From positions 1 through 64,000 of the forward strand of contig NZ_FXTB01000011.1 of assembly GCF_900182605.1 (NCBI RefSeq): 64,000 nucleotides of DNA, written 5' to 3'. The translations under genes were made by a program, and so were the position numbers. Each line of letters starts with the position of its first letter. Position 1 is the first letter of the stretch. Below, piece after piece: positions 1-64,000 of the stretch. The notes under the pieces were generated by a model. It was not told where the DNA came from, made no database searches, and saw nothing but the letters and a program-made list of their open reading frames with translations. Origin of the DNA: Saccharicrinis carchari. GTDB taxonomy: Bacteria > Bacteroidota > Bacteroidia > Bacteroidales > Marinilabiliaceae.

Positions 1-600
1 ATTCTTTACAAGAGTTTTGCTCAAAGAATCACTCTACTTTTTTTTCCTTTTGTGCATTCCAATATTTTCAAAGAACTTTTGTGTCAGTGAACAGTTAACA
101 TCTGACTTCTTTTTATTTCGTCTTGAGCCGTGGCCCAGTTCTAAATCTTGTTATTCGCTTTAAACACTTGCGTTCCTCCGTTGGACTTTAGCATCTTCTT
201 TTCTTAAAAAAAGTAATGCTTCCCATCCGGGGGATGCTCTGAGCTATTTCATTAAATCAGCTCCGTTTTAAGCGGCTGCAAAGATAACACTTTTAAATTT
301 TAAGTTCCAAATGTTTTTTGAAATAATTTGAAGTTTATTTTTCTTACCTCTTTTACGCCAAAAAAAATACCGCCATAAAACGGTTTTGGTTCTCTCAATA
401 TGTTGTTATAACTGCTTTTTAACGCGCTGCTCCCTTAGAACTTCTCATCTTCTTATGTTGCAAAAAAGTGAGGCATTTTTTAGGGAGCGAAACAGACTCG
501 TTAACCCATCGTGTTTCCCAAAAGCGGATGCAAAAGAACTGCTTTATTTTTAAACCTCCAAATATTAATCGCAAGTTTTTTTTAAGCAGACAAGCAAGAT
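1..600 (-). promoter_or_regulatory. Probable leader and tandem promoters of a leftward rRNA operon
   Basis: Read on the minus strand, this region has the layout of a Bacteroidota rRNA operon leader. Two promoter-like pairs are visible: a TATCTTTG box (279-286) with TTTG 21 bases upstream (308-311), and a TTCTTTTG box (531-538) with TTTG 20 bases upstream (559-562). Downstream come a boxA-like GTTCTTTGA (68-76) and a second GATTCTTTGA (21-30), the type of antitermination signal found before 16S rRNA. A hairpin (GAGCT...AGCTC, about 240-263) lies between. No open reading frame of note exists here. The 16S gene itself would lie left of base 1, so the assignment is inference from motif layout and from memory of related leaders. 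Confidence 0.55.
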
Positions 601-660
601 AACACTTAAAAGCTAAACGACCAAATGGTTAGCCTAAGAAAAAAAATATTTGCCGGAATT

Positions 661-790
661 GAGCGACGAGACATTAGGGATTAGAGGTTAGGGATTAGAG
701 GTTGGAAGTTAGAAGTTGGAAGTAAGAAGTTAGAAGTTAGAAGCTAGAGGTTGGAAGTTAGAAGTTAGAATTTAGGGGATTAGAGGTTGG
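661..790. repeat. Degenerate 7-bp tandem repeat array
   Basis: A purine-rich tract is built from about 16 imperfect heptamers of the form GTTAGAA, GTTGGAA or GATTAGA. Units stay in 7-base register over most of the tract. A related array lies at 23100-23195. No coding potential or obvious dyad is present. Function is unknown. Confidence 0.8.
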
Positions 791-859
791 AGCTTTGACT
801 TTTGCAAATATGAATACACCCGACAGCGTAAGGTAGGGTTAGCAGACCGGAACCTCATT

Positions 860-979
860 GCGTTAGGGATTGCAGCGGAAATCCTTTTTGTGTGGTACGA
901 GCAAAAAGATTATAGCGGAAAGCCCGACCCGACAGCACAAACCGCAATTTTAAAAGAAATATTGCACGGAGGGGAACGC
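860..979 (+). ncRNA. Candidate structured RNA element
   Basis: About 120 bases with nested pairing. An outer stem joins GCGTT (860-864) to AACGC (975-979). Inside are GGATT (867-871) with AATCC (880-884), CTTTTTG (884-890) with CAAAAAG (902-908), sharing one base at the junction, and an imperfect stem around 939-970 (CCG.CAAT with ATTG.CGG). The octamer AGCGGAAA occurs twice (874-881 and 914-921), once in each half. Very similar sequences are, from memory, recurrent between genes of Bacteroidota, possibly the Flavo-1 type RNA, but this could not be checked. The strand is inferred from the arrangement of loops. A 66-codon reading frame across this element (890-1090) is dismissed as chance. Confidence 0.45.
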
Positions 980-1076
980 CCAGCGTTTCTATTTTCAGTA
1001 TGCCGGGTTATTACTGCAATTAGAGGTGTACTTTGTATTTGCCAGCTATCGTGGGCGAGCGATGAGGAAAAGTCAT

Positions 1077-1094
1077 GGGCTTGTTTTTAAGCCA
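1077..1094 (+). terminator. Small hairpin, possible terminator
   Basis: GGCTT (1078-1082) pairs with AAGCC (1089-1093) across a T-rich loop, followed by AAAA. It lies 100 bases downstream of the structured RNA candidate and could end its transcript. The stem is only 5 bp, so this is weak. Confidence 0.2.
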
Positions 1095-1306
1095 AAACTA
1101 GCGTTCCAAGGTAATGCACTTGTAGAAATATGCTTTTTGTAGTTAAAGCAGCTTACTGCTACAATGGCTTACCACCAGTATAAAAAATATGCCTACAGGG
1201 TTTTAGCAGCACAAAAAAAGTACAGTTACGTTCAAACAAAGTGCAAGTACAACAGCCGGTTGGCTCTCTATAATATATAGTAATTTTTGTTAATACACCT
1301 TACTAA

Positions 1307-1762
1307 CTATGCCATTTTCTGGGGTGCAAGTTTTCTAATGATTGGCGCCTTCATGTGCGTCCGGACTTTTGTTAATGATGTTTGGTTTGCTTCCTTATTT
1401 ATACGGGGATAATTTAAAAAAGTCTCATAAAACTTAACTTGCTCAAAGTAGTTCAATTTTATTTTTGGGGGTGTAGTAAGGTAGGTTTTTATCCAAAAAT
1501 TAATGGGCTGACCTGTATTTAGCATTTGTAAACCTTTAATTTTGTAAAAGTAATCCATGGCCATCTCGTTGCTCAATCTGTTGTTGGTAAAACTATGAAT
1601 GCTTTGCAACACCTGTGCTTTATTTACTTGCTTATGTGTAAATAATACCTTTTCAACTTCGGGCAATGCTTTTTTTTCGGCTATTAACCTAAGGATGTGT
1701 TTATGGAATAACAACAAAGCGCATATTGTTGCAACTACCAAAACAATAATTATATATGTCAT
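1307..1762 (-). CDS. Hypothetical protein with N-terminal membrane anchor
   Basis: A 151-residue protein from the ATG at 1762. The frame can be extended upstream only to a TTG at 1792, and that extension would place a polar decapeptide before the hydrophobic segment, so the ATG is preferred. Residues about 3-20 are strongly hydrophobic and would act as a membrane anchor. The rest is soluble, basic and helical, without a motif I recognise. It stands alone between the RNA element on the left and a glycosyltransferase gene on the same strand to the right. The family is not recognised; the composition looks coding, but function cannot be stated. Confidence 0.55.
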   Translation of the reverse strand: MTYIIIVLVVATICALLLFHKHILRLIAEKKALPEVEKVLFTHKQVNKAQVLQSIHSFTNNRLSNEMAMDYFYKIKGLQMLNTGQPINFWIKTYLTTPPKIKLNYFEQVKFYETFLNYPRINKEANQTSLTKVRTHMKAPIIRKLAPQKMA

Positions 1763-1932
1763 TTCTTTGTTTTTAGGAGTTATACAGGGCAAAAACCCAT
1801 TGTGTCAATTTTACCTTATTTTACGGTAAATGGTTATATCTATTTGATGAATACTCCTTAAAACGAAGCCCAGCCTGAAAAGTTACACTTATATGCACAA
1901 TCCTATTGATGCCCTTTAAAAGCAAGCGTAAG

Positions 1933-2931
1933 CTACAAATAATTAATCAACTGCACTTTTACATCTGTTTGATTGATTGTAAGGTGTTTATGGGTTAAAT
2001 GTAGGGCCAGATACTCCTGTTCGGTTTGACCGGGAGTAGGAATAAGGATTGCTTTGCTTTTAAAATATTCCAAATCCATGATGGAGCTATAGCCTGAGCG
2101 GCAGATGACTGTGTGTGCTTTTTTTAAAATTGCCCGAAGCTCTAAAGTATCCAAATGAGGTACCGAGGTGATGTTTCCAACTGTTGTGTATTGTTTTCTT
2201 TCTGAGGGTTTTCCCTGAACAATAAGGGCAGATGCATGGCTGTGCGAAAGTACCGCCCTCAATTCCTCCTCCAGCTCACTGCGTAAAGGTTCAGGACCAG
2301 ATAGTACAGCAACTACCTTAAAGCTGCGGTCTGTACTCACCTGTTTAGCCTGTGCAAATCGGCTGAGTGGGCCAATAAAAGTTGTATTGCGTGGCAATGC
2401 GTACTTATGACTTAAATCGCCACTGAGGGAGTTCTGCCTATCGGCATAATCAGGCACCCAGCAAGTATCAAAACGTGCAACGGCCATTTTAATGAGCAGA
2501 TGAACCGGATATTCTAATATTTTTAAGGCTTTGGGTAATTTTAGCATCAATTGATGCGTTACAAAAATCGATTTTATCTTTTTATTCCACAGCCCATACC
2601 TGTTGTCAGCTATTACCACATCTATGGCTGTACACTTTATTAGGCGTTTTAGAATGCAGTGCTCGCGGAAGGATGAGTATATCATTTTTGGCACCAAGCC
2701 CAAAAGACTCCAGCATATGGTCTTGTGTCCCAGACGCACTTCAACATCGGGGATGCTAACCGTTTGCAAATCCGGAAACTCATTTGACATGAGGCGAAGT
2801 GCGTCCCCATCCCCCCCCAGAATAACCTTATTCCCTTGCTTTAACAAATCGTTAACTACGGGTATCATTCTGCTGGCATGTCCCAAGCCCCAATTTAAGG
2901 GGCAAACCAAATATTTTAGCTGTTTTTTCAA
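1933..2931 (-). CDS. Glycosyltransferase, MurG/GT28-like, TTG start
   Basis: A 332-residue protein with the two-lobed plan of UDP-sugar glycosyltransferases related to MurG. The N-terminal acceptor lobe has the glycine-rich GLGHASR loop (15-21). The C-terminal donor lobe has CRSGYSSIMDLEYF and a PTPGQTEQEYLA segment, matching the nucleotide-sugar binding region of the GT28 fold. Bacteroidota homologues are usually annotated only as glycosyltransferases; the acceptor is unknown, with a lipid or cell-envelope sugar likely. The start must be TTG at 2931: an in-frame stop lies three codons upstream, and the next ATG (residue 22) would delete the GLGHASR loop. It lies 100 bases downstream of the radical SAM gene on the same strand. 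Confidence 0.75.
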   Translation of the reverse strand: MKKQLKYLVCPLNWGLGHASRMIPVVNDLLKQGNKVILGGDGDALRLMSNEFPDLQTVSIPDVEVRLGHKTICWSLLGLVPKMIYSSFREHCILKRLIKCTAIDVVIADNRYGLWNKKIKSIFVTHQLMLKLPKALKILEYPVHLLIKMAVARFDTCWVPDYADRQNSLSGDLSHKYALPRNTTFIGPLSRFAQAKQVSTDRSFKVVAVLSGPEPLRSELEEELRAVLSHSHASALIVQGKPSERKQYTTVGNITSVPHLDTLELRAILKKAHTVICRSGYSSIMDLEYFKSKAILIPTPGQTEQEYLALHLTHKHLTINQTDVKVQLINYL

Positions 2932-3030
2932 TACAACTCAGTCCTAATTTTTTTCTTCGATATTCTGAAAAAATATGGCAGCTTATTCGAGCGTAGGTAC
3001 TAACTATTTTTAGCCCATTCCTCAATCCAA

Positions 3031-3810
3031 TTAACCGGATACTTGCGTAGGAATACCTAACTCCTCAACCTTACGGGCAATTTGCTTGAGCACTTGTAAC
3101 GGAACTTTAATTAATCCTTCTACAGGCGTGTCGCGCTCAATTGTGTATATCATCACACTCTTAGGCCTTATATCTTTTAACAAATTAAGCCAGGGGTCAA
3201 CATTTTCGTTGGTGGTATTATCCACTTCGCGACCATTATAATGCCCTTGAACAAACATGGTTTGTATTATCAGCTGTCCGTCAAACTTGCGTAGGTTGTC
3301 CACCAGCCCACTTAAGGTAAAAGCCGACTGTGGTTTATCCAGCAAACGAATTGTTTCTTCAAGTCCGGAGTCCAATTTAAGAATATTGTCGTCCACTTTT
3401 TTCAGTGCCTCAAAAACTGATGGTTTGTGGGTCATGGTAGCATTAGAAAGGACGGCTATTCGGGCCTGCGGAGAATAGGAGTTACGCAGGGCTATGGTAT
3501 CCTCGATGATAGCAGCAAAATCTTTGTGGATAGTAGGCTCCCCATTGCCCGCAAAAGTAATCACATTGGGTGCTTTGCCCTTACGTTGCATATCCTTTAG
3601 CACTTTCTCCAATTCGTACTTTACCTCTTCGCGCTTGGGCATTTGAGGTATGGCTGCGGCATGGTCGCCATTAAAGCCACATTCGCAATAAATGCAATCG
3701 TAGGTACATATTTTTTTGTTAACGGGTAGTAAATTCACTCCCAACGAAACACCCAGCCGGCGACTTTTTACCGGCCCAAATATTATTTTATCGAAAAGGA
3801 AAGTTGACAT
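3031..3810 (-). CDS. Radical SAM protein
   Basis: A 259-residue protein with the radical SAM cluster signature CxxxCxxC at C35, C39 and C42, within CTYDCIYCECG. That motif binds a 4Fe-4S cluster that cleaves S-adenosylmethionine. GNGEPT (about 89-94) matches the glycine-rich SAM-binding segment. The compact size and the motif resemble the MoaA/NifB-like family of Bacteroidota (COG0731-type), some members of which are linked to tRNA wybutosine-like modification. The substrate is not predictable from sequence. The ATG at 3810 is well placed, 21 bases beyond a TACCTTTG promoter-like box. It is divergent from holB. Confidence 0.8.
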   Translation of the reverse strand: MSTFLFDKIIFGPVKSRRLGVSLGVNLLPVNKKICTYDCIYCECGFNGDHAAAIPQMPKREEVKYELEKVLKDMQRKGKAPNVITFAGNGEPTIHKDFAAIIEDTIALRNSYSPQARIAVLSNATMTHKPSVFEALKKVDDNILKLDSGLEETIRLLDKPQSAFTLSGLVDNLRKFDGQLIIQTMFVQGHYNGREVDNTTNENVDPWLNLLKDIRPKSVMIYTIERDTPVEGLIKVPLQVLKQIARKVEELGIPTQVSG

Positions 3811-3831
3811 GCTATTTTAATTTTTAAAACA

Positions 3832-3839
3832 CAAAGGTA
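3832..3839 (-). promoter_or_regulatory. TAnnTTTG -7 box for the radical SAM gene
   Basis: TACCTTTG on the minus strand, 21 bases upstream of the ATG at 3810, matches the Bacteroidota -7 consensus. No clear -33 TTTG is seen at the expected distance. Confidence 0.45.
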
Positions 3840-3996
3840 CGCTAAAAGTTAAAAGCCACACCTTGTATAATGTGGTTTTCTTTATAAATCATTACCTCGG
3901 CCAAGCTCCAAAAAAGTAGCTTTTCCCTTTTTTGAGATTAGCCTGCCGTAAAGCACAGGGCGTATTATGGATAGTTTATATCTTTAGCTATTTTAT

Positions 3997-4004
3997 TATC
4001 TTTG
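3997..4004 (+). promoter_or_regulatory. TAnnTTTG -7 box for holB
   Basis: TATCTTTG ends 29 bases before the holB ATG, an exact match to the Bacteroidota -7 consensus. The upstream element is weak (TTTA near 3975). Confidence 0.55.
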
Positions 4005-4033
4005 GCAGATTTCAAAATTAACGGAGCAGATAA

Positions 4034-5170
4034 ATGTTGTTTAAACAAGTTGTAGGACAGGAAGATACAAAACGGAGGCTCCTGCGGATGGTGCAGGAAA
4101 ACCGGGTGAGCCATTCCTTACTGTTTACAGGCCCCGAGGGCAACGGAAAATTGGCATTGGCCATTGCTTTTGCCCAATATTTAAATTGCCTGAACCCCAC
4201 AGAAACTGATTCGTGTGGCGCATGTTCGTCCTGTAAAAAATATGCTAAACTGGTACACCCCGACCTTCATTTTGTATTCCCCGTTATTAAAAGCAATTCG
4301 GCAAGCAACCCGGTAAGCGATACTTTTATTGCGCCATGGCGGCAACTGGTCAATCAATCGCCCTATTTTGACTTACCCACCTGGCTAAACTGCATACGCA
4401 AAGAAGGCGACAATAAACAGGGCGCCATCTTTACAGCTGAAAGCTCGGAGATTATCCGCAAGTTAAGTCTTAAAACTTTTGAAGGCAGGCACAAAGTGAT
4501 GATTGTATGGCTGCCCGAAAAAATGAATGATACCACCTCCAACAAGCTGCTTAAAATACTGGAGGAACCTTCGCATGGTACTGTTTTTATACTGGTTTCG
4601 AACAAGCCGGACGATATGATAGGTACCATTCTCTCACGTACCCAGCAATTAAAAATACCCGCCTTCGAACAAGTCGATATAGAAAACTACCTGATTGACA
4701 AATTCGATATTTCGCAGAAAGAAGCAGTGGGGGCTGCAAAAGTGGCCAATGGCAATCTGATTTATGGACGCCAGCAAGTAGAGATGAGCGAAGAGAACGA
4801 GTTTTTCTTTGATCGATTTATTACCATGATGCGGCACAGCTACAGTCGCAAAGTAAGCGACCTGCTCAAATGGGTAGAAGAAATGAGTCGCCAGCCGCGA
4901 GAAAGACAGCGTAATTTTTTAAATTACGCCATTAACATGATACGCGAAAATTATATCATGAACTTTAAACAAGATGATATTGTTTATCTCACTCCTCATC
5001 AACTGGAGTGGTCGAAAAAATTTTCGCCTTTTATTAATGATAAAAATGCGATGACGATTGCCGAAGATTTTGCTTTGGCCGACTCGCACATAGGACAGAA
5101 CGGGAACAGCAAAATTGTCCTGTTCGATTTGGGGCTCAAATTGATCATTTCGATTAAGGAGGGCAATTAA
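4034..5170 (+). CDS. holB: DNA polymerase III subunit delta-prime
   Basis: A 378-residue clamp-loader subunit. It sits in the DnaX-complex that loads the sliding clamp during chromosome replication. The N-terminal AAA+ domain has a P-loop-like GPEGNGK (33-39) followed by Leu instead of Ser/Thr, as expected for the non-hydrolysing delta-prime subunit. A zinc module follows (C52, C61, C64, C67). The KLLKILEEP helix and an LSRTQQLKIP segment correspond to the SRC region, here with Thr in place of Cys. The C-terminal third is the helical collar domain. Length is typical for Bacteroidota. It is followed after 38 bases by ricT in the same direction, a common arrangement. Confidence 0.92.
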   Translation: MLFKQVVGQEDTKRRLLRMVQENRVSHSLLFTGPEGNGKLALAIAFAQYLNCLNPTETDSCGACSSCKKYAKLVHPDLHFVFPVIKSNSASNPVSDTFIAPWRQLVNQSPYFDLPTWLNCIRKEGDNKQGAIFTAESSEIIRKLSLKTFEGRHKVMIVWLPEKMNDTTSNKLLKILEEPSHGTVFILVSNKPDDMIGTILSRTQQLKIPAFEQVDIENYLIDKFDISQKEAVGAAKVANGNLIYGRQQVEMSEENEFFFDRFITMMRHSYSRKVSDLLKWVEEMSRQPRERQRNFLNYAINMIRENYIMNFKQDDIVYLTPHQLEWSKKFSPFINDKNAMTIAEDFALADSHIGQNGNSKIVLFDLGLKLIISIKEGN

Positions 5171-5208
5171 TATATACGCAAGGCTATGGCCTTTTAAAAA
5201 AAGTAAAA

Positions 5209-6390
5209 ATGGAAGAAGTACAGTCAAAGTGTAGCACATGCTCTGACCGGTGCGGCAAATTAGATGTTTTTGATTGGTTGGCCGATTTACCCGACAGTGG
5301 CAATGTTTCAGATATAGTAGAAGTTCAGTTTAAAAACACACGCAAAGGTTATTACAGAAACAGCAATGGATTACACCTGCTAAAAGGCGATGTGGTGGCC
5401 GTGGAAGCCTCACCGGGTCACGATATTGGAACGGTAGCCTGCACCGGAGAAATTGCCGTGATGCAAATGAAGAAAAATCGTTTAAACATAAAGGACTACG
5501 AATTTTTTAGAGTGTACAGGCATGCCCGACCAGTTGATTTTGAAAAATGGGAAGAGGCAAAGAAACTGGAGCACGAAACAATGATTGAGAGCCGTCGTAT
5601 TTCCCTGAACCTCAACCTAAATATGAAGATTGGGGATGTGGAATACCAGGGCGATAAAACCAAGGCCATTTTTTATTATATCGCCGACGAAAGGGTGGAT
5701 TTTCGTCAACTGATAAAGGTACTGGCCGACAGGTTTAAAGTACGTATTGAAATGCGCCAAATAGGTGCGCGGCAAGAGGCAGGCCGTATAGGAGGTATAG
5801 GCCCTTGCGGTCGCGAACTCTGCTGCTCTACATGGATCACTAATTTTGTTTCGGTAACCACTAATGCAGCGCGTTACCAGGAAATATCGCTGAACCCTCA
5901 AAAATTAGCTGGACAATGCGGAAAGCTGAAGTGCTGCTTAAACTATGAGCTGGACGCTTACATCGATGCCCAAAAAGATTTTCCGCGTACAAACATCCCA
6001 CTCGAAACAAAGGACAGTACTTATTATCATTTTAAAACTGATATATTTAAGCGATTGATGTGGTATTCCACTGACAGACACATGGCTGCTAACCTTACAG
6101 AGCTTTCGGTAGATCGTGTTAAAGAGGTGATACGTTTAAACCGCAAAGCAACAAAACCCGAAACATTATTGGATAAGAAGGTAAATGCAGCACTTAAAGA
6201 GACGAAAGCTTTAGATTACGAGAATGTGGTGGGCGAAGATAGCATATCGCGCTTTGATGAACCAAAAAAGCAAGGGGATAACAGAAACAGGAAAAAACGT
6301 AAAAAAAAGTCAAACACCAGAAATACCAGTAGAAACAACCCCAGGAATAATCCCAGAAATAAAAATAGGGACAACAATGCAAAAAATTAA
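5209..6390 (+). CDS. ricT: PSP1-domain protein RicT (YaaT family)
   Basis: A 393-residue homologue of RicT/YaaT, which in Bacillus forms the Y-complex with RicA and RicF and assists RNase Y-dependent RNA processing. N-terminal cysteines C8, C11 and C15 and the central pairs CGRELCC and CGKLKCC are the conserved metal or cluster ligands. IGARQEAGRIGG lies in the PSP1 core. The last ~45 residues are a basic Asn/Arg low-complexity tail with RNNPRN repeats that would suit RNA binding. The gene lies between holB and gldH and overlaps gldH by 14 bases, so the three are probably co-transcribed. RicA and RicF are not seen in the window, so the Bacillus role is only suggestive. Confidence 0.88.
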   Translation: MEEVQSKCSTCSDRCGKLDVFDWLADLPDSGNVSDIVEVQFKNTRKGYYRNSNGLHLLKGDVVAVEASPGHDIGTVACTGEIAVMQMKKNRLNIKDYEFFRVYRHARPVDFEKWEEAKKLEHETMIESRRISLNLNLNMKIGDVEYQGDKTKAIFYYIADERVDFRQLIKVLADRFKVRIEMRQIGARQEAGRIGGIGPCGRELCCSTWITNFVSVTTNAARYQEISLNPQKLAGQCGKLKCCLNYELDAYIDAQKDFPRTNIPLETKDSTYYHFKTDIFKRLMWYSTDRHMAANLTELSVDRVKEVIRLNRKATKPETLLDKKVNAALKETKALDYENVVGEDSISRFDEPKKQGDNRNRKKRKKKSNTRNTSRNNPRNNPRNKNRDNNAKN

Positions 6391-6856
6391 TTTAGCGATA
6401 TTCTGCGCATTTATTTCGCTGACAGGCCTGTTATCGTGCGGGCCAAACATGGTTTACGAAAATACCGTACCCCTACCACCAACGGGATGGCATAAGGATA
6501 CCGTGGCGGTTTTTAAAAGTAATGTTACCGATTTAAATAAGTCCTATCATCTATTGCTGGAGGTTGAAAATACCGATGCCTATAGCTATAGCAACATATG
6601 GTTTTTTGTAGACGCCATTTCGCCATCGGGACATGTACAACGCGATACAGTAGATTGCCCACTGGCAAATGATGCCGGACAATGGTATGGTAAAAACAGT
6701 TGGGGGTCAAAAGTATTCTCGAGCATGCACCCTTATAAACTGAACATACGTTTTCCGGAAACCGGCGTGTACAAGTATTACGTGGTACAAGGGATGCGTG
6801 ATACTGTTTTATCAGGTGTGGCCGGTGTAGGTATAAAAATGATGGAGGTGGAATAA
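6377..6856 (+). CDS. gldH: Gliding motility lipoprotein GldH
   Basis: A 159-residue lipoprotein. The start is the ATG at 6377, which gives a proper signal peptide with lipobox LLSC and lipidated Cys21; longer readings of the frame run through ricT in another phase and are discarded. The mature part has the GldH pattern: a beta-rich domain with VYENTVPLPPTGW near the N-terminus and YKYYVVQGMRDT near the end. In Flavobacterium johnsoniae GldH is needed for gliding and is linked to the type IX secretion apparatus; its biochemical role is unknown, and it persists in non-gliding Bacteroidia. It overlaps the end of ricT by 14 bases, indicating translational coupling. Confidence 0.88.
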   Translation: MQKINLAIFCAFISLTGLLSCGPNMVYENTVPLPPTGWHKDTVAVFKSNVTDLNKSYHLLLEVENTDAYSYSNIWFFVDAISPSGHVQRDTVDCPLANDAGQWYGKNSWGSKVFSSMHPYKLNIRFPETGVYKYYVVQGMRDTVLSGVAGVGIKMMEVE

Positions 6857-7186
6857 CAATGGAATGCTAACAGTTGAATCATTGCTGTTGACAAACAGGG
6901 AAGGCATTTGACTAATCAGTTAATACAAGTTGGTTAGTGAGTGGATACGCTTACAATAAATCCACCTCCTCCAATGTTTTCGCGGTAAGCTTCTCCACCT
7001 TCGTATCGCAATTACTTCAAGGATCCGGGCCATACACTTGCACCAGAGCATATCAAAGAAGGTAGTGGTTGCGAAGCGGCAGCGTGAGTTATATACTATC
7101 AGCCGGGGTGGTTTAATTGATATAAATTTCTCAATAAACAATTATGATTTTCTAATTGTGTTATTTTCTAAACTTTAAAATAAAAA
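6857..7186. other. Intergenic stretch without recognised gene
   Basis: These 330 bases separate gldH from trmB. A 73-codon minus-strand frame (6920-7141) has Arg/Trp/Cys-rich composition unlike the neighbours and no recognised motif, so it is not called. Parts of the stretch translate into short protein-like pieces interrupted by stops in several frames, which could be a decayed gene fragment. No promoter box matching TAnnTTTG was found just before trmB. Confidence 0.5.
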
Positions 7187-7975
7187 ATGGGTAAAAACAA
7201 ACTATATAAGTTTGCGAAGTTAGAAACTTACGCACATGTATTTCAGGCTAAATTTGATGAGGCCAACAGGGAAGACTTTTATTTGAAAGGCAAATGGAAC
7301 AAGTCCTTCTTTAAAAACGACAACCCTATTGTGCTTGAGCTGGGCTGTGGGAAAGGTGAATATACGGTAGGGATGGGCGAATTGTTTCCCGACAAAAATT
7401 TTATTGGTATAGATATAAAAGGTGCCCGAATTTATACCGGAGCCACCCAGGCTTTAAAAAAAGGCATGGACAATGTGGCCTTTATTCGAGCTAAAATTGA
7501 ATTGATTACTTCCTTTTTTGCCCAGGGCGAAATTGATGAAATCTGGATTACCTTTCCCGATCCGCAAATGAAGAAAACGCGTAAGCGTTTAACTTCGGTT
7601 CGCTTCCTGAATTATTACAGGCAACTGCTACAACCCGGTGGCATTATCCACCTTAAAACCGACAGTAAGTTTTTATACACCTACAGCAATGCGGTAGTTA
7701 AAGAGAACGGACTAAAGGAAGAAGTAAACACAACAGATTTATACAATAGTGATGCAGTAGATAAAGTGCTGGCCATTAAAACATTTTACGAGTCGCAGTT
7801 CCACGAACAAGGCATCCCCATTAAGTACATTCGCTTTTCCATCCCCCCGGGAAAAGAATTAATCGAACCCGATATCGAAATTGAGTTCGACGAGTACAGA
7901 AGTTATAACCGGGGAAGTAAAATGCCGGAAGAAGCTAAGACCCCAAAAGCTAACAGCCCCTATGGTGGAAGGTGA
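7187..7975 (+). CDS. trmB: tRNA (guanine-N7-)-methyltransferase TrmB
   Basis: A 262-residue SAM-dependent enzyme that forms 7-methylguanosine at position 46 of tRNA. Motif I is [11 protein letters not shown] (about 50-60). The family signature [15 protein letters not shown] carries the catalytic Asp and basic tRNA-contact residues. A HLKTDS segment follows. The C-terminus extends about 30 residues beyond the usual YRFxxP region with a Lys/Pro-rich tail. The ATG at 7187 is in an A-rich context. The last 14 bases overlap the following alkyltransferase-like gene. Confidence 0.93.
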
Positions 7976-8297
7976 TTTTTTTAAGCAAGTACATCAGGTG
8001 GTCCAACTAATTCCTTACGGCCGAGTAACATCGTACGGAGCCATCGCCAGCTACCTGGGATCGGCCGGAGCAGCCCGGATGGTGGGTTGGGCCTTGCACA
8101 AAAGTGGTGCTTCGGCCAAACCTATCCCTGCCCACCGCGTACTCAACCGGAATGGGCTGCTAAGCGGCAAGGCAGCCTTCCCCGGCGAAAACATCATGCA
8201 GCAATTGCTTGAAAGTGAAGGGCTTACCGTCGTAAATAATCAGGTGAAGGATTTTGAAAAATATTTTTGGGATCCAAAGGAACTGGATGACTTGTAA
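7962..8297 (+). CDS. Alkyltransferase-like protein (MGMT fold, no active Cys)
   Basis: A 111-residue protein equal to the DNA-binding domain of O6-alkylguanine-DNA alkyltransferase. The helix-turn-helix segment with the arginine finger (R39, in [11 protein letters not shown]) is present. The active-site PCHR motif reads PAHR (54-60 region, Ala57), so alkyl transfer is impossible. Such alkyltransferase-like proteins bind O6-alkylguanine and hand the lesion to nucleotide excision repair. The start is ATG 7962, giving a 14-base overlap with trmB; an upstream extension to 7881 would run entirely inside trmB. Ala rather than the Trp seen in E. coli Atl is common, from memory, in Bacteroidota. Confidence 0.85.
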
Positions 8298-8462
8298 GTG
8301 CTTATCAAGCTATGCGGTACGAGGTCATATTTACGAAATCCCTGTAAAAAACGAATCGTTATTAAGTTATTAAAATTGCCGATATGGCCACATTCGCCCC
8401 TCACCAGTTGGTTCACAGCAGATAACTCTTACCACAAAAATCATCTTATCAAAAAATACAAC

Positions 8463-9425
8463 CTAAATCTCCAACATCTCTTTAATCCTATTTTCGAGCT
8501 TAAGCGTATCCGCTGCAAAGTTCCGGATGCCCTCTGCCAGTTTTTCGGTGGCCATGGCATCTTCGTTCATCATCCACCTAAAGCGGAGCTCGTTCATCTC
8601 TATTTTTTTTATTTCCTTTTTTTGTGCAGCTGCAACTGAAAGCTTTTCGGAAACAGGTGAGGAACAGTCCTCCAACTGCTTCATTAAATGGGGAGAAATA
8701 GTTAACAAGTCGCAACCAGCCACCTCAAGTATTTCGCCAATATTTCGGAAGCTGGCTCCCATCACTTCAGTATCGTAGGCAAATTTTTTGTAGTAGTTGT
8801 ATATTTCCGTAAGCGACAAAACACCCGGATCGTCCTTGGGTTCGATATGATCAAGGCCCCTTTCTTTTTTATACCAATCGTAAATCCTCCCTACAAATGG
8901 GGATATGAGCTGTACCCCTACCTGGGCACATGCTACGGCTTGTGCCAAACTGAACAGAAGCGTGAGGTTGCAATGTATGCCCTCCTTTTCAAGCTCACCG
9001 GCGGCTAGGATCCCCTCCCAGGTGGAGGCTAACTTCACCAGTACCTTGCTTCGGGGTATACCCCCAATCTCATACAGGTCAATTATCTCGCGTGCCTTTG
9101 CTATGCTACCCTCCGTATCAAAGCTTAATCTGGCATCCACTTCGGTAGATACCCTTCCCGGAACAATCTTTAATATCTCTGTGCCAAAGTTAACGGCAAC
9201 CTTATCCATAGCAAGGCTAAGCTGTTGATCGGGCACATCGGCCTTATTTTGCGCATATTTAACGGCTTCGCTTATTAAAGGCCGATATTGAGAAATGCCG
9301 GTTGCTTTAAGAATGAGTGATGGGTTGGTAGTAGCGTCCTGGGGTTTAAACGATTTCATGCTTTCAAAATCACTGGTATCGGCTACTACCGTGGTCATTT
9401 TTTTTAGCTGTTCCAATGCATTCAT
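8463..9425 (-). CDS. tal: Transaldolase (TalB type)
   Basis: A 320-residue enzyme of the non-oxidative pentose phosphate pathway that moves a dihydroxyacetone unit between sugar phosphates. The Schiff-base lysine is K131 in [12 protein letters not shown], matching K132 of E. coli Tal[10 protein letters not shown] (30-38) is the N-terminal signature, and D17 (VVADTSDF) aligns with the catalytic Asp. Full length for the classical subfamily, well above the 215-residue short form. It is 61 bases downstream of the carboxyltransferase gene on the same strand and convergent with the alkyltransferase-like gene. Confidence 0.95.
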
Positions 9426-9486
9426 GTTATAATACTTTATTGGGTAGAGATGAATGATAATTATATGGCTACCCTAAATATACGTA

Positions 9487-11022
9487 TTATAACGGCATGT
9501 TACCATGTTTTTTAGGTGGATTTGCTTCACTTTTATTTTGCGTCATATCCAAAGCCTGTATGACTTTTTTACGGGTTTCGCGCGGCATAATTATTTCGTC
9601 TATATAACCCAATTCGGCAGCCCGATAAGGATTGGCAAAATTCTCTCTGTAATCCTCCACCTTTTGGGCTCTTTCCTCTTTGGCCTCATTCCGAAAAATT
9701 ATATTTACTGCTCCCTCGGGTCCCATAACGGCAATTTCGGCCGTGGGAAAAGCCAGGTTAACATCAGCCATCAAATGCTTGCTCGACATTACATCATAAG
9801 CTCCTCCATAGGCTTTACGGGTAATCACCGTTATTTTAGGCACGGTTGCTTCGGCATAGGCATACAATAGCTTGGCACCGTGTTTAATAATACCACCATG
9901 CTCTTGCGTTATGCCGGGTAAAAACCCGGGTACATCCACAAAGGTAACCACAGGGATATTAAACGAATCGCAAAAACGCACAAAACGTGCTGCCTTTACA
10001 CTGGAATCAATATCGAGCACTCCTGCCAAAAAAGCCGGCTGGTTGGCCACAATACCTACCGATCGACCGTTGAAACGAGCAAATCCGGTAATCATATTTT
10101 TTGAGTAAAGTGGCATCACCTCAAAAAAATGCCTGTCGTCCACCACGGCGGTTATTAGCTCCAGCATGTTGTATGCTTTGCTGGAATCCGAAGGAATCAA
10201 TTCCTGAAGCTTCTCTTCCTCCCTGTCGCTTTTATCACCGGTAGGCACAATAGGCGTTTCTTCCATGTTATTGCTGGGAAGAAAGCTGAGCAACTCACGT
10301 ATCATTAAAAGGGTATGTTCGTCATCATCACCCACAAAGTGGGCTACACCGCTTTTTGCGTTGTGGGTTACCGCCCCACCCAGACTTTCCTTGCTCACAT
10401 CTTCGTGTGTAACGGTTTTTATAACCTCAGGCCCGGTAACAAACATGTAACTCGAGTTTTGCACCATAAAAATAAAATCGGTTAGGGCAGGTGAGTACAC
10501 GGCTCCGCCTGCGCAGGGCCCCATAATGGCCGATATTTGGGGTATTACGCCCGAAGCTTTCACGTTAAGATAAAAAATGTCGCCGTAGCCCGCCAAGCTT
10601 TGCACTCCTTCCTGAATCCTGGCACCCCCGGAATCGTTAAGACCAATTAGCGGGGCACCCATCTTGAGGGCCAGCTGATGAACCTTTATAATTTTTTTGG
10701 CATTGGTAATGCTCAACGACCCACCAAAAACGGTAAAATCCTGAGCAAAAACGTACACCAAACGCCCATCCACTTTTCCGTATCCACTCACTACACCATC
10801 GCCGGGTATATGCTGTTTTTCCATACCAAAGTTAACACATCTATGGGTTATCATCTTGTCCAGCTCAACAAAGGTACCCCGATCCAAGAAAACGGCTATG
10901 CGCTCCCGTGCAGTAAGTTTGCCTGCACTATGCTGTTTATCGGTTCGCGATTTTCCGCCTCCCTGCTCTGCCGCTCTGTTTTTATCTTCATACAGTTTAT
11001 ATTTATCCTTTAATGATTGCAT
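9487..11022 (-). CDS. Acyl-CoA carboxylase carboxyltransferase subunit
   Basis: A 511-residue carboxyltransferase of the propionyl-CoA/methylmalonyl-CoA class. It transfers carboxyl between biotin and an acyl-CoA. Two crotonase-like halves are visible: the N-terminal one with the oxyanion glycines of [14 protein letters not shown], the C-terminal one with [13 protein letters not shown] and [25 protein letters not shown] is typical of PccB and MmdA. Size and motifs do not separate propionyl-CoA carboxylase from a methylmalonyl-CoA decarboxylase alpha subunit, but the adjacent biotin carboxylase favours an ATP-dependent carboxylase. The gene is third in a cluster: biotin carboxylase, biotin carrier, carboxyltransferase. 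Confidence 0.88.
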
Positions 11023-11070
11023 GATGTTATTTTATAGGTTGAACAAACTTTAGCGGTATTAATGCTCGTA

Positions 11071-11586
11071 TTATTCTTGCGGGTCAATTTCCACCAGCGT
11101 TATGCCGCCATCTACGGTATCGCCCTCCGCAACATTAATTTTACGCACTATGCCCGATATAGGCGCTTTAAATTCGCTTTCCATTTTCATGGCCGAAACT
11201 ACAAGAGCGGTATCTCCCTCATTTATAAAGCTGCCCACACTAACCATAATGCGTACAATGCGGCCCGGCATAGGCGAAATAATCTCCCGATCGCTGCTTT
11301 TAGCATTATTGCGCGAAGCCACGTTATACCGGGTAGAAGGGTCGATGACCTCCACTTTAAACTGATCGTTACGGGTATTCACTTTGTAATGGTTGGGGTG
11401 ATTGTCCTCAATCATCTCCAGATTGATAGAAGTTCCATTGTGCAGTATAGAATAAACCGACGACTCAACCTGCAACACATCAAGGCTATACGCTTTACCA
11501 TCGATAAGCACATGGTAAATACAGCCTTCTTGTTTTAGTACCTCAATTTTTACTTTTCTGTCTTTAACTTTTAATTCTAAAGGCAT
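11071..11586 (-). CDS. Biotin carboxyl carrier protein
   Basis: A 171-residue biotinyl carrier for the acyl-CoA carboxylase. The C-terminal biotinyl domain (about 100-170) has the AMKM motif with acceptor lysine K134. The preceding ~95 residues form a beta-rich linker or BT-like domain, as in separate carriers of Bacteroidota propionyl-CoA carboxylases. BirA encoded at 41.2-41.9 kb should attach the biotin. It starts 10 bases after the biotin carboxylase stop and ends 48 bases before the carboxyltransferase start, so co-transcription is near certain. Confidence 0.92.
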   Translation of the reverse strand: MPLELKVKDRKVKIEVLKQEGCIYHVLIDGKAYSLDVLQVESSVYSILHNGTSINLEMIEDNHPNHYKVNTRNDQFKVEVIDPSTRYNVASRNNAKSSDREIISPMPGRIVRIMVSVGSFINEGDTALVVSAMKMESEFKAPISGIVRKINVAEGDTVDGGITLVEIDPQE

Positions 11587-11596
11587 AAGGGGATAT

Positions 11597-13102
11597 TTAA
11601 AATCTAAGCATATTTCTTTTTTTACCGAATTCTTTCCATGGCGACGGCTTATTGGTCACGTTGTCGCGCACTTTATATTCCTGCTTTTTCATAAAGTCCA
11701 GGTAAGCTACAAACATGGCAATATCCTGCGATTCGTAATCGCATGGTTCCTCTATATGCAGATATGGCTTGTTTTTTTCGATAAAGTGCGTATCGTAGGT
11801 ACCATTTCTGAAATCCGGGGTTTCCATAATCTTTTCCAAAAAGGGGATGGATGTTTTTACGCCGGTAATTTTGTATTCGTACAACGCCCTTTTCATCCGG
11901 TCGATAGCTTCGTTGCGTGTTTTAGCCCAAATGATAAGCTTGGATATCATGGGGTCGTAGAAGATAGGAATTTCATATCCTTTATAAACGTAACCGTCTG
12001 TTCGCACCCCCAAGCCCAAGGGTTCTGTAATATGCTTTATCACGCCCGGGTTAGGCATAAAGTTATTTTTCGGATCTTCGGCATAAATACGGCACTCAAT
12101 AGCATGACCATGCATAAGCACCTGATCCTGTGTATAACTTAGCGGATTGCCATCGGCTATCCTTATTTGCTCCTTTACGATATCAATACCAGTTACTCGC
12201 TCTGTAATGGGATGCTCCACCTGCAAGCGGGTGTTCATCTCCAAAAAGTAGAAATTATGCTTATCGTCTACCAAAAACTCAATGGTTCCGGCACCTACGT
12301 AGTTAACCGATTGGGCAGCTTTAATGGCATACTGACCCATTTTAAGTCGCAGCTCGGGGGTCATGTGGGGCGATGGCGTTTCCTCCACCACTTTTTGATG
12401 CCTCCGTTGCACGGAACACTCGCGTTCAAAGAGATGGATGGTATTGCCATATTGGTCGGCTAAAATCTGAAACTCGATATGGTGGGGTGATTCGATGTAT
12501 TTTTCGATGTAAACCGTGTCGTTACCAAACGAAGACAAGGCTTCGGATTGGGCCATATCGAAGGAGGACTGAAGTTGCGACTCGTCCGTTACCAACCGCA
12601 TACCTTTACCGCCACCACCGGCCGACGCTTTTATCATAATGGGATAACCAATCTCTTTGGCAACAGAAGTTAAATCCTTGGTCTTTGACAACGGCTTTTC
12701 GGTTCCGGGAACAACAGGCACACCGGAACGCTGCATTAGTTTACGGGCTGTAACTTTATCTCCCATATCCAGAATGGCCTGGGGCCCCGGGCCTATAAAA
12801 ATGATTCCCATACCCAAAACTTCCCGGGCAAAATCTGCGTTTTCGGATAAAAACCCGTAACCCGGATGTATGGCGTCAGCCTTGGTTTCCTTTGCTACCT
12901 TTAAAATAGCATCTATTTTTAAATAGCTTTCGTTTGAAGGCGAGGCACCAATACAATAGGCTTCATCCGCATATCTTACGTGCATAGAAGTACGGTCGGC
13001 TTCGGAAAATACCGCCACGGATCTAATACCCATTTCGCGGCACGATCGCATAATACGCACTGCTATTTCGCCCCGGTTGGCCACTAAAATTTTTTTAATC
13101 AT
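11597..13102 (-). CDS. accC: Biotin carboxylase subunit of acyl-CoA carboxylase
   Basis: A 501-residue ATP-grasp enzyme that carboxylates biotin on the carrier protein using ATP and bicarbonate. The N-terminal KKILVANRGEIAVRI is characteristic. The ATP-binding loop SAGGGGKGM and the ECSVQRRHQKVVEE segment are intact, as is EMNTRLQVEHPITE. About 50 extra residues follow the AccC core and may dock the carrier. It is the first gene of the carboxylase cluster. The symbol follows the family; the acyl substrate is probably propionyl-CoA, judging by the carboxyltransferase type. Confidence 0.9.
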   Translation of the reverse strand: MIKKILVANRGEIAVRIMRSCREMGIRSVAVFSEADRTSMHVRYADEAYCIGASPSNESYLKIDAILKVAKETKADAIHPGYGFLSENADFAREVLGMGIIFIGPGPQAILDMGDKVTARKLMQRSGVPVVPGTEKPLSKTKDLTSVAKEIGYPIMIKASAGGGGKGMRLVTDESQLQSSFDMAQSEALSSFGNDTVYIEKYIESPHHIEFQILADQYGNTIHLFERECSVQRRHQKVVEETPSPHMTPELRLKMGQYAIKAAQSVNYVGAGTIEFLVDDKHNFYFLEMNTRLQVEHPITERVTGIDIVKEQIRIADGNPLSYTQDQVLMHGHAIECRIYAEDPKNNFMPNPGVIKHITEPLGLGVRTDGYVYKGYEIPIFYDPMISKLIIWAKTRNEAIDRMKRALYEYKITGVKTSIPFLEKIMETPDFRNGTYDTHFIEKNKPYLHIEEPCDYESQDIAMFVAYLDFMKKQEYKVRDNVTNKPSPWKEFGKKRNMLRF

Positions 13103-13290
13103 CCAATTGATTTTTTACGACCGTTTAATATATGAACTTATTTTTAAAATTAAATACTTACAAGTCTTTTAATATGTATCATTTCGAATATTCCCTATCG
13201 CCGAAGTAGTAAAAACTAAACCAAATGATATATAAATAGTTCAGGTTAAATACTAATTCTGTTTGATTATGCATTCTAAATGAATTATCG

Positions 13291-13298
13291 TAAATTTG
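13291..13298 (+). promoter_or_regulatory. TAnnTTTG -7 box for ferritin gene
   Basis: TAAATTTG lies 36 bases before the ferritin ATG. A TTTG at 13262-13265 is 25 bases upstream of it, longer than the usual spacing. Confidence 0.4.
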
Positions 13299-13334
13299 AA
13301 ATTCAGAATAAAAATAATCGTAAAAACAATAGTT

Positions 13335-13841
13335 ATGTTAAAAAAAACGGTAGAAGATAGTTTAGTAAAACAAATAGAGAAAGAAGCCTATTCCTCCAAC
13401 TTGTATTTGTCGATGGCATCGTGGGCCGAAACCAACGGATTCGAGGGAGTATCGAAGTGGATGTATGCCCAGGCAGAAGAAGAGAAGATGCACATGCTCA
13501 AGTTTATGAAGTATGTAAACGAAAGAGGCGGAAAAGCTGTTATTCCAGCCATAAAGCAACCACCTACAAATTATAAAAACGTACAAGAAGTTTTTGAGCA
13601 AACTTTAGAGCACGAACGTTATGTTACCGCAAGTATCAACGAAATTGTAGGCGTGTGCCTCGACGAGAAGGACTTTACAACCCATAATTGGATACAATGG
13701 TTTGTGAATGAACAAACGGAGGAAGAAGCTTCGGTTATGGCCATTATTGACAAACTTAAGCTACTCGATGGACATAACCTATACATGTTCGATCGCGATA
13801 TTGTAGGTATGAGAGGTGATGTGCCGGCCAGCCAGGAATAG
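13335..13841 (+). CDS. ftnA: Ferritin (FtnA-type)
   Basis: A 168-residue four-helix iron-storage protein. Ferroxidase ligands are all visible: E17, E50, H53, E94, Q127 and E130. The absence of a conserved haem-binding Met pattern argues for ferritin over bacterioferritin. It oxidises Fe(II) and stores it as a mineral in a 24-subunit shell in the cytoplasm. The ATG at 13335 is chosen over an upstream TTG at 13296, because the latter lies in the promoter region and adds a basic non-conserved stretch. A strong terminator hairpin follows at 13965-14003, so the gene is probably monocistronic. Confidence 0.95.
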   Translation: MLKKTVEDSLVKQIEKEAYSSNLYLSMASWAETNGFEGVSKWMYAQAEEEKMHMLKFMKYVNERGGKAVIPAIKQPPTNYKNVQEVFEQTLEHERYVTASINEIVGVCLDEKDFTTHNWIQWFVNEQTEEEASVMAIIDKLKLLDGHNLYMFDRDIVGMRGDVPASQE

Positions 13842-14152
13842 ACGGCGTTAGGCATACGAAGTGTCGGTGTTGGCTAATCCGTATGTGAGAGGCAAACAGC
13901 GATGGCTTTTCTCCCTCCTATTCGAGTGCGGGATGCGGATAGATCGTTCTCAGTAACCAAATACAAAAAGCCGGAAAGGAGAATGTTCTCTTTTTCGGTT
14001 TTTACTTTATTTAAGAGAAAAACGTTTACTGTTCGCATGATTAATTTGGCACAAGCTGAAATAATAAAGTCGCAGCATTTGCCCTGCCATATGCAGGAGG
14101 ATTATGAATTAAAATAAGTCCATACATCAGCGTTCGGCTAACCTTAAAAAAT
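13842..14152. other. Intergenic region containing the ferritin terminator
   Basis: Apart from the hairpin at 13965-14003, nothing is recognised. A 71-codon frame (13902-14117) runs straight through the hairpin and has no recognised motif; it is treated as chance. Confidence 0.6.
13965..14003 (+). terminator. Long stem-loop terminator after ferritin
   Basis: An 18-bp helix with three G-U wobbles pairs AAAAGCCGGAAAGGAGAA (13966-13983) with the segment at 13986-14003. The descending arm ends in TTTTT and the ascending arm begins with AAAAA, which makes it potentially bidirectional. Position 124 bases after the ferritin stop. Confidence 0.75.
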
Positions 14153-14635
14153 ATGAAAAAAATTGTCAATCCATTCGTCAACAATCCGCAACATCAACAT
14201 AAATGTTTCGGTTGTTCCCCCCAAAACCCCATTGGCTTACAGTTAGAATTTTGGGATGCAGGAGAAGAAATAATAGCAAAATGGCTACCCAAAAAACAAT
14301 TTGAAGGATATATGAACGTGGTGCACGGTGGCATACAGGCCACGCTGCACGACGAAATAGCCAGTTGGGTGGTTTATACCAAGTGCCAGACTATGGGGGT
14401 TACTTCCAATATGGAAGTTCAGTACAAAAAGCCGTTGATGATAAGTGGTGAAGAGATAACCATAAAAGCACGCTTAGAAAGTCCCAACCGCAGGTTGGTT
14501 AAGATAAATACCCTTATTCAGGATTATCAAGGTACCGTTTGCTCCATTGCAACGGTCACGTATTTTTTGCTTTCGCAGCAAAAAGCCAAAATGGAATACA
14601 ACTATCCCGGTATTGAAGCGTTTTACGAAAAATAA
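14153..14635 (+). CDS. PaaI-family hotdog thioesterase
   Basis: A 160-residue acyl-CoA thioesterase-like protein. The N-terminal CFGCSPQNPIGLQL and the central VVHGGIQATLHDEIAS are the signature of the 4HBT/PaaI hotdog family; the Asp of the HDE segment is the likely catalytic acid or base. Substrate is unknown. The gene ends 6 bases before the ClC gene, suggesting a two-gene unit. The ATG at 14153 follows an A-rich stretch. Confidence 0.85.
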   Translation: MKKIVNPFVNNPQHQHKCFGCSPQNPIGLQLEFWDAGEEIIAKWLPKKQFEGYMNVVHGGIQATLHDEIASWVVYTKCQTMGVTSNMEVQYKKPLMISGEEITIKARLESPNRRLVKINTLIQDYQGTVCSIATVTYFLLSQQKAKMEYNYPGIEAFYEK

Positions 14636-14641
14636 TTTTTA

Positions 14642-15922
14642 ATGGGTTTTAAAAATCGCTTCAGGCAAAACATACCTCAAGGAATTGTTCCCTCGGCTTT
14701 GTACCTTGGCAAATGGATATTGCTGTGCGGTTTAGTGGGTTTGCTGGCTGGTTCGGCATCTGCCATATTTTTAATTGCCTTGGAGTGGGCCACCGATTTC
14801 AGAGAGCATAACATTTGGATAATCGCTTTGTTGCCCTTGGGTGGGCTCGCGATAGGTATGACCTACTATTATTTGGGACAATCCGTAGTGAAAGGTAACA
14901 ACCAAATATTGGAAGAATTCCATAGCCCCAAAAAAATCATCCCCTTAAAAATGGCTCCATTGGTGTTGTTTAGCACGGTAGCTACACATATATTTGGTGG
15001 TTCGGCCGGACGAGAGGGGACAGCCATACAAATGGGGGGTGCTATTGCCGACCAGTTTACGAAGATATTCAGGTTAAATTCTTCTGACAGAAAAATACTA
15101 TTAATTACCGGTGTTAGTGCCGGCTTTGCCTCCATATTTGGCACCCCTTTGGCAGGTGCCGTATTTGCCTTAGAAGTTTTTGTGGTAGGGAGGATGCGTT
15201 ACGATGCGATTGTACCCAGTTTTTTGGCAGCCATTTTTGCCAACGAGGCAGCACAGCTATGGCCCATACATCATACCACTTATTCCATCCCTGTTGTACC
15301 AGATTTATGGGCTCCTCAGCTTTTATGGGCTTTACTGGCAGGCATATGCTTTGGATTGGCCGGCATGTTGTTTTCCAATGCTACCCATTTTTGGGGCGCT
15401 CTTTTTAAAAGAACAATTAAATACCCCCCCTTTCGTCCTTTGCTTGGCGGAATAGTAATTGCTTTAGCTGTTTGGGCGGTGGGAACTCGTTGGATTGGAC
15501 TGGGTATTCCGGTCATCGTGGAATCATTTAACCATCAATTGCCTTTCAGCGATTTTCTACTCAAAATATTGTTCACCGCTTTTACGCTGGGTGCCGGTTT
15601 TAAAGGAGGTGAAGTAACGCCCTTATTTTTTACCGGTGCCACACTGGGCAGTGCGCTGGCACTATTTATTCCTCTGCCTGTGGCGCTGCTTGCAGGCATG
15701 GGTTTTGTAGCCGTTTTTTCGGGGGCAACCAATACGCCTATCGCTTGCACTTTAATGGGTATTGAACTATTTGGAGCCGACGCCGGCGTGTTTATAGGTA
15801 TAGCCTGCGTTACGGCTTACCTCTTTTCGGGGCATACCGGTATTTACGGCGAGCAAATTATCGGAAGCCCTAAAAGCCTATTATTCGGTTCCGACAAAGG
15901 AAAAAAAATAAATGAATTGTAA
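14642..15922 (+). CDS. ClC-family chloride channel/antiporter
   Basis: A 426-residue integral membrane protein of the ClC family with about ten hydrophobic segments. The gating glutamate is E125 in the GREGT motif. GTPLAGAVFALEV and GGEVTPLFFTGATLG correspond to the other pore-lining regions, the latter replacing the usual GxFxP. The first family motif (GSGIP) is not evident. No CBS domains follow. It probably exchanges or conducts chloride or fluoride-like anions, but direction and selectivity cannot be read. GAAGCGTTTT (14615-14624) can pair with AAAATCGCTTC (14652-14662), with one bulge, placing the start codon in the loop, which might modulate translation. Confidence 0.9.
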   Translation: MGFKNRFRQNIPQGIVPSALYLGKWILLCGLVGLLAGSASAIFLIALEWATDFREHNIWIIALLPLGGLAIGMTYYYLGQSVVKGNNQILEEFHSPKKIIPLKMAPLVLFSTVATHIFGGSAGREGTAIQMGGAIADQFTKIFRLNSSDRKILLITGVSAGFASIFGTPLAGAVFALEVFVVGRMRYDAIVPSFLAAIFANEAAQLWPIHHTTYSIPVVPDLWAPQLLWALLAGICFGLAGMLFSNATHFWGALFKRTIKYPPFRPLLGGIVIALAVWAVGTRWIGLGIPVIVESFNHQLPFSDFLLKILFTAFTLGAGFKGGEVTPLFFTGATLGSALALFIPLPVALLAGMGFVAVFSGATNTPIACTLMGIELFGADAGVFIGIACVTAYLFSGHTGIYGEQIIGSPKSLLFGSDKGKKINEL

Positions 15923-16367
15923 AAACATAAGGTAGCACCCCTACCCACCTGAGTAGTTATTATAAGAATAAACCACACCATAGTGGCTTAGTGCGTGGTA
16001 TTGCGTTAACTAATATAAGGAATGCACAATAAAATTTATGCACAACGCTTCCTAATCATGTGGTTTGTACATGTAACAGGCAATTTTTTAAAAATATTCG
16101 ATGAGGACGAAGCGCCTATTAAGGGGGCACCTACCTTATCGAACCCAGCTACATACTTTAAAAGGTACTATCCCTTATAAAAACCCGCGCTTATATTATA
16201 CCAGACAAGCTCCATGTGTAAACATCTCCCACATACCTATTGTTAACGAAGCCGCTGCCTCCTTTGATTCCGAATCGAAAAACGGATATTGAATTTCTTA
16301 AAATAACTTATGGCAGGCCGCACCATTGCTTTGCCTACCATGCGCAACGCCCTATTGCGGATACCGT
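15923..16367. other. Convergent intergenic region with nested dyads
   Basis: These 445 bases lie between convergent genes. AAACCACA (15970-15977) pairs with TGTGGTTT (16059-16066). Inside, AGGAA (16018-16022) pairs with TTCCT (16048-16052), with ATGCACAA repeated directly between them. Two frames (16101-16292 and 16240-16470) show no recognisable protein and are not called. Confidence 0.4.
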
Positions 16368-17477
16368 TTACTGCTTACTACCCACTGAAATGAGTGCTCC
16401 CGTAACCGGTGAAACATCAATCACAACACCTTCTTTTTCGAGGATAGACGGCGGCATGGAAACCACTTGACCATATTGCGCCAAAGCAACTTTTTGGGAA
16501 GCTATGGTGATGTTTCTATCTACAATATGCACTGTACCCCATGATGGCACTGTATAAAACAAGCCGTTTCTAACCGCATCTTTTGAAGGTTCGGCTTGTG
16601 TGCTTTTAGGATTCTCCTTTTGTGCTATATCGAGTTTTAAATAAATAGGTGTTCCGGTTATATCCATGGCATCTACCAACCCTTTTTGTTTGTTAAGACG
16701 GCACAATACATGGTTGGCATAACTACTTTGTATATCGGGGGTAAGTTCAAAACGTTGTGTTTGGATCGTCGAAATTGTTTTACCACTAAAAAGAGATACA
16801 AAATCCTTTTCTTGTTTTTCGATCTCCTTCAGGATAGTTTTGTAAGCCTCCCCATCGGGTGGCAAGTTCTCCAACTCACCCGATAGCAATTCTATCCGGC
16901 TTGTACGCAACTTATAAACCATATTTGCGGCTTCCTGCGCCATGGCAGCCGAAGAAGTTTTATACAACAAATCTTCATTTAATGCCACGTTATCAAAATT
17001 AATATCGGCCAGCATAGGAACTGCCGGATTCTTAATCTCGGGAAGCTTTGTGGTGAACACCGGGGCATTGTTAATACCTGTTAGCACGCCTTCAGGGTTT
17101 AAATTAAACTGGTGTGCCGAGGTGTTACCTGTAGCAATCACACTAAACCGCTTGCTCTCATCGGCTTTGCCGGATGTACTTATACGTACCTCTTTAATAA
17201 TCCACTCCTCACTATCTTCGGCAATAGCCTTATCCAAGTTTAAAAAGCGCTGCGAATAGCGATAATAAGGACCCGCTTTCATAATGCGCTTTTCCATAAC
17301 AATATCCACCTGTATAACAGTTTTTGGAAGCATGTACATGAGTGATTGACCGTCATCCGCCACCAGAGTGGCCGGTTTGACATCTACCGCTACCGATCCT
17401 CTTTTTTGCGAAAACAGTGCCGATGACACGCAAAGGCTAAGTATCAGGCCAAAAATCAATCTTTTGGAATTATTCAT
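16368..17477 (-). CDS. DUF4831 family exported protein
   Basis: A 369-residue protein that I recognise as DUF4831, a Bacteroidota family of unknown function. An N-terminal signal peptide (RLIFGLILSLCVSSALFSQ) indicates export to the periplasm. The ATG at 17477 is preferred over an upstream in-frame ATG at 17519, since it places the basic residues directly before the hydrophobic core. The mature part is beta-rich with a helical segment in the middle (EAANMVYKLRTSRIELLSG). It lies downstream of nnr on the same strand, separated by 183 bases of low-complexity sequence. Confidence 0.75.
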   Translation of the reverse strand: MNNSKRLIFGLILSLCVSSALFSQKRGSVAVDVKPATLVADDGQSLMYMLPKTVIQVDIVMEKRIMKAGPYYRYSQRFLNLDKAIAEDSEEWIIKEVRISTSGKADESKRFSVIATGNTSAHQFNLNPEGVLTGINNAPVFTTKLPEIKNPAVPMLADINFDNVALNEDLLYKTSSAAMAQEAANMVYKLRTSRIELLSGELENLPPDGEAYKTILKEIEKQEKDFVSLFSGKTISTIQTQRFELTPDIQSSYANHVLCRLNKQKGLVDAMDITGTPIYLKLDIAQKENPKSTQAEPSKDAVRNGLFYTVPSWGTVHIVDRNITIASQKVALAQYGQVVSMPPSILEKEGVVIDVSPVTGALISVGSKQ

Positions 17478-17660
17478 TTCTATGTTTTTTAGTGTTTTAT
17501 CAAAAAGGTATATAATCATTGTTTGTTATTTTACTCTTTAACAGCACGTTGTGCTACTTTATTATCTTCACGCTATTCGCTCAATACTATACGTTATACC
17601 TACTACGCTGCAATTCTAACTATTCGCTTTACGCTCACTGTTTTTCGTTCTCTTTACACT

Positions 17661-19178
17661 TCACCCAATCTTTTTAAACGCAGCTCCCAGGCAACTTATT
17701 ATATCCAAAGCGGTCATCGACTCTGTCGATTCCTTCTTCAAAGCCAGGTCACCTGCTTTGCCATGAAGATAAACACCAACAACAGCAGCTTCTTCAGGAC
17801 TATAATTTTGAGCCAATAGCCCTGTAATAATACCTGTCAATGCATCACCACTACCAGCTGTGGCCATCCCCGGATTACCCGTTGTGTTAAAATAGCATGT
17901 GCCATTGGGTGTACAAGTTACCGTATATGCCCCCTTTAAAACGGTAAACACTTGATATTGCTGACAGAACTTTTTCAAGCGACTGAGTTTATCCATATCG
18001 TTATTCCACACACCAACCAGCCGCTCAAACTCCTTTGGATGTGGGGTGAGAATGGCATTTTCAGGCACTTTCCCGAGTAAGTGCTTGTTTTCGCTCAATA
18101 TATTTAACCCGTCGGCATCAATTACAAGTGCCTGACTGTTCATATTATCGAGCATAGTTTCAAAAGCCAATACCGTGTTTCTTTTTTTGTTTAAGCCGGG
18201 GCCGATTCCAATAGCACTAAAAGTATTTAAATCCGGAAATTCGGTAAAAAACATGTCGGAGCGATCGATGCTGGTCATGGCCTCAGGAACGGCACTTTGT
18301 ATAATCCCATAACCCCAATGCGGAACATGAGCGGTAAGCAGGCCAACACCTGAACGTAAACAAGCTTTGGAAGCAATAATAGAAGCTCCCATTTTACCAT
18401 AAGATCCGGCAATGAGCAAGGCATGCCCATAATTTCCTTTATGACTATGCAAAGGTCGTTTTTTACGGAGCTTTTTGATTTGCTTTTTACTTACCACGTA
18501 ATGTGAACAAGGCTGCTCCCGAATAAAATTTCGCGCCAGGCCAATATCTAGCACATGCCATTGCCCTACATGGCAACCGCTCTCGGGCATAAAGAACGAC
18601 AGCTTTGGCATTTGGAAGCTTAGGGTAGTATGGGCGCGGATAATTGAATTTCCTTGTGCGCTGTTTTTATCGTACTCGGCAAACAAACCTGATGGAATAT
18701 CAATGGAAACAACCTTATTGGGCAACTCATTTATCGCATCCACCACTGATTTGTACAAGCCTTCTAAGGGGCGGCTTAACCCCGAACCAAACAAAGCATC
18801 AACAATAATGGCATCTTTTTTAATTTGGCCAAAATCAACTTCGCCTATCTTCTTAACCGTGCTCAGACAAGTAGGATTTGTTTTTAGCAGTCGGTCTAAA
18901 TTGATAGATGCATCGGCACTTAGTTTAACGGAAGTTTTTACCAGAATCACTTTTACTGTGTATGCAAAATCGTCCAATACTCTGGCAACAGCTAATCCAT
19001 CGCCACCATTATTTCCCGTTCCGACAAAAATACAGAACCGTTTGTTATAAAACTTTTCCATCAACTCACTAGCAACATGTTGGGCAGCGCGCTCCATTAA
19101 GTCGATGGATGATATAGGTTCGTGTTGGATGGTATATTGGTCGAGATCCCTGATTTGCTGAGGTGCTAATATTTTCAT
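17661..19178 (-). CDS. nnr: Bifunctional NAD(P)H-hydrate repair enzyme Nnr
   Basis: A 505-residue fusion of two repair enzymes for damaged NAD(P)H. The N-terminal epimerase half (YjeF_N, about 1-215) has GTGNNGGDGLAVAR. The C-terminal dehydratase half (YjeF_C, about 225-500) has the ribokinase-like GNPGMATAGSGDALTG near its end. Together they epimerise and then dehydrate NAD(P)HX back to NAD(P)H using ADP or ATP. The ATG at 19178 is favoured over a TTG at 19187. Divergent from the peptide transporter gene with a 184-base spacer. Confidence 0.93.
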   Translation of the reverse strand: MKILAPQQIRDLDQYTIQHEPISSIDLMERAAQHVASELMEKFYNKRFCIFVGTGNNGGDGLAVARVLDDFAYTVKVILVKTSVKLSADASINLDRLLKTNPTCLSTVKKIGEVDFGQIKKDAIIVDALFGSGLSRPLEGLYKSVVDAINELPNKVVSIDIPSGLFAEYDKNSAQGNSIIRAHTTLSFQMPKLSFFMPESGCHVGQWHVLDIGLARNFIREQPCSHYVVSKKQIKKLRKKRPLHSHKGNYGHALLIAGSYGKMGASIIASKACLRSGVGLLTAHVPHWGYGIIQSAVPEAMTSIDRSDMFFTEFPDLNTFSAIGIGPGLNKKRNTVLAFETMLDNMNSQALVIDADGLNILSENKHLLGKVPENAILTPHPKEFERLVGVWNNDMDKLSRLKKFCQQYQVFTVLKGAYTVTCTPNGTCYFNTTGNPGMATAGSGDALTGIITGLLAQNYSPEEAAVVGVYLHGKAGDLALKKESTESMTALDIISCLGAAFKKIG

Positions 19179-19263
19179 TTTATACAAACAAATACGTTAT
19201 CAATTAATAAATTACCGAAATAAAAAACCATTAAAATAGCGAACATGAGAAAAAACACTATAA

Positions 19264-19305
19264 TTGATGTCTCGTTTTTTTTACATTTGTGGCAATATCA
19301 CAAAT
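19264..19305 (+). promoter_or_regulatory. Promoter-like region with overlapping palindrome before POT transporter
   Basis: TACATTTG (19282-19289) matches the -7 consensus with TTG at 19264-19266 upstream. A perfect 7-bp inverted repeat, ATTTGTG (19285-19291) and CACAAAT (19299-19305), overlaps the -7 box, the position expected for a repressor site. No regulator is assigned. Confidence 0.4.
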
Positions 19306-19362
19306 ATAGCGAACAATAAGGTTTCAAACATAAACAATATACAATAATTAGAACTATTAGAG

Positions 19363-20883
19363 ATGAGTAACGAAGACAGAGGATTTTTTGGTCACCCCAT
19401 GGGACTGTCCACTCTTTTTGCCACCGAAATGTGGGAGCGATTCAGTTATTATGGCATGCGTGCCTTATTAGTGCTTTTTTTAACCGCCTCATTGGCCAAT
19501 GGAGGCTTTGGGCTCGACAGGGAAGAAGCTTTTACCATTTACGGGATATTTACCGGATTAGTATTTGTTACCCCCATGCTGGGTGGCATTTTAGCCGATA
19601 AGTTTTTCGGACAGCGAATGACCATTTACATGGGTGGTTTGACTATGGCTGTAGGACAATTTATGCTGTCGGCAGCAGCTATTGGAGGCGACAACCTGGA
19701 ATCACGTCAATTTTGGTTTTACGCCGGACTGGGGGTGCTCATTCTGGGTAACGGTTTCTTTAAGCCCAACATTTCGACCATGGTGGGCGACCTGTACGAT
19801 AACAACGATCCCCGCAAAGATGGTGGTTTTACCATATTTTACATGGGTATTAATTTAGGCGCATTTATCGCTCCCTTTGTAGCGGGATATCTGGGCGAGA
19901 AAATTAGTTGGGAATATGGTTATCTGGCCTCAGGCGTAGGAATGCTTATTGGTGTTTTATGGCTGATATTACGTTCCGAAAAAACATTGGGACATATTGG
20001 TCTGCCACCCAAATCAGATAAGAACCGTACGCATCTAAAGGGAATAGAATGGGGCCAGGTGATTGCTGTAACTGCTGTATTGATATTCGGAACTATTGGC
20101 TTTATGCAAGGATGGGCAGCCCTGTCTGAAGGTGCACAAAGCACCATACCTAAGGTGGTAGGTATTGTTGGTGGTCTTTATTTGGTCATATCAATCTTCC
20201 GTGGAACCAAAGGTCGCGACCAATGGGAACGTGTAGCCGTTATCCTGGTTCTGGCCTTTTTCAACATCTTTTTTTGGGTGGGCTTTGAGCAGGCCGGTAC
20301 TACCTTTAATCTTTTTGCAGACGAAAATACCGACCGGATGATCGGTAGCTTCGAGATACCCGCTTCGTGGTTTCAATCCATCAATGCCATCTTTATTGTT
20401 ATTCTGGCACCTCTGTTTTCTATACTTTGGTTAAAGTTAGATAAGTTTAAATTGAACCCTAAAACACCATTTAAGTTTGGGTGGGGTATGCTGTTGCTCT
20501 CCGTTGGAGCCGCCGTTATGGCTGTGGCCGATACCATCTCCAAGGGTAGCGGTACAATGACATTGGTATCGCCATTATGGCTAACTCTTGTTTACCTGAT
20601 CTTTACCATGGGCGAACTTTGCATATCGCCTATTGGCTTATCGATGGTTACCAAATTGGCTCCTCCTAAGTTGGTTTCAACGCTCATGGGTGTATGGATG
20701 TTCTCTTTTGCAGCCGGTAACTTTGGCGCCTCTCAAATGGAAACCCTCTCTAAATCGATGGAAGTTAGCATAGGGCAACCTGTAAACGTATTTTGGTTTG
20801 TATCGGCAATTACCGGTATAGCTACCGTATTGTTATTTATTCTGGCTCCCTGGATTAGCAGGATGATGCACGGAATTAAGTAA
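19363..20883 (+). CDS. POT/PTR-family peptide MFS transporter
   Basis: A 506-residue proton-dependent oligopeptide transporter with about 14 transmembrane segments. The signature ERFSYYGMRALLVLFL (residues about 23-38) contains the ExxERFxYY proton-coupling motif in the form EMWERFSYYG. GGILADKFFGQR follows helix 2, and GNGFFKPNISTMVG matches the second PTR signature. It imports di- and tripeptides across the inner membrane. The gene is monocistronic, ending in a strong terminator. The promoter region carries a palindrome over the -7 box. Confidence 0.93.
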   Translation: MSNEDRGFFGHPMGLSTLFATEMWERFSYYGMRALLVLFLTASLANGGFGLDREEAFTIYGIFTGLVFVTPMLGGILADKFFGQRMTIYMGGLTMAVGQFMLSAAAIGGDNLESRQFWFYAGLGVLILGNGFFKPNISTMVGDLYDNNDPRKDGGFTIFYMGINLGAFIAPFVAGYLGEKISWEYGYLASGVGMLIGVLWLILRSEKTLGHIGLPPKSDKNRTHLKGIEWGQVIAVTAVLIFGTIGFMQGWAALSEGAQSTIPKVVGIVGGLYLVISIFRGTKGRDQWERVAVILVLAFFNIFFWVGFEQAGTTFNLFADENTDRMIGSFEIPASWFQSINAIFIVILAPLFSILWLKLDKFKLNPKTPFKFGWGMLLLSVGAAVMAVADTISKGSGTMTLVSPLWLTLVYLIFTMGELCISPIGLSMVTKLAPPKLVSTLMGVWMFSFAAGNFGASQMETLSKSMEVSIGQPVNVFWFVSAITGIATVLLFILAPWISRMMHGIK

Positions 20884-20903
20884 TGACCATTCTCATTGAA
20901 ATA

Positions 20904-20940
20904 AAAAAAGCCCGCCAAATAAATTTGGTGGGCTTTTTTT
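20904..20940. terminator. Strong bidirectional terminator
   Basis: AAAAAAAGCCCGCCAAAT (20903-20920) pairs with ATTTGGTGGGC (20923-20933) plus a run of seven T. One G-U pair interrupts the stem. It lies between convergent POT and yebC genes and, with A and T tracts on both sides, can serve both. Confidence 0.9.
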
Positions 20941-21014
20941 ATGATTAGGTTCTACTCAACAAGGTCAATCAACCCTGCACCGAATACAGGTATATCTCAC
21001 CTATTAAGCACTTT

Positions 21015-21731
21015 CTACAATCCCGCAACGGTATGATAAATATTAGTTACGTCTTCGTCTTCCTCAAACTTGGCCAACATTTTTTCAAACACCACGGTTT
21101 CCTCCTCGTTTAGTTCTTTGGTAGTAGTAGGTATTCTTTCAAATTCGGAGCTGATAATTTCAAAATCGTTGTCTTCCAAATAAGATTGGATGGAGCCATA
21201 GCTTTCAAAGGCGCCATAAATAATTATTTTGCCGTCTTCCTCAAATATTTCGTTTGCTCCTGCATCAATCATATCCAGTTCCAGCTCCTCCAGGTCAATT
21301 CCTTCCTTGGCCTCTACCTTAAAATGGCACTGATGCTCAAACATATACTCAACACTTCCGGTAGTACCCAGAGATCCTCCGGCTTTGTTAAAATAGCTAC
21401 GTACCGCCCCTACCGTACGCGTGTTGTTATTAGTGGTTGTTTCAACCATTACGGCAACACCAAAGGGTCCGTAACCTTCGTAAACTACTTCCTTCCAGTC
21501 GTCATGGTTTTTTTCGGTAGCCTTTTTTATGGCCCGCTCCACATTGTCCTTGGGCATGTTGGCCGCTTTGGCATTCTGGATTAACATCCTTAAACGCGGA
21601 TTGGCTTCCGGATCAGATCCACCGTCTTTTACTGCTACAGTGATTTGTCGTCCTAACTTGGTAAATGTTTTTGCCATGCTTGCCCATCTTTTGAGCTTTG
21701 TGGCCTTACGGTATTCAAATGCGCGTCCCAT
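21015..21731 (-). CDS. yebC: YebC/PmpR-family protein
   Basis: A 238-residue member of the YebC/TACO1 family. MGRAFEYRKATKLKRWASMAKTF is replaced by the family's usual N-terminal pattern with small changes: GRAFEYRKATKLKRW in place of the common GHSKW start. Typical core segments are present: AKAANMPKDNVERAIKKA and YEGYGPFGVAVMVE. Such proteins have been reported both as DNA-binding regulators and as translation factors relieving ribosome pausing at proline stretches. The acidic C-terminal domain is complete. A TAAATTTG box lies 36 bases upstream of the start. Confidence 0.92.
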   Translation of the reverse strand: MGRAFEYRKATKLKRWASMAKTFTKLGRQITVAVKDGGSDPEANPRLRMLIQNAKAANMPKDNVERAIKKATEKNHDDWKEVVYEGYGPFGVAVMVETTTNNNTRTVGAVRSYFNKAGGSLGTTGSVEYMFEHQCHFKVEAKEGIDLEELELDMIDAGANEIFEEDGKIIIYGAFESYGSIQSYLEDNDFEIISSEFERIPTTTKELNEEETVVFEKMLAKFEEDEDVTNIYHTVAGL

Positions 21732-21766
21732 TATTTTGTTTTTTTGCTCACAATTTTATGAGGTCA

Positions 21767-21774
21767 CAAATTTA
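21767..21774 (-). promoter_or_regulatory. TAnnTTTG -7 box for yebC
   Basis: TAAATTTG on the minus strand, 36 bases before the yebC ATG. No -33 TTTG at the expected spacing. Confidence 0.4.
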
Positions 21775-21836
21775 TCATTCCTATGCAAAAAAATCAATAA
21801 TGCTCAAAGAATAATTTAATGAAACTAAAACGATAG

Positions 21837-21844
21837 TAAGTTTG
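21837..21844 (+). promoter_or_regulatory. TAnnTTTG -7 box for the LplT-like gene
   Basis: TAAGTTTG lies 30 bases before the ATG at 21874 and fits the Bacteroidota -7 consensus. Confidence 0.45.
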
Positions 21845-21873
21845 TACTGTATTTATATCTTTATGCATCTATT

Positions 21874-23100
21874 ATGAAAAACAAATTAAAATGGCTACCC
21901 CTTTTTATCACCAATTTCGCCGGTGTTTTAAACGATAACTTGTTAAAAACGCTTATCGGATTCGTGTGTGTACTGTGGATTGGCCCGGACAGTAAAGCCA
22001 CTTTAGTTTCTGCTGCTGCTGCATTATTGGTGCTTCCTTACATCTTTTTATCGCCATGGGCGGGCAAATTGGCCAGGGAACATCCCAAAGCTACCATAAT
22101 TAAAGCGGCCAAACTGGCCGAAATACCCATCATGACGCTGGCTGCTTTAGGATTTATAACCAGCAACATATATGTAGTAATGGGTGCCATGTTTTTAATG
22201 GGCGTTCAAAGCTGTATCTATTCGCCCAGCAAATACGGAATTATACGTGATATTGGTGGCATTAAAGGTATTTCGTTTGGCACCGGTGCCATGGAGATGC
22301 TTACCTTTGTTGCCGTGTTGACCGGCACCTTCCTGGGCGGTTACCTTTCGGATCTCCACCAGTACTTTAACCGTACCGTTGTTTTAGTCACACTCTGCAC
22401 TTCGTTTATCCTATTGGCTCTTGCCGGTTGGCTGTCCAGCTTAGGCATACAAGTACACGAAACAGCACCCGAAGACGATTCGAACGACACCCTAAACCCC
22501 TTTATTTTCCCTATTAAATGGTTTCGTTGGAGCAAACAATTAAAAGGGCTCAATACTACTGTTTTGGGTCTTTCCTTATTTTGGTTCATCGGCTCTATGG
22601 TTCAGATGAACCTTTATATCTACTGCGAAGAATATCTGCATTTATCCAATACATCAACCGGTACCATAATGGCTTTAGTGGCTATAGGCATAGGGGCGGG
22701 ATGCTATGCCGCAGGGCTTATCTCCAACCATAAAGTAAACACCAGGCTGGTTCCCGCAGGTGGTGCAGGAATGGTAGTGAGCATGTTGGTTATTTTTGTA
22801 TTAAAACCGGATACCTTCCTTTTTACCGTTCTCATTATTATTTTTGCCTTTTTTGCAGGCCTTTTTAAGATACCGCTTAATGCATATATGCAGGACAGGG
22901 TTAAAGGAAGAGAGCTTGGGCCGGTAATTGCCTACAACAATCAAATGGTTTTTGTGGCCATTTTGCTGTCTGCCGGCGTATTTTCATTGGTTGAAAACAT
23001 ATTTAATGCACGTATCGTGTTTTTAACCGTCCTGCTTATCACGCTTGTAATTACAATAATTGTTTACGTCAGACTCCCGGGAGCAAGATGGAAAAGATAG
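21874..23100 (+). CDS. MFS transporter, LplT-like
   Basis: A 408-residue major facilitator protein with about 12 membrane segments. The N-terminal FAGVLNDNLLKTLIGF resembles the LplT/Aas N-terminal signature (NDNxxK). The SPSKYGI segment (about residues 117-123) is also a hallmark of this group. LplT flips lysophospholipids inward for re-acylation. The next gene on the same strand encodes a PlsC-type acyltransferase, the partner activity, although 246 bases with a repeat array separate them. Function as a lysophospholipid transporter is therefore inferred from family and neighbour. Confidence 0.75.
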   Translation: MKNKLKWLPLFITNFAGVLNDNLLKTLIGFVCVLWIGPDSKATLVSAAAALLVLPYIFLSPWAGKLAREHPKATIIKAAKLAEIPIMTLAALGFITSNIYVVMGAMFLMGVQSCIYSPSKYGIIRDIGGIKGISFGTGAMEMLTFVAVLTGTFLGGYLSDLHQYFNRTVVLVTLCTSFILLALAGWLSSLGIQVHETAPEDDSNDTLNPFIFPIKWFRWSKQLKGLNTTVLGLSLFWFIGSMVQMNLYIYCEEYLHLSNTSTGTIMALVAIGIGAGCYAAGLISNHKVNTRLVPAGGAGMVVSMLVIFVLKPDTFLFTVLIIIFAFFAGLFKIPLNAYMQDRVKGRELGPVIAYNNQMVFVAILLSAGVFSLVENIFNARIVFLTVLLITLVITIIVYVRLPGARWKR

Positions 23101-23195
23101 AGGGTAAACTGATAGAGGTGAGGGGTGGGAAGTTAGGGGTGAGAGATTAGAGGTAAGAGGTGAGAAGATAGAAATTAGAAGTGAGAGGTTATAAA
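23101..23195. repeat. Second degenerate 7-bp repeat array
   Basis: Imperfect heptamers such as GTGAGAG, ATTAGAG, GTAAGAG and GTGAGAA begin right after the stop codon of the LplT-like gene. They share register and purine bias with the array at 661-790 but use more GTGAGA variants. No coding signal is present. Confidence 0.7.
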
Positions 23196-23346
23196 TAAAG
23201 TAGCTAATTAGTTGTTATCTGTAAATGATCGTTGAAGAATAAGGGTAAAATCCCGGCTATTGTGTAGTTAAGCTGTTTATGTATGAACAAAAATATTGTA
23301 ACTGTATGTACTTACCTATCGATTTAATTCACTCGGAACCCAAAAC

Positions 23347-24135
23347 ATGAAAGAAAAGCATTTTATAGTAAAAGGAATTGCACAACTGATTTTTTTACTG
23401 GGTCGTCTTATGCTATCGTTGCGATACAAAGTAGAGCTTTCGGAATTAAACTGTATCGATAAACACAGGCCTGTTTTATTTTTGCCCAACCATCAGGCTG
23501 TTGTGGATCCTATGTTATTGGTGAGCAATGTATATCTGCACAAAAATGTGGTTCCCGTAATTACCTCGGCTTATTACGATTTGCCGGTACTCCATACGTT
23601 TTTTAAGCGATGGGGTGCCGTGCGCGTTAGCGATTTGGGCGCAGGCAGCAGAAATACAAATGTTTTAAACGACATTAAAGCAGCATCTTTAAACGCCTTT
23701 AAATACAAACGAAGCATGGTAATTTATCCGTCGGGCCAAATTGCAGAGCAAGGATTTGAGCGTATCCTAAACAAAAAGTCGGCTTATGAAATAATTAAAG
23801 ATATGCCCAACAATGTACAAATAATAGGTGTTAGGATAGACGGACTATGGGGCAGCATCTGGTCCAAAGCCTACACCGGCAAGTCGCCCCATTTTGTACG
23901 CTGCCTGCTAAAGGGGATAAGCTATACCTTGGTGAATCTGCTGTTTTTTATGCCCCGAAGAAAAGTCAATTTAGCTTTTGAAGACATCACTCCTACGGCT
24001 AAAGAAAAGGCAGCGCATGCGAGCCGACAGGAATTCAATATGTTTTTGGAGCAGTTTTACAATGTAAATGGAGAAGAGCAACCAACTTTTGTTAAACACT
24101 ATTTTTGGATGTCGACAAAAAAAACTTCCCGATAA
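23347..24135 (+). CDS. Lysophospholipid acyltransferase (PlsC family)
   Basis: A 262-residue membrane-associated acyltransferase. The catalytic HxxxxD motif is NHQAVVD (H49, D54). A glycine-containing block YPSGQIAEQG (about 125) stands where PlsC proteins carry the PEG motif. One N-terminal hydrophobic segment (about 10-25) and one near residue 195-205 could anchor it. It would transfer an acyl group to a lysophospholipid or lysophosphatidate. The preceding LplT-like gene suggests a role in lysophospholipid recycling, similar to the fused Aas system. It converges on the MutS-like gene with a 33-base gap. Confidence 0.8.
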   Translation: MKEKHFIVKGIAQLIFLLGRLMLSLRYKVELSELNCIDKHRPVLFLPNHQAVVDPMLLVSNVYLHKNVVPVITSAYYDLPVLHTFFKRWGAVRVSDLGAGSRNTNVLNDIKAASLNAFKYKRSMVIYPSGQIAEQGFERILNKKSAYEIIKDMPNNVQIIGVRIDGLWGSIWSKAYTGKSPHFVRCLLKGISYTLVNLLFFMPRRKVNLAFEDITPTAKEKAAHASRQEFNMFLEQFYNVNGEEQPTFVKHYFWMSTKKTSR

Positions 24136-24168
24136 GCCCCACTTATTAGCAACCCTTCCCTTTACCAG

Positions 24169-26004
24169 TTACGCTTGAATCGGCTTTGAAATTATGCCCA
24201 TTTCTTTCATCAAAAACGTAGCATTATGATTTTGTGTAAGTCCCGGGTAAAGTTTATAATCAAAAATTAATTCGTTGTCTTTGTTTTCCACTTCAAAACA
24301 ACGGTTTACAATTTTACCTTGGGTACTCTCCTGGAGCACACCCAGCTCCAGATCGTGTGTGGCAATCATACCATAGGCATTTAAGGAAAGAAGGTGCTTA
24401 ATGAGCTCCATAGAACCGTACGTTTTATCTTTGGAGTTAGTTCCTTTTAGTATCTCATCAAGGATAATAAACACATCGTTTCCGCTTTTCAGTTGCCCAA
24501 TAATATACTGTAGCCTTTTTAGTTCGGCATAAAAATACGATTCATGTTTGGTAAGCGAGTCGGTAGTTCGCATATTAGTAATCATTCGCATGGGTTTAAA
24601 AACCATGCTGGTGGCGCATACGGGCATACCGCTCCGTGCCGAAACCATATTTAATCCTACGGTACGTAAAAATGTACTTTTACCCGACATGTTGGCTCCG
24701 GTAATCAAGGTGAAAATGGAATCCTGAAAATCATAGTCGTTACAAACCCGTTCTTTCCTATCCAACAAGGGGTGGCCAAGGGCTGTAGCTTTTAGCATAA
24801 TATCAGGATGTGGCTCGGGGAATACAAAATCGGGGTGGTTATAGGCATAACCCGCCATGCTATTGAGCGCATCTATCTGGTGCACAACATAAAGCCACTG
24901 CGCCATTTTATGGCCATATTTTTCAAGCCATTTTTCAATTTTACCCACATATTTAAAATCCCAAAGTAAAAAACCGTTCAGTAAAAAACCGGCAATCATA
25001 CCATTTCGTTGGTCGAACTGGGCCATGTACCTGCTTAGTTTATTAATTATCTCCGATGCGTTCTCTTCTTCCTCCGAAAGGGCGTTTTGCAGTTGTAACA
25101 ATTGCGCCGATGAAAAACTTTCGTTGGCAATCAAATCAGTTAAAACCGCATATTTTTGCAATAATCCGGTGAGTGAGCTAAACCGTTGATTGACTTTATT
25201 GAGTGCTTTTAAATTGGCTCCTACAAGGGCCAGGTTAAATAAAAAAAGCATGGTGGGCACCACGGCCGGAAGACCAATAAAAGTAAGGCCCAATGCTATA
25301 AACAGCAACCAGGGAAGCGCAAGTACAAGGTAAGTAAACCATGCCCCTTTACTTTTTATAAAAGATGAGTAGCTTTTAAAGGCGTCTATCTTTTCGATAT
25401 CAACCCGGGTCTCTTCCAGCATTTTACCTTTGGCATAAAAATGCTGGCGAAAATCTAGTTTTTTGCTCAGCTCTTTAACCGCCTCCTGCTCACGCAGAAT
25501 ATCCTCCGTTTTGATGTGCGGCGAAGTAAGTTTGTTTTTAAGCACTCGCTTACCTTCCGAAGTGGAGGTTCTGTTGATGTATTGAAAAAAAGAGCCCTCT
25601 CCAAATAAATCCAGATCGTGCGAGTAGTTGTGCGTAGGGTCAATAAACTCGCTCCCTGATTCAAAAAAAAGCCAATCCCCTTGCAAGGCTTTCTCCTCGC
25701 TCTGATTCAAATAATGCATCAACTGATATTCGGCCTTTAGGCGTTTGTAATTGTTAAAGCGCTTTATTAACACGGCAAAACAAACGGCAAAGCCCACAAA
25801 AAGAACCACTGCGGCGATTTGCGAAAAATCGTAAATATAAATAGGAACACTTACAAGGAGCACAAAAATTAACAGACGTATCCAACCCGAAAAAATGATC
25901 TTCCGAGAAAAAACGTTAATACAGGACTGATACCGCCTGGCCAACTCGGCATAGTGTTCTATTAGTCTATTATATCTTTGTTGGATTCCTCCAGCGTTTT
26001 CCAT
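24169..26004 (-). CDS. Membrane-anchored MutS-family ATPase
   Basis: A 611-residue protein with a C-terminal MutS ATPase domain but no mismatch-recognition domain. The Walker A loop is GANMSGKST (436-444), Walker B with the catalytic acid is [12 protein letters not shown] (512-523), and the switch His is in MIATHDLE (547-554). The middle has the MutS core and clamp helices. Unlike true MutS, it has two pairs of hydrophobic segments (about 42-58 and 62-80, and about 222-263), predicting an inner-membrane protein. Such membrane MutS relatives occur in Bacteroidota; function is unknown and a role in mismatch repair is doubtful. It overlaps the 3' end of obg by 43 bases. Confidence 0.82.
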
Positions 26005-26972
26005 ATCATGTCTTTTAATTCGATGATTCCTACATTGGCCACGGAAGATATAAAGGTATAGGGAATATCAGGCAAATCGCTTTTCATTTCCGCCATAAGC
26101 TCAGCGTCCAGCATATCACATTTGGATATGGCCAAGAGGCGTTGCTTGTCTAATAGTTCGGGATTATAATTTTTTAGCTCGTTGAGCAATATTTCGTATT
26201 CTTTTTTTATACTATCCGCATCTGCCGGCACCAAAAATAATAAAATAGAGTTACGTTCAATATGCCTCAAAAAACGTATACCCAAGCCCTTACCCTGGCT
26301 GGCTCCTTCGATAATACCCGGTATGTCGGCCATTACAAACGATTTATGATCGCGATAGCTCACCATGCCCAGGTTGGGCACAAGTGTGGTAAAAGGATAG
26401 TCGGCTATTTCGGGTTTAGCAGCCGAAACAACCGATAATAAGGTTGATTTACCCGCATTTGGAAATCCCACCAATCCCACATCAGCTAATATTTTCAGCT
26501 CCAGTATAACCGCAATATCAATGGATTCCTGTCCTGGTTGAGCGTAACGTGGTGTTTGGTTAGTAGCTGTTTTAAAGTGCATATTACCTCTGCCCCCCAT
26601 TCCGCCTCTGGCCAATACAAACTCCTGGTCCTCATCCGTTATTTCGCACAGCACCTCTCCGGTTTCGGCATCTTTGGCAATGGTACCCAGCGGCACATAG
26701 ATGGTTTTGTCCTCACCTTGGGCGCCGGAGCTCCCTTGTCTGCCACCCGACATGCCGTGTCCGGCAAAAACATGACGCTTAAACTTAAGGTGGAGCAAAG
26801 TCCAGAGGTTACGGCTGCCTTTAATAATTACATGTCCACCCCGGCCTCCATCACCTCCATCTGGTCCTCCTTTAGGCACGGATTTTTCGCGGCGCATGTG
26901 TTGGGAGCCAGGGCCTCCTTTTCCTGATCGGCAAAATATTTTTACGTAATCTACAAAATTGCTACTGGCCAT
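25962..26972 (-). CDS. obg: Obg-family GTPase
   Basis: A 336-residue GTPase that acts in 50S ribosome assembly and stress control. The N-terminal Obg fold is Gly-rich ([24 protein letters not shown]). The G domain has GFPNAGKST (P-loop), DIPGIIEGA (switch II) and the SKCD specificity motif (NKxD-like). A variable C-terminal domain is very short. The ATG at 26972 is preferred to a TTG at 26996 because [11 protein letters not shown] begins the conserved fold. It overlaps the MutS-like gene by 43 bases and follows adk, so hpt, adk, obg and the MutS relative are probably one transcript. Confidence 0.94.
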
Positions 26973-27046
26973 AAGCTGATAAATTAAAAATAACAAGCCA
27001 CGGCAAGGTAATACCTCCGTGGCTTCAATGGTAAATAAACAGGTAA

Positions 27047-27619
27047 CTACCTGGCCGAATCGATAGCCTCGGCTATAGACTCAAAAATACTTTCCACAGC
27101 ACCCACACCTTTTATAGCCTTGTACACCCCTTTACTTTTATAAAAATCGATAACCGGCTTGGTTTGTTTCTCATATACCGCTATTCTTTTTTCAATCGTT
27201 TCGAGGTTATCATCGGAACGGCCGGACACCTCGCCTCTTTTTAGCAGGCGTTGTACCAGTTCCTCTTTAGGCACCTCCAGATTCACCATTACCGACACCT
27301 TGGTTTTGTGCTCGTTTAAAAGCTCATCCAAGGCTGTGGCTTGCGCCTCCGTTCGGGGGAAGCCGTCAAAAATAACACCATTGGTATGGGTCAGAGATTC
27401 TATTTTGGTATCGATCATACCAATAATGGTATCATCGGGAACCAACTCTCCTTTATCAATATAACTTTTGGCAATGATTCCCAACTGGGTGTGCCCGCTT
27501 ATCTCGGCTCTTAGTAAATCTCCGGTAGAAATATGAGCTAAATTGTACTTTTTAATAATATTCTCGCTCTGGGTTCCTTTACCCGATCCGGGAGGGCCAA
27601 AAATAACTACATTTAACAT
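27047..27619 (-). CDS. adk: Adenylate kinase
   Basis: A 190-residue short-form adenylate kinase (AMP + ATP to 2 ADP). The P-loop [10 protein letters not shown] is at 8-17, and FDGFPRT marks the AMP-binding region. The LID ([10 protein letters not shown]) is short with no zinc cysteines, the usual Bacteroidota form. It begins 16 bases after the hpt stop and ends 74 bases before obg. Confidence 0.95.
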
Positions 27620-27635
27620 TTCAATAAAAATTTAT

Positions 27636-28172
27636 TTATTCAACAACGGTATATATGTCGGGCAAATTTCGTCCGTAACCATCGTAATCCAATCCGTATC
27701 CTACAATAAAATCATTTGGAATTTCTATCCCTACGTAATCCACCTCAATATCGCCGGTAAATGCTTCGGGTTTAAAAAGCATACTAGCCACCTTAAGGGC
27801 TTTTGGATTAAACTCCGACAATTCTTCCAGTACTTTTTGAATGGTTATTCCGGTGTCGATGATATCCTCCAAAATAACAATTGTTCTACCTTCAATTTTT
27901 TCGGTTAAGCCGATGATTTCCTTTACGTTGCCCGTGGTTTCCGTTCCCCGATACGACGAAAACTTAACAAAGCTTATCTGGCATGGGAAATCTAATTTCC
28001 TCATTAAATCCGAGGCAAACATAAACGAACCGTTTAAGACACAAACCAATAAAGGATCTTTATCGCTCAGTTCTTTGTTCATTTTATCTGCAATTTTTGC
28101 AATCGCTCCGTCAATTTGTTCAAACGGTATAGAAAGCTTAAACTCTCTGTCTAATAGCTTTATACGCTTCAT
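27636..28172 (-). CDS. hpt: Hypoxanthine phosphoribosyltransferase
   Basis: A 178-residue purine-salvage enzyme converting hypoxanthine or guanine with PRPP to IMP or GMP. The PRPP loop is VILEDIIDTGIT. SYRGTETTGNV is the flexible loop, and the C-terminal YVGIEIPNDFIVGYGLDYDG is diagnostic. The ATG at 28172 is chosen over the upstream extension to 28226, which overlaps the promoter box. First gene of the hpt-adk-obg run. Confidence 0.94.
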   Translation of the reverse strand: MKRIKLLDREFKLSIPFEQIDGAIAKIADKMNKELSDKDPLLVCVLNGSFMFASDLMRKLDFPCQISFVKFSSYRGTETTGNVKEIIGLTEKIEGRTIVILEDIIDTGITIQKVLEELSEFNPKALKVASMLFKPEAFTGDIEVDYVGIEIPNDFIVGYGLDYDGYGRNLPDIYTVVE

Positions 28173-28200
28173 TAAATAGGGATTTTTTTTATTTAATGCG

Positions 28201-28208
28201 CAAAAGTA
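28201..28208 (-). promoter_or_regulatory. TAnnTTTG -7 box for the hpt-adk-obg run
   Basis: TACTTTTG on the minus strand ends 29 bases before the hpt ATG. No clear -33 TTTG. Confidence 0.45.
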
Positions 28209-28604
28209 CAAAAAAATACCGTGCACAGGCTATTTTATCCCATAACTTACTATTTTTGGACCGGTTTAAACTTTTTTTCATCTCTTTTGTCTGGTAAAAG
28301 ATGGATTTATTTTGTTACCGCCGGTTCGTATAAAAACCAAAGAATTGAGGGGGTCAAACCTTGTTTCAGGAATTATTTCAAGCCCCGGTAACGACTAAGT
28401 TTGACATACAGAAATAAAATTAGGGGGCAGGCTGCCGATTTTTAATTCGTTATTGATTTCTTCAAAAATTAAAGTCCAGCTATTTCGGGAATAACCCCTT
28501 AAAAAAGAGGGGGCATGCGCTGCACTTTTTTATATTTTTGACATCCTTTGAATAGGTCCGGTAAAAGAGACGGGTTAATAAATTTACACAAAAAGAAGAA
28601 AATT
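28209..28604. other. Divergent intergenic region between hpt and purE
   Basis: About 400 bases with no recognised gene. A TATTTTTG box (28533-28540) on the plus strand, 65 bases before purE, is a plausible purE promoter. I see no purine-riboswitch-like fold. Confidence 0.4.
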
Positions 28605-29111
28605 ATGCAAGCAACAGTTAGTATTATTATGGGTAGCACATCCGATTTGCCTGTTATGGAGAAGGCAGCACAAGTGCTTAACGATTTAAAAATTCCGTTC
28701 GAAATAAATGCTTTATCGGCACACCGGACACCACAAGCAGTAGAAAAATTTGCCAAGGGCGCCGAAGAACGCGGCATAAAAGTAATCATTGCTGCTGCCG
28801 GCATGGCTGCTCACCTCCCCGGTGTTATCGCCTCCATGACCAAACTGCCTATTATAGGGGTCCCCATAAAGGCATCGCTCGATGGTTTAGATGCCCTTTT
28901 AGCTATAGTACAAATGCCCCCCGGAATTCCGGTAGCCACGGTAGGCATAAACGGGGCACAAAATGCCGGTATTCTGGCTGCTCAAATGTTGTCCCTGGCA
29001 GATAGAGAGTTAGCTGAACGCGTAGCCGGTTTTAAAGAAAACCTTAAAGATAAAATTGAAAAAGCCAACAAGGAGTTGAGCCAGGTTAAATACGAGTTTA
29101 AAACGAATTAA
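28605..29111 (+). CDS. purE: N5-carboxyaminoimidazole ribonucleotide mutase PurE
   Basis: A 168-residue class I PurE, which converts N5-CAIR to CAIR in purine synthesis. The nucleotide-binding start MGSTSDLPVMEKA and the catalytic SAHRTP are intact, as is the glycine-rich GMAAHLPGV. The ATG at 28605 starts the conserved part; an in-frame extension to 28548 adds only basic residues. A long hairpin follows 55 bases after the stop. Confidence 0.95.
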   Translation: MQATVSIIMGSTSDLPVMEKAAQVLNDLKIPFEINALSAHRTPQAVEKFAKGAEERGIKVIIAAAGMAAHLPGVIASMTKLPIIGVPIKASLDGLDALLAIVQMPPGIPVATVGINGAQNAGILAAQMLSLADRELAERVAGFKENLKDKIEKANKELSQVKYEFKTN

Positions 29112-29165
29112 CCCCACCCAGCTATTTTTGGTTAAAAAAATACATTTTATAGCCACATAATTTGC

Positions 29166-29228
29166 TAAGGTATTATAAATAAGGTAACTTTTGAATATAA
29201 ATCTTTAAGTTACCTTATTTATACCTTA
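29166..29228 (+). promoter_or_regulatory. Long hairpin ending 3 bases before a start codon
   Basis: A 22-bp stem with a 3-base bulge pairs 29166-29190 with 29207-29228 (core TATAAATAAGGTAACTT with its exact complement), loop of 16 bases. The right arm ends 3 bases before the ATG of the next gene. It could terminate purE transcription or control the following gene by attenuation. Confidence 0.6.
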
Positions 29229-29231
29229 CGC

Positions 29232-30050
29232 ATGCGCCTACTGCTCTGGCTAATATTTTTATTTGTGCCGCACCCTTTGTTTACACAATCGGCATTTGTA
29301 AATTCACCTACGTCGATGGGGCGTGGTGCTACAGGAGTAACAGGGGCCGATACCTGGAGCCCTATCCTTAATCCTGCCGGCACATCGGAGGCAGTTGGTC
29401 CAAGTATTTCGCTATCCTATCATCTACCTTATTTTGTAAATCAATTAAGTTCCAAAAATTTACTTGCCGTGCTGCCTTTCCGCTTTGGGGTGCTCTCAGT
29501 CAATGTACATCAGTACGGTTATCCGCTCTATCAGGAAAACAAACTAAGTATGGCCTTTGCCCGTACTTTGGCACCCCATCTGCACGCCTCTTTTCAACTC
29601 AATTTTCAAAACAACCACCTGTCGCAATCCGGTGCAGGCAGTCAGCTTTTTGCAGGCCTTGGCATTTTATACAAACCATTAAACGCGGTTCGGCTGGGCT
29701 TTTTAATCTCTAATCCGGAACAATCCAGCATCTCCATAATGGAATCCACTTCCAACATCCCCACTTTGTTCGTACTCGGTTTTAATTGGAGTGCCTCTAC
29801 CCATTTTGACATTTCGTGCGAGGTAGAAAAGCAGAGCCGCTTTGACATGTTATATAAATTGGGCCTGGAGTACAATATAAACCAACAAGTTTGGATAAGA
29901 ACCGGCATCCTCGGCAAACCGATAAACTACACCCTGGGTTTAGGATTTGATGTAATGGGCATTATGCTTGATGCAGGCATGGCACATCACGAAGTATTGG
30001 GAATATCATCTTGTTTTGGGATAAGCTATCAATTTAAAGCGAAGCAATGA
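29232..30050 (+). CDS. Predicted outer-membrane beta-barrel, PorV/PorQ-like
   Basis: A 272-residue protein with a signal peptide (LLLWLIFLFVPHPLFTQ). The mature N-terminus FVNSPTSMGRGATGVTGAD and following NPAGTSEA resemble the PorV/PorQ and UPF0164 barrels of Bacteroidota, in which a short glycine-rich strand precedes many amphipathic beta strands. The final Phe-containing strand (SYQFKAKQ) is barrel-like. PorQ-like proteins are linked to type IX secretion, but family membership here is by general pattern only. The stop overlaps the start of the next gene (ATGA), so the two are translationally coupled. Confidence 0.6.
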   Translation: MRLLLWLIFLFVPHPLFTQSAFVNSPTSMGRGATGVTGADTWSPILNPAGTSEAVGPSISLSYHLPYFVNQLSSKNLLAVLPFRFGVLSVNVHQYGYPLYQENKLSMAFARTLAPHLHASFQLNFQNNHLSQSGAGSQLFAGLGILYKPLNAVRLGFLISNPEQSSISIMESTSNIPTLFVLGFNWSASTHFDISCEVEKQSRFDMLYKLGLEYNINQQVWIRTGILGKPINYTLGLGFDVMGIMLDAGMAHHEVLGISSCFGISYQFKAKQ

Positions 30051-32065
30051 AAAAGTTGTACTTCATCACGTTTTTGCTGCTAAGTTTTCTCTGTCTTCGT
30101 GCTCAAGTTGCAGAAAGCCCGGAAAGGATAATCGGGAATTTGATGGAATCGCTTAGCGAAAATGAGATAGACTTGAATGGGCAATCTCAAATTTTTGACG
30201 AACTACTACAGTTGTATGAATCTCCGATTAATTTAAATAGCGCAAGGATAGAGGATTTGGAGAAATTGATATTTCTGAGCGACATACAAATTCAAGCTAT
30301 TGTAGAGTATATAAGTAAGATAGGACCTTTGCAATCAAAATATCAGCTGCAGGCAGTGGGCGGGCTATCGCAACTGGATATTGAAAGGTTGATGATGTTT
30401 ACAAAGCTAGAATCTATTGAATCCGAAGCTGTGTATAAAAATCGCCTAGACGGACAGGTGCTGTTGCGAAACCAATTTAATTTGGAAAAAGCCAAAGGCT
30501 ATATTCCCGATAGCATGGCCACTCGTTATCTCGGCAACAGGCACCATTCCTATGCCAAATTTCAACTGCAATACGGGGAAAATTTTTTTGGCGGTTTGGT
30601 GATGGACAAAGATCCCGGCGAGGAAACACTTCCCATAGATTTTACATCGGGCTACTTAATGTATGAAAGCAAAAAGCTTATAAAGACCATGATAGTAGGC
30701 GACTTCCACGCCAATTTTGGTCAGGGTGTGGCGCTATGGACTGGCACAAGCATGGGCAAAACATCCGAGCCTTTGCGCATACGCAAGCGGGGCCAAGGTT
30801 TTAAAAAATACTCATCGGCCAACGAAAATGGCTTTCTTAGGGGTGCTGCTATAACATTTGCACACAAAACGGCCGAGCTGTCGTTGTTTATATCTAAAAA
30901 AAAACGTGATGCCGATTTAGAATATAATCCGGATTCAACGCATGTTATTGTTAATTCCATGCCGGAAACCGGTTATCATCGCACGCCAAGCGAAAAAAGC
31001 AAAAAAAACACCTTAGGACAATCCGCCTATGGAGCCAACCTCAACTACCGTTTTAAAAATATATCCCTTTCTGCGGGAGGATTCTTTCAAGCGTACGACG
31101 CCGATTCCATAGCGGTTAAAGCAATGTATCAGCGCACGGCACAGCAAAAAGTAAAAAACACGCAATACTGGCTGTCCTATCAATATGGTACTGGAAAGGT
31201 GCTGGCTTTTGGCGAGCTGTCCATAAATGGCAGTAACAAAGGAGCCATCATAAACGGACTTCAATTTAAACCTGCCAACAATGTTTCCCTGGCTCTTTTG
31301 CACCGATATTTCTCCATTCATTACTATTCGCCTTGGGTAAATGCCTTGTCCGAAAACTCTTTGCCTGGCGGTGAGTCGGGCTTTTATCTTGGGATGAGTA
31401 TTTTCCCTGTTTCAAAGCTTAACATCTCGGGGTATGTAGATGTGTTTAAAACCAATTGGCTAAAATATAATATCGATAAGCCTTCGCAGGGCTATGATGT
31501 TTCGATTAGAGCGGATTATATTTTTAACCCGAACTTTAAGCTTTATGTGCGTTACCGCGAAAAAGACAAATACAAGAATCAAAACATTGATGGCGCTCCC
31601 GATTATCCTATTGTAGTAAGTAACACCAAAAAAATCCGTTTACACACCGATATAATGGCAAACCAAAACTGGGCATTGCAAATGCGGGTAGAAAAATCGT
31701 TTTATAAGGAAGAAAATCAAAACAATACCTATGGTACCTTGGCTTATATGGGATTAAAATATGCAACAAGTACCGGACGACTGAACTGCTGGCTGCGCTA
31801 TCTGGTATTCGACACGGAAGATTACGACACCCGATTGTACACCTACGAAAACGATTTGCTATACAACTTTTATACGCCGGCCTTTCAGGGAGAAGGCTCC
31901 AGAGCTTATTTTATATTAAGTTATGAGATGCTGAACAACTTAAAAATATGGCTAAAGGCCGGAAGAACCAGCTACACGGACAGGGACAAGATAAGCACCG
32001 GTTTGCAAACTATCGACGGTAACAACCGCACCGACCTAAAGATGCAAATGCAGTTTAAATTTTAG
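30047..32065 (+). CDS. Helix-hairpin-helix headed outer-membrane protein
   Basis: A 672-residue exported protein (signal peptide YFITFLLLSFLCLRAQ). Residues about 55-120 form a helix-hairpin-helix region similar to ComEA: INLNSARIEDLEKL, then QAIVEYISKIGPLQSKYQL. From about 140 to the end, aromatic-rich beta strands ending in QMQFKF predict an outer-membrane barrel. In competent bacteria HhH domains of this type bind DNA outside the inner membrane; whether this one does is unknown. It overlaps the PorV-like gene by 4 bases, so the two probably act together. Confidence 0.75.
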   Translation: MKKLYFITFLLLSFLCLRAQVAESPERIIGNLMESLSENEIDLNGQSQIFDELLQLYESPINLNSARIEDLEKLIFLSDIQIQAIVEYISKIGPLQSKYQLQAVGGLSQLDIERLMMFTKLESIESEAVYKNRLDGQVLLRNQFNLEKAKGYIPDSMATRYLGNRHHSYAKFQLQYGENFFGGLVMDKDPGEETLPIDFTSGYLMYESKKLIKTMIVGDFHANFGQGVALWTGTSMGKTSEPLRIRKRGQGFKKYSSANENGFLRGAAITFAHKTAELSLFISKKKRDADLEYNPDSTHVIVNSMPETGYHRTPSEKSKKNTLGQSAYGANLNYRFKNISLSAGGFFQAYDADSIAVKAMYQRTAQQKVKNTQYWLSYQYGTGKVLAFGELSINGSNKGAIINGLQFKPANNVSLALLHRYFSIHYYSPWVNALSENSLPGGESGFYLGMSIFPVSKLNISGYVDVFKTNWLKYNIDKPSQGYDVSIRADYIFNPNFKLYVRYREKDKYKNQNIDGAPDYPIVVSNTKKIRLHTDIMANQNWALQMRVEKSFYKEENQNNTYGTLAYMGLKYATSTGRLNCWLRYLVFDTEDYDTRLYTYENDLLYNFYTPAFQGEGSRAYFILSYEMLNNLKIWLKAGRTSYTDRDKISTGLQTIDGNNRTDLKMQMQFKF

Positions 32066-32221
32066 GTACTTCGTGTTAAATACCATACCGATCCATTGCA
32101 GATTAAGCATTACCGCTTCCTATATCCATCTGCATGGTATGCGCCGCGATGTGAACAACTTACGGGGAGTAGTATCCCAAATATGCTGCACATACCGTCT
32201 TTACCCTATCGCGTTAAAAAT

Positions 32222-34402
32222 TTAATTACCCACTTCGCTCAAAAATTTAACTCTTACCAGTCTTATATTTTCCTCGGGATATTCATCCTCGCCTAATTCT
32301 TCCAGTGCACTACTAATATCATCGGTTTCGGCATCTTCTTTAAAATACATAAATATGTCGTCCCTTCTGTCGTCATCCATTACCTGATCGATATAATAAT
32401 CGATATTAACACGCGTTCCGGAATATACGATAGACTCCAGTTCTGATAACAATTCATCCATATCTATACCCCTTGAACTGGCAATATCGTCGAGCGGAAT
32501 CATGCGGTCGATGCTTTGTATAATTGCAATTTTATTCTTCGATTTGTTGGCTACTGATTTCACCACCATATCTACCGGCCTTTCAATTTCATTCTGCTCT
32601 ACATGGTTTTTAATCAGCTCAACAAACTCTTTTCCAAATCTGTTTGCCTTGCCTGAACCTACACCCGGAATATTTAACATCTCCTCCAAGGTTATAGGAT
32701 AATGGATGGCCATGGCCTCCAGCGAAGGATCCTGGAAGATAACAAAAGGGGGCAAGCTTTTCTTTTTCGCTATTTTTTTTCTTAAATCCCTAAGCATACT
32801 AAACAGCTCGGGATCTACGGCTGCAGTACCCCCACCGGAATCCTCATCCATGTCGCTGCTTTCGAAATCGTGTTCCTGGGTAATCATAAAAGAGCGTGGC
32901 TTTTCCAAAAACTCTTTTCCGTCGTCGCTTACTTTTAATATACCGTAATTTTCAATTTCTTTAATCAACAGTCCTGCCACTAACAGTTGTCGTATAACAG
33001 CATTCCAGTATTTTCCTTCCTTTTCCTTACCTGCACCAAACAACTCATGCTTATCGTGCTCATATGATTTGATGGCCGAATTGTCTTCTCCCGTTAAAAA
33101 AGCCGCCATATAGTCGGCCTTAAATCTTTCTTTTAATGCCAATATCGATTTGAGCATCAAAATCACATTTTCTTTTCCTTCGCTTTGTTCTTTTGGGTTG
33201 CAACAATTGTCGCAGGTATCACAATTTTCAGGATGGTATTTTTCGCCAAAATAATGCAGCAATATTTTGCGTCGGCATATCGAAGATTCGGCATACGAAA
33301 CCGTTTCAAACAGCAGTTGTCTGCCAATTTCCTGTTCGGCTATTGGCTTACCCTGCATAAATTTCTCGAGCTTCTGAATATCTTTATAACTATAAAAAGT
33401 AATGCATTTACCCTCCCCACCGTCGCGTCCGGCACGTCCGGTTTCCTGATAGTAACCCTCCAGGCTTTTGGGGATGTCATAATGCATCACCAACCTCACA
33501 TCGGGCTTGTCTATGCCCATCCCAAAGGCAATGGTGGCCACAATAACATCCGTTTCCTCCATCAAAAAAGCATCCTGATTGGCTGCCCGGGTGCTTGCAT
33601 CCATTCCGGCATGATAGGCTCGCGCTTTTATGCCGTTAACGATGAGTGCCTGGGTGAGCTCTTCCACTTTTTTACGGCTCAAACAATATATAATGACCGA
33701 CTTAGCCGTGTTATCTTTTAGTATTTTAATGATTTGTCGGGTAGCATGTTTTTTACTTCTGACTTCGTAATAAAGGTTGGGACGGTTAAAGGATGATTTA
33801 AACACCATCGATCCTGCCATGCCAAGGCTTTTTTGAATATCACTTTGAACCTTGGGCGTAGCTGTTGCAGTAAGGGCAATAAGTGGCTTTGAACCGATCT
33901 CTTCTATAATGGGGCGTATCCTGCGGTACTCGGGTCTGAAATCATGCCCCCATTCGGATATACAATGCGCCTCATCAACTGCATAAAACGAAATATCAAC
34001 ACGTTTCAGAAACTCTATATTATCCTCTTTGGTAAGCGATTCGGGAGCTACGTAAAGCATCTTGGTTTTTCCGGCCAGCATATCCTCCTTAACATTGGCA
34101 ATGGCTGCCTTGGTAAGCGATGAATTTAAGAAATGTGCAATACCATCATCTTCACTAAAATTGCGCATGGCGTCCACCTGATTTTTCATCAAAGCAATCA
34201 ATGGAGAAATAATGATTGCCGTTCCGGGTAGAATGAGTGCCGGCAGTTGATAGCATAATGATTTTCCACCTCCTGTGGGCATTAAAACAAATGTATCCTT
34301 CCCCCGTAGTACATTCTCAATTACATCTTCCTGGTTCCCTTTAAAGGTGTCAAAACCAAAATGTTTCTTAAGGTGAGCCTTAAGATCAACCTTTTCTTTC
34401 AT
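32222..34402 (-). CDS. recQ: ATP-dependent DNA helicase RecQ
   Basis: A 726-residue 3'-5' helicase for recombination repair. Walker A is PTGGGKS (42-48) and the motif II box is AVDEAHCISEWGHDFR. Motif VI QETGRAGRDG is intact. The zinc-binding part has CRRKILLHYFGE and CDTCDNCC. RQC winged helix and HRDC (NIPGVGSGKANRFG) follow. About 100 additional acidic C-terminal residues extend beyond the HRDC domain, typical of Bacteroidota RecQ. A TATTTTTG box lies 75 bases upstream. Confidence 0.95.
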   Translation of the reverse strand: MKEKVDLKAHLKKHFGFDTFKGNQEDVIENVLRGKDTFVLMPTGGGKSLCYQLPALILPGTAIIISPLIALMKNQVDAMRNFSEDDGIAHFLNSSLTKAAIANVKEDMLAGKTKMLYVAPESLTKEDNIEFLKRVDISFYAVDEAHCISEWGHDFRPEYRRIRPIIEEIGSKPLIALTATATPKVQSDIQKSLGMAGSMVFKSSFNRPNLYYEVRSKKHATRQIIKILKDNTAKSVIIYCLSRKKVEELTQALIVNGIKARAYHAGMDASTRAANQDAFLMEETDVIVATIAFGMGIDKPDVRLVMHYDIPKSLEGYYQETGRAGRDGGEGKCITFYSYKDIQKLEKFMQGKPIAEQEIGRQLLFETVSYAESSICRRKILLHYFGEKYHPENCDTCDNCCNPKEQSEGKENVILMLKSILALKERFKADYMAAFLTGEDNSAIKSYEHDKHELFGAGKEKEGKYWNAVIRQLLVAGLLIKEIENYGILKVSDDGKEFLEKPRSFMITQEHDFESSDMDEDSGGGTAAVDPELFSMLRDLRKKIAKKKSLPPFVIFQDPSLEAMAIHYPITLEEMLNIPGVGSGKANRFGKEFVELIKNHVEQNEIERPVDMVVKSVANKSKNKIAIIQSIDRMIPLDDIASSRGIDMDELLSELESIVYSGTRVNIDYYIDQVMDDDRRDDIFMYFKEDAETDDISSALEELGEDEYPEENIRLVRVKFLSEVGN

Positions 34403-34476
34403 AACAATAGCATTATCCTTATTTATTACCGTTGTAACGGACAGGAGATTAAAAAGTTTCTTTAATATCCTTAAAA

Positions 34477-34484
34477 CAAAAATA
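34477..34484 (-). promoter_or_regulatory. TAnnTTTG -7 box for recQ
   Basis: TATTTTTG on the minus strand, 75 bases upstream of the recQ ATG, in the gap after the sirtuin gene. Confidence 0.35.
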
Positions 34485-34562
34485 CCTTTTCTTTAAGACA
34501 TATCAGCACAAATTGATAAAAAATTAAGATGTGCTATTTTATGTGGCAATAGGAGCCCTACT

Positions 34563-35237
34563 TCAGTCTGTCGATAAACTCTGTAGCCCTTCGGATGCTT
34601 TTTTACGGATAGCGGTAATATTACCCGCGGCAGAAAATTTAGGCGTATCCGGATCAATAACAACAATTGGCACTGTTTTTTTAATAAAATTTAAAAGTCC
34701 GGCTGCCGGATAAACTTGCAAGGAAGTGCCTACCACTACCACCATATCGCCTTGCTGAATAAGACTTATCGCTTGATCCATAGCAGGCACCGCTTCGCCA
34801 AACCATACAATATGCGGTCGTAACTGACTGCCTTTTTCGCAATAATCACCAAGTTTAAGCTCCCCACCTTTTAATGTATACACCAATGATTCGTCTACGG
34901 TGCTGCGTGCTTTTTTAAGTTCGCCGTGCAAATGAAGCACTTTTGTAGAACCGGCTCTTTCGTGCAGATCATCTACATTCTGAGTTATTATTTGAACATC
35001 GTAATCTTTTTCGAGCCCGGCAATAAGCGTGTGTCCCTTGTTGGGTTCACATTGCAGCAGTTGTTTGCGTCGTTGGTTGTAAAAATCCATCACCAGCTGA
35101 GGATTTTTTTCCCAGGCCTCAGGGCTGGCTACCTCGGTAACATCGTAGCGCTCCCACAGTCCGCCCATGTCTCTAAAAGTCATAATACCGCTTTCGGCAC
35201 TCATGCCCGCTCCTGAAAACACTACTATTGATTTCAT
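34563..35237 (-). CDS. cobB: Sirtuin-type NAD-dependent deacylase
   Basis: A 224-residue class III sirtuin. NAD-binding GAGMSAESGIMTFR (9-22), TQNVDDLHERAG (85-96) and catalytic His104 (HLHGE) are present. Y53 and R56 (FYNQRR) form the YxxR pair that recognises succinyl- and malonyl-lysine, as in SIRT5 and E. coli CobB. The small zinc module has lost its cysteines; only C133 remains. It removes acyl groups from protein lysines. It is followed by recQ on the same strand after 160 bases. Confidence 0.9.
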   Translation of the reverse strand: MKSIVVFSGAGMSAESGIMTFRDMGGLWERYDVTEVASPEAWEKNPQLVMDFYNQRRKQLLQCEPNKGHTLIAGLEKDYDVQIITQNVDDLHERAGSTKVLHLHGELKKARSTVDESLVYTLKGGELKLGDYCEKGSQLRPHIVWFGEAVPAMDQAISLIQQGDMVVVVGTSLQVYPAAGLLNFIKKTVPIVVIDPDTPKFSAAGNITAIRKKASEGLQSLSTD

Positions 35238-35387
35238 TTGTCTAAAACTTTAATTTCAATTGTAACATATGGAACTCGCCACATTTTAACAATAGCCTCC
35301 CCCCCCTTAGAAGGGACAGGTTAGGTAAGAAGAAGCTCTCAGCGTCCGCTCCGGCCATTCGGGGGCTCGTTTCAGAAAAAACTACAC

Positions 35388-35993
35388 TTATAGCAGCACA
35401 ACGCTACAAATGGTTATTGCTCCCAGCAAAAAGCCGACATACACTTGTTTTGGACTATGTGCACCCAGGATCAGCCTGCTGCTGCCCAATAATCCGGCGA
35501 GTAGCAAAATAGCCAGCATCCACAATTGCGTGTTCACTCCATACTTGAGCCACATAGCCAACAAGGCGCCCAATAAACCACCAATGCCCACCATATGAAT
35601 ACTAATTTTCCAGAAAAATGAGATGAACAAGGACAACAAAACAGCAATCAAAGTACCCAAATAAAAAAAGGCAATAAACGCGGGGACCTGAAATTTTTTA
35701 AGAAAAAAATAACCCAACATAAAAAAAGCTGCCGTGGTTAATAAAGGTATCAACCTTTCACGTGGCGTTTCCATATGCATAGATTTTATAATGCCCACCT
35801 GCAAAAAAAGAGGCATAACACTTAAGGGCAAAATACAGGTGCTAATCAACACAATGATAGCGATCAGCCGGCGGTATTCAAATGGGATAAAGGTAACATG
35901 ACTTTGTGTGCTAAAAATAACCAACAAGCCCATGGTGGGTATGAGCAAAGGGTGCAATAAAACGGACAGCGCCGAAGCAATTTTTTTTATCAT
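35388..35993 (-). CDS. PAP2-like integral membrane protein
   Basis: A 201-residue protein with about six membrane segments. The C-terminal SSRLILGAHSPKQVYVG matches motif 3 of the PAP2 phosphatase fold (SRxxxGxHxxxDV), with Lys in place of the usual Asp. Motif 1 is not convincing, so catalytic activity is doubtful. It follows rpoN on the same strand by 23 bases, suggesting co-transcription. Function unknown; possibly a lipid phosphatase relative. Confidence 0.7.
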   Translation of the reverse strand: MIKKIASALSVLLHPLLIPTMGLLVIFSTQSHVTFIPFEYRRLIAIIVLISTCILPLSVMPLFLQVGIIKSMHMETPRERLIPLLTTAAFFMLGYFFLKKFQVPAFIAFFYLGTLIAVLLSLFISFFWKISIHMVGIGGLLGALLAMWLKYGVNTQLWMLAILLLAGLLGSSRLILGAHSPKQVYVGFLLGAITICSVVLL

Positions 35994-36016
35994 TCCGTAT
36001 ATTTAATTAAATGTAT

Positions 36017-37468
36017 TTACAACTCTTTGCGCAGCCTGGCCACCGGAATATTTAACTGTTCGCGGTATTTGGCTACCGTTCGGCGTGCAATGTTATACGA
36101 TTTTTCTTTTAAGATGAGTGCAAGCTTATCATCGGTCAACGGCTTTTTTTTGTCCTCATTTTCGATACAATCTGATAGTATTTTTTTTATTTCGCGCGTA
36201 GATACCTCTTCTCCGGTATCAGTTTGCATCCCTTCTGAAAAAAAGAATTTAAGCGGAAATATACCAAAATGGGTTTGGATGTACTTGCTGTTTGAAACCC
36301 GCGATATGGTGGATATGTCCAAGTCGGTTATTTCAGCAATATCTTTTAATATCATTGGTCGCAGCTTTGTTTCGTCACCTTCGATAAAATACTCCTTTTG
36401 ATACGTCAATATAGCATTCATGGTGAGCATCAGGGTATTTTGCCGTTGCTTAATGGCATCGATAAACCACTTGGCCGAGTCGAGCTTTTGTTTGACAAAC
36501 ATGACGGCCTCCTTTTTATCCTGAGAGCGATTTTTTTTATTGGCAGAGTAATCCTGCAACATATTGGCGTATGTTCGGCTTATCCTCAATTCGGGTACAT
36601 TGCGCGTGTTCAGGCTTAATTGAGGTTCGCCGTCCTTCATCTCCAAAATAAAGTCGGGGATAATATATTGAATTGCCTTGTGCACCGGATTACTGTATGA
36701 GCTTCCGGGCTTGGGATTCAGTCTTAATATTTCATCCATGGCGTCTTTAATCTCGTCATCATCGAGATTTAAACGTTTGGTGATTTTATCGTAATGCTTT
36801 TTGGTGAACTCATCAAAATGGTTTTTGATGATATGATAAGCATTGTTGAGGGCAGGGAAAGTACGATCCTTTTTTTCGAGTTGCAACAACAAACACTCCT
36901 GTAAATCGCGTGCTCCAACGCCGGGTGGTTCAAAATCATGAATTACCTTTAACACTTCCAGGGCTTCGTCTTCTTCCACTTCAATGTTTTGTCCGAATGC
37001 AATATCGTCAATTATCTCCTCTATTTCACGTCGCAGATAACCATCTTCGTCAATGTTACCTACAATTTGCTCCGCAATAAGCAGCTGTCTCTCGCTGAAC
37101 ATGCGCATATCTAACTGCCTGCTTAGGTGCTCATGAAAAGTAGTTCCGTCGGAAAACGGGATATCTTCGTGTTTATCGTCTTTCGAGAAATTTCGTGCCT
37201 GCAATTTATAAGCCGGTATATCTTCGTCCTGTATATAATCGTCGATGGAGAGTTCATCTTTTTCGCTTTCCTGCTCTTTTACCTCGGGCTCTTCGGCATC
37301 ATCCTTGTCGCGCCCTTCGCCATCAAGCTCCAAGACCGGATTTTCTTCAATCTCCTTTTTGATACGTTGCTCAAGTTGCGCCGCAGGAATCTCCAGTAAC
37401 TTTATCACCTGTATTTGTAAGGGTGACAATTTCTGAAGCATCTTTTGTTGTAAGCTCTGTTTTAACAT
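36017..37468 (-). CDS. rpoN: RNA polymerase sigma-54 factor
   Basis: A 483-residue sigma-54. Region I is Gln/Leu-rich (LKQSLQQKMLQKLSPLQIQVIKLLE) and would be capped by AAA+ activators, none of which are in the window. An acidic region II (about 50-90) follows. The core-binding domain precedes the DNA-binding RpoN box ARRTVAKYREQL (residues near 462-473), which reads the -24/-12 promoter. The ATG at 37468 is the clear start. No -24/-12 site was found in this window with confidence. Confidence 0.96.
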   Translation of the reverse strand: MLKQSLQQKMLQKLSPLQIQVIKLLEIPAAQLEQRIKKEIEENPVLELDGEGRDKDDAEEPEVKEQESEKDELSIDDYIQDEDIPAYKLQARNFSKDDKHEDIPFSDGTTFHEHLSRQLDMRMFSERQLLIAEQIVGNIDEDGYLRREIEEIIDDIAFGQNIEVEEDEALEVLKVIHDFEPPGVGARDLQECLLLQLEKKDRTFPALNNAYHIIKNHFDEFTKKHYDKITKRLNLDDDEIKDAMDEILRLNPKPGSSYSNPVHKAIQYIIPDFILEMKDGEPQLSLNTRNVPELRISRTYANMLQDYSANKKNRSQDKKEAVMFVKQKLDSAKWFIDAIKQRQNTLMLTMNAILTYQKEYFIEGDETKLRPMILKDIAEITDLDISTISRVSNSKYIQTHFGIFPLKFFFSEGMQTDTGEEVSTREIKKILSDCIENEDKKKPLTDDKLALILKEKSYNIARRTVAKYREQLNIPVARLRKEL

Positions 37469-37836
37469 ATCGTCCTTTCTTCAACTTGTTTATGATAATG
37501 CAAATCGCAATAATCGTCAAAAACTAAAAAAGCTGGTATTTGTGCTACGCGCACCATTGCACACCAACCTAACAAAATTACGACAAATCGGCTAATAAAA
37601 CGCCACAGCAGCTTTATTTTTTATAGGACCCCGGCACCTGTACTTTCATTGACTTTGTTTTTGAAAGAAAAAAGCAGCTCACCTGCCGATAAACTGCTCT
37701 TCTTTAATGTTATATGTAGTATAATAACTTTTTTGAGATTAAAGACAAGTGAATTTTCCATCGGCTACCTATCTAATTTGCCAATAGCAACTACCTACCA
37801 CCTCTCAGGCATTTTAATCATATCGTCGTATATCCA
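37469..37836. other. Intergenic region between asnS and rpoN
   Basis: These 368 bases hold no recognised gene or RNA. No good TAnnTTTG box with spacing was found for rpoN, and no strong terminator for asnS. Confidence 0.5.
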
Positions 37837-39285
37837 CTAAAACTCTGCATTTTTGGGTGAACGCGGGAAGGGTATTACGTCACGGATATTAGTCATCCCG
37901 GTTACAAAAAGCATTAAACGTTCAAATCCCAGTCCAAACCCACTATGTGGAACCGAACCAAAACGGCGTGTATCCAAATACCAATACATCTCTTTTTCGG
38001 GCAAATTAAGTACTCGCATACGCTCCAGTAATTTATCATAATTATCTTCGCGCTGTGAACCACCGATGATCTCGCCTATCTGTGGGAAAAGCACGTCCAT
38101 GGCTCTTACTGTTTTACCGTCGTCGCTCTGTTTCATATAAAAAGCCTTAATCGACATAGGATAATCTGTAAGGATAACCGGCTTTTTAAAATGTTTCTCC
38201 ACCAAAAAGCGTTCATGCTCGGCCTGCAAATCGCTTCCGAAACCCGTAATCTGATATTGAAATTTACCTTTTTTATGTGGCTTGGAGTTCATTAATATAT
38301 CAATAGCCTCGGAGTACGTAATACGTGCGTAATCGTTCTCTACCACAAATCGCAGTTTCTCCAACAGTTCCATCGAACGCTCGTCGGCTTTTTTGTTTTT
38401 TTCTTCCTCCTGTAAACGCTTGCTCAAAAAGGCCAAATCTTCGGCACAATGCGCCAAGGCATAATTTATCAGGTATTTGGTAAACTCCTCGGCCAAATCC
38501 ATATTGTCGTTCAGGTCGTAAAAGGCCATTTCGGGTTCAATCATCCAAAACTCTGCCAGGTGGCGTGTTGTATTCGAGTTTTCGGCCCTAAAGGTGGGTC
38601 CAAAGGTATAAATATCGGACATACCCATGGCGGCCAATTCTCCCTCTAACTGGCCGGATACGGTAAGATGGGTAGATTTACCGAAGAAATCCTGACTATA
38701 ATCAATTTCTCCATCCTCCGTTTTCGGTGGATTATTTAAATCGAGTGTGGTTACCCTAAACATTTCGCCGGCTCCTTCGGCATCGGAGGCAGTAATAATG
38801 GGGGTATGAATATTATAAAATCCTTTATTTGAAAAGAACTGGTGCACTGCAAAAATCATTGCATGACGAACCCGCGTTATAGCGCCAAAGGTATTGGTAC
38901 GGAAACGCAGGTGCGCAATTTCACGCAAAAACTCCAGCGAATGTTTTTTGGGCTGAAGCGGATAATGATCGGGACTGCATTCGCCGATAACTTCGATTTC
39001 AGCGGCTTGTATCTCCACATTTTGACCACTCCCTTCCGACTCGTTCAATGTACCATTTACCGAAATAGCAGAACCTGTAGCGATGCGACGGAGCAGCTCA
39101 TCCCCAAATTTTGTAGTGTCGGCAACAATCTGCAGGTTATGAATAGACGAGCCATCGTTAAGCGCGATAAAATTAACAAACTTATTGCCTCTTCGGGTTC
39201 TCACCCATCCTTTTACATTTACTTCTTTACCAAATCCTGTTTCTTTCAGAAGGTGGGCTACTTTTGATCTGCGAATATGTTCCAT
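37837..39285 (-). CDS. asnS: Asparagine-tRNA ligase
   Basis: A 482-residue class IIb synthetase charging tRNA-Asn. The N-terminal OB fold (about 1-110) contains [17 protein letters not shown]. Motif 2 ([22 protein letters not shown]) and motif 3 ([15 protein letters not shown]) are intact. About 90 residues between motifs 2 and 3 form the Bacteroidota insertion. Terminal residues PRSPKNAEF are conserved. It has its own promoter region shared with the NUDIX gene's end. Confidence 0.97.
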
Positions 39286-39366
39286 TAGTTATTGATAGTT
39301 TTTTTAAAGGTCACGAAATTAATCAATTGTTTGCTAAAGATGTAAATAAGAGCCCAATTATTTTTT

Positions 39367-39981
39367 TCATTTCAGATTTACCTCGGCCAACACTTCCTTT
39401 ATACTGGCATAAGTGTTGCGGTATATCTCATCCATTTGGTTGACAGACCTCCATACCGTTTGCGTTATATCTTCCTCGGTTTGCGGCTGCGGAGTCCTGT
39501 TGCCCAGGTACTTCATTTGATACCAATACGTTTTTTTTAATATCAACTCCCCTTTCTGCCGATAGGTATGATAGGTGGGACTTAAGTCCTTTATAATCTG
39601 CAGGGGTGCTATGCCACACTCCTCCTCCACTTCCCGAAGAGCCGTCTCTTTCATCAACTCTCCATTTTCGGCCTTGCCCTTGGGTAAATCCCATACGCCC
39701 AAACGATGGATAAGCAATATCTTGTTTTCGGCATTAAACACTACGCCTCCCGCTGCATCAACCCGTTTAAAACATTTGGTAAATTCCACCATTAGCTCTT
39801 CAAGGTTGTGATGATAAATAAAAGCTTTACTTATTTCTTCACGTCTCTCAAAATTCAATATAAAATCGTGCAACTCTTTTTGATTAGAATATTTAAATAT
39901 ACCGCCAAAATCGGCACTTAAGTCGCGTTCTATATCGTCGGTCAACAAAACTATTCTATCCTTAAAAAAAACTTTATACAT
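39367..39981 (-). CDS. NUDIX hydrolase
   Basis: A 204-residue hydrolase of the NUDIX superfamily. The box GKAENGELMKETALREVEEECGI fits Gx5Ex7REUxEExGU, so nucleoside diphosphate-X cleavage is expected; the substrate is not predictable. About 100 residues precede the domain (start MYKVFFKDRIV), a feature seen in Bacteroidota homologues next to pyrE. The ATG at 39981 is chosen; an ATG at 39990 (MAQ) is possible and overlaps the divergent pyrE start. Longer upstream frames run antisense to pyrE and are rejected. Confidence 0.85.
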   Translation of the reverse strand: MYKVFFKDRIVLLTDDIERDLSADFGGIFKYSNQKELHDFILNFERREEISKAFIYHHNLEELMVEFTKCFKRVDAAGGVVFNAENKILLIHRLGVWDLPKGKAENGELMKETALREVEEECGIAPLQIIKDLSPTYHTYRQKGELILKKTYWYQMKYLGNRTPQPQTEEDITQTVWRSVNQMDEIYRNTYASIKEVLAEVNLK

Positions 39982-39984
39982 TTG
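39977..39984 (+). promoter_or_regulatory. TAnnTTTG box directly before pyrE
   Basis: TACATTTG ends only 4 bases before the pyrE ATG and lies across the start of the divergent NUDIX gene. If used, the mRNA would begin at or within a few bases of the ATG. No clear -33 TTTG is seen. Confidence 0.4.
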
Positions 39985-39988
39985 TGCC

Positions 39989-40621
39989 ATGGAAAATACA
40001 TCTGAAAAAATAGCTGAACAATTGCTACAAATTAAGGCAATTAAATTACAACCAACAAACCCATTTACCTGGGCTTCGGGCTGGCATTCGCCCATTTATT
40101 GCGACAACCGGAAAACCTTGTCGTACCCCGATGTTCGTAATTATATCAAATTGCAATTTGTTGATATGGTAAATAAACTGTATCCCCAGGCGGATGTAAT
40201 TGCCGGAGTGGCTACCGGAGCCATAGCGCAGGGTGCTTTGGTGGCCGATGTTCTAAAAAAACCTTTTGTTTACATCCGATCGTCGGCCAAAGGACACGGC
40301 ATGGAGAACCTGATTGAAGGCGATATTACCCCGGGCAGTAAAGTGGTGGTGGTGGAAGATTTGATATCAACCGGCGGAAGCAGTCTGAAAGCGGTAGAAG
40401 AACTGCGCAAGGCCGGCTGCGAGGTATTAGGTATGGTGGCTATATTTACCTATGGTTTTAAAACAGCCGAAGAAAACTTTAGTAAAAAGGCTGTCAAACT
40501 GAACACGCTGAGTTCGTACCAGGCTTTAATACAAGTAGCAGCTGCAACGGGTTATGTGTCGGAAGAGGATGTAAAAACATTGAGCAACTGGAGATTAAAC
40601 CCTGCCAATTGGGGAAAATAA
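39989..40621 (+). CDS. pyrE: Orotate phosphoribosyltransferase
   Basis: A 210-residue enzyme of pyrimidine synthesis, converting orotate and PRPP to OMP. The PRPP motif VVVVEDLISTGGSS is intact. The N-terminal FTWASGWHSPIYCDNRK and the flexible loop around YIRSSAKGHGMENLIEG match the family. The start at 39989 leaves only 7 bases to the start codon of the divergent NUDIX gene. Confidence 0.96.
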   Translation: MENTSEKIAEQLLQIKAIKLQPTNPFTWASGWHSPIYCDNRKTLSYPDVRNYIKLQFVDMVNKLYPQADVIAGVATGAIAQGALVADVLKKPFVYIRSSAKGHGMENLIEGDITPGSKVVVVEDLISTGGSSLKAVEELRKAGCEVLGMVAIFTYGFKTAEENFSKKAVKLNTLSSYQALIQVAAATGYVSEEDVKTLSNWRLNPANWGK

Positions 40622-40747
40622 TCCGTTTTTAACGACCTGTTTAAAAACACGAATGCACTTATCCACTGGTTAGCATTTTTTATAAGCGATAGCGGATGGG
40701 TGATTTATGATATTTAAAATCAAAATACAGCCAAACTAATTTAAACA

Positions 40748-41155
40748 ATGACAACATTCGAAAGCGACATTAAAAGTGCCCCGCACGATCAGGAAAAAAT
40801 TTTTTCTTTTATCTCCAACTTTAATAATTTTAAAAATCTGGTTCCTCAGGATAAAATAAAAGATTGGCAAAGTACGGAAGAAACCTGTCGCTTTAAAGTG
40901 GATGGCATTGGTGAGGCAGGGCTTAAAATAATTGATAAAGAGCCCTGCAAAACCATTAAATATTCTACCGACGGAAAAGTACCTTTTAATTTTTTCCTTT
41001 GGGTACAGCTTATACAGTTGGCCGATAAGGATACCCGAATAAAATTAACCTTGAAAGCCGAATTAAACCCCATGATGAAAATGATGGTGACCAAGCCAAT
41101 AAATAAATTTTTAAATCTGCTGGGCGATTCCATTGCCGGGCATCACTATGATTAA
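40748..41155 (+). CDS. SRPBCC-superfamily protein
   Basis: A 135-residue protein with the START/Bet v1-like ligand-binding fold suggested by the pattern of an N-terminal strand, two short helices (ISNFNNFKNLVP), a curved sheet, and a long C-terminal helix ending in INKFLNLLGDSIAG. Function is unknown; it sits in the conserved NUDIX-pyrE-SRPBCC-birA neighbourhood of Bacteroidota. Its stop codon overlaps that of the convergent birA within TTAA. Confidence 0.75.
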   Translation: MTTFESDIKSAPHDQEKIFSFISNFNNFKNLVPQDKIKDWQSTEETCRFKVDGIGEAGLKIIDKEPCKTIKYSTDGKVPFNFFLWVQLIQLADKDTRIKLTLKAELNPMMKMMVTKPINKFLNLLGDSIAGHHYD

Positions 41156-41904
41156 TCTCGCATAACAAATTCCACCTCTTTAAAAGCATAGCTGCGACGT
41201 TGGCCCTCATCTGTTTTTAAAAGCATATGTCCATAATCGTTAATGCCGGTAATACGTGCTTTAAATTCACCATTTTCATCTCTATAGCAATAAAGGCCAT
41301 TTTTCCGGTATAGTTGCGCTAAGTACAGCCTGTTAACAGAATCGGGACCTGCGGTTCTTAAGGTATCCAGGTATTTTACAATGTTGGGTAAAATTTGGTT
41401 CAACAACTTACCCGGATCCAACGCTTTACCCCTTATAGCTTTTAATGAAACCGGATTAGGTGCATCACTTACAAAAACGGTTTGATTAACATTTAAACCT
41501 ATACCCACCACCGAAGTACCAATTCTATTTTGGTAGAGGGCATTTTCAATTAAAATACCTCCTACTTTTTTATCCTGATAATAAATATCGTTAGGCCATT
41601 TTATCGTAAAACCAGAAGAATAAGTCTTTAAAGCATCCAGTATGCCTAAGGAAACCGCTTTTGAAATCAGAAACTGGTCTTGTATTTGCACATAAGCCGG
41701 TTTAAGCAAGATACTGAAGGTAAGGTTTTTTCCGGCTTCGCTTTCCCAGTGGTTTCCGGCCTGCCCTTTGCCAGCGGTTTGGCTATCGCACACCACAACA
41801 GTATACTCCTCCATAGGATCCGTTTGATGTAGCGACTTAAGCGTTTGGTTGGTAGATGCCAGGGCCGGGAATCGTAATATATTAAAATACTTAATGTTTG
41901 ACAT
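41152..41904 (-). CDS. birA: Biotin-[acetyl-CoA-carboxylase] ligase
   Basis: A 250-residue biotin protein ligase without the N-terminal helix-turn-helix of E. coli BirA, so it should not repress transcription. The biotinyl-AMP loop GKGQAGNHWESEAGKN is present, as is the KWPNDIYYQDKKVGGILIE block. The last ~50 residues form the small C-terminal SH3-like domain. The target visible in this window is the carrier protein at 11.1-11.6 kb. Divergent from rsfS. Confidence 0.93.
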   Translation of the reverse strand: MSNIKYFNILRFPALASTNQTLKSLHQTDPMEEYTVVVCDSQTAGKGQAGNHWESEAGKNLTFSILLKPAYVQIQDQFLISKAVSLGILDALKTYSSGFTIKWPNDIYYQDKKVGGILIENALYQNRIGTSVVGIGLNVNQTVFVSDAPNPVSLKAIRGKALDPGKLLNQILPNIVKYLDTLRTAGPDSVNRLYLAQLYRKNGLYCYRDENGEFKARITGINDYGHMLLKTDEGQRRSYAFKEVEFVMRD

Positions 41905-41963
41905 GCTTTTTTCGATATAAATGCGTCAATATGTCACCATGACAGGTAAATTAATTTCAGGAG

Positions 41964-41971
41964 CAAAAGTA
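41964..41971 (-). promoter_or_regulatory. TAnnTTTG -7 box for birA
   Basis: TACTTTTG on the minus strand, 60 bases upstream of the birA ATG, in the birA/rsfS divergent spacer. Confidence 0.4.
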
Positions 41972-42069
41972 CTTAGTAAAACCGGATATAAAAATGCCGT
42001 ATCTTCATGTTTTTGTAGTAAATTAGCCGATTCAAAAAAAACACAATTGCAAAAAAAGATATAAGATTA

Positions 42070-42444
42070 ATGACAGAACAGGAGAACAAGCTAACTGAAC
42101 AATTGGTAGATGCAGTTGTTGGGGGTATTCAAGAGCAAAAGGGCACAAATATTGCTATCCTCGACATGCGTAAAATAGAGGGCAGCATTTGCCAATATTT
42201 TATTATTTGCGATGGTGGCAGCAACACCCAAGTAGATGCAATTAGCGATTCAGTTTATGATTATGTGAGCAAAAAACTGGATCAAAAACCTTATCACATC
42301 GAAGGAAAAGAAAATGCAGAATGGGTTTTAGTGGACTATGTGGATGTTGTAGTTCATATATTTCAGCAACCCACACGCGCTTTTTACAACCTGGAAGGTT
42401 TGTGGGCTGATGCCAAACGAACCAACATCGAGAATTTATTTTAA
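42070..42444 (+). CDS. rsfS: Ribosome silencing factor RsfS
   Basis: A 124-residue RsfS/Iojap protein that binds L14 of the 50S subunit and blocks subunit joining in starvation. Core residues include ILDMRKIEGSICQYFIIC, and VLVDYVDVVVHIFQ in the sheet. C-terminal YNLEGLWADAKR is diagnostic. Followed after 22 bases by ftsH and then cdsA, an arrangement recurrent in Bacteroidota. Confidence 0.94.
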   Translation: MTEQENKLTEQLVDAVVGGIQEQKGTNIAILDMRKIEGSICQYFIICDGGSNTQVDAISDSVYDYVSKKLDQKPYHIEGKENAEWVLVDYVDVVVHIFQQPTRAFYNLEGLWADAKRTNIENLF

Positions 42445-42466
42445 GTAGTTATTTATTTTTTTCCGA

Positions 42467-44542
42467 ATGAGCGAAGAGCAAAAACTAAAGAAAGAACCCG
42501 TTAAGGAAACCGGAGGTAATACCAATCCTAAGTTTCCTAAGTTTAACGGGTATTGGATATACGGCATCATCTTACTTTTATTGATTTCATTTTTTATGGT
42601 GAAACAGGAGGGTGTAGTAAAAAAAATGCCGTATAGTAAGTTTATCGAAAAAGTATTGCCTTCGGGTGATATTGAAATGCTTACTGTTATTACCAATGAA
42701 AACGCCTTAGAGGTGGTCATCAAAAAAAACAAACTCGAAAATTACAAAGATGAGTTTGGCGACACCTATTCTACTTTAACCGAAGGCACACCCCACTTTT
42801 TTGTTAAAGTACCATCGGTAGATAGTTTTGTAGAAGACTTGCGCCGTGTTGAACAGAGCCAAAACATTTCGATACCCAATACCTACGACCAGCGATCGAA
42901 TTATTTTAACGAAGTACTGGGCTTTTTATGGCCATTGCTATTGCTACTTATCATCTGGATTTTTATTTTCAGGAAGATGGGAGCCCAGGGTGGAGCCGGT
43001 GGAGCCGGAAATATTTTTAATGTAGGTAAGTCCAGAGCGAAAATTTTTGACAAGGAAGCCGAGATAAAGGTAAACTTTACCGATGTAGCCGGTTTGGCCG
43101 AGGCCAAGCAGGAACTGGAAGAGATAGTAGAGTTTTTAAAGAAACCGGAAAAATTTACCAACCTGGGAGGTAAAATACCTAAGGGAGCCCTTTTAGTGGG
43201 CCCTCCCGGAACAGGTAAAACATTGCTAGCCAAAGCCATTGCGGGCGAAGCTAACGTACCCTTCTTTAGCATGTCAGGATCAGATTTCGTGGAGATGTTT
43301 GTAGGCGTGGGTGCCTCACGTGTGCGCGACCTGTTTAAAAAAGCCAAGGAAAAAGCACCCTGCATCGTTTTTATTGACGAGATAGATGCCATAGGGCGTG
43401 CACGAGGCAAAAACCCCAACATGGGGGGTAACGACGAACGCGAAAACACCTTGAACCAGCTACTAACCGAGATGGACGGTTTTGGCACCAACTCTGGCGT
43501 AATACTATTAGCAGCCACTAACCGTGCCGATATCTTGGACAGGGCCCTGATGAGGGCGGGCCGTTTCGACAGACAAATTCATGTAGAACTTCCTGACATT
43601 AAGGAACGTAAGCAAATTTTTGAAGTACATTTACGTCCGCTTAAATTATCTAAGGAAGTAAAGTCATCATTCCTGGCCAAGCAAACACCCGGTTTTTCGG
43701 GAGCCGACATAGCCAATGTATGCAACGAAGCGGCATTAATAGCAGCACGTGGAGATAAGGAGATAGTTGAAAAAGAAGATTTTTTAAATGCTGTAGACAG
43801 AATAGTGGGCGGTCTGGAAAAGAAAAATAAGATTATATCTAAGGACGAGAAAAAAGCCATTGCGTATCACGAGGCAGGCCATGCGGCAACAAGTTGGCTC
43901 CTGGAACATGCCCACCCACTGGTAAAAGTAACCATCGTGCCACGCGGAAAAGCATTGGGTGCAGCCTGGTATCTTCCCGAAGAACGGCAGCTCACCACCA
44001 CGGAGCAAATGTTAGACGAAATATGTTCGGCATTAGCTGGAAGAGCAGCCGAAGAGTTAGAGTTTGGCAAAATATCCACCGGAGCACTTAACGATCTGGA
44101 AAAAGTAACCAAACAGGCTTACGCAATGGTAACCTATTATGGCATGGGTAAAAAACTGGGCAATGTTAGTTATTTTGATTCGAGAGGACAAAACGAATAC
44201 GGTTTTACAAAGCCGTACAGCGAAGAAACCGCACAAGCCATAGACCAGGAGGTATCGGCCATTATTGAAGAACAGTACCAGCGTGCCAAAAAAATACTCA
44301 TGGAAAACAAGGATAAACATGCCCAGTTGGCCAATTTATTGTTGGAACGCGAAGTTATCTTTAGTGAAGATCTGGAAGCTATCTTTGGAAAACGTGTAAA
44401 CAAGCACGTTATTCAGTTTGATGAAAACGGGGGCAATGTGGACGAAGATGATAATGGTAAAAAAGAAAGCAGCGCTGGTAAAGGCACAGCAGCGGAAAAT
44501 AAAGATACCATAGAGCCGGAAAACAAAAAACAACCTTTATAG
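42467..44542 (+). CDS. ftsH: ATP-dependent zinc metalloprotease FtsH
   Basis: A 691-residue inner-membrane AAA+ protease. Two N-terminal membrane segments (about 26-44 and 147-168) flank a periplasmic domain. Walker A is GPPGTGKT, Walker [15 protein letters not shown], and the second region of homology [20 protein letters not shown]. The zinc site is HEAGH (H468, E469, H472) with the distal acid further on ([11 protein letters not shown]). The C-terminal ~45 residues are acidic and low in complexity. It degrades membrane and short-lived proteins, including lipid-synthesis enzymes. Ends directly against cdsA. Confidence 0.97.
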
Positions 44543-45355
44543 ATGAGTAATTTTTGGCAGCGCCTGCTTACGGGCCTTCTATTTGTGATTGTAGTGGCAG
44601 GCGGAATATATTATCATCCACTCACTTATTTCGCGATATTTTTTCTGGTGATTATAGCCGGTGTGTATGAGCTGAATACATTTTTATCGAAAGCCGGCAT
44701 AAAAATAGATTTTATAAGCACCCTGGGCATTGCTATCTTTGGCTACGTAGCCTTTTTTTTGGTACATTCCGGCATTTCAAAAGCTTCTATTTATTACTTA
44801 TTTATCCCATTGGTATCCGTACTTTTTATTAGGGAGTTGTTTAAGGACATCATTACACCTTTTACAAATATAGGAGCCGGACTGTTGTGCGCCCTGTATA
44901 TTGGAGCACCCTTTGCCTTAATGCACAGTTTGGCTTTTACACATGGTAACTATAACTTCAAATTACCCCTATCGGTTTTTATTTTAGTATGGATAAACGA
45001 TACCGGTGCATATTTGTCGGGGGTAAGCATTGGCAGGCACAAGTTTTTTAAACGCATATCGCCTAAAAAAACATGGGAAGGAACTATTGGTGGTTTTGTG
45101 ATTACCCTACTTGCTGCCTATGTTATTTCCTTATTCTGGGATGATTTAAACGGGATACAGTGGGTGGTTTTTGGTGGGATAATATCCGTGATGGCCGTGT
45201 TGGGCGATTTAATAGAGTCGATGTTTAAGCGCTGTATTAACATCAAAGATTCGGGTTCTTTTTTTCCCGGACACGGCGGACTCTTAGACCGTTTTGATGC
45301 GGTAATATTTGCCTTACCTATGGCGGTATTTTACATTGAGTTTTTTGTGCGGTAG
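44543..45355 (+). CDS. cdsA: Phosphatidate cytidylyltransferase
   Basis: A 270-residue integral membrane enzyme forming CDP-diacylglycerol from phosphatidate and CTP. The C-terminal signature KDSGSFFPGHGGLLDRFDA and SPKKTWEGTIGG are intact, with the metal-binding aspartates. Around eight membrane segments are expected. The ATG follows the ftsH stop without a gap. A terminator hairpin stands 40 bases after its stop. Confidence 0.95.
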   Translation: MSNFWQRLLTGLLFVIVVAGGIYYHPLTYFAIFFLVIIAGVYELNTFLSKAGIKIDFISTLGIAIFGYVAFFLVHSGISKASIYYLFIPLVSVLFIRELFKDIITPFTNIGAGLLCALYIGAPFALMHSLAFTHGNYNFKLPLSVFILVWINDTGAYLSGVSIGRHKFFKRISPKKTWEGTIGGFVITLLAAYVISLFWDDLNGIQWVVFGGIISVMAVLGDLIESMFKRCINIKDSGSFFPGHGGLLDRFDAVIFALPMAVFYIEFFVR

Positions 45356-45394
45356 TAGCTTTTAAAAGTATAAAATAGGTATTGCAAAAATAAG

Positions 45395-45421
45395 GCCCCG
45401 GCAAATTGCCGGGGCTTTATT
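45395..45421. terminator. GC-rich bidirectional terminator between cdsA and ilvC
   Basis: GCCCCGGC (45395-45402) pairs with GCCGGGGC (45408-45415) across a 5-base loop, followed by TTTATT. Upstream A-rich sequence lets it also stop ilvC transcripts from the other side. Confidence 0.85.
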
Positions 45422-45431
45422 GCTTAAATGC

Positions 45432-46907
45432 CTACAAAATTTCTTTCATAGCGGTCATGGCATCGCGCAACTCGGCGCCTATCATTTCAACATCATGAAA
45501 ACGTATGGCCTCATTAATCTCCACCAGTTCTTTATTGCCCACTCCGGCATCAACACCCGCATTAAAATTTTCACCGATAAGCCGGGTATCCACTTTCGAC
45601 ATAAAATCCGTTAACAGGGGTTTACAAGCATGGTCGAACAAATAGCATCCGTACTCTGCGGTATCGGAAATCACCCGGTTCATCTCAAACAATTTTTTAC
45701 GTGCAATGGTATTGGCAATCAGCGGAGTTTCGTGTAGCGACTCGTAATAGGCACTTTCTTCTTTTATGCCGGCTTCGGTCATTGTTTCAAAAGCGAGTTC
45801 CACACCGGACTTCACAAAAGCGACCAGCAAAGTGCCATGGTCGAAATATTCCTGCTCGCTTATTTCTACATCCGCGGCAGGTGTTTTTTCAAATTCTGTT
45901 TCACCTGTTTCTGCACGCCAGGCCAGTAAGTTTTTATCGTCGTTGGCCCAATCTTCCATCATAGTAGCAGAAAACTTTCCACTCATGATGTCATCCATAT
46001 GTTTTTGGAATAACGGACGCATAATATCTTTCAGTTCCTCGGCTAATTTAAACGCTTCTATTTTGGCCGGGTTCGAAAGGCGATCCATCATATTGGTGAT
46101 ACCTCCAATTTTTAGTGCTTCGGTAATTACTTCCCAGCCATATTGAATAAGCTTAGAAGCATATCCTTTATCTATACCCTTTTCAACCATTTTATTGAAC
46201 GACAGGATAGAACCGGTTTGTAACAATCCGCACAATATGGTTTGCTCTCCCATTAAGTCCGATTTTACCTCCGCCACAAACGAAGAAAGCAGTACGCCGG
46301 CATGATGCCCGCCTGTACCCACAGCGTAAGCTTTCGCAATCTCCAGGCCGTCGCCATTCGGGTCGTTTTCGGGATGTACTGCAATAAGGGTAGGTACACC
46401 AAAACCGCGTTTGTACTCCTCGCGAACTTCCGATCCGGGTGATTTAGGCGCTACCATAATAACGGTAATATCTTTACGAATCTGCATTCCCTCCTCCACA
46501 ATATTAAAACCATGCGAATAGGAAAGAGTGGATCCATTTTTCATTAAGGGCATCACTTCGGTTACTACAGCCGTGTGTTGTTTATCGGGGGTTAGGTTTA
46601 TAACCAAATCGGCAGTAGGAACCATTTCTTCGTAAGTACCTACCTTAAAGTTATTTTCGGTGGCATTTTTCCACGACTGGCGCTTCTCCTTGATGGCACC
46701 CGGACGCAAGGTATAAGAAACATCCAAACCTGAATCGCGCATGTTTAGTCCCTGATTTAATCCCTGTGCACCGCACCCTACAATCACTATTTTTTTGCCT
46801 TTTAGTTTTTCAACCCCATCGGTAAATTCCGAGCTGTCCATAAATTCACAAATACCCAGCTGGTTCAACTGCTCTCGCAAAGGTAATGTGTTAAAATAAT
46901 TCGTCAT
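45432..46907 (-). CDS. ilvC: Ketol-acid reductoisomerase (class II)
   Basis: A 491-residue class II KARI, the long E. coli-like form. The Rossmann loop is [16 protein letters not shown] and S residues after it ([13 protein letters not shown]) favour NADPH. The duplicated knotted domain contains [13 protein letters not shown]. It converts acetolactate to dihydroxyisovalerate in valine and isoleucine synthesis. No neighbouring ilv genes are in the window. Convergent with cdsA. Confidence 0.96.
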
Positions 46908-47408
46908 TTTATTATGTTTTTAGATTATTTAATATCCTGTGTTTATGCGTATCTTATCTATCCGCATTAAGTATTTTTTTTATTGCCCTACAAGGTACAT
47001 AAGATACCCATGCAAATCAACAGATAAATACTTAAAACTGTTTCGTACAAAAACAGCTAATTTAGGTACTTTTGGTGGATTATTAAAAATAAGGCAACTA
47101 CATGGCCATGTAGCATGATAGCGCAGGTGTTCTCCGGCAAGCGCTGCAAGCCTCTTGCATTTTTATTCGGTGGATCGCTATTTATAAAGCTCCAATGTTT
47201 ATGGGCAGGAATAAATGACTCTAAGCGGATTTGCAATGATTGCTTACCTTTTTTTAAAAAAGCGAAAATAAAATCCTTAACCTGGCGAATAAATTCTATG
47301 TACTATATTAATAATAAAGTCAATACACTGCTCCCCGTATACTTACCTCTCTTGCGGTTTACTACCCGACCGGCATACATACGACCTGAAATTGAAGTAT
47401 CTTTTTAC
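46908..47408. other. 501-base intergenic region with palindrome and promoter box
   Basis: A perfect 16-bp palindrome, CTACATGGCCATGTAG, lies at 47098-47113. A plus-strand TACTTTTG box is at 47067-47074. A 113-codon frame (47115-47456) starts two bases after the palindrome and runs into the antisense of the PAS/GAF gene; its Cys/Phe-rich translation is not recognised. No clear promoter for ilvC was found. Confidence 0.45.
47098..47113. promoter_or_regulatory. Perfect 16-bp palindrome, possible operator
   Basis: CTACATGGCCATGTAG is fully self-complementary. It lies 190 bases upstream of the ilvC start and 23 bases downstream of a plus-strand -7-like box. A dimeric regulator could bind it, but none is assigned. 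Confidence 0.4.
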
Positions 47409-49253
47409 TTATCCTTTCATACGTTGTTTCTCTACCATAATCCAAGCGGTATCTAATAGCAACATCAACTGCTCGGCATGAAACTTTGTGTAGGAGTTGT
47501 TTTGTGTAGCCAACCAAAATAGCGCCACCACCTTATTGTTTGCGATGACAGGCAGGGTGATTGATTTTAACAATTCGTCTTTGAGGTTTTCCGATTTTTG
47601 AAAGGGATAATATTGTGTTGGTTTATTTTCAATTACTGCCCTTCTGAGCTGTAAAGCCTTATTTAAGCAGTCCATGTTATCCACATGTTGGCTTTGGCTT
47701 GCATAAGGATGGGTGAGTTGTACATTTTGCGACCAATTGTTGAGATAAAACAATCCCTTTTCGATATCGCAATGATACACCGCTCCTAAATCGCTATTGG
47801 TAAATTCTATACTTTGCTTCAGGGTAAAATCAAGCAGATCGTTGATAGAAGAGGCCTTATAATGGATGATATTGTCGAGCCCCACTAATCGTTTGTTTAT
47901 CTGCTTTATCTTGTATTCTGCTTTTATGGCTTTAGTGGTATCTAAAGCAATAGAATGCAGAAACGCCTGGTTGTTTACCTTAATAAGGCTAGCAATAACA
48001 TTTACGTTGCGAATGTGCCCCGAAGCAAGACGATGCTCAAACCTAAAAACACTTTGCTCTTCCTGCTTGGCAAGTTTCATTTTGGCCGCTATCTCTTCAC
48101 GGCTTAACACATTGATTTGATCCATACTCATACCCAACAAGCTTTCTCTGCTGTATCCGTAAAACTTTACTGCGGTATCGTTAACATCTATAATTTCTGT
48201 TGTTTCCGGATCAACGATATACATAACGGCTTTACTCTTATCAAAAACTTTTTTAAATCGCTTCTCACTATCGGCTAAAGCCAGGGCAGTTTCTTTTTTA
48301 TCGCTTACATCCAGATAGGTGCCCATCATTCTTAGCGGCTTACCATCTTCATCCCACTCTACCACACTACCTTTTGAGTGTACCCAAACAAAATGGCCTT
48401 TTTTATGTTTTTGCCTACTTTCTACATCAAAATAATCCAATTCTTTAGCAAATACACGTTCCATTATTTCCTTCACTCTTACTTTATCTTCGGAGGCAAA
48501 AAAATCATAAACCATAGCTTCACTTATTGGCTCAAGCTCGTCGATGGTATAGCCCAGTATTTGCGCCCATCGTTCATTAACGAAAAACTCGTTGCTTTGA
48601 ATATTCCAGTCCCATGTACCAGCGTTTGTTCCTCTTAAAATACCCTCGGTCCGGTTTTTTTGTACCAGCAGAGCCGCTTTTGCTTTTTCACTTTCGGTAA
48701 TATCGTTATATACAACGGCAAAAAAGTTTAGTTGTGGCGAATAGGCGTGCAGCTCATAATATTTATCCAGTTTTTCCACATATTCCACATATTTTTTTAC
48801 TCCACCCGATAGCGCTACCTCGGCAAACATTTGTCGCCACTCATACGCACAATGCGCAAAAATTTCATTTCCTTTTTTATCTATGAGCTCATCGCGAGAG
48901 AGATTGTACAGTTGTAAAAGACGAGAATTGACATCCCGTATTATATAGTCTACAGGTTCCTTATCTTCGTTAAATACCAGCTCATATAATCCAAAGGCTT
49001 CGGGTAAGTTATTAAACAGACTCTTGTAAAGGTGTTGGCTTGTGATAACTTGTTTTTTTCTTATCATCCGATGGTCTGCTTCACTCTTGGGGCCAACACT
49101 GTGTGCGTTTAAAACACGCCGGCTGGCTTGCAATACTTTGTTTTTCTGTTTTATTTTCCCGCATAGCAAAGCGTACCTTTGTCTCTGTTTTCTTTTTGCT
49201 TTACGATATGCGCTGTTTTTAGAAATAGGCATAAATATTAATTCATTTTGCAT
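47409..49253 (-). CDS. PAS-PAS-PAS-GAF sensory protein without output domain
   Basis: A 614-residue cytoplasmic sensory protein. A strongly basic N-terminus (about 12-70) precedes three PAS domains (about 75-190, 200-320, 330-445) and one GAF domain (about 460-610). PAS2 shows the GTWDWNIQSNEFFVNERW start and a PAC-like end (GTYLDVSDKKE). After GAF, where a histidine kinase core or cyclase normally follows, the protein stops. A complete stop at 47409 and no frameshifted continuation suggest this is its true length. It overlaps the 3' end of the preceding regulator gene by 16 bases, so it is probably translationally coupled and may feed signals to the adjacent kinases. Confidence 0.8.
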   Translation of the reverse strand: MQNELIFMPISKNSAYRKAKRKQRQRYALLCGKIKQKNKVLQASRRVLNAHSVGPKSEADHRMIRKKQVITSQHLYKSLFNNLPEAFGLYELVFNEDKEPVDYIIRDVNSRLLQLYNLSRDELIDKKGNEIFAHCAYEWRQMFAEVALSGGVKKYVEYVEKLDKYYELHAYSPQLNFFAVVYNDITESEKAKAALLVQKNRTEGILRGTNAGTWDWNIQSNEFFVNERWAQILGYTIDELEPISEAMVYDFFASEDKVRVKEIMERVFAKELDYFDVESRQKHKKGHFVWVHSKGSVVEWDEDGKPLRMMGTYLDVSDKKETALALADSEKRFKKVFDKSKAVMYIVDPETTEIIDVNDTAVKFYGYSRESLLGMSMDQINVLSREEIAAKMKLAKQEEQSVFRFEHRLASGHIRNVNVIASLIKVNNQAFLHSIALDTTKAIKAEYKIKQINKRLVGLDNIIHYKASSINDLLDFTLKQSIEFTNSDLGAVYHCDIEKGLFYLNNWSQNVQLTHPYASQSQHVDNMDCLNKALQLRRAVIENKPTQYYPFQKSENLKDELLKSITLPVIANNKVVALFWLATQNNSYTKFHAEQLMLLLDTAWIMVEKQRMKG

Positions 49254-50407
49254 GGCAAATAAACCGTGGTTACGGTACCGGCATTTTCCGCCATATTTCC
49301 AAACTCTAAAGTTCCATTGTGCAATAGAATAATCATTCTGGCCAAATAAAGTTCCATGGCATTGTTGCGTTCAAAGGTATAGTTTTGATTGCTCACCGAC
49401 TTAAAAAAATGATTGAGCTCCTTCCCTTCGTAAGGACTTCCTGTGTCCACAATTTTTACTTTAATTTGTTTTTCCTCGCACGACACAATAACCTTTATAA
49501 ATCCTTTGCGGGTAAAAATCATTGAGCAATCGAGCAAGGCACACAGGGCATTTTGTATAAATTCCCGGTCGGCTTCGGCGATGGCTTCTATGCATTCCAT
49601 TGTAAAACGGCATTGTATATTTTTTGCCTTTACTTTTTCGGAAAATCCACTCACAATTGATTGTATCAAAGGCAGCATATCCAACCGTTCGAGCTTAAGC
49701 TGCGATATTCCCTTTAGCTGTAAATTAGATATTTGCAATGCCGCATAGGAATATTTCTCGAGATTAGAGACAGATGAGTCCAACAAGGTAACAATTTCCT
49801 GTATATGCTTATCGTGGGTATAAGTATTCAGCAAGTTAATAGATCCCATGATACCGTTTAAGGGCGTGCGCAGCTCATGACTTATGGAGTTCAGAAAATC
49901 ATTTTTGGCTACATCCAGCTGCTTAAGGTTCTCGTTGGCCTCTTTCAAACGCTGGTACGATTCGTTAAGTTCCTCCGTTTTTTTTTCCACCTCGGAAGAT
50001 AACCAACCATTAAGGTCGAGGATTTTTTCTCTGGATTTTTTAAGTTCAATATGGGTAGATAAACGAGCTAAAAGTTCCTTCTGGTTAAATGGCTTAGTAA
50101 TAAAATCAACCCCACCCCGCTCAAAGCCCTCGGTAACACTTTCTACATCGGTTCGGGCTGTTAAAAAGATAACCGGTATATCGGCGTGGCGAGCATCTTT
50201 TTTAATTGTCTCGCAAGTTTCGAACCCGTTTATTTCGGGCATCATAACATCCATTAATATGGCATCAAAAGTAGCCACTTGCAGCCATTTAATGGCACTT
50301 TTTCCGTTAAGTGCCACCTCTACGGAATAGTTATTTTCGGCCAATAGTGCAGCCAGTACCTGTAAATTTTTTGGATTGTCGTCAACAATCAATATTTTGT
50401 TGTTCAT
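49238..50407 (-). CDS. Response regulator fused to degenerate histidine kinase
   Basis: A 389-residue protein. The N-terminal receiver domain (1-120) is intact: acidic pair D9-D10, phospho-acceptor D53 and K105. A coiled-coil (about 122-168) leads into a dimerisation/phosphotransfer domain with H177 (ISHELRTP). The following ATP-binding half is eroded: the N-box Asn is C294 (LLDCSMIFT), the G1 box DxGxG reads DTGSP (321-325), and the G2 GxGLGL is replaced by NNAMELYLA. ATP binding and autophosphorylation are therefore unlikely. It might act as a phosphotransfer protein or phosphatase for its neighbour. It starts 16 bases after the hybrid kinase stop. Confidence 0.85.
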   Translation of the reverse strand: MNNKILIVDDNPKNLQVLAALLAENNYSVEVALNGKSAIKWLQVATFDAILMDVMMPEINGFETCETIKKDARHADIPVIFLTARTDVESVTEGFERGGVDFITKPFNQKELLARLSTHIELKKSREKILDLNGWLSSEVEKKTEELNESYQRLKEANENLKQLDVAKNDFLNSISHELRTPLNGIMGSINLLNTYTHDKHIQEIVTLLDSSVSNLEKYSYAALQISNLQLKGISQLKLERLDMLPLIQSIVSGFSEKVKAKNIQCRFTMECIEAIAEADREFIQNALCALLDCSMIFTRKGFIKVIVSCEEKQIKVKIVDTGSPYEGKELNHFFKSVSNQNYTFERNNAMELYLARMIILLHNGTLEFGNMAENAGTVTTVYLPCKMN

Positions 50408-50423
50408 TGTATTTTGCCGCTAA

Positions 50424-53132
50424 TTAGGATTCAACTTCAGCGTTTAATTTGTCGCTTAGTTTGTCAATAAAGAGATGGAAGTTACGGATCATTTTCTGAA
50501 TAGTTTCAAAATCAAAGGATTGGATGGCAGCCTCCAATTCTTGCTTATACTCCTCTAAGGGTGACCATGGTATCTGCTGCGTCGCCTTATCTATCTGAGA
50601 TATAAACATATTTAATTTTTCTGAAGATAATATCTCATGTAAACTATCGCATAAGGGTACTACCGAAGTTTCTAATTGCTGCTTTAACTTACGCCTGTCT
50701 GTCTTGTTCAAACTAAATTCCTCATCTGTTATTTGCACACGTGCTTTATCCTGCTTTTGCTGTGGGCTTATAAATTTTGCTATCTCATTGACGAGATCCT
50801 GTTGGGTAATGGGCTTAGATATAAATCCATCGAACCCTGCTTCCTTTATTTTAAGTAACTCCTTAACATCACTGGATGAAGAGGTAGCTATAACGGGGAT
50901 ATATTTCGTTTTCTCGTTTGCTTTTATTTTATTAAAATATTTGTATCGGTTAATTTTAGGCATGCGAATGTCCATAATGATTAAAGCGGGGTTAACCTCC
51001 TGTACTATTTCAATCATTTGTTTTCCGTAAATACAAGATGTACAACTTAATTTCAGATTTTGCCCCTGAGCGCACAGCACATCCAGATTGGTTTGCACAC
51101 TATCCACAATCATCACCCTCTCCCCGTTAAAAACCACATTGTTGCTTTGCTTATCCTCCAGCTCACAAAACAGATCGTTGGTCGCCTCCACATCGGGTAT
51201 TGATATAGAAAAAGTACTTCCTGTATTTACTTCACTCTCCATGGTTATAACACCGCCCATCATACGCACCAATTTTTGAACAATGGACAAACCCAAGCCT
51301 GTTCCCTGCTGATCTTTTTCGTTGGGGCTTTTATCCTGAACAAAAGGATCAAATATATATCGCTGTTTGTTTTTAGCTATCCCCACACCGGTATCCGATA
51401 CTTTAATCAATAGCTTTCCTTTATCCCGGGTATCACTAAAAGTAAATGCACAAGTAACACTCACTTGCCCCTGCTTTGTAAATTTTAGGGCATTACTGAT
51501 TAGGTTGAGCAATATTTGGTTCATTTTTAAAGGATCTATAAAAATAAACTTAGGGAAATCTTTTTGCGGACGTACCACGAATTCAATTTGTTTTTCGGTA
51601 AATGCCAACGAAAAAGTTTGTTCAATCTCCTTAAGCAGGGATATGAAGTCCGTATTTTCCTTTCGTATTACCATGTGACCCGCCTCAATCTTTTCTAAAT
51701 CCAGCAAATCACTTATCAAGGCCAGCAATACCTTGCCACTGGTTTTAATTGAATTAAGGTAACCATTAAAAGGCGGCTCTTGCATGTGCTTACTCAGCAG
51801 TTCGGAAAAACCTATGATCGCATTCATGGGGGTGCGGATTTCATGCGACATATTGGCCAGAAACATTGATTTTGCCTCATTTGCTTGTATGCTTTTATTG
51901 CGTTCTACCAGCAATGCGTTCATCAGCGCCTTGGTTTCCGAAATATCACTTAAAACACCTGTTATAACGCTTACACCATTACAATCCGTAATCAGCTGTC
52001 CTCCAAAGCGCAGCCACACATAGGTGTTGCTTGTATTTAAAAGGCGGAACTCCATGGTCAATTTCTTATCCTGAGATTTTGCAGCATAAGCCATTGATTC
52101 GCGTATATATTCCAGGTCGTGGGTATGTATACGTGTTTTAATCCAATCCAATTCTAACTTTCCCTTGTCTAAAACATAGCCGGTTATATCTGTAAATATT
52201 TTATTGGTCAGCAGGGTTTGTGAACGAAAATTATACTCAACGTAAGCAATATTGCCAGATTCCATGCTAAACTCCAGCCTATCCTTGAGCTCGGCCAGCT
52301 CATGTTCGCTTGAAACACGATCCGTTACGTCCATCCTCACTTCGGCCATATGCCAAACATTGGGTTTATACTCATACGGAAAGGCAACCACTTGAATGGT
52401 TTTGTCTTTGTTTCGATACCTGAAGGTAGACTTTGTTTTAATCACCTTTTTTCGGGGACATTGAGCGCACAAGGTATTGTTGTCGGCAAAATGATGGTAA
52501 CATTTATCGTGAATGTTGTTAATATCCTCATGGCTGTGAAAAATAATATCGCCATGCTCATTGCTGATAGATAACACGGTATTGGTAGCCATCAAAATAT
52601 TGTGCAGCTGTTTGTTCAGTATGGTTTGCCCATTTTTGCAGCTCTTGAGCGCAGAAAAATAATGCATAAACCCATTCAACTCTTCAGTATCCTGGTTTTG
52701 TTGGCCTGCATTATGTGCTCTCTTCAGCTCGTGGAGAGCCACCTGATCGCCTACTGTTTTGCAAAATACCGATACTGTACTACTTACCTCATCCAATACA
52801 AAACCGCTGTCAAAAAACAGTACAATGGCACCCCAGGTTTTACGGTTTCCGGGCACAACAGGTGCTATATATTGTGTTAGCTGTTTCCCATTGCCAATAA
52901 TATTTGGCTCATTAAATCCTTCGTCCAGACCAAAAAACTTACTGCTTATTACTTTATCCAGTCCGTAAGGATGATTATTTTCCTTTGTAGAAGCCAAAAT
53001 ACGCAGGCTTGGCCCCATACTTTTAGACAAAAAAACAAGCGATGCTCCCGTTAATTTTTGTAGCATTAACATTTGCTGGTTCCAGCTAACTGTAAGGCTA
53101 ATGTGTGCTGATGTTCTTATCGTTCCCGGCAT
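50424..53132 (-). CDS. Hybrid sensor histidine kinase
   Basis: A 902-residue soluble hybrid kinase. Order: GAF-like domain (about 20-135), PAS with a cysteine cluster C211, C222, C225 (about 165-275), PAS (about 285-400), HisKA with H430 (MSHEIRTP), HATPase with N547, D580 (DTGVGI) and GTGLGL (610-615), then a receiver (about 670-790) with D721 and K773 but with S678 in place of the second acidic residue. The last ~95 residues are helical like an Hpt domain but lack a histidine in an AHxLKG context. No membrane segment is seen, so the signal is cytoplasmic. First gene of a three-gene signalling unit. Confidence 0.9.
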   Translation of the reverse strand: MPGTIRTSAHISLTVSWNQQMLMLQKLTGASLVFLSKSMGPSLRILASTKENNHPYGLDKVISSKFFGLDEGFNEPNIIGNGKQLTQYIAPVVPGNRKTWGAIVLFFDSGFVLDEVSSTVSVFCKTVGDQVALHELKRAHNAGQQNQDTEELNGFMHYFSALKSCKNGQTILNKQLHNILMATNTVLSISNEHGDIIFHSHEDINNIHDKCYHHFADNNTLCAQCPRKKVIKTKSTFRYRNKDKTIQVVAFPYEYKPNVWHMAEVRMDVTDRVSSEHELAELKDRLEFSMESGNIAYVEYNFRSQTLLTNKIFTDITGYVLDKGKLELDWIKTRIHTHDLEYIRESMAYAAKSQDKKLTMEFRLLNTSNTYVWLRFGGQLITDCNGVSVITGVLSDISETKALMNALLVERNKSIQANEAKSMFLANMSHEIRTPMNAIIGFSELLSKHMQEPPFNGYLNSIKTSGKVLLALISDLLDLEKIEAGHMVIRKENTDFISLLKEIEQTFSLAFTEKQIEFVVRPQKDFPKFIFIDPLKMNQILLNLISNALKFTKQGQVSVTCAFTFSDTRDKGKLLIKVSDTGVGIAKNKQRYIFDPFVQDKSPNEKDQQGTGLGLSIVQKLVRMMGGVITMESEVNTGSTFSISIPDVEATNDLFCELEDKQSNNVVFNGERVMIVDSVQTNLDVLCAQGQNLKLSCTSCIYGKQMIEIVQEVNPALIIMDIRMPKINRYKYFNKIKANEKTKYIPVIATSSSSDVKELLKIKEAGFDGFISKPITQQDLVNEIAKFISPQQKQDKARVQITDEEFSLNKTDRRKLKQQLETSVVPLCDSLHEILSSEKLNMFISQIDKATQQIPWSPLEEYKQELEAAIQSFDFETIQKMIRNFHLFIDKLSDKLNAEVES

Positions 53133-53266
53133 ATGCTAATTACTCCACACCATAGTTAGTACCTAAAAAATAATTGATTCTAAATTGTTAATGTGATACG
53201 GAACTTTGCCGAAAATTGTTTCCTTTTTTTATATATTTCGATTTCTAATTTTTATAGCCTTCCAAT

Positions 53267-56131
53267 ATGATTAAGATTACTCTAACTTTTTTGCTGCTTG
53301 CGTTTACGATAGGCACAACCCAATCACAAAATAAAAAAGCACTCTCCGTAGATGATTACGATATATGGAAATCTCTACGCGGAGCCATCTTATCCAACAA
53401 CGGTAAATGGGTATCGTATCAAATTAACCCACAAAAAGGCGATGGTTACCTGTATCTGTACAATACAGAAAACCAGCAATTGGACTCCGTGGCACGAGGT
53501 ACCGCTGCTGTTTTTTCGCCTGAAAATAATTTTTTGGCTTTTAAAGTGGTGCCACAAGCCGATACTGTAAGAACCTTGAAGCTTAAAAAAACCAAAGACG
53601 AAAAGATGCCCAAGGACACCCTTGTAGTTTGGAATTTAATAAGCGGCGAAAAAAAAAGCTATCCGCGTATAAAAAACTTTACTGTACCCAAAAAAAAAGG
53701 TGATTGGCTGGTAGCTCATTTTCATAAAAAAATATCCAAAGAAGGGCAGGATACGGATAGCTTACTTAGAGACAGTACACACCTGGCGATGGACTTCCCT
53801 AAAACAGAAAGCACAATTATTAACAACGATTCTACAACGAAAAAGAAGAAAACACCCACAAAATTCAAAAGCAAAGGTACCCAGCTTGTTTACCTAAACC
53901 CCATTAATGGCGATAGCATTTCGTTTGCTGACGTGGTAAAATATAGTGTACCAAAATATGGCGAAGGCATTTTTGTGGTGCAATCTGTTGGCGATTCTAT
54001 TGAAGAAACAAAAATAAAACGCCTTGCTACCACGCAGTTAAAAACAGACAGCCTGTTTCATAAACAGGGGAATTTGAGTGCCTTAAGCTGCGACGACCAT
54101 GCCGGGCAGCTCGGTTTTTTGTTTAGTCCTGATACAGCCAAAACTAAAACCTATCGCCTGTACCACTGGCTGCACAAAAAAAACCAACTTAACATGGTTG
54201 TAGACACCATGCATCCAAAATTACCACAAGGCTGGAGTGCACATACAAAAGGCAAGCTTTGGTTTTCGGAAAAAGGGGATAAATTATTTTTTGGCAGCGG
54301 AAAAAGACCCAGTGAAGAAGCTAAAGACACCTTGCTAAAAAGCGAAAAAGTGTTTGTAGATATTTGGAACTGGAAAGATAAGCGCCTGCAGCCCATGCAA
54401 AAAAAGAATCTGAACAAAGACAAAGACAGAGCCTATAAAGCAGTTTACCTTATAAAACCCGGCATTGTTACTCAACTGGAAACCGAAACATTTAATTCGG
54501 TAAGCATATTAGAAGATGGGAACTGGGATTATGCCGTTGTCACTGATGATACGCCCTATCTCAGGGCTTCGTCGTGGAGTGGTGTTTGGGCCAAGGATTT
54601 TTACCGGATAGATTTGGCTTCGGGCGAGCGCTCCCTGATACAGAAAAAAATAGCCAACAAATACAGCTTTTCGCCTGATGGGGATTTTTTATGTTGGTAC
54701 AACCCCACGGACAGCACATGGTACCTGAATAACCTAAAAAACAATACAAAAACACCCATCAGCAATAACATAGAGCTCCCATTTTACAATGAGCTTAACG
54801 ACGTGCCCAATTCACCACGCGCGTATGGGGTGGCAGGATGGAGCCCCGGAAGTTCGGAAGTATATATCTACGACCGCTTCGATATCTGGAAGTTCGACAC
54901 TCGCTTAAAAAACCAAGCCTTAAACCTAACACAAGGTATGGGAAGACAACAGAAAACCAGATTCCGTTATGTAAACCTGGACAAGGACAATAAATACATA
55001 AACGAAAAAGAAGGTGTATTACTCCATTTCCTTAACGAAGAAAACAAAAACCAAGGCTATGGATGGCTAAAGAATGGCAGCTGGGAAAGCTGCATCCACG
55101 AGCCTGCCAACTTTTCAAAACCCATAAAAGCCAAAAACTCAGATCAAATGATTTGGCGAAAAGGAGACTTTAGGCAGTATCCCGAACTATATTACAGCAC
55201 ATTGCAGTTTACCGCCACACAACTCATCTCCAATACCAACCCTCAACAAAGTTTATACAACTGGGGTAACATACAATTAATCAATTACAATGCTTTGGAT
55301 GGAAAAGAATACCAGGGTTTATTGGTTACACCCGAAAACCTTGATCGTTCGAAAAAATACCCCATGATCGTATATTATTACGAGCGCGACTCCGAAAGAC
55401 TCCATCGCTACTACTCCCCTGCGCCCAGCCGCTCCACCGTTAACTGGACCATGTATGCCAGCAATGGCTATGTGTTGTTTATACCTGACATTGCTTATCG
55501 CACGGGTGATCCCGGATTGAGTGCCTACGAAGCCATTATGGGTGGCGTGATGTCCGTAACGCAGCGGTTCGATTTTATCGATAGTAATAACATCGGCCTT
55601 CAGGGACAAAGCTGGGGTGGGTATCAAACCGCCCATATGATTACGCGCACCAATATGTTTAAAGCTGCTATGGCGGGCGCTCCGGTGAGCAACATGACCA
55701 GCGCCTACGGGGGGATACGCTGGGGTACAGGCAGCAGCCGTATGTTCCAGTACGAACGCACCCAATCGCGGATAGGCGGTACGCTATGGGATAAATTTAC
55801 AAAGTATGTAGAAAACTCACCCGTATTTTATGTGCCACAGATAGAAACGCCCTTACTGATGATGCACAACGACAACGACGGGGCAGTACCCTGGTACCAG
55901 GGAATCGAAATGTTTGTAGCCATGCGCAGGCTTAACAAACCGGTTTGGATGCTCACGTATAACGATGAGGAGCACAACTTAACACGCAGAGCCAATTCCA
56001 TAGACCTGAGCATACGCATGAGGCAATTCTTCGATCATTATCTAAAAGGAAAGCCAGCGCCCGTGTGGATGGAACACGGAATTCCTGCCGTTGAAAAAGG
56101 GCATAATATGGGCTACGATTTAGTGGAGTAA
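53267..56131 (+). CDS. S9-family prolyl oligopeptidase-like peptidase
   Basis: A 954-residue exported peptidase (signal peptide about 1-20, TLTFLLLAFTIGTTQSQ). The N-terminal ~650 residues should form the beta-propeller, with a charged insertion around 150-210. The catalytic triad is S782 (GQSWGGY), D871 (NDNDGAVPW) and H903 (EEHN). It would remove dipeptides or cleave after proline in the periplasm or outside. Longer than classical DPP IV. Divergent from the hybrid kinase gene with a 134-base spacer. Confidence 0.9.
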   Translation: MIKITLTFLLLAFTIGTTQSQNKKALSVDDYDIWKSLRGAILSNNGKWVSYQINPQKGDGYLYLYNTENQQLDSVARGTAAVFSPENNFLAFKVVPQADTVRTLKLKKTKDEKMPKDTLVVWNLISGEKKSYPRIKNFTVPKKKGDWLVAHFHKKISKEGQDTDSLLRDSTHLAMDFPKTESTIINNDSTTKKKKTPTKFKSKGTQLVYLNPINGDSISFADVVKYSVPKYGEGIFVVQSVGDSIEETKIKRLATTQLKTDSLFHKQGNLSALSCDDHAGQLGFLFSPDTAKTKTYRLYHWLHKKNQLNMVVDTMHPKLPQGWSAHTKGKLWFSEKGDKLFFGSGKRPSEEAKDTLLKSEKVFVDIWNWKDKRLQPMQKKNLNKDKDRAYKAVYLIKPGIVTQLETETFNSVSILEDGNWDYAVVTDDTPYLRASSWSGVWAKDFYRIDLASGERSLIQKKIANKYSFSPDGDFLCWYNPTDSTWYLNNLKNNTKTPISNNIELPFYNELNDVPNSPRAYGVAGWSPGSSEVYIYDRFDIWKFDTRLKNQALNLTQGMGRQQKTRFRYVNLDKDNKYINEKEGVLLHFLNEENKNQGYGWLKNGSWESCIHEPANFSKPIKAKNSDQMIWRKGDFRQYPELYYSTLQFTATQLISNTNPQQSLYNWGNIQLINYNALDGKEYQGLLVTPENLDRSKKYPMIVYYYERDSERLHRYYSPAPSRSTVNWTMYASNGYVLFIPDIAYRTGDPGLSAYEAIMGGVMSVTQRFDFIDSNNIGLQGQSWGGYQTAHMITRTNMFKAAMAGAPVSNMTSAYGGIRWGTGSSRMFQYERTQSRIGGTLWDKFTKYVENSPVFYVPQIETPLLMMHNDNDGAVPWYQGIEMFVAMRRLNKPVWMLTYNDEEHNLTRRANSIDLSIRMRQFFDHYLKGKPAPVWMEHGIPAVEKGHNMGYDLVE

Positions 56132-56188
56132 TTTTAATAGGTTTGTATAAAAAAGCGCATTTTTTTTATTAGCACGAATTATTACTTG

Positions 56189-56196
56189 TATCTTTG
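56189..56196 (+). promoter_or_regulatory. TAnnTTTG -7 box upstream of small membrane protein
   Basis: TATCTTTG, exact match, 127 bases before the ATG at 56323. Confidence 0.4.
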
Positions 56197-56322
56197 TATT
56201 TTGTTACGAATAGGGTAGCTTTTAAATCCTTAACTGCTAAGCAATTCGGCAAAACACTTGGTAACCTGACACTTAGCCTCCCAGTATTGATGGAGTTGGC
56301 TTTGTTACTAATTTATTAAGCC

Positions 56323-56643
56323 ATGAAATTTACTTTTATAAAAACAGCGCCTCACCGAACTTTTAACCACAATCCTATTTATTACGATCCGGCAAAGGAG
56401 GAGAGGGAGAAAAGAAATAAACGCATCAGGAGCGAACTTGGACAGGAAATTGAGAATGACAAGGAGAGCATTGAGGACCGAGTGAGAGGTCAGATGCGCC
56501 GAAAAATCAAAGGTAACTTTGATGTAGCGCGGAAAGAAAAAAAGCGATCCAACATTCGACTGGCCATCATCCTCCTTGGTTTGATAGTGGCGTTTTATTA
56601 CTTGTTAATGTCGAGTGCCGAGTGGATACTCAAATATATGTAA
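56323..56643 (+). CDS. Small C-terminally anchored membrane protein
   Basis: A 106-residue protein with a highly charged N-terminal two-thirds (about 25-75, many Glu, Arg and Lys, likely helical) and one membrane span near the end (about 78-97, LAIILLGLIVAFYYLL). The start APHRTFNHNPIYYDP resembles a small conserved Bacteroidota protein often found before mutL, as I recall. Function unknown. A hairpin lies between it and mutL. Confidence 0.7.
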   Translation: MKFTFIKTAPHRTFNHNPIYYDPAKEEREKRNKRIRSELGQEIENDKESIEDRVRGQMRRKIKGNFDVARKEKKRSNIRLAIILLGLIVAFYYLLMSSAEWILKYM

Positions 56644-56797
56644 TGGCAGCCCACTACCTGCCCGGATTGTAATACATACCCCAGCGTGAATTCAAGGCTT
56701 CGCTTGCTGCCACCAATGGGCATAAGTGCAGAGTAAGCCATTAATCGTTGCCTAATACACACATTGCAGTCCTTATAAAAGTTCAGCATTCAATCAC

Positions 56798-56826
56798 ATA
56801 AAACATCTGTTAGTCAGATGTTTTAT
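56798..56826. terminator. 12-bp hairpin immediately before mutL
   Basis: ATAAAACATCTG (56798-56809) pairs exactly with CAGATGTTTTAT (56815-56826), loop of five. It ends 20 bases before the mutL ATG, so it may terminate the upstream gene or control mutL expression. Confidence 0.6.
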
Positions 56827-56846
56827 TCTATATAAGCATTTCATTT

Positions 56847-58766
56847 ATGTCAGATATAATTCAACTGTTGCCTGATTCAGTGGCCAATCAAATTGCCGCC
56901 GGCGAAGTGATACAACGCCCTGGTTCCATGCTAAAAGAATTGGTGGAGAATGCCATTGATGCAGGCAGTACCGATATTAAAATAATTGTTAAAGATGCCG
57001 GAAGAACACTCGTGCAGGTTATCGACAATGGCTGTGGCATGTCGGCAACAGATGCACGCCTGGCCTTTGAGCGTCATGCCACCTCCAAAATAAAAAATGC
57101 CAACGACTTGTTTGCCATCCGTACCATGGGTTTTAGAGGCGAAGCACTGGCCTCTATCGCAGCGGTAGCACAAACCGAACTAAAAACTAAAAAACAAGGC
57201 GACGAACTGGGCACTCATCTGGTGTTGTCGGGATCCGAAGTGCAAAAACAAGAAGTAACCAATTGCCCCACCGGAAGTAACTTTATTGTTCGCGATTTAT
57301 TTTTTAACGTGCCGGCGCGTCGTAGATTTCTAAAAAAAGACAGCACCGAATTACGACATATCATCACCGAATTTCAGCATGTGGTACTGGCCAACCCCGA
57401 CATTAGCTTTAGTCTCGAACACAACAACATGTCAATGTTTCAGCTTCCGGTATCCAACCTTAGGCAGCGCATTATAAACATGACTGGAAAAAACATGAAC
57501 AACCAGCTGGTACCCGTCGAAACCAACACCACACTGATTAAGATACACGGTTTCATCGGTAAACCACAGGCAGCGCGCAAGTCCTCGGGCGATCAGTTCT
57601 TTTTTGTGAATCAGCGCTATATGCGTCACCCCTATCTGCACAAAGCCGTCACCGAAGCCTATGCCAACCTGATATTGCCCAATACCATACCGGCCTATTT
57701 TTTGTATTTTGAGGTAGATCCTAAAATCATTGATATCAATATTCACCCTACCAAAACCGAAATAAAATTTGAAGATGAGCGCGCCATCTGGCACATTTTA
57801 CATGCGAGCATTAAGGAGAGTCTGGGTAAACACAATATGATTCCTTCCATCGACTTTGATACAGATGATAAAGTAAACCTGCCTGTGGCCGATAAAAACA
57901 CGGACAGGGACGCTCCGCCCATTAAGGTTAATCCGCATTTTAACCCCTTTGACACCCCAACACCAGACACTTCCAGCTTTGGAGGGCCATCTTTGCATCC
58001 ACCGGCTGATAGCAGCAGGAACAGCTCCACATCATCACCTAAAGGGTGGGAGCAACTGTACAATGACTTTGAGTCCGAAAAAGGAAGCATGCCCTTTGAG
58101 GCCGAGGCACATACACAAACTGTAGCTTCGTCCAATTGGGACACCGCACCCGAGCACCATCAGCATACCTTGAATGCAGACGAAAGTGAGGGTGGAGCAA
58201 GGCCGGGGGCATCGTGCTTTCAATTCAAAAACAAATATATCCTTACGGCCGGAAAATCCGGACTGATGATGGTTGATCAAAAAAGAGCACACGAACGTAT
58301 CCTGTTTGAACGTTTAATGAAATCCATAAGCACCCGGCAAAGCATGACACAGCAAAACCTGTTTCCGGAACAATTGGAATTCAATACCCAGGATGCGGTT
58401 GTGGTAAGGGAGCTAATGCCCGACCTGAAATTATTCGGACTGGATATGAACGAATCTAAAACAAATATGTTTGAGGTAAAAGGCATGCCGGTTAATATGG
58501 AAAAAATGAACCCTAAACTACTGCTGGATCAGATTATTGAAGACCATAAGCATGGCGAGGTAGATTTACAAACCGATTTAAAGGAACGGATAGCTCGCTT
58601 AATGGCCAGGCAATCATCCATCAAGTCGGGGCAAACACTTCGCTCAGAAGAGATGGACGAATTGATAGGGCAGCTATTTGCTTGCGAGGTACCTAATTAC
58701 TCGCCCGATGGCAAACCAATCATCTCCATAATTTCAAATCAGGAAATAGACATGCGTTTTAAATGA
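56847..58766 (+). CDS. mutL: DNA mismatch repair protein MutL
   Basis: A 639-residue MutL. The N-terminal GHKL ATPase has AAGEVIQRPGSMLKELVENA with the catalytic Glu, DNGCGM, and TMGFRGEALASI. A low-complexity linker (about 345-450) follows. The C-terminal dimerisation domain has an altered endonuclease motif: DQKRAHE (477-483) for DQHAxxE; MARQSSIK (586-593) lacks the usual Cys; NYSPDGKP (617-624) stands where CPHGRP is expected. Nicking activity is therefore uncertain. No mutH was found in the window. The only MutS-like gene here is the membrane-bound relative at 24-26 kb. Confidence 0.95.
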   Translation: MSDIIQLLPDSVANQIAAGEVIQRPGSMLKELVENAIDAGSTDIKIIVKDAGRTLVQVIDNGCGMSATDARLAFERHATSKIKNANDLFAIRTMGFRGEALASIAAVAQTELKTKKQGDELGTHLVLSGSEVQKQEVTNCPTGSNFIVRDLFFNVPARRRFLKKDSTELRHIITEFQHVVLANPDISFSLEHNNMSMFQLPVSNLRQRIINMTGKNMNNQLVPVETNTTLIKIHGFIGKPQAARKSSGDQFFFVNQRYMRHPYLHKAVTEAYANLILPNTIPAYFLYFEVDPKIIDINIHPTKTEIKFEDERAIWHILHASIKESLGKHNMIPSIDFDTDDKVNLPVADKNTDRDAPPIKVNPHFNPFDTPTPDTSSFGGPSLHPPADSSRNSSTSSPKGWEQLYNDFESEKGSMPFEAEAHTQTVASSNWDTAPEHHQHTLNADESEGGARPGASCFQFKNKYILTAGKSGLMMVDQKRAHERILFERLMKSISTRQSMTQQNLFPEQLEFNTQDAVVVRELMPDLKLFGLDMNESKTNMFEVKGMPVNMEKMNPKLLLDQIIEDHKHGEVDLQTDLKERIARLMARQSSIKSGQTLRSEEMDELIGQLFACEVPNYSPDGKPIISIISNQEIDMRFK

Positions 58767-58804
58767 CAGTATGGCACACTCCATGGGTTTATTACACGCT
58801 TAAT

Positions 58805-58839
58805 CAATTTGGCTTAAAGCTTGTTAAGCTCGTAAATTG
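58805..58839 (+). terminator. Stem-loop after mutL
   Basis: CAATTT (58805-58810) pairs with AAATTG (58834-58839), enclosing GCTTAA (58812-58817) with TTAAGC (58824-58829). It follows the mutL stop by 39 bases. No T-run follows, so termination is uncertain. Confidence 0.4.
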
Positions 58840-58940
58840 GGAAATTTAAGAAAAGTATCAGGACAGTAGTCTACAAAGATAATTATTAAGGTTTAACCGG
58901 CCGTTTATGGCGGAATTCAATAAAAATAAGACATTTATAT

Positions 58941-59702
58941 ATGTACAGGCAACGAAGTATTTTTAGCAACATACCATCCGTAGTAAAAAATTTACTAATT
59001 ATAAATGCACTCGCATTCTTTGCGATGTATATTTTTTCGCAAGGTGTTAATATTCCGGGCTTGGGGCTTGTTCGTTTCGATTTGAATGTAATATTAGGGC
59101 TATATACACCCGGGAGCGAGCATTTCAAGTTTTTTCAGTACATCTCGTACATGTTTATGCACGGCAATTTAACCCATATCTTTTTTAATATGTTTGCCGT
59201 TTTTATGTTTGGCAGAATATTAGAGCGAACCTGGGGGCCCCACAAGTTTCTGTTTTATTATCTGGTTACCGGTATTGGTGCCGGCTTGTTGTATGTAATG
59301 GTGGGATTCATACGGGCTAAACTACTGGCTGCCAGCTTGCCACCCACTTTGGTCAACGATATATACGTACACGGCCAGTCGATACTATTCAGCAACAAAA
59401 ACTACGTAGATTCCGGCGCAGCTTCCTTAAATCTTTTGGTAAACATGCCCATGGTGGGCGCATCAGGTGCCGTATTTGGTTTACTGCTGGCTTTTGGAAT
59501 GATGTTCCCCGACGAATATATTTATTTATACATGCTTGTTCCGGTAAAGGCCAAATACTTTGTAATGGGCTATGGAGGGCTCGAGATTTATTTGATGCTA
59601 CAGAACAATCCCGGCGACAATGTAGCACATCTGGCTCACCTGGGCGGTATGCTATTTGGTTTTATATTGATACGATTGTGGCGTAAAAGGAATATTTATT
59701 AA
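58941..59702 (+). CDS. Rhomboid-family intramembrane protease 1
   Basis: A 253-residue membrane serine protease. The catalytic Ser is S175 in GASGAVFG and the His is H233 in AHLGGMLFG. HGNLTHIFFNMFAV, the conserved loop and helix 2 region, is present. An insertion of ~45 residues between helices (about 115-165) is longer than in GlpG. It cleaves membrane protein substrates within the bilayer; targets are unknown. It is followed by a second rhomboid after 42 bases. Confidence 0.9.
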   Translation: MYRQRSIFSNIPSVVKNLLIINALAFFAMYIFSQGVNIPGLGLVRFDLNVILGLYTPGSEHFKFFQYISYMFMHGNLTHIFFNMFAVFMFGRILERTWGPHKFLFYYLVTGIGAGLLYVMVGFIRAKLLAASLPPTLVNDIYVHGQSILFSNKNYVDSGAASLNLLVNMPMVGASGAVFGLLLAFGMMFPDEYIYLYMLVPVKAKYFVMGYGGLEIYLMLQNNPGDNVAHLAHLGGMLFGFILIRLWRKRNIY

Positions 59703-59744
59703 TTTTTTTCCAAGTGATATCAACAAAATAGCTATTTTTATATT

Positions 59745-60635
59745 ATGGCAATTACAGACGAAATAAAAGATTCTTTTAGGAGAGGGGGCGTTTTAACCCG
59801 GCTCATTTACATTAATCTGGGGGTGTTTCTGGCTTTTTTAATTATTGATATCCTGTTTTCTTTGTTCAACCAGCAACATATTGCCACGATGGTAAAAAGC
59901 TGGTTCTCGGTACCTGCCGACCCCATGGCTCTTTTGCTTAAGCCCTGGAGCATTTTCACCTACATGTTTTTACATTACGATTTTTTGCATATCCTCTTTA
60001 ATATGCTTTATCTGTACTGGTTTGGGCGGATTTTTTTGCAGTTTTTCAATCCCCGGCAGTTGCTGGGCGTTTATTTTATGGGCGGTTTAGCCGGAGCACT
60101 CCTTTATATGGTTTCGTATAATATTTTCCCGGCACTCAGTAACTTTACCGAATCGCCTATTATGATGGGCGCCTCGGCCTCTGTAATGGCCATTATTTTT
60201 GGCACAGCCAGCTACTCACCCAATTACCGGGTGCACCTGATTTTTTTAGGCCCCGTAAAGTTGATGTACCTCGCTATTGGCATGCTTATTTTAGATTTAA
60301 TAGCCATCCCCACCCTCTCCAATACCGGCGGGCATTTGGCTCATATTGGTGGTGCATTGTTGGGTATGTATTTTGCATCCAGGGGGACCAAAGGCAAGGA
60401 TATCACTATGCGCTTTAACCGTTTTATGGACAGCCTGGTATCTATGTTTTCGCGCAAGCCAAAAATGAGGGTGACCCACTCCAATAAACCGCCAACCAAT
60501 GATATGGAGTACAATGCCCGCAAACGTAAAAAACAAGGCGAGATAGACCGCATTTTGGATAAAATAAAAACCAGTGGGTACGATAGCCTCTCGAAACAAG
60601 AAAAAGACGACCTGTTTAATGCCAGCAATAACTGA
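59745..60635 (+). CDS. Rhomboid-family intramembrane protease 2
   Basis: A 296-residue rhomboid. Catalytic S144 (GASASVM) and H200 (AHIGGALLG) are intact, with YDFLHILFNMLYLYWFG in the L1/helix 2 region. A soluble, basic C-terminal tail of ~75 residues follows the membrane part and includes a helix ending in LSKQEKDDLF, a segment common to Bacteroidota rhomboids. The stop overlaps the start of the next gene (TGATG). Confidence 0.9.
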   Translation: MAITDEIKDSFRRGGVLTRLIYINLGVFLAFLIIDILFSLFNQQHIATMVKSWFSVPADPMALLLKPWSIFTYMFLHYDFLHILFNMLYLYWFGRIFLQFFNPRQLLGVYFMGGLAGALLYMVSYNIFPALSNFTESPIMMGASASVMAIIFGTASYSPNYRVHLIFLGPVKLMYLAIGMLILDLIAIPTLSNTGGHLAHIGGALLGMYFASRGTKGKDITMRFNRFMDSLVSMFSRKPKMRVTHSNKPPTNDMEYNARKRKKQGEIDRILDKIKTSGYDSLSKQEKDDLFNASNN

Positions 60636-61753
60636 TGCGTAATTTCTTCCATAAAATAACCCGATCATTGCTGTCTATCCTCAATTTGATAGCGCTGTTG
60701 TTGCTCGGGCTCGCCTATTTGGGAGTATATGTAAGCCCCGAAAATATTAGTTTCCTTTCTATCGTAGGATTTGGCTTTCCGCTTATTTGGCTTGCCAACC
60801 TGTTTTTTGCGGTTTTTTGGATTTTCAGAAAACGTAAACGAGCGGTTCTTTCTTTCCTGGCTATTATTGTAACCTGGCGACTATGGCAGGCTGTTTTCCC
60901 GATGAACCTGGGGCACGAAATAAACAGCAAAGAACTCAACAACCCCTTACATGTTATGTCGTACAATGTGCGCATGTTCGATAAATATGTGTGGACCGGT
61001 GATAAAGATACACCTCAAAAAATTTATGATTTTATCAAAGAACAAAATCCTGATGTACTTTGTGTGCAGGAATTTTATATCAACAACAAAAAAACCCAAC
61101 ATTCCGAAAACAACATCCTATCAAAATTTAAACAGTTTAAATACAAGCATTTAGAATACAATATAAAAACCCATTCCGGAAAGAAATATGGCTTAGCCAC
61201 TTTTTCAAAATACCCTATAACCCATCAAAAACCCTTGTTATTTGAGAATACCACCAACTTCAGCATTCAAACAGATATCGAAGTAAAAGGACAGCGGATA
61301 CGGGTATTCAATAATCATCTGGAATCCGTTCGCCTAAAGCAAGAGAATTATAATTTCATCGACAGCTTAGAGTTTAAAAGTGATAAAGAGCGGGCTAAAG
61401 GAGCCTACGATATACTAAAAAAATTAAACAAAGCACTGGCACATCGGGCTACTCAGGCACAAACCATAGGGCGGCACATCCAGAACTCTCCCTACCCGGC
61501 AGTTGTATGTGGCGATTTTAACGACACACCAGTTTCCTATGTCTACCGTACAGTCAGGGGCGAACTGAAAGATGCTTTTATTGAATCCGGAAGAGGACTG
61601 GGGGGAACCTACAACGGCAAACTACCCTCCTTTCGTATCGACTTTATTTTTCATGATGCCAGGTTTAAGTCGTATAACTTTAAGCGTAATAAAATGAACT
61701 ACAGCGACCATTATCCTATTTCTGCACTTATAGAACTGCAGCCAAAAAGATAA
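60635..61753 (+). CDS. Membrane-anchored endonuclease/exonuclease/phosphatase family protein
   Basis: A 372-residue protein with three N-terminal hydrophobic segments (about 10-32, 36-64, 70-88) and a C-terminal EEP domain (about 105-370). Metal and catalytic motifs: SYNVRMF, DVLCVQEF, NNHLES, CGDFNDTP and YSDHYPI. Such proteins cleave phosphodiester bonds in nucleic acids or phospholipid headgroups; substrate is unknown. It overlaps the second rhomboid stop by one base, suggesting coupling. Confidence 0.88.
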   Translation: MRNFFHKITRSLLSILNLIALLLLGLAYLGVYVSPENISFLSIVGFGFPLIWLANLFFAVFWIFRKRKRAVLSFLAIIVTWRLWQAVFPMNLGHEINSKELNNPLHVMSYNVRMFDKYVWTGDKDTPQKIYDFIKEQNPDVLCVQEFYINNKKTQHSENNILSKFKQFKYKHLEYNIKTHSGKKYGLATFSKYPITHQKPLLFENTTNFSIQTDIEVKGQRIRVFNNHLESVRLKQENYNFIDSLEFKSDKERAKGAYDILKKLNKALAHRATQAQTIGRHIQNSPYPAVVCGDFNDTPVSYVYRTVRGELKDAFIESGRGLGGTYNGKLPSFRIDFIFHDARFKSYNFKRNKMNYSDHYPISALIELQPKR

Positions 61754-61835
61754 AAACGCTCTTGCAAGTCAACATCTCCACTTGCATATACATGGCCAAA
61801 CCCATAATTACTTTTTTTACCAAATGGATGCAATC

Positions 61836-63146
61836 ATGAAAAAAATTCTATTTTATTGGGGCGAGCTAAAATCCACCTTCTGGTTTTTACCAGTTGTATT
61901 TATTCTGTTGGCAATAGTTTTTGCATTACTATTTGCCTATTTCGATAGTCAGGTGCAGTTTCCCGACAAAGGTATTTGGCCTTATATTTTGGTTGGGAGT
62001 GCTTCTTCGGCCCGTACCATACTGGCCACCATTTCGGCCGCCATGATTGGGGTAGCCGGAACGGTATTTTCCATTACGCTGGTTGCCCTCACCTTGGCAT
62101 CGTCGCAATTTGGCCCACGGCTTATCCGTAATTTTATGTACGATCGTTTTAACCAGGTGGTGCTGGGTACCTATATCGCTACCTTTATTTATTGTTTGAT
62201 GGTGCTAAACACAATAAAAGAAACCGACCATCTTATCTATATTCCCTCGCTATCTATATTGTTTGCCATTATAGCTGCGGTTGCTAACATCATTCTTCTT
62301 GTAATTTTTATCCACCATATATCCGTGAGCATCCAGGCCGACAAGGTAATCTCTGACATATCGGAATCTATGTCAAAAAACATCAGCTCCTTATTTCCCG
62401 ATACATTAGACGATGTTAAAAGTAAAAGGCCCCATTACGACGAAAAGGCACTGAAGAACGCCTGTACAACAAAACAAACCATTTTAGCTGCTAAAAGTGG
62501 TTACCTACAATATATCGACAATGATGCCCTGGTAGCCTTAGCGTTAGATTATGATTTTTTAATACATTTAAATTGCAGGGCAGGCGATTATTTGGTCAAA
62601 GAGTCTGAATTAGGGACAGTATATGCCGGTAAAAACATTGAGGATGAACAAATAAAAAAAATTAGCCATCAGCTTATTATTGGCCAAACCCGCACACGAC
62701 AACAAGATGCGGAACACGCCATTCATCAAATGGTAGAGATAGCTGCCAGAGCGCTGTCGCCGGGTGTTAACGACCCCTATACGGCCATAGCCTGTATCGA
62801 TAATCTCACCTCCACCATGTGCTACTTATCCAGGGTTAAATTTCCCTCAAAACACCGCACGGATAAGGATAAGCGTTTACGCCTTATCGTAGAAACATTT
62901 TCGTTTAACGGCATGCTCAATGCGGCTTTTAACCAAATACGTCAATACGCCAAAGGGAGCCCTTCGGTTGTTATACGCTTGATGGATGCTTTAATAACGA
63001 TAGATCAATTTACCCATAAACCGGACTACAAAATATCGCTTAAGAAACATGCAGAAATGATAATGAACATGGCAAAAGAATCGTTTACTGAACCAAACGA
63101 TATAAAAGATGTTAAAGAAAGGTATGCGCTAATTGTGAAAGACTAA
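61836..63146 (+). CDS. DUF2254 membrane protein
   Basis: A 436-residue protein of the DUF2254 family. Four hydrophobic segments in the first ~170 residues (including FWFLPVVFILLAIVFALLF and AVANIILLVIFIHHISVS) precede a soluble C-terminal domain. The block AEHAIHQMVEIAARALSPG, followed by NDPYTA, is the family signature. ATG 61836 is preferred; ATG 61824 is an alternative, and the TTG at 61782 is unlikely. Function unknown. Confidence 0.85.
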   Translation: MKKILFYWGELKSTFWFLPVVFILLAIVFALLFAYFDSQVQFPDKGIWPYILVGSASSARTILATISAAMIGVAGTVFSITLVALTLASSQFGPRLIRNFMYDRFNQVVLGTYIATFIYCLMVLNTIKETDHLIYIPSLSILFAIIAAVANIILLVIFIHHISVSIQADKVISDISESMSKNISSLFPDTLDDVKSKRPHYDEKALKNACTTKQTILAAKSGYLQYIDNDALVALALDYDFLIHLNCRAGDYLVKESELGTVYAGKNIEDEQIKKISHQLIIGQTRTRQQDAEHAIHQMVEIAARALSPGVNDPYTAIACIDNLTSTMCYLSRVKFPSKHRTDKDKRLRLIVETFSFNGMLNAAFNQIRQYAKGSPSVVIRLMDALITIDQFTHKPDYKISLKKHAEMIMNMAKESFTEPNDIKDVKERYALIVKD

Positions 63147-63247
63147 TTAGTACTTGCAAGAGATTAATAAAGACGGCGAATAAATTTGTTTTATTACAGC
63201 TACGAATTAAAGATTGGTTTATTTTTTTTGTGCACAAACTAATTTGC

Positions 63248-63255
63248 TATTTTTG
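63248..63255 (+). promoter_or_regulatory. TAnnTTTG promoter for trxA
   Basis: TATTTTTG with TTTG at 63227-63230, 17 bases upstream. It lies 47 bases before the trxA ATG. Confidence 0.55.
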
Positions 63256-63302
63256 CAGAAGAACATATTAAAATAAAGTATTAATTATATAATAATTACG
63301 CT

Positions 63303-63620
63303 ATGGCAATTGAAGTAACAGATGCAAATTTTGAAGAAATAGTTCTAAAATCGGACAAACCAGTATTGGTTGATTTTTGGGCTGAATGGTGCGGTCCCTG
63401 CAGAATGGTTGGCCCAGTGGTAAAAGAATTGGCCGACGATTACGGCGACAAAGCGGTTGTAACCAAAATGGATGTGGACAGTAATCCGGCCACCTCGGTT
63501 AAGTTTGGGATCAGAAACATACCCACTATACTTTTCTTTAAAAACGGAGAAGTAGTTGACAAGCAAGTTGGTGCCGTTCCAAAAACTATTTTGGCATCCA
63601 AGCTTGATGCCCTCATGTAA
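63303..63620 (+). CDS. trxA: Thioredoxin
   Basis: A 105-residue thioredoxin with the active site WCGPC (W29-C33) and the cis-proline segment IRNIPTILFF. It reduces protein disulfides in the cytoplasm together with thioredoxin reductase, which is not in the window. Its own promoter and terminator flank it, so it is monocistronic. Confidence 0.97.
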   Translation: MAIEVTDANFEEIVLKSDKPVLVDFWAEWCGPCRMVGPVVKELADDYGDKAVVTKMDVDSNPATSVKFGIRNIPTILFFKNGEVVDKQVGAVPKTILASKLDALM

Positions 63621-63639
63621 TGGATTAAAATAAAAGCTT

Positions 63640-63672
63640 AAAAAGGTCATTCGTTAAGGATGACCTTTTTTT
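63640..63672 (+). terminator. Terminator after trxA
   Basis: AAAAAGGTCAT (63640-63650) pairs with ATGACCTTTTT (63660-63670), loop of nine, followed by TT. Classical hairpin with T tract, 20 bases after the trxA stop. Confidence 0.9.
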
Positions 63673-63751
63673 ATGCCTGTTTTGCTGCAAATTTTACTTT
63701 AAATAAGTACTAATCTCAACTTTTCCGCTTACTTTTAAAAAAAAAGAAACT

Positions 63752-64000
63752 ATGGATGCTACTTTTTATGATTCGTTTTGGTTTGTTTTTGTTTTGCTTC
63801 CCCTACTCATTTTTATATCGCGCATTTTGGATGTTAGCATTGGTACTTTGCGTATCATATTTGTATCCAGAGGTGATAAAATTATTGCACCCATATTGGG
63901 CTTTTTTGAGGTGCTGATATGGATTCTGGCGATAACGGGTATCATGGCGAATCTGGACAATTGGATTACTTATGTGGCCTATGCCGGGGGATTTGCTGCA
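63752..64000 (+). CDS. DUF2179/UPF0316-type membrane protein, truncated by window end
   Basis: The first 83 codons of a membrane protein. Two to three hydrophobic segments are seen (about 10-25, 44-64, 68-83). LLIFISRILDVSIGTLRIIFVSRG is typical of the YebE/UPF0316 (DUF2179) family. The reading frame is open to base 64000. Function unknown. Confidence 0.7.
   Translation, partial: MDATFYDSFWFVFVLLPLLIFISRILDVSIGTLRIIFVSRGDKIIAPILGFFEVLIWILAITGIMANLDNWITYVAYAGGFAA

Follow-up and report, generated by a model that had tools for sequence, protein, structure and literature searches.

A conserved two-component gene row in Saccharicrinis carchari, probably the half that remains of a once larger phosphorelay locus with chemosensory links

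Among the signalling systems described to date, the LvrA/LvrB pair of Leptospira is among those closest to the locus reported here, in that a hybrid histidine kinase is encoded next to a protein consisting of a receiver, a DHp domain and a CA domain (Rec-DHp-CA), without a DNA-binding domain (PMC5863495, PMC13269768). LvrA is reported to phosphorylate LvrB on Asp56, to favour its own receiver over LvrB (PMC5863495), and to have a second DHp-CA part behind its receiver, while LvrB is described as having an active CA domain and being autophosphorylated on H161. The mechanism of such Rec-controlled kinases has been explained only recently, for LvrB. A second group of interest comprises PhyT of Sphingomonas, ChpT and Spo0B, which are described as resembling histidine kinases but having a degenerate ATPase domain, the DHp His being conserved; PhyT, according to the same account, carries phosphate through its His from a single-domain receiver, the separate protein SdrG, to a regulator (PMC5898713). 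Finally, the Che3 cascade of Rhodospirillum centenum (CheA3, CheS3, CheY3), in which CheA3 phosphorylates a receiver of CheS3, is presented as combining a chemosensory system and a hybrid kinase with a non-chemotactic output (PMC3868531). Among the titles and abstract openings listed in a literature search, with subscription papers mostly outside its reach, we found no published account of the gene row described below, nor of Rec-controlled kinases with a dead CA domain as a family. We regard the row as a real conserved module with a well-supported deletion history, built on the theme of the Rec-controlled kinase and the DHp phosphotransferase, with a mechanism that we infer.

The window analysed is a stretch of 64,000 nucleotides of S. 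carchari, on contig C11 of a 4.64 Mb genome (31 contigs, 99.97% complete; labelled G000). Three genes on its minus strand encode a hybrid histidine kinase (HK, 50424..53132, 902 aa, without a membrane segment by hydropathy), a receiver-DHp protein with an apparently dead CA domain (MID, 49238..50407, 389 aa) and a PAS/GAF protein in which Pfam finds no output domain (P3, 47409..49253, 614 aa). Housekeeping genes flank the three, namely ilvC at one end and, at the other, genes for an S9 peptidase, mutL and rhomboid genes. An initial annotation of the window had joined the three genes into a single signalling module, and its open reading frames, strand, coordinates, 16-base HK-MID gap and 16-base MID-P3 overlap were exact when the reading frames were checked, as were its residue numbers H430, D721, D53 and H177. 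The spacings themselves are not conserved, ranging across nine genomes from -1 to 116 bases for HK-MID and from -16 to 110 bases for MID-P3; by reading, P3 also has an in-frame ATG at codon 8, and a start there would give a 5-base gap in place of the overlap. Promoter and terminator scans of the locus gave no excess over shuffled sequence.

HK has the features of an active hybrid kinase, as the initial annotation had it. Pfam assigns PAS_3 (51963..52205, minus strand, PF08447), HisKA (51678..51875, minus strand, PF00512), HATPase_c (93.5 bits) and Response_reg. The HisKA/DHp domain, with a mean pairwise identity of 67.5% over 12 orthologues, holds H430, and the ATP-binding domain (51192..51536, minus strand) retains apparently intact N, G1 and G2 boxes, namely N547, D580-T-G-V-G584 and G610-T-G-L-G614. 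A PAS-like region (52458..52502, minus strand) carries C211, C222 and C225, conserved at 90% or more in 11 HK orthologues (alignment A3), which may form a metal or redox site; in another alignment, this C-x10-C-x2-C-P motif is missing from G023 and G009, neither of which is in A3. At its C-terminus HK ends in a helical bundle (50433..50705, minus strand; AF2 pLDDT 83). We rejected this bundle as a candidate HPt domain, given that it has no conserved His in an alignment of 13 sequences (A2) and that its Foldseek matches, HPt domains among them, were all non-significant.

The receiver of HK (50781..51116, minus strand) is another matter. A 2025 perspective defines a pseudo-receiver as a receiver without any one of five active-site residues, and states that the second acidic residue is non-acidic in about 80% of pseudo-receivers (PMC12632262). 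The corresponding residues of HK are D677, S678, D721, S751 and K773, with S678 replacing the second acidic residue, and by that definition the domain is a pseudo-receiver in sequence. Its mean pairwise identity over 12 orthologues is only 31%, and its decay is uneven. Among 13 orthologues, the acidic pair is broken by loss of the second acid in 9 and complete in 4, and in G023 and G009 the first acid and the Ser/Thr are missing as well; the phospho-acceptor D and the Lys are kept in all 13. Unlike the pseudo-receivers described in the hybrid kinases ShkA and CikA (PMC12632262), that of the window's HK keeps its D, Ser and Lys, and it is possible that it still functions in part. A phosphate route through D721 is nevertheless doubtful for a receiver that reads D677-S678 instead of D-D.

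In MID the pattern is reversed, with an intact receiver in front of a degenerate kinase core. Pfam reports Response_reg (108 bits), HisKA (39 bits) and a weak HATPase_c (31.5 bits, against a cut-off of 26.4). The receiver (50060..50395, minus strand) is canonical, and D9, D10, D53, T83 and K105 are invariant in 12 of 12 aligned orthologues; since the HK receiver is degenerate, it is therefore MID that contributes the intact and conserved receiver of the set. The HisKA/DHp domain (49727..49909, minus strand) shows the same constancy, with H177-E-x-x-T181 unchanged in all 12. In the ATP-binding domain (49250..49570, minus strand), C294 stands in place of the catalytic Asn, D321-T-G-S-P in place of D-x-G-x-G, and NNAMELYL in place of the G2 box. 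The N-box Asn, the second G1 Gly and the G2 box are missing from every one of the 12 aligned orthologues, all of which retain D321 and G323 of the G1 box. These losses fit the earlier description of a kinase core unable to bind ATP, and we hold it very probable that the CA domain is dead. Mean pairwise identity over 12 orthologues is 66% for the MID receiver, 67% for its DHp and 41% for its CA, and 47% for the CA of HK; the HK receiver residues given above were compared in 13, and G006, whose MID gene is split over two contigs, is outside the MID alignments (G006 belongs to the same genus group as the window; its contig C187, of 19241 bases, matches MID at 83% identity).

An AF2 model of MID built from 12 sequences (mean pLDDT 80, pTM 0.50) contains the receiver, one helix spanning residues 109-193 and holding H177, a second DHp helix and a CA fold; confidence is lower in the DHp helices (pLDDT 58-72 in places, including around the His) and falls under 50 in the ATP-lid region, 336-347. 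In a Foldseek search of this model against the PDB, LvrB ranked first over the whole length (E 1.4e-17, 17% identity, with a TM-score of only 0.32), ahead of HK853 and RetS, with GacS, DivL and other kinases lower down; ChpT and Spo0B were not among the best 50 of 1681 matches. LvrA is one of many NCBIfam kinase families reported for HK and MID, far under the cut-off. Judged against a Rec-controlled kinase of the LvrB type, MID has the intact N-terminal receiver and the signalling helix leading into the DHp His, and its motifs indicate that it lacks the functional ATP-binding domain; its conserved DHp His next to a degenerate CA is, in sequence, the combination that marks a DHp phosphotransferase. 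MID thus differs from LvrB, as described, in its apparently dead CA, and from PhyT in carrying its own canonical receiver in front, whereas HK differs from LvrA in having no second DHp-CA part.

To place the locus in an evolutionary setting, we searched 71 genomes of the family for MID, K1 and RR (the last two are introduced below), searches in which, for many genomes, only part of the first-look candidates was scored. At E of at most 1e-100, MID orthologues were found in 15 of the 71, and 2 more genomes gave weaker matches at 1e-75; in a MID search of genome contigs, 60 of the 80 loci listed match no further than residue 219. HK adjoins MID in all 15 genomes, the window's included. Synteny in relatives, which had been suggested as a check on the single module, therefore bears out HK-MID, but P3 is less constant, with several insertions or poorer matches. 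A P3-like gene comes next in 12 of 14 judgeable genomes; G023 and G009 have no match, and G063 stops at a contig edge. G006 and G018 carry an inserted kinase gene, and in G019 and G068 the P3 matches are poorer. The extra gene of G006 (L111:682-1746), between MID and P3, encodes a 354-aa HisKA/HATPase kinase, perhaps membrane-bound.

On the other side of HK, most relatives have two further signalling genes. RR, a LuxR-type regulator of 215 aa (receiver-GerE), and K1, of about 480 aa (receiver, a PAS-like stretch seen by eye, HisKA_3 and HATPase_c), precede HK in 11 of the 15 MID genomes. K1 (E at most 1e-80) occurs in 11 of the 71 genomes, all of them among the 15 with MID (hypergeometric 5e-10, with shared ancestry uncorrected). 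RR occurs in 12, of which 11 are MID genomes; the remaining one, G016, has an RR-like gene and neither K1 nor MID at the cut-offs. The ATP site of K1 looks intact, and its receiver, by eye, is without the second acid in 7 of 9. Next to these genes, in turn, lie chemosensory genes that include a second CheA and adjoin the row in 9 of the 11 K1 genomes. As for the other two, in G009 no CheA adjoins the row (its best match, at 41%, lies elsewhere), and in G018 the contig ends there and a CheA of the row type is on another contig. CheW, MCP or CheA stand near the row in most RR/K1 genomes, and all three are divergent from K1 in G003, G005, G008 and G063. The row-type CheA (54-70% identity to that of G005) is found in 10 of 16 genomes tested; in G000, G001, G002, G004 and G006 the sole CheA is of the other kind (34-36%), apart from a partial 40% match in G002.

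In the window, no CheA stands beside the row, and RR and K1 are absent too. The gene order is P3-MID-HK-RR-K1 / CheW-MCP-CheA-o126 / S9-mutL in G005, P3-MID-HK / o126 / S9-mutL in G004, and P3-MID-HK / S9-mutL in the window; G006 has the window's order across two contigs, and G002 has it without S9 too. Accordingly, HK and o126 are 7.3 kb apart in G005 and 270 bases apart in G004, and in the window only 134 bases (53133..53266) separate HK from the S9 peptidase gene, where G005 has RR, K1, CheW, MCP, CheA and o126. The product of o126 (L150:2855-3235, L102:13015-13386) is about 126 aa long and has no Pfam match; its gene adjoins CheA in several relatives. In the MID tree, the window, G002 and G004 form one clade (100/99) inside the genomes that have the RR/K1/chemosensory block, and because this clade is nested among genomes that keep the block, a single loss is the simplest account. 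By that account RR, K1 and the chemosensory genes disappeared together, as one contiguous block. We are highly confident of the conserved gene row and of its loss in the window's clade. Relocation of K1 or RR within the genome was considered and rejected, with no K1 match at 1e-40 and a best RR match only 39% identical. Remnants of the lost genes at the junction were likewise sought, and tblastn gave only chance-level matches at the junctions of the window, G002 and G006; o126 was found in G004.

The best explanation of these data is that a larger phosphorelay locus, linked to chemosensory genes, once existed here and that the three genes of the window are the half of it that survives. The initial annotation had placed the target of the module outside the window and thereby missed a LuxR-type regulator that is encoded in the same row in 11 of 15 genomes and was deleted in the window's lineage. 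The locus recalls Che3 in description only: where Che3 has CheA3, CheS3 and CheY3, it comprises K1, a LuxR-type RR, HK and MID, and the window's clade no longer has the chemosensory part. Compared with relatives in which the block persists, the deletion amounts to a natural experiment on the HK-MID core alone.

In P3, Pfam recognizes PAS domains and a C-terminal GAF_2 domain (47430..47852, minus strand, PF13185) and no kinase or output domain, in keeping with its earlier description as a sensor without output. In G004, G005, G007 and G008, P3 has a membrane segment and, in front, an ABC_sub_bind domain; the segment is also kept in G003 and in G002 and G006, the nearest relatives of the window's P3, which has neither. 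A frameshift does not account for the missing segment, as both other frames contain stops. That P3 might be a truncated kinase was also rejected, with HisKA or HATPase_c found in none of the eight P3 proteins scanned (window, G002, G003, G004, G005, G007, G008 and G033). Among the P3-like proteins of G019, one of 1538 aa, a poorer match, carries a kinase.

We then considered when the CA domain of MID was lost. MID served as the query for collecting the loci of a tree, which biases the sample in favour of MID relatives. Considering reading frames of 300-480 aa away from contig ends, with 12 short duplicate loci skipped and identical proteins collapsed, the MID profile matched 62, of which the 44 with near-full coverage were kept for the tree and motif table (G006, with its split gene, was left out). 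In 42 of the 44 the receiver is in front; the other two (L041:6044-7381, L118:9053-10486) have the layout of ordinary kinases, in which the receiver comes behind, keep the Asn and have the longest branches. Fifteen rows, 14 of them MID orthologues and the other an additional G007 gene, have lost the Asn and kept the His, and these form one clade (100/99) with no His-less row inside it. Six rows with neither residue form a separate clade (100/99), and 23 rows keep the Asn. The simplest reading, from a biased sample with several long branches, places the loss of the CA ahead of the radiation of the MID clade, with the His retained ever since. Because the six rows of the other clade have lost the His, part of the MID-like family presumably works without phosphotransfer. 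A clade of dead kinases with an invariant receiver and DHp His separates the two roles of this architecture, relay or switch on one hand and kinase on the other.

We propose that HK, as its intact motifs suggest, autophosphorylates on H430 and that the phosphoryl group would go chiefly to D53 of MID, because the receiver of HK is degenerate and D53 lies in the only intact receiver of the set. We consider this transfer fairly probable, bearing in mind that the adjacent protein is not necessarily the preferred partner of a hybrid kinase, given the reported preference of LvrA for its own receiver (PMC5863495). MID would be a former Rec-controlled histidine kinase, with the receiver, signalling helix, DHp and CA of LvrB, in which the CA has died. 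As the ATP-site motifs are lost and H177 is invariant, MID probably does not phosphorylate itself, and H177 is most likely a docking and phosphotransfer site. H177 might then pass phosphate between D53 or HK and a downstream receiver, as in PhyT and ChpT, a relay role that we advance tentatively. The genome contains 63 receiver matches, 66 HATPase_c matches (including non-kinases such as MutL) and 2 HPt matches over the cut-off, one of these in a 685-aa CheA frame. With so few HPt domains and no conserved His in the C-terminal bundle of HK, there would be a gap for a DHp-type phosphotransferase to fill, provided that the genome does not hold HPt proteins too divergent for the HPt model. Most hybrid kinases of this genome are without an obvious HPt partner. 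P3 may add sensory input by touching HK or MID. Gene order suggests that in relatives the natural downstream partner is RR, with K1, in the same row; in the window's clade, because the RR/K1/chemosensory block is absent, the relay would now serve a receiver elsewhere or act by protein contact. The model as a whole, in which H430 of HK feeds D53 of MID and MID acts through the H177 bundle either as a phosphotransferase like PhyT and ChpT or as a switch, is plausible, and we hold it with reservation. A more ambitious version, which we think unlikely to hold in all its parts, sees MID as combining receiver and histidine phosphotransferase in a single chain (a Rec-controlled kinase with its ATP site killed, in effect Spo0F and Spo0B fused). 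In this version MID took over from the decaying receiver of its partner kinase and formerly connected both a chemosensory array and a hybrid kinase with a LuxR-type regulator; it would then have been rewired to a new target after the array, the regulator and the regulator's kinase were deleted.

The E-x-x-T beside H177 would suit a phosphatase equally well, which counts against the relay reading. MID could be a receiver-gated phosphatase or docking switch, in which phosphorylation of D53 reshapes the DHp so that it binds or dephosphorylates a downstream receiver, with H177 carrying no phosphate forward. H-E-x-x-T is of the type used by HisKA phosphatases, and it is invariant in 12 of 12 MID orthologues. 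Some MID-like proteins survive with N or R in place of the His, and coupling between receiver and DHp is described for LvrB (PMC13269768). The invariance of the His itself among MID orthologues is harder to accommodate. A phosphatase is not expected to need a DHp His, and we judge this alternative unlikely, if still one to be taken seriously. MID might, alternatively, serve as a pseudokinase subunit whose DHp pairs with that of HK (or K1 in relatives) and changes the activity of that kinase. RetS acts in this manner on GacS. DivL is described as acting on CckA in pseudokinase fashion (PMC12189002). Consistent with such a role, the DHp of MID is as conserved as that of HK (67% vs 67.5%), the best structural matches of the MID model include RetS, GacS and DivL, and HK and MID are adjacent in 15 of 15 genomes; however, a subunit of this kind has no need for an invariant His and a canonical receiver together, and we find the proposal distinctly unlikely.

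That MID keeps a weak kinase activity, or that the CA of HK phosphorylates H177 in trans, gains something from the Pfam HATPase_c match to MID, which is still over the cut-off, and from the invariant D321 and G323 of the G1 box, yet none of the 12 aligned orthologues has the N-box Asn, the second G1 Gly or the G2 box, and we view it as very improbable. The disappearance of RR, K1, CheW, MCP and CheA and of the membrane segment of P3 could also suggest that the three genes are a functionless relic, decaying since the regulator was lost. This is hardly credible, as all three reading frames are intact in the window, G002 and G004 (the MID of G006 is split by contig ends) and all dN/dS values that could be computed, whatever the domain or pair, are under 0.4. 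Between the window and G002, dN/dS is 0.03 for the MID receiver, 0.05 for its DHp and 0.11 for its CA (rough values, with dS near saturation), and 0.185 for the HK receiver and about 0.1 for P3 domains (again rough, with dS high or saturated). These rough estimates indicate that the three genes are under purifying selection and are not decaying as a whole.

The tree yielded two further observations. The clade of Rec-DHp-CA proteins without the His and the ATP site includes L114:9218-10384, L115:9376-10542, L117:8662-9825, L119:8344-9447 and L120:5783-6874, and the gene at L119 adjoins those for a 1448-aa PKD/CHU_C protein (type IX secretion signal) and a 298-aa protein without a Pfam match. 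The MID of G063 (L132, G063:C101), a genome assigned to another genus, nests inside the window's genus (100/98), and the row in G063 may have been acquired by horizontal transfer.
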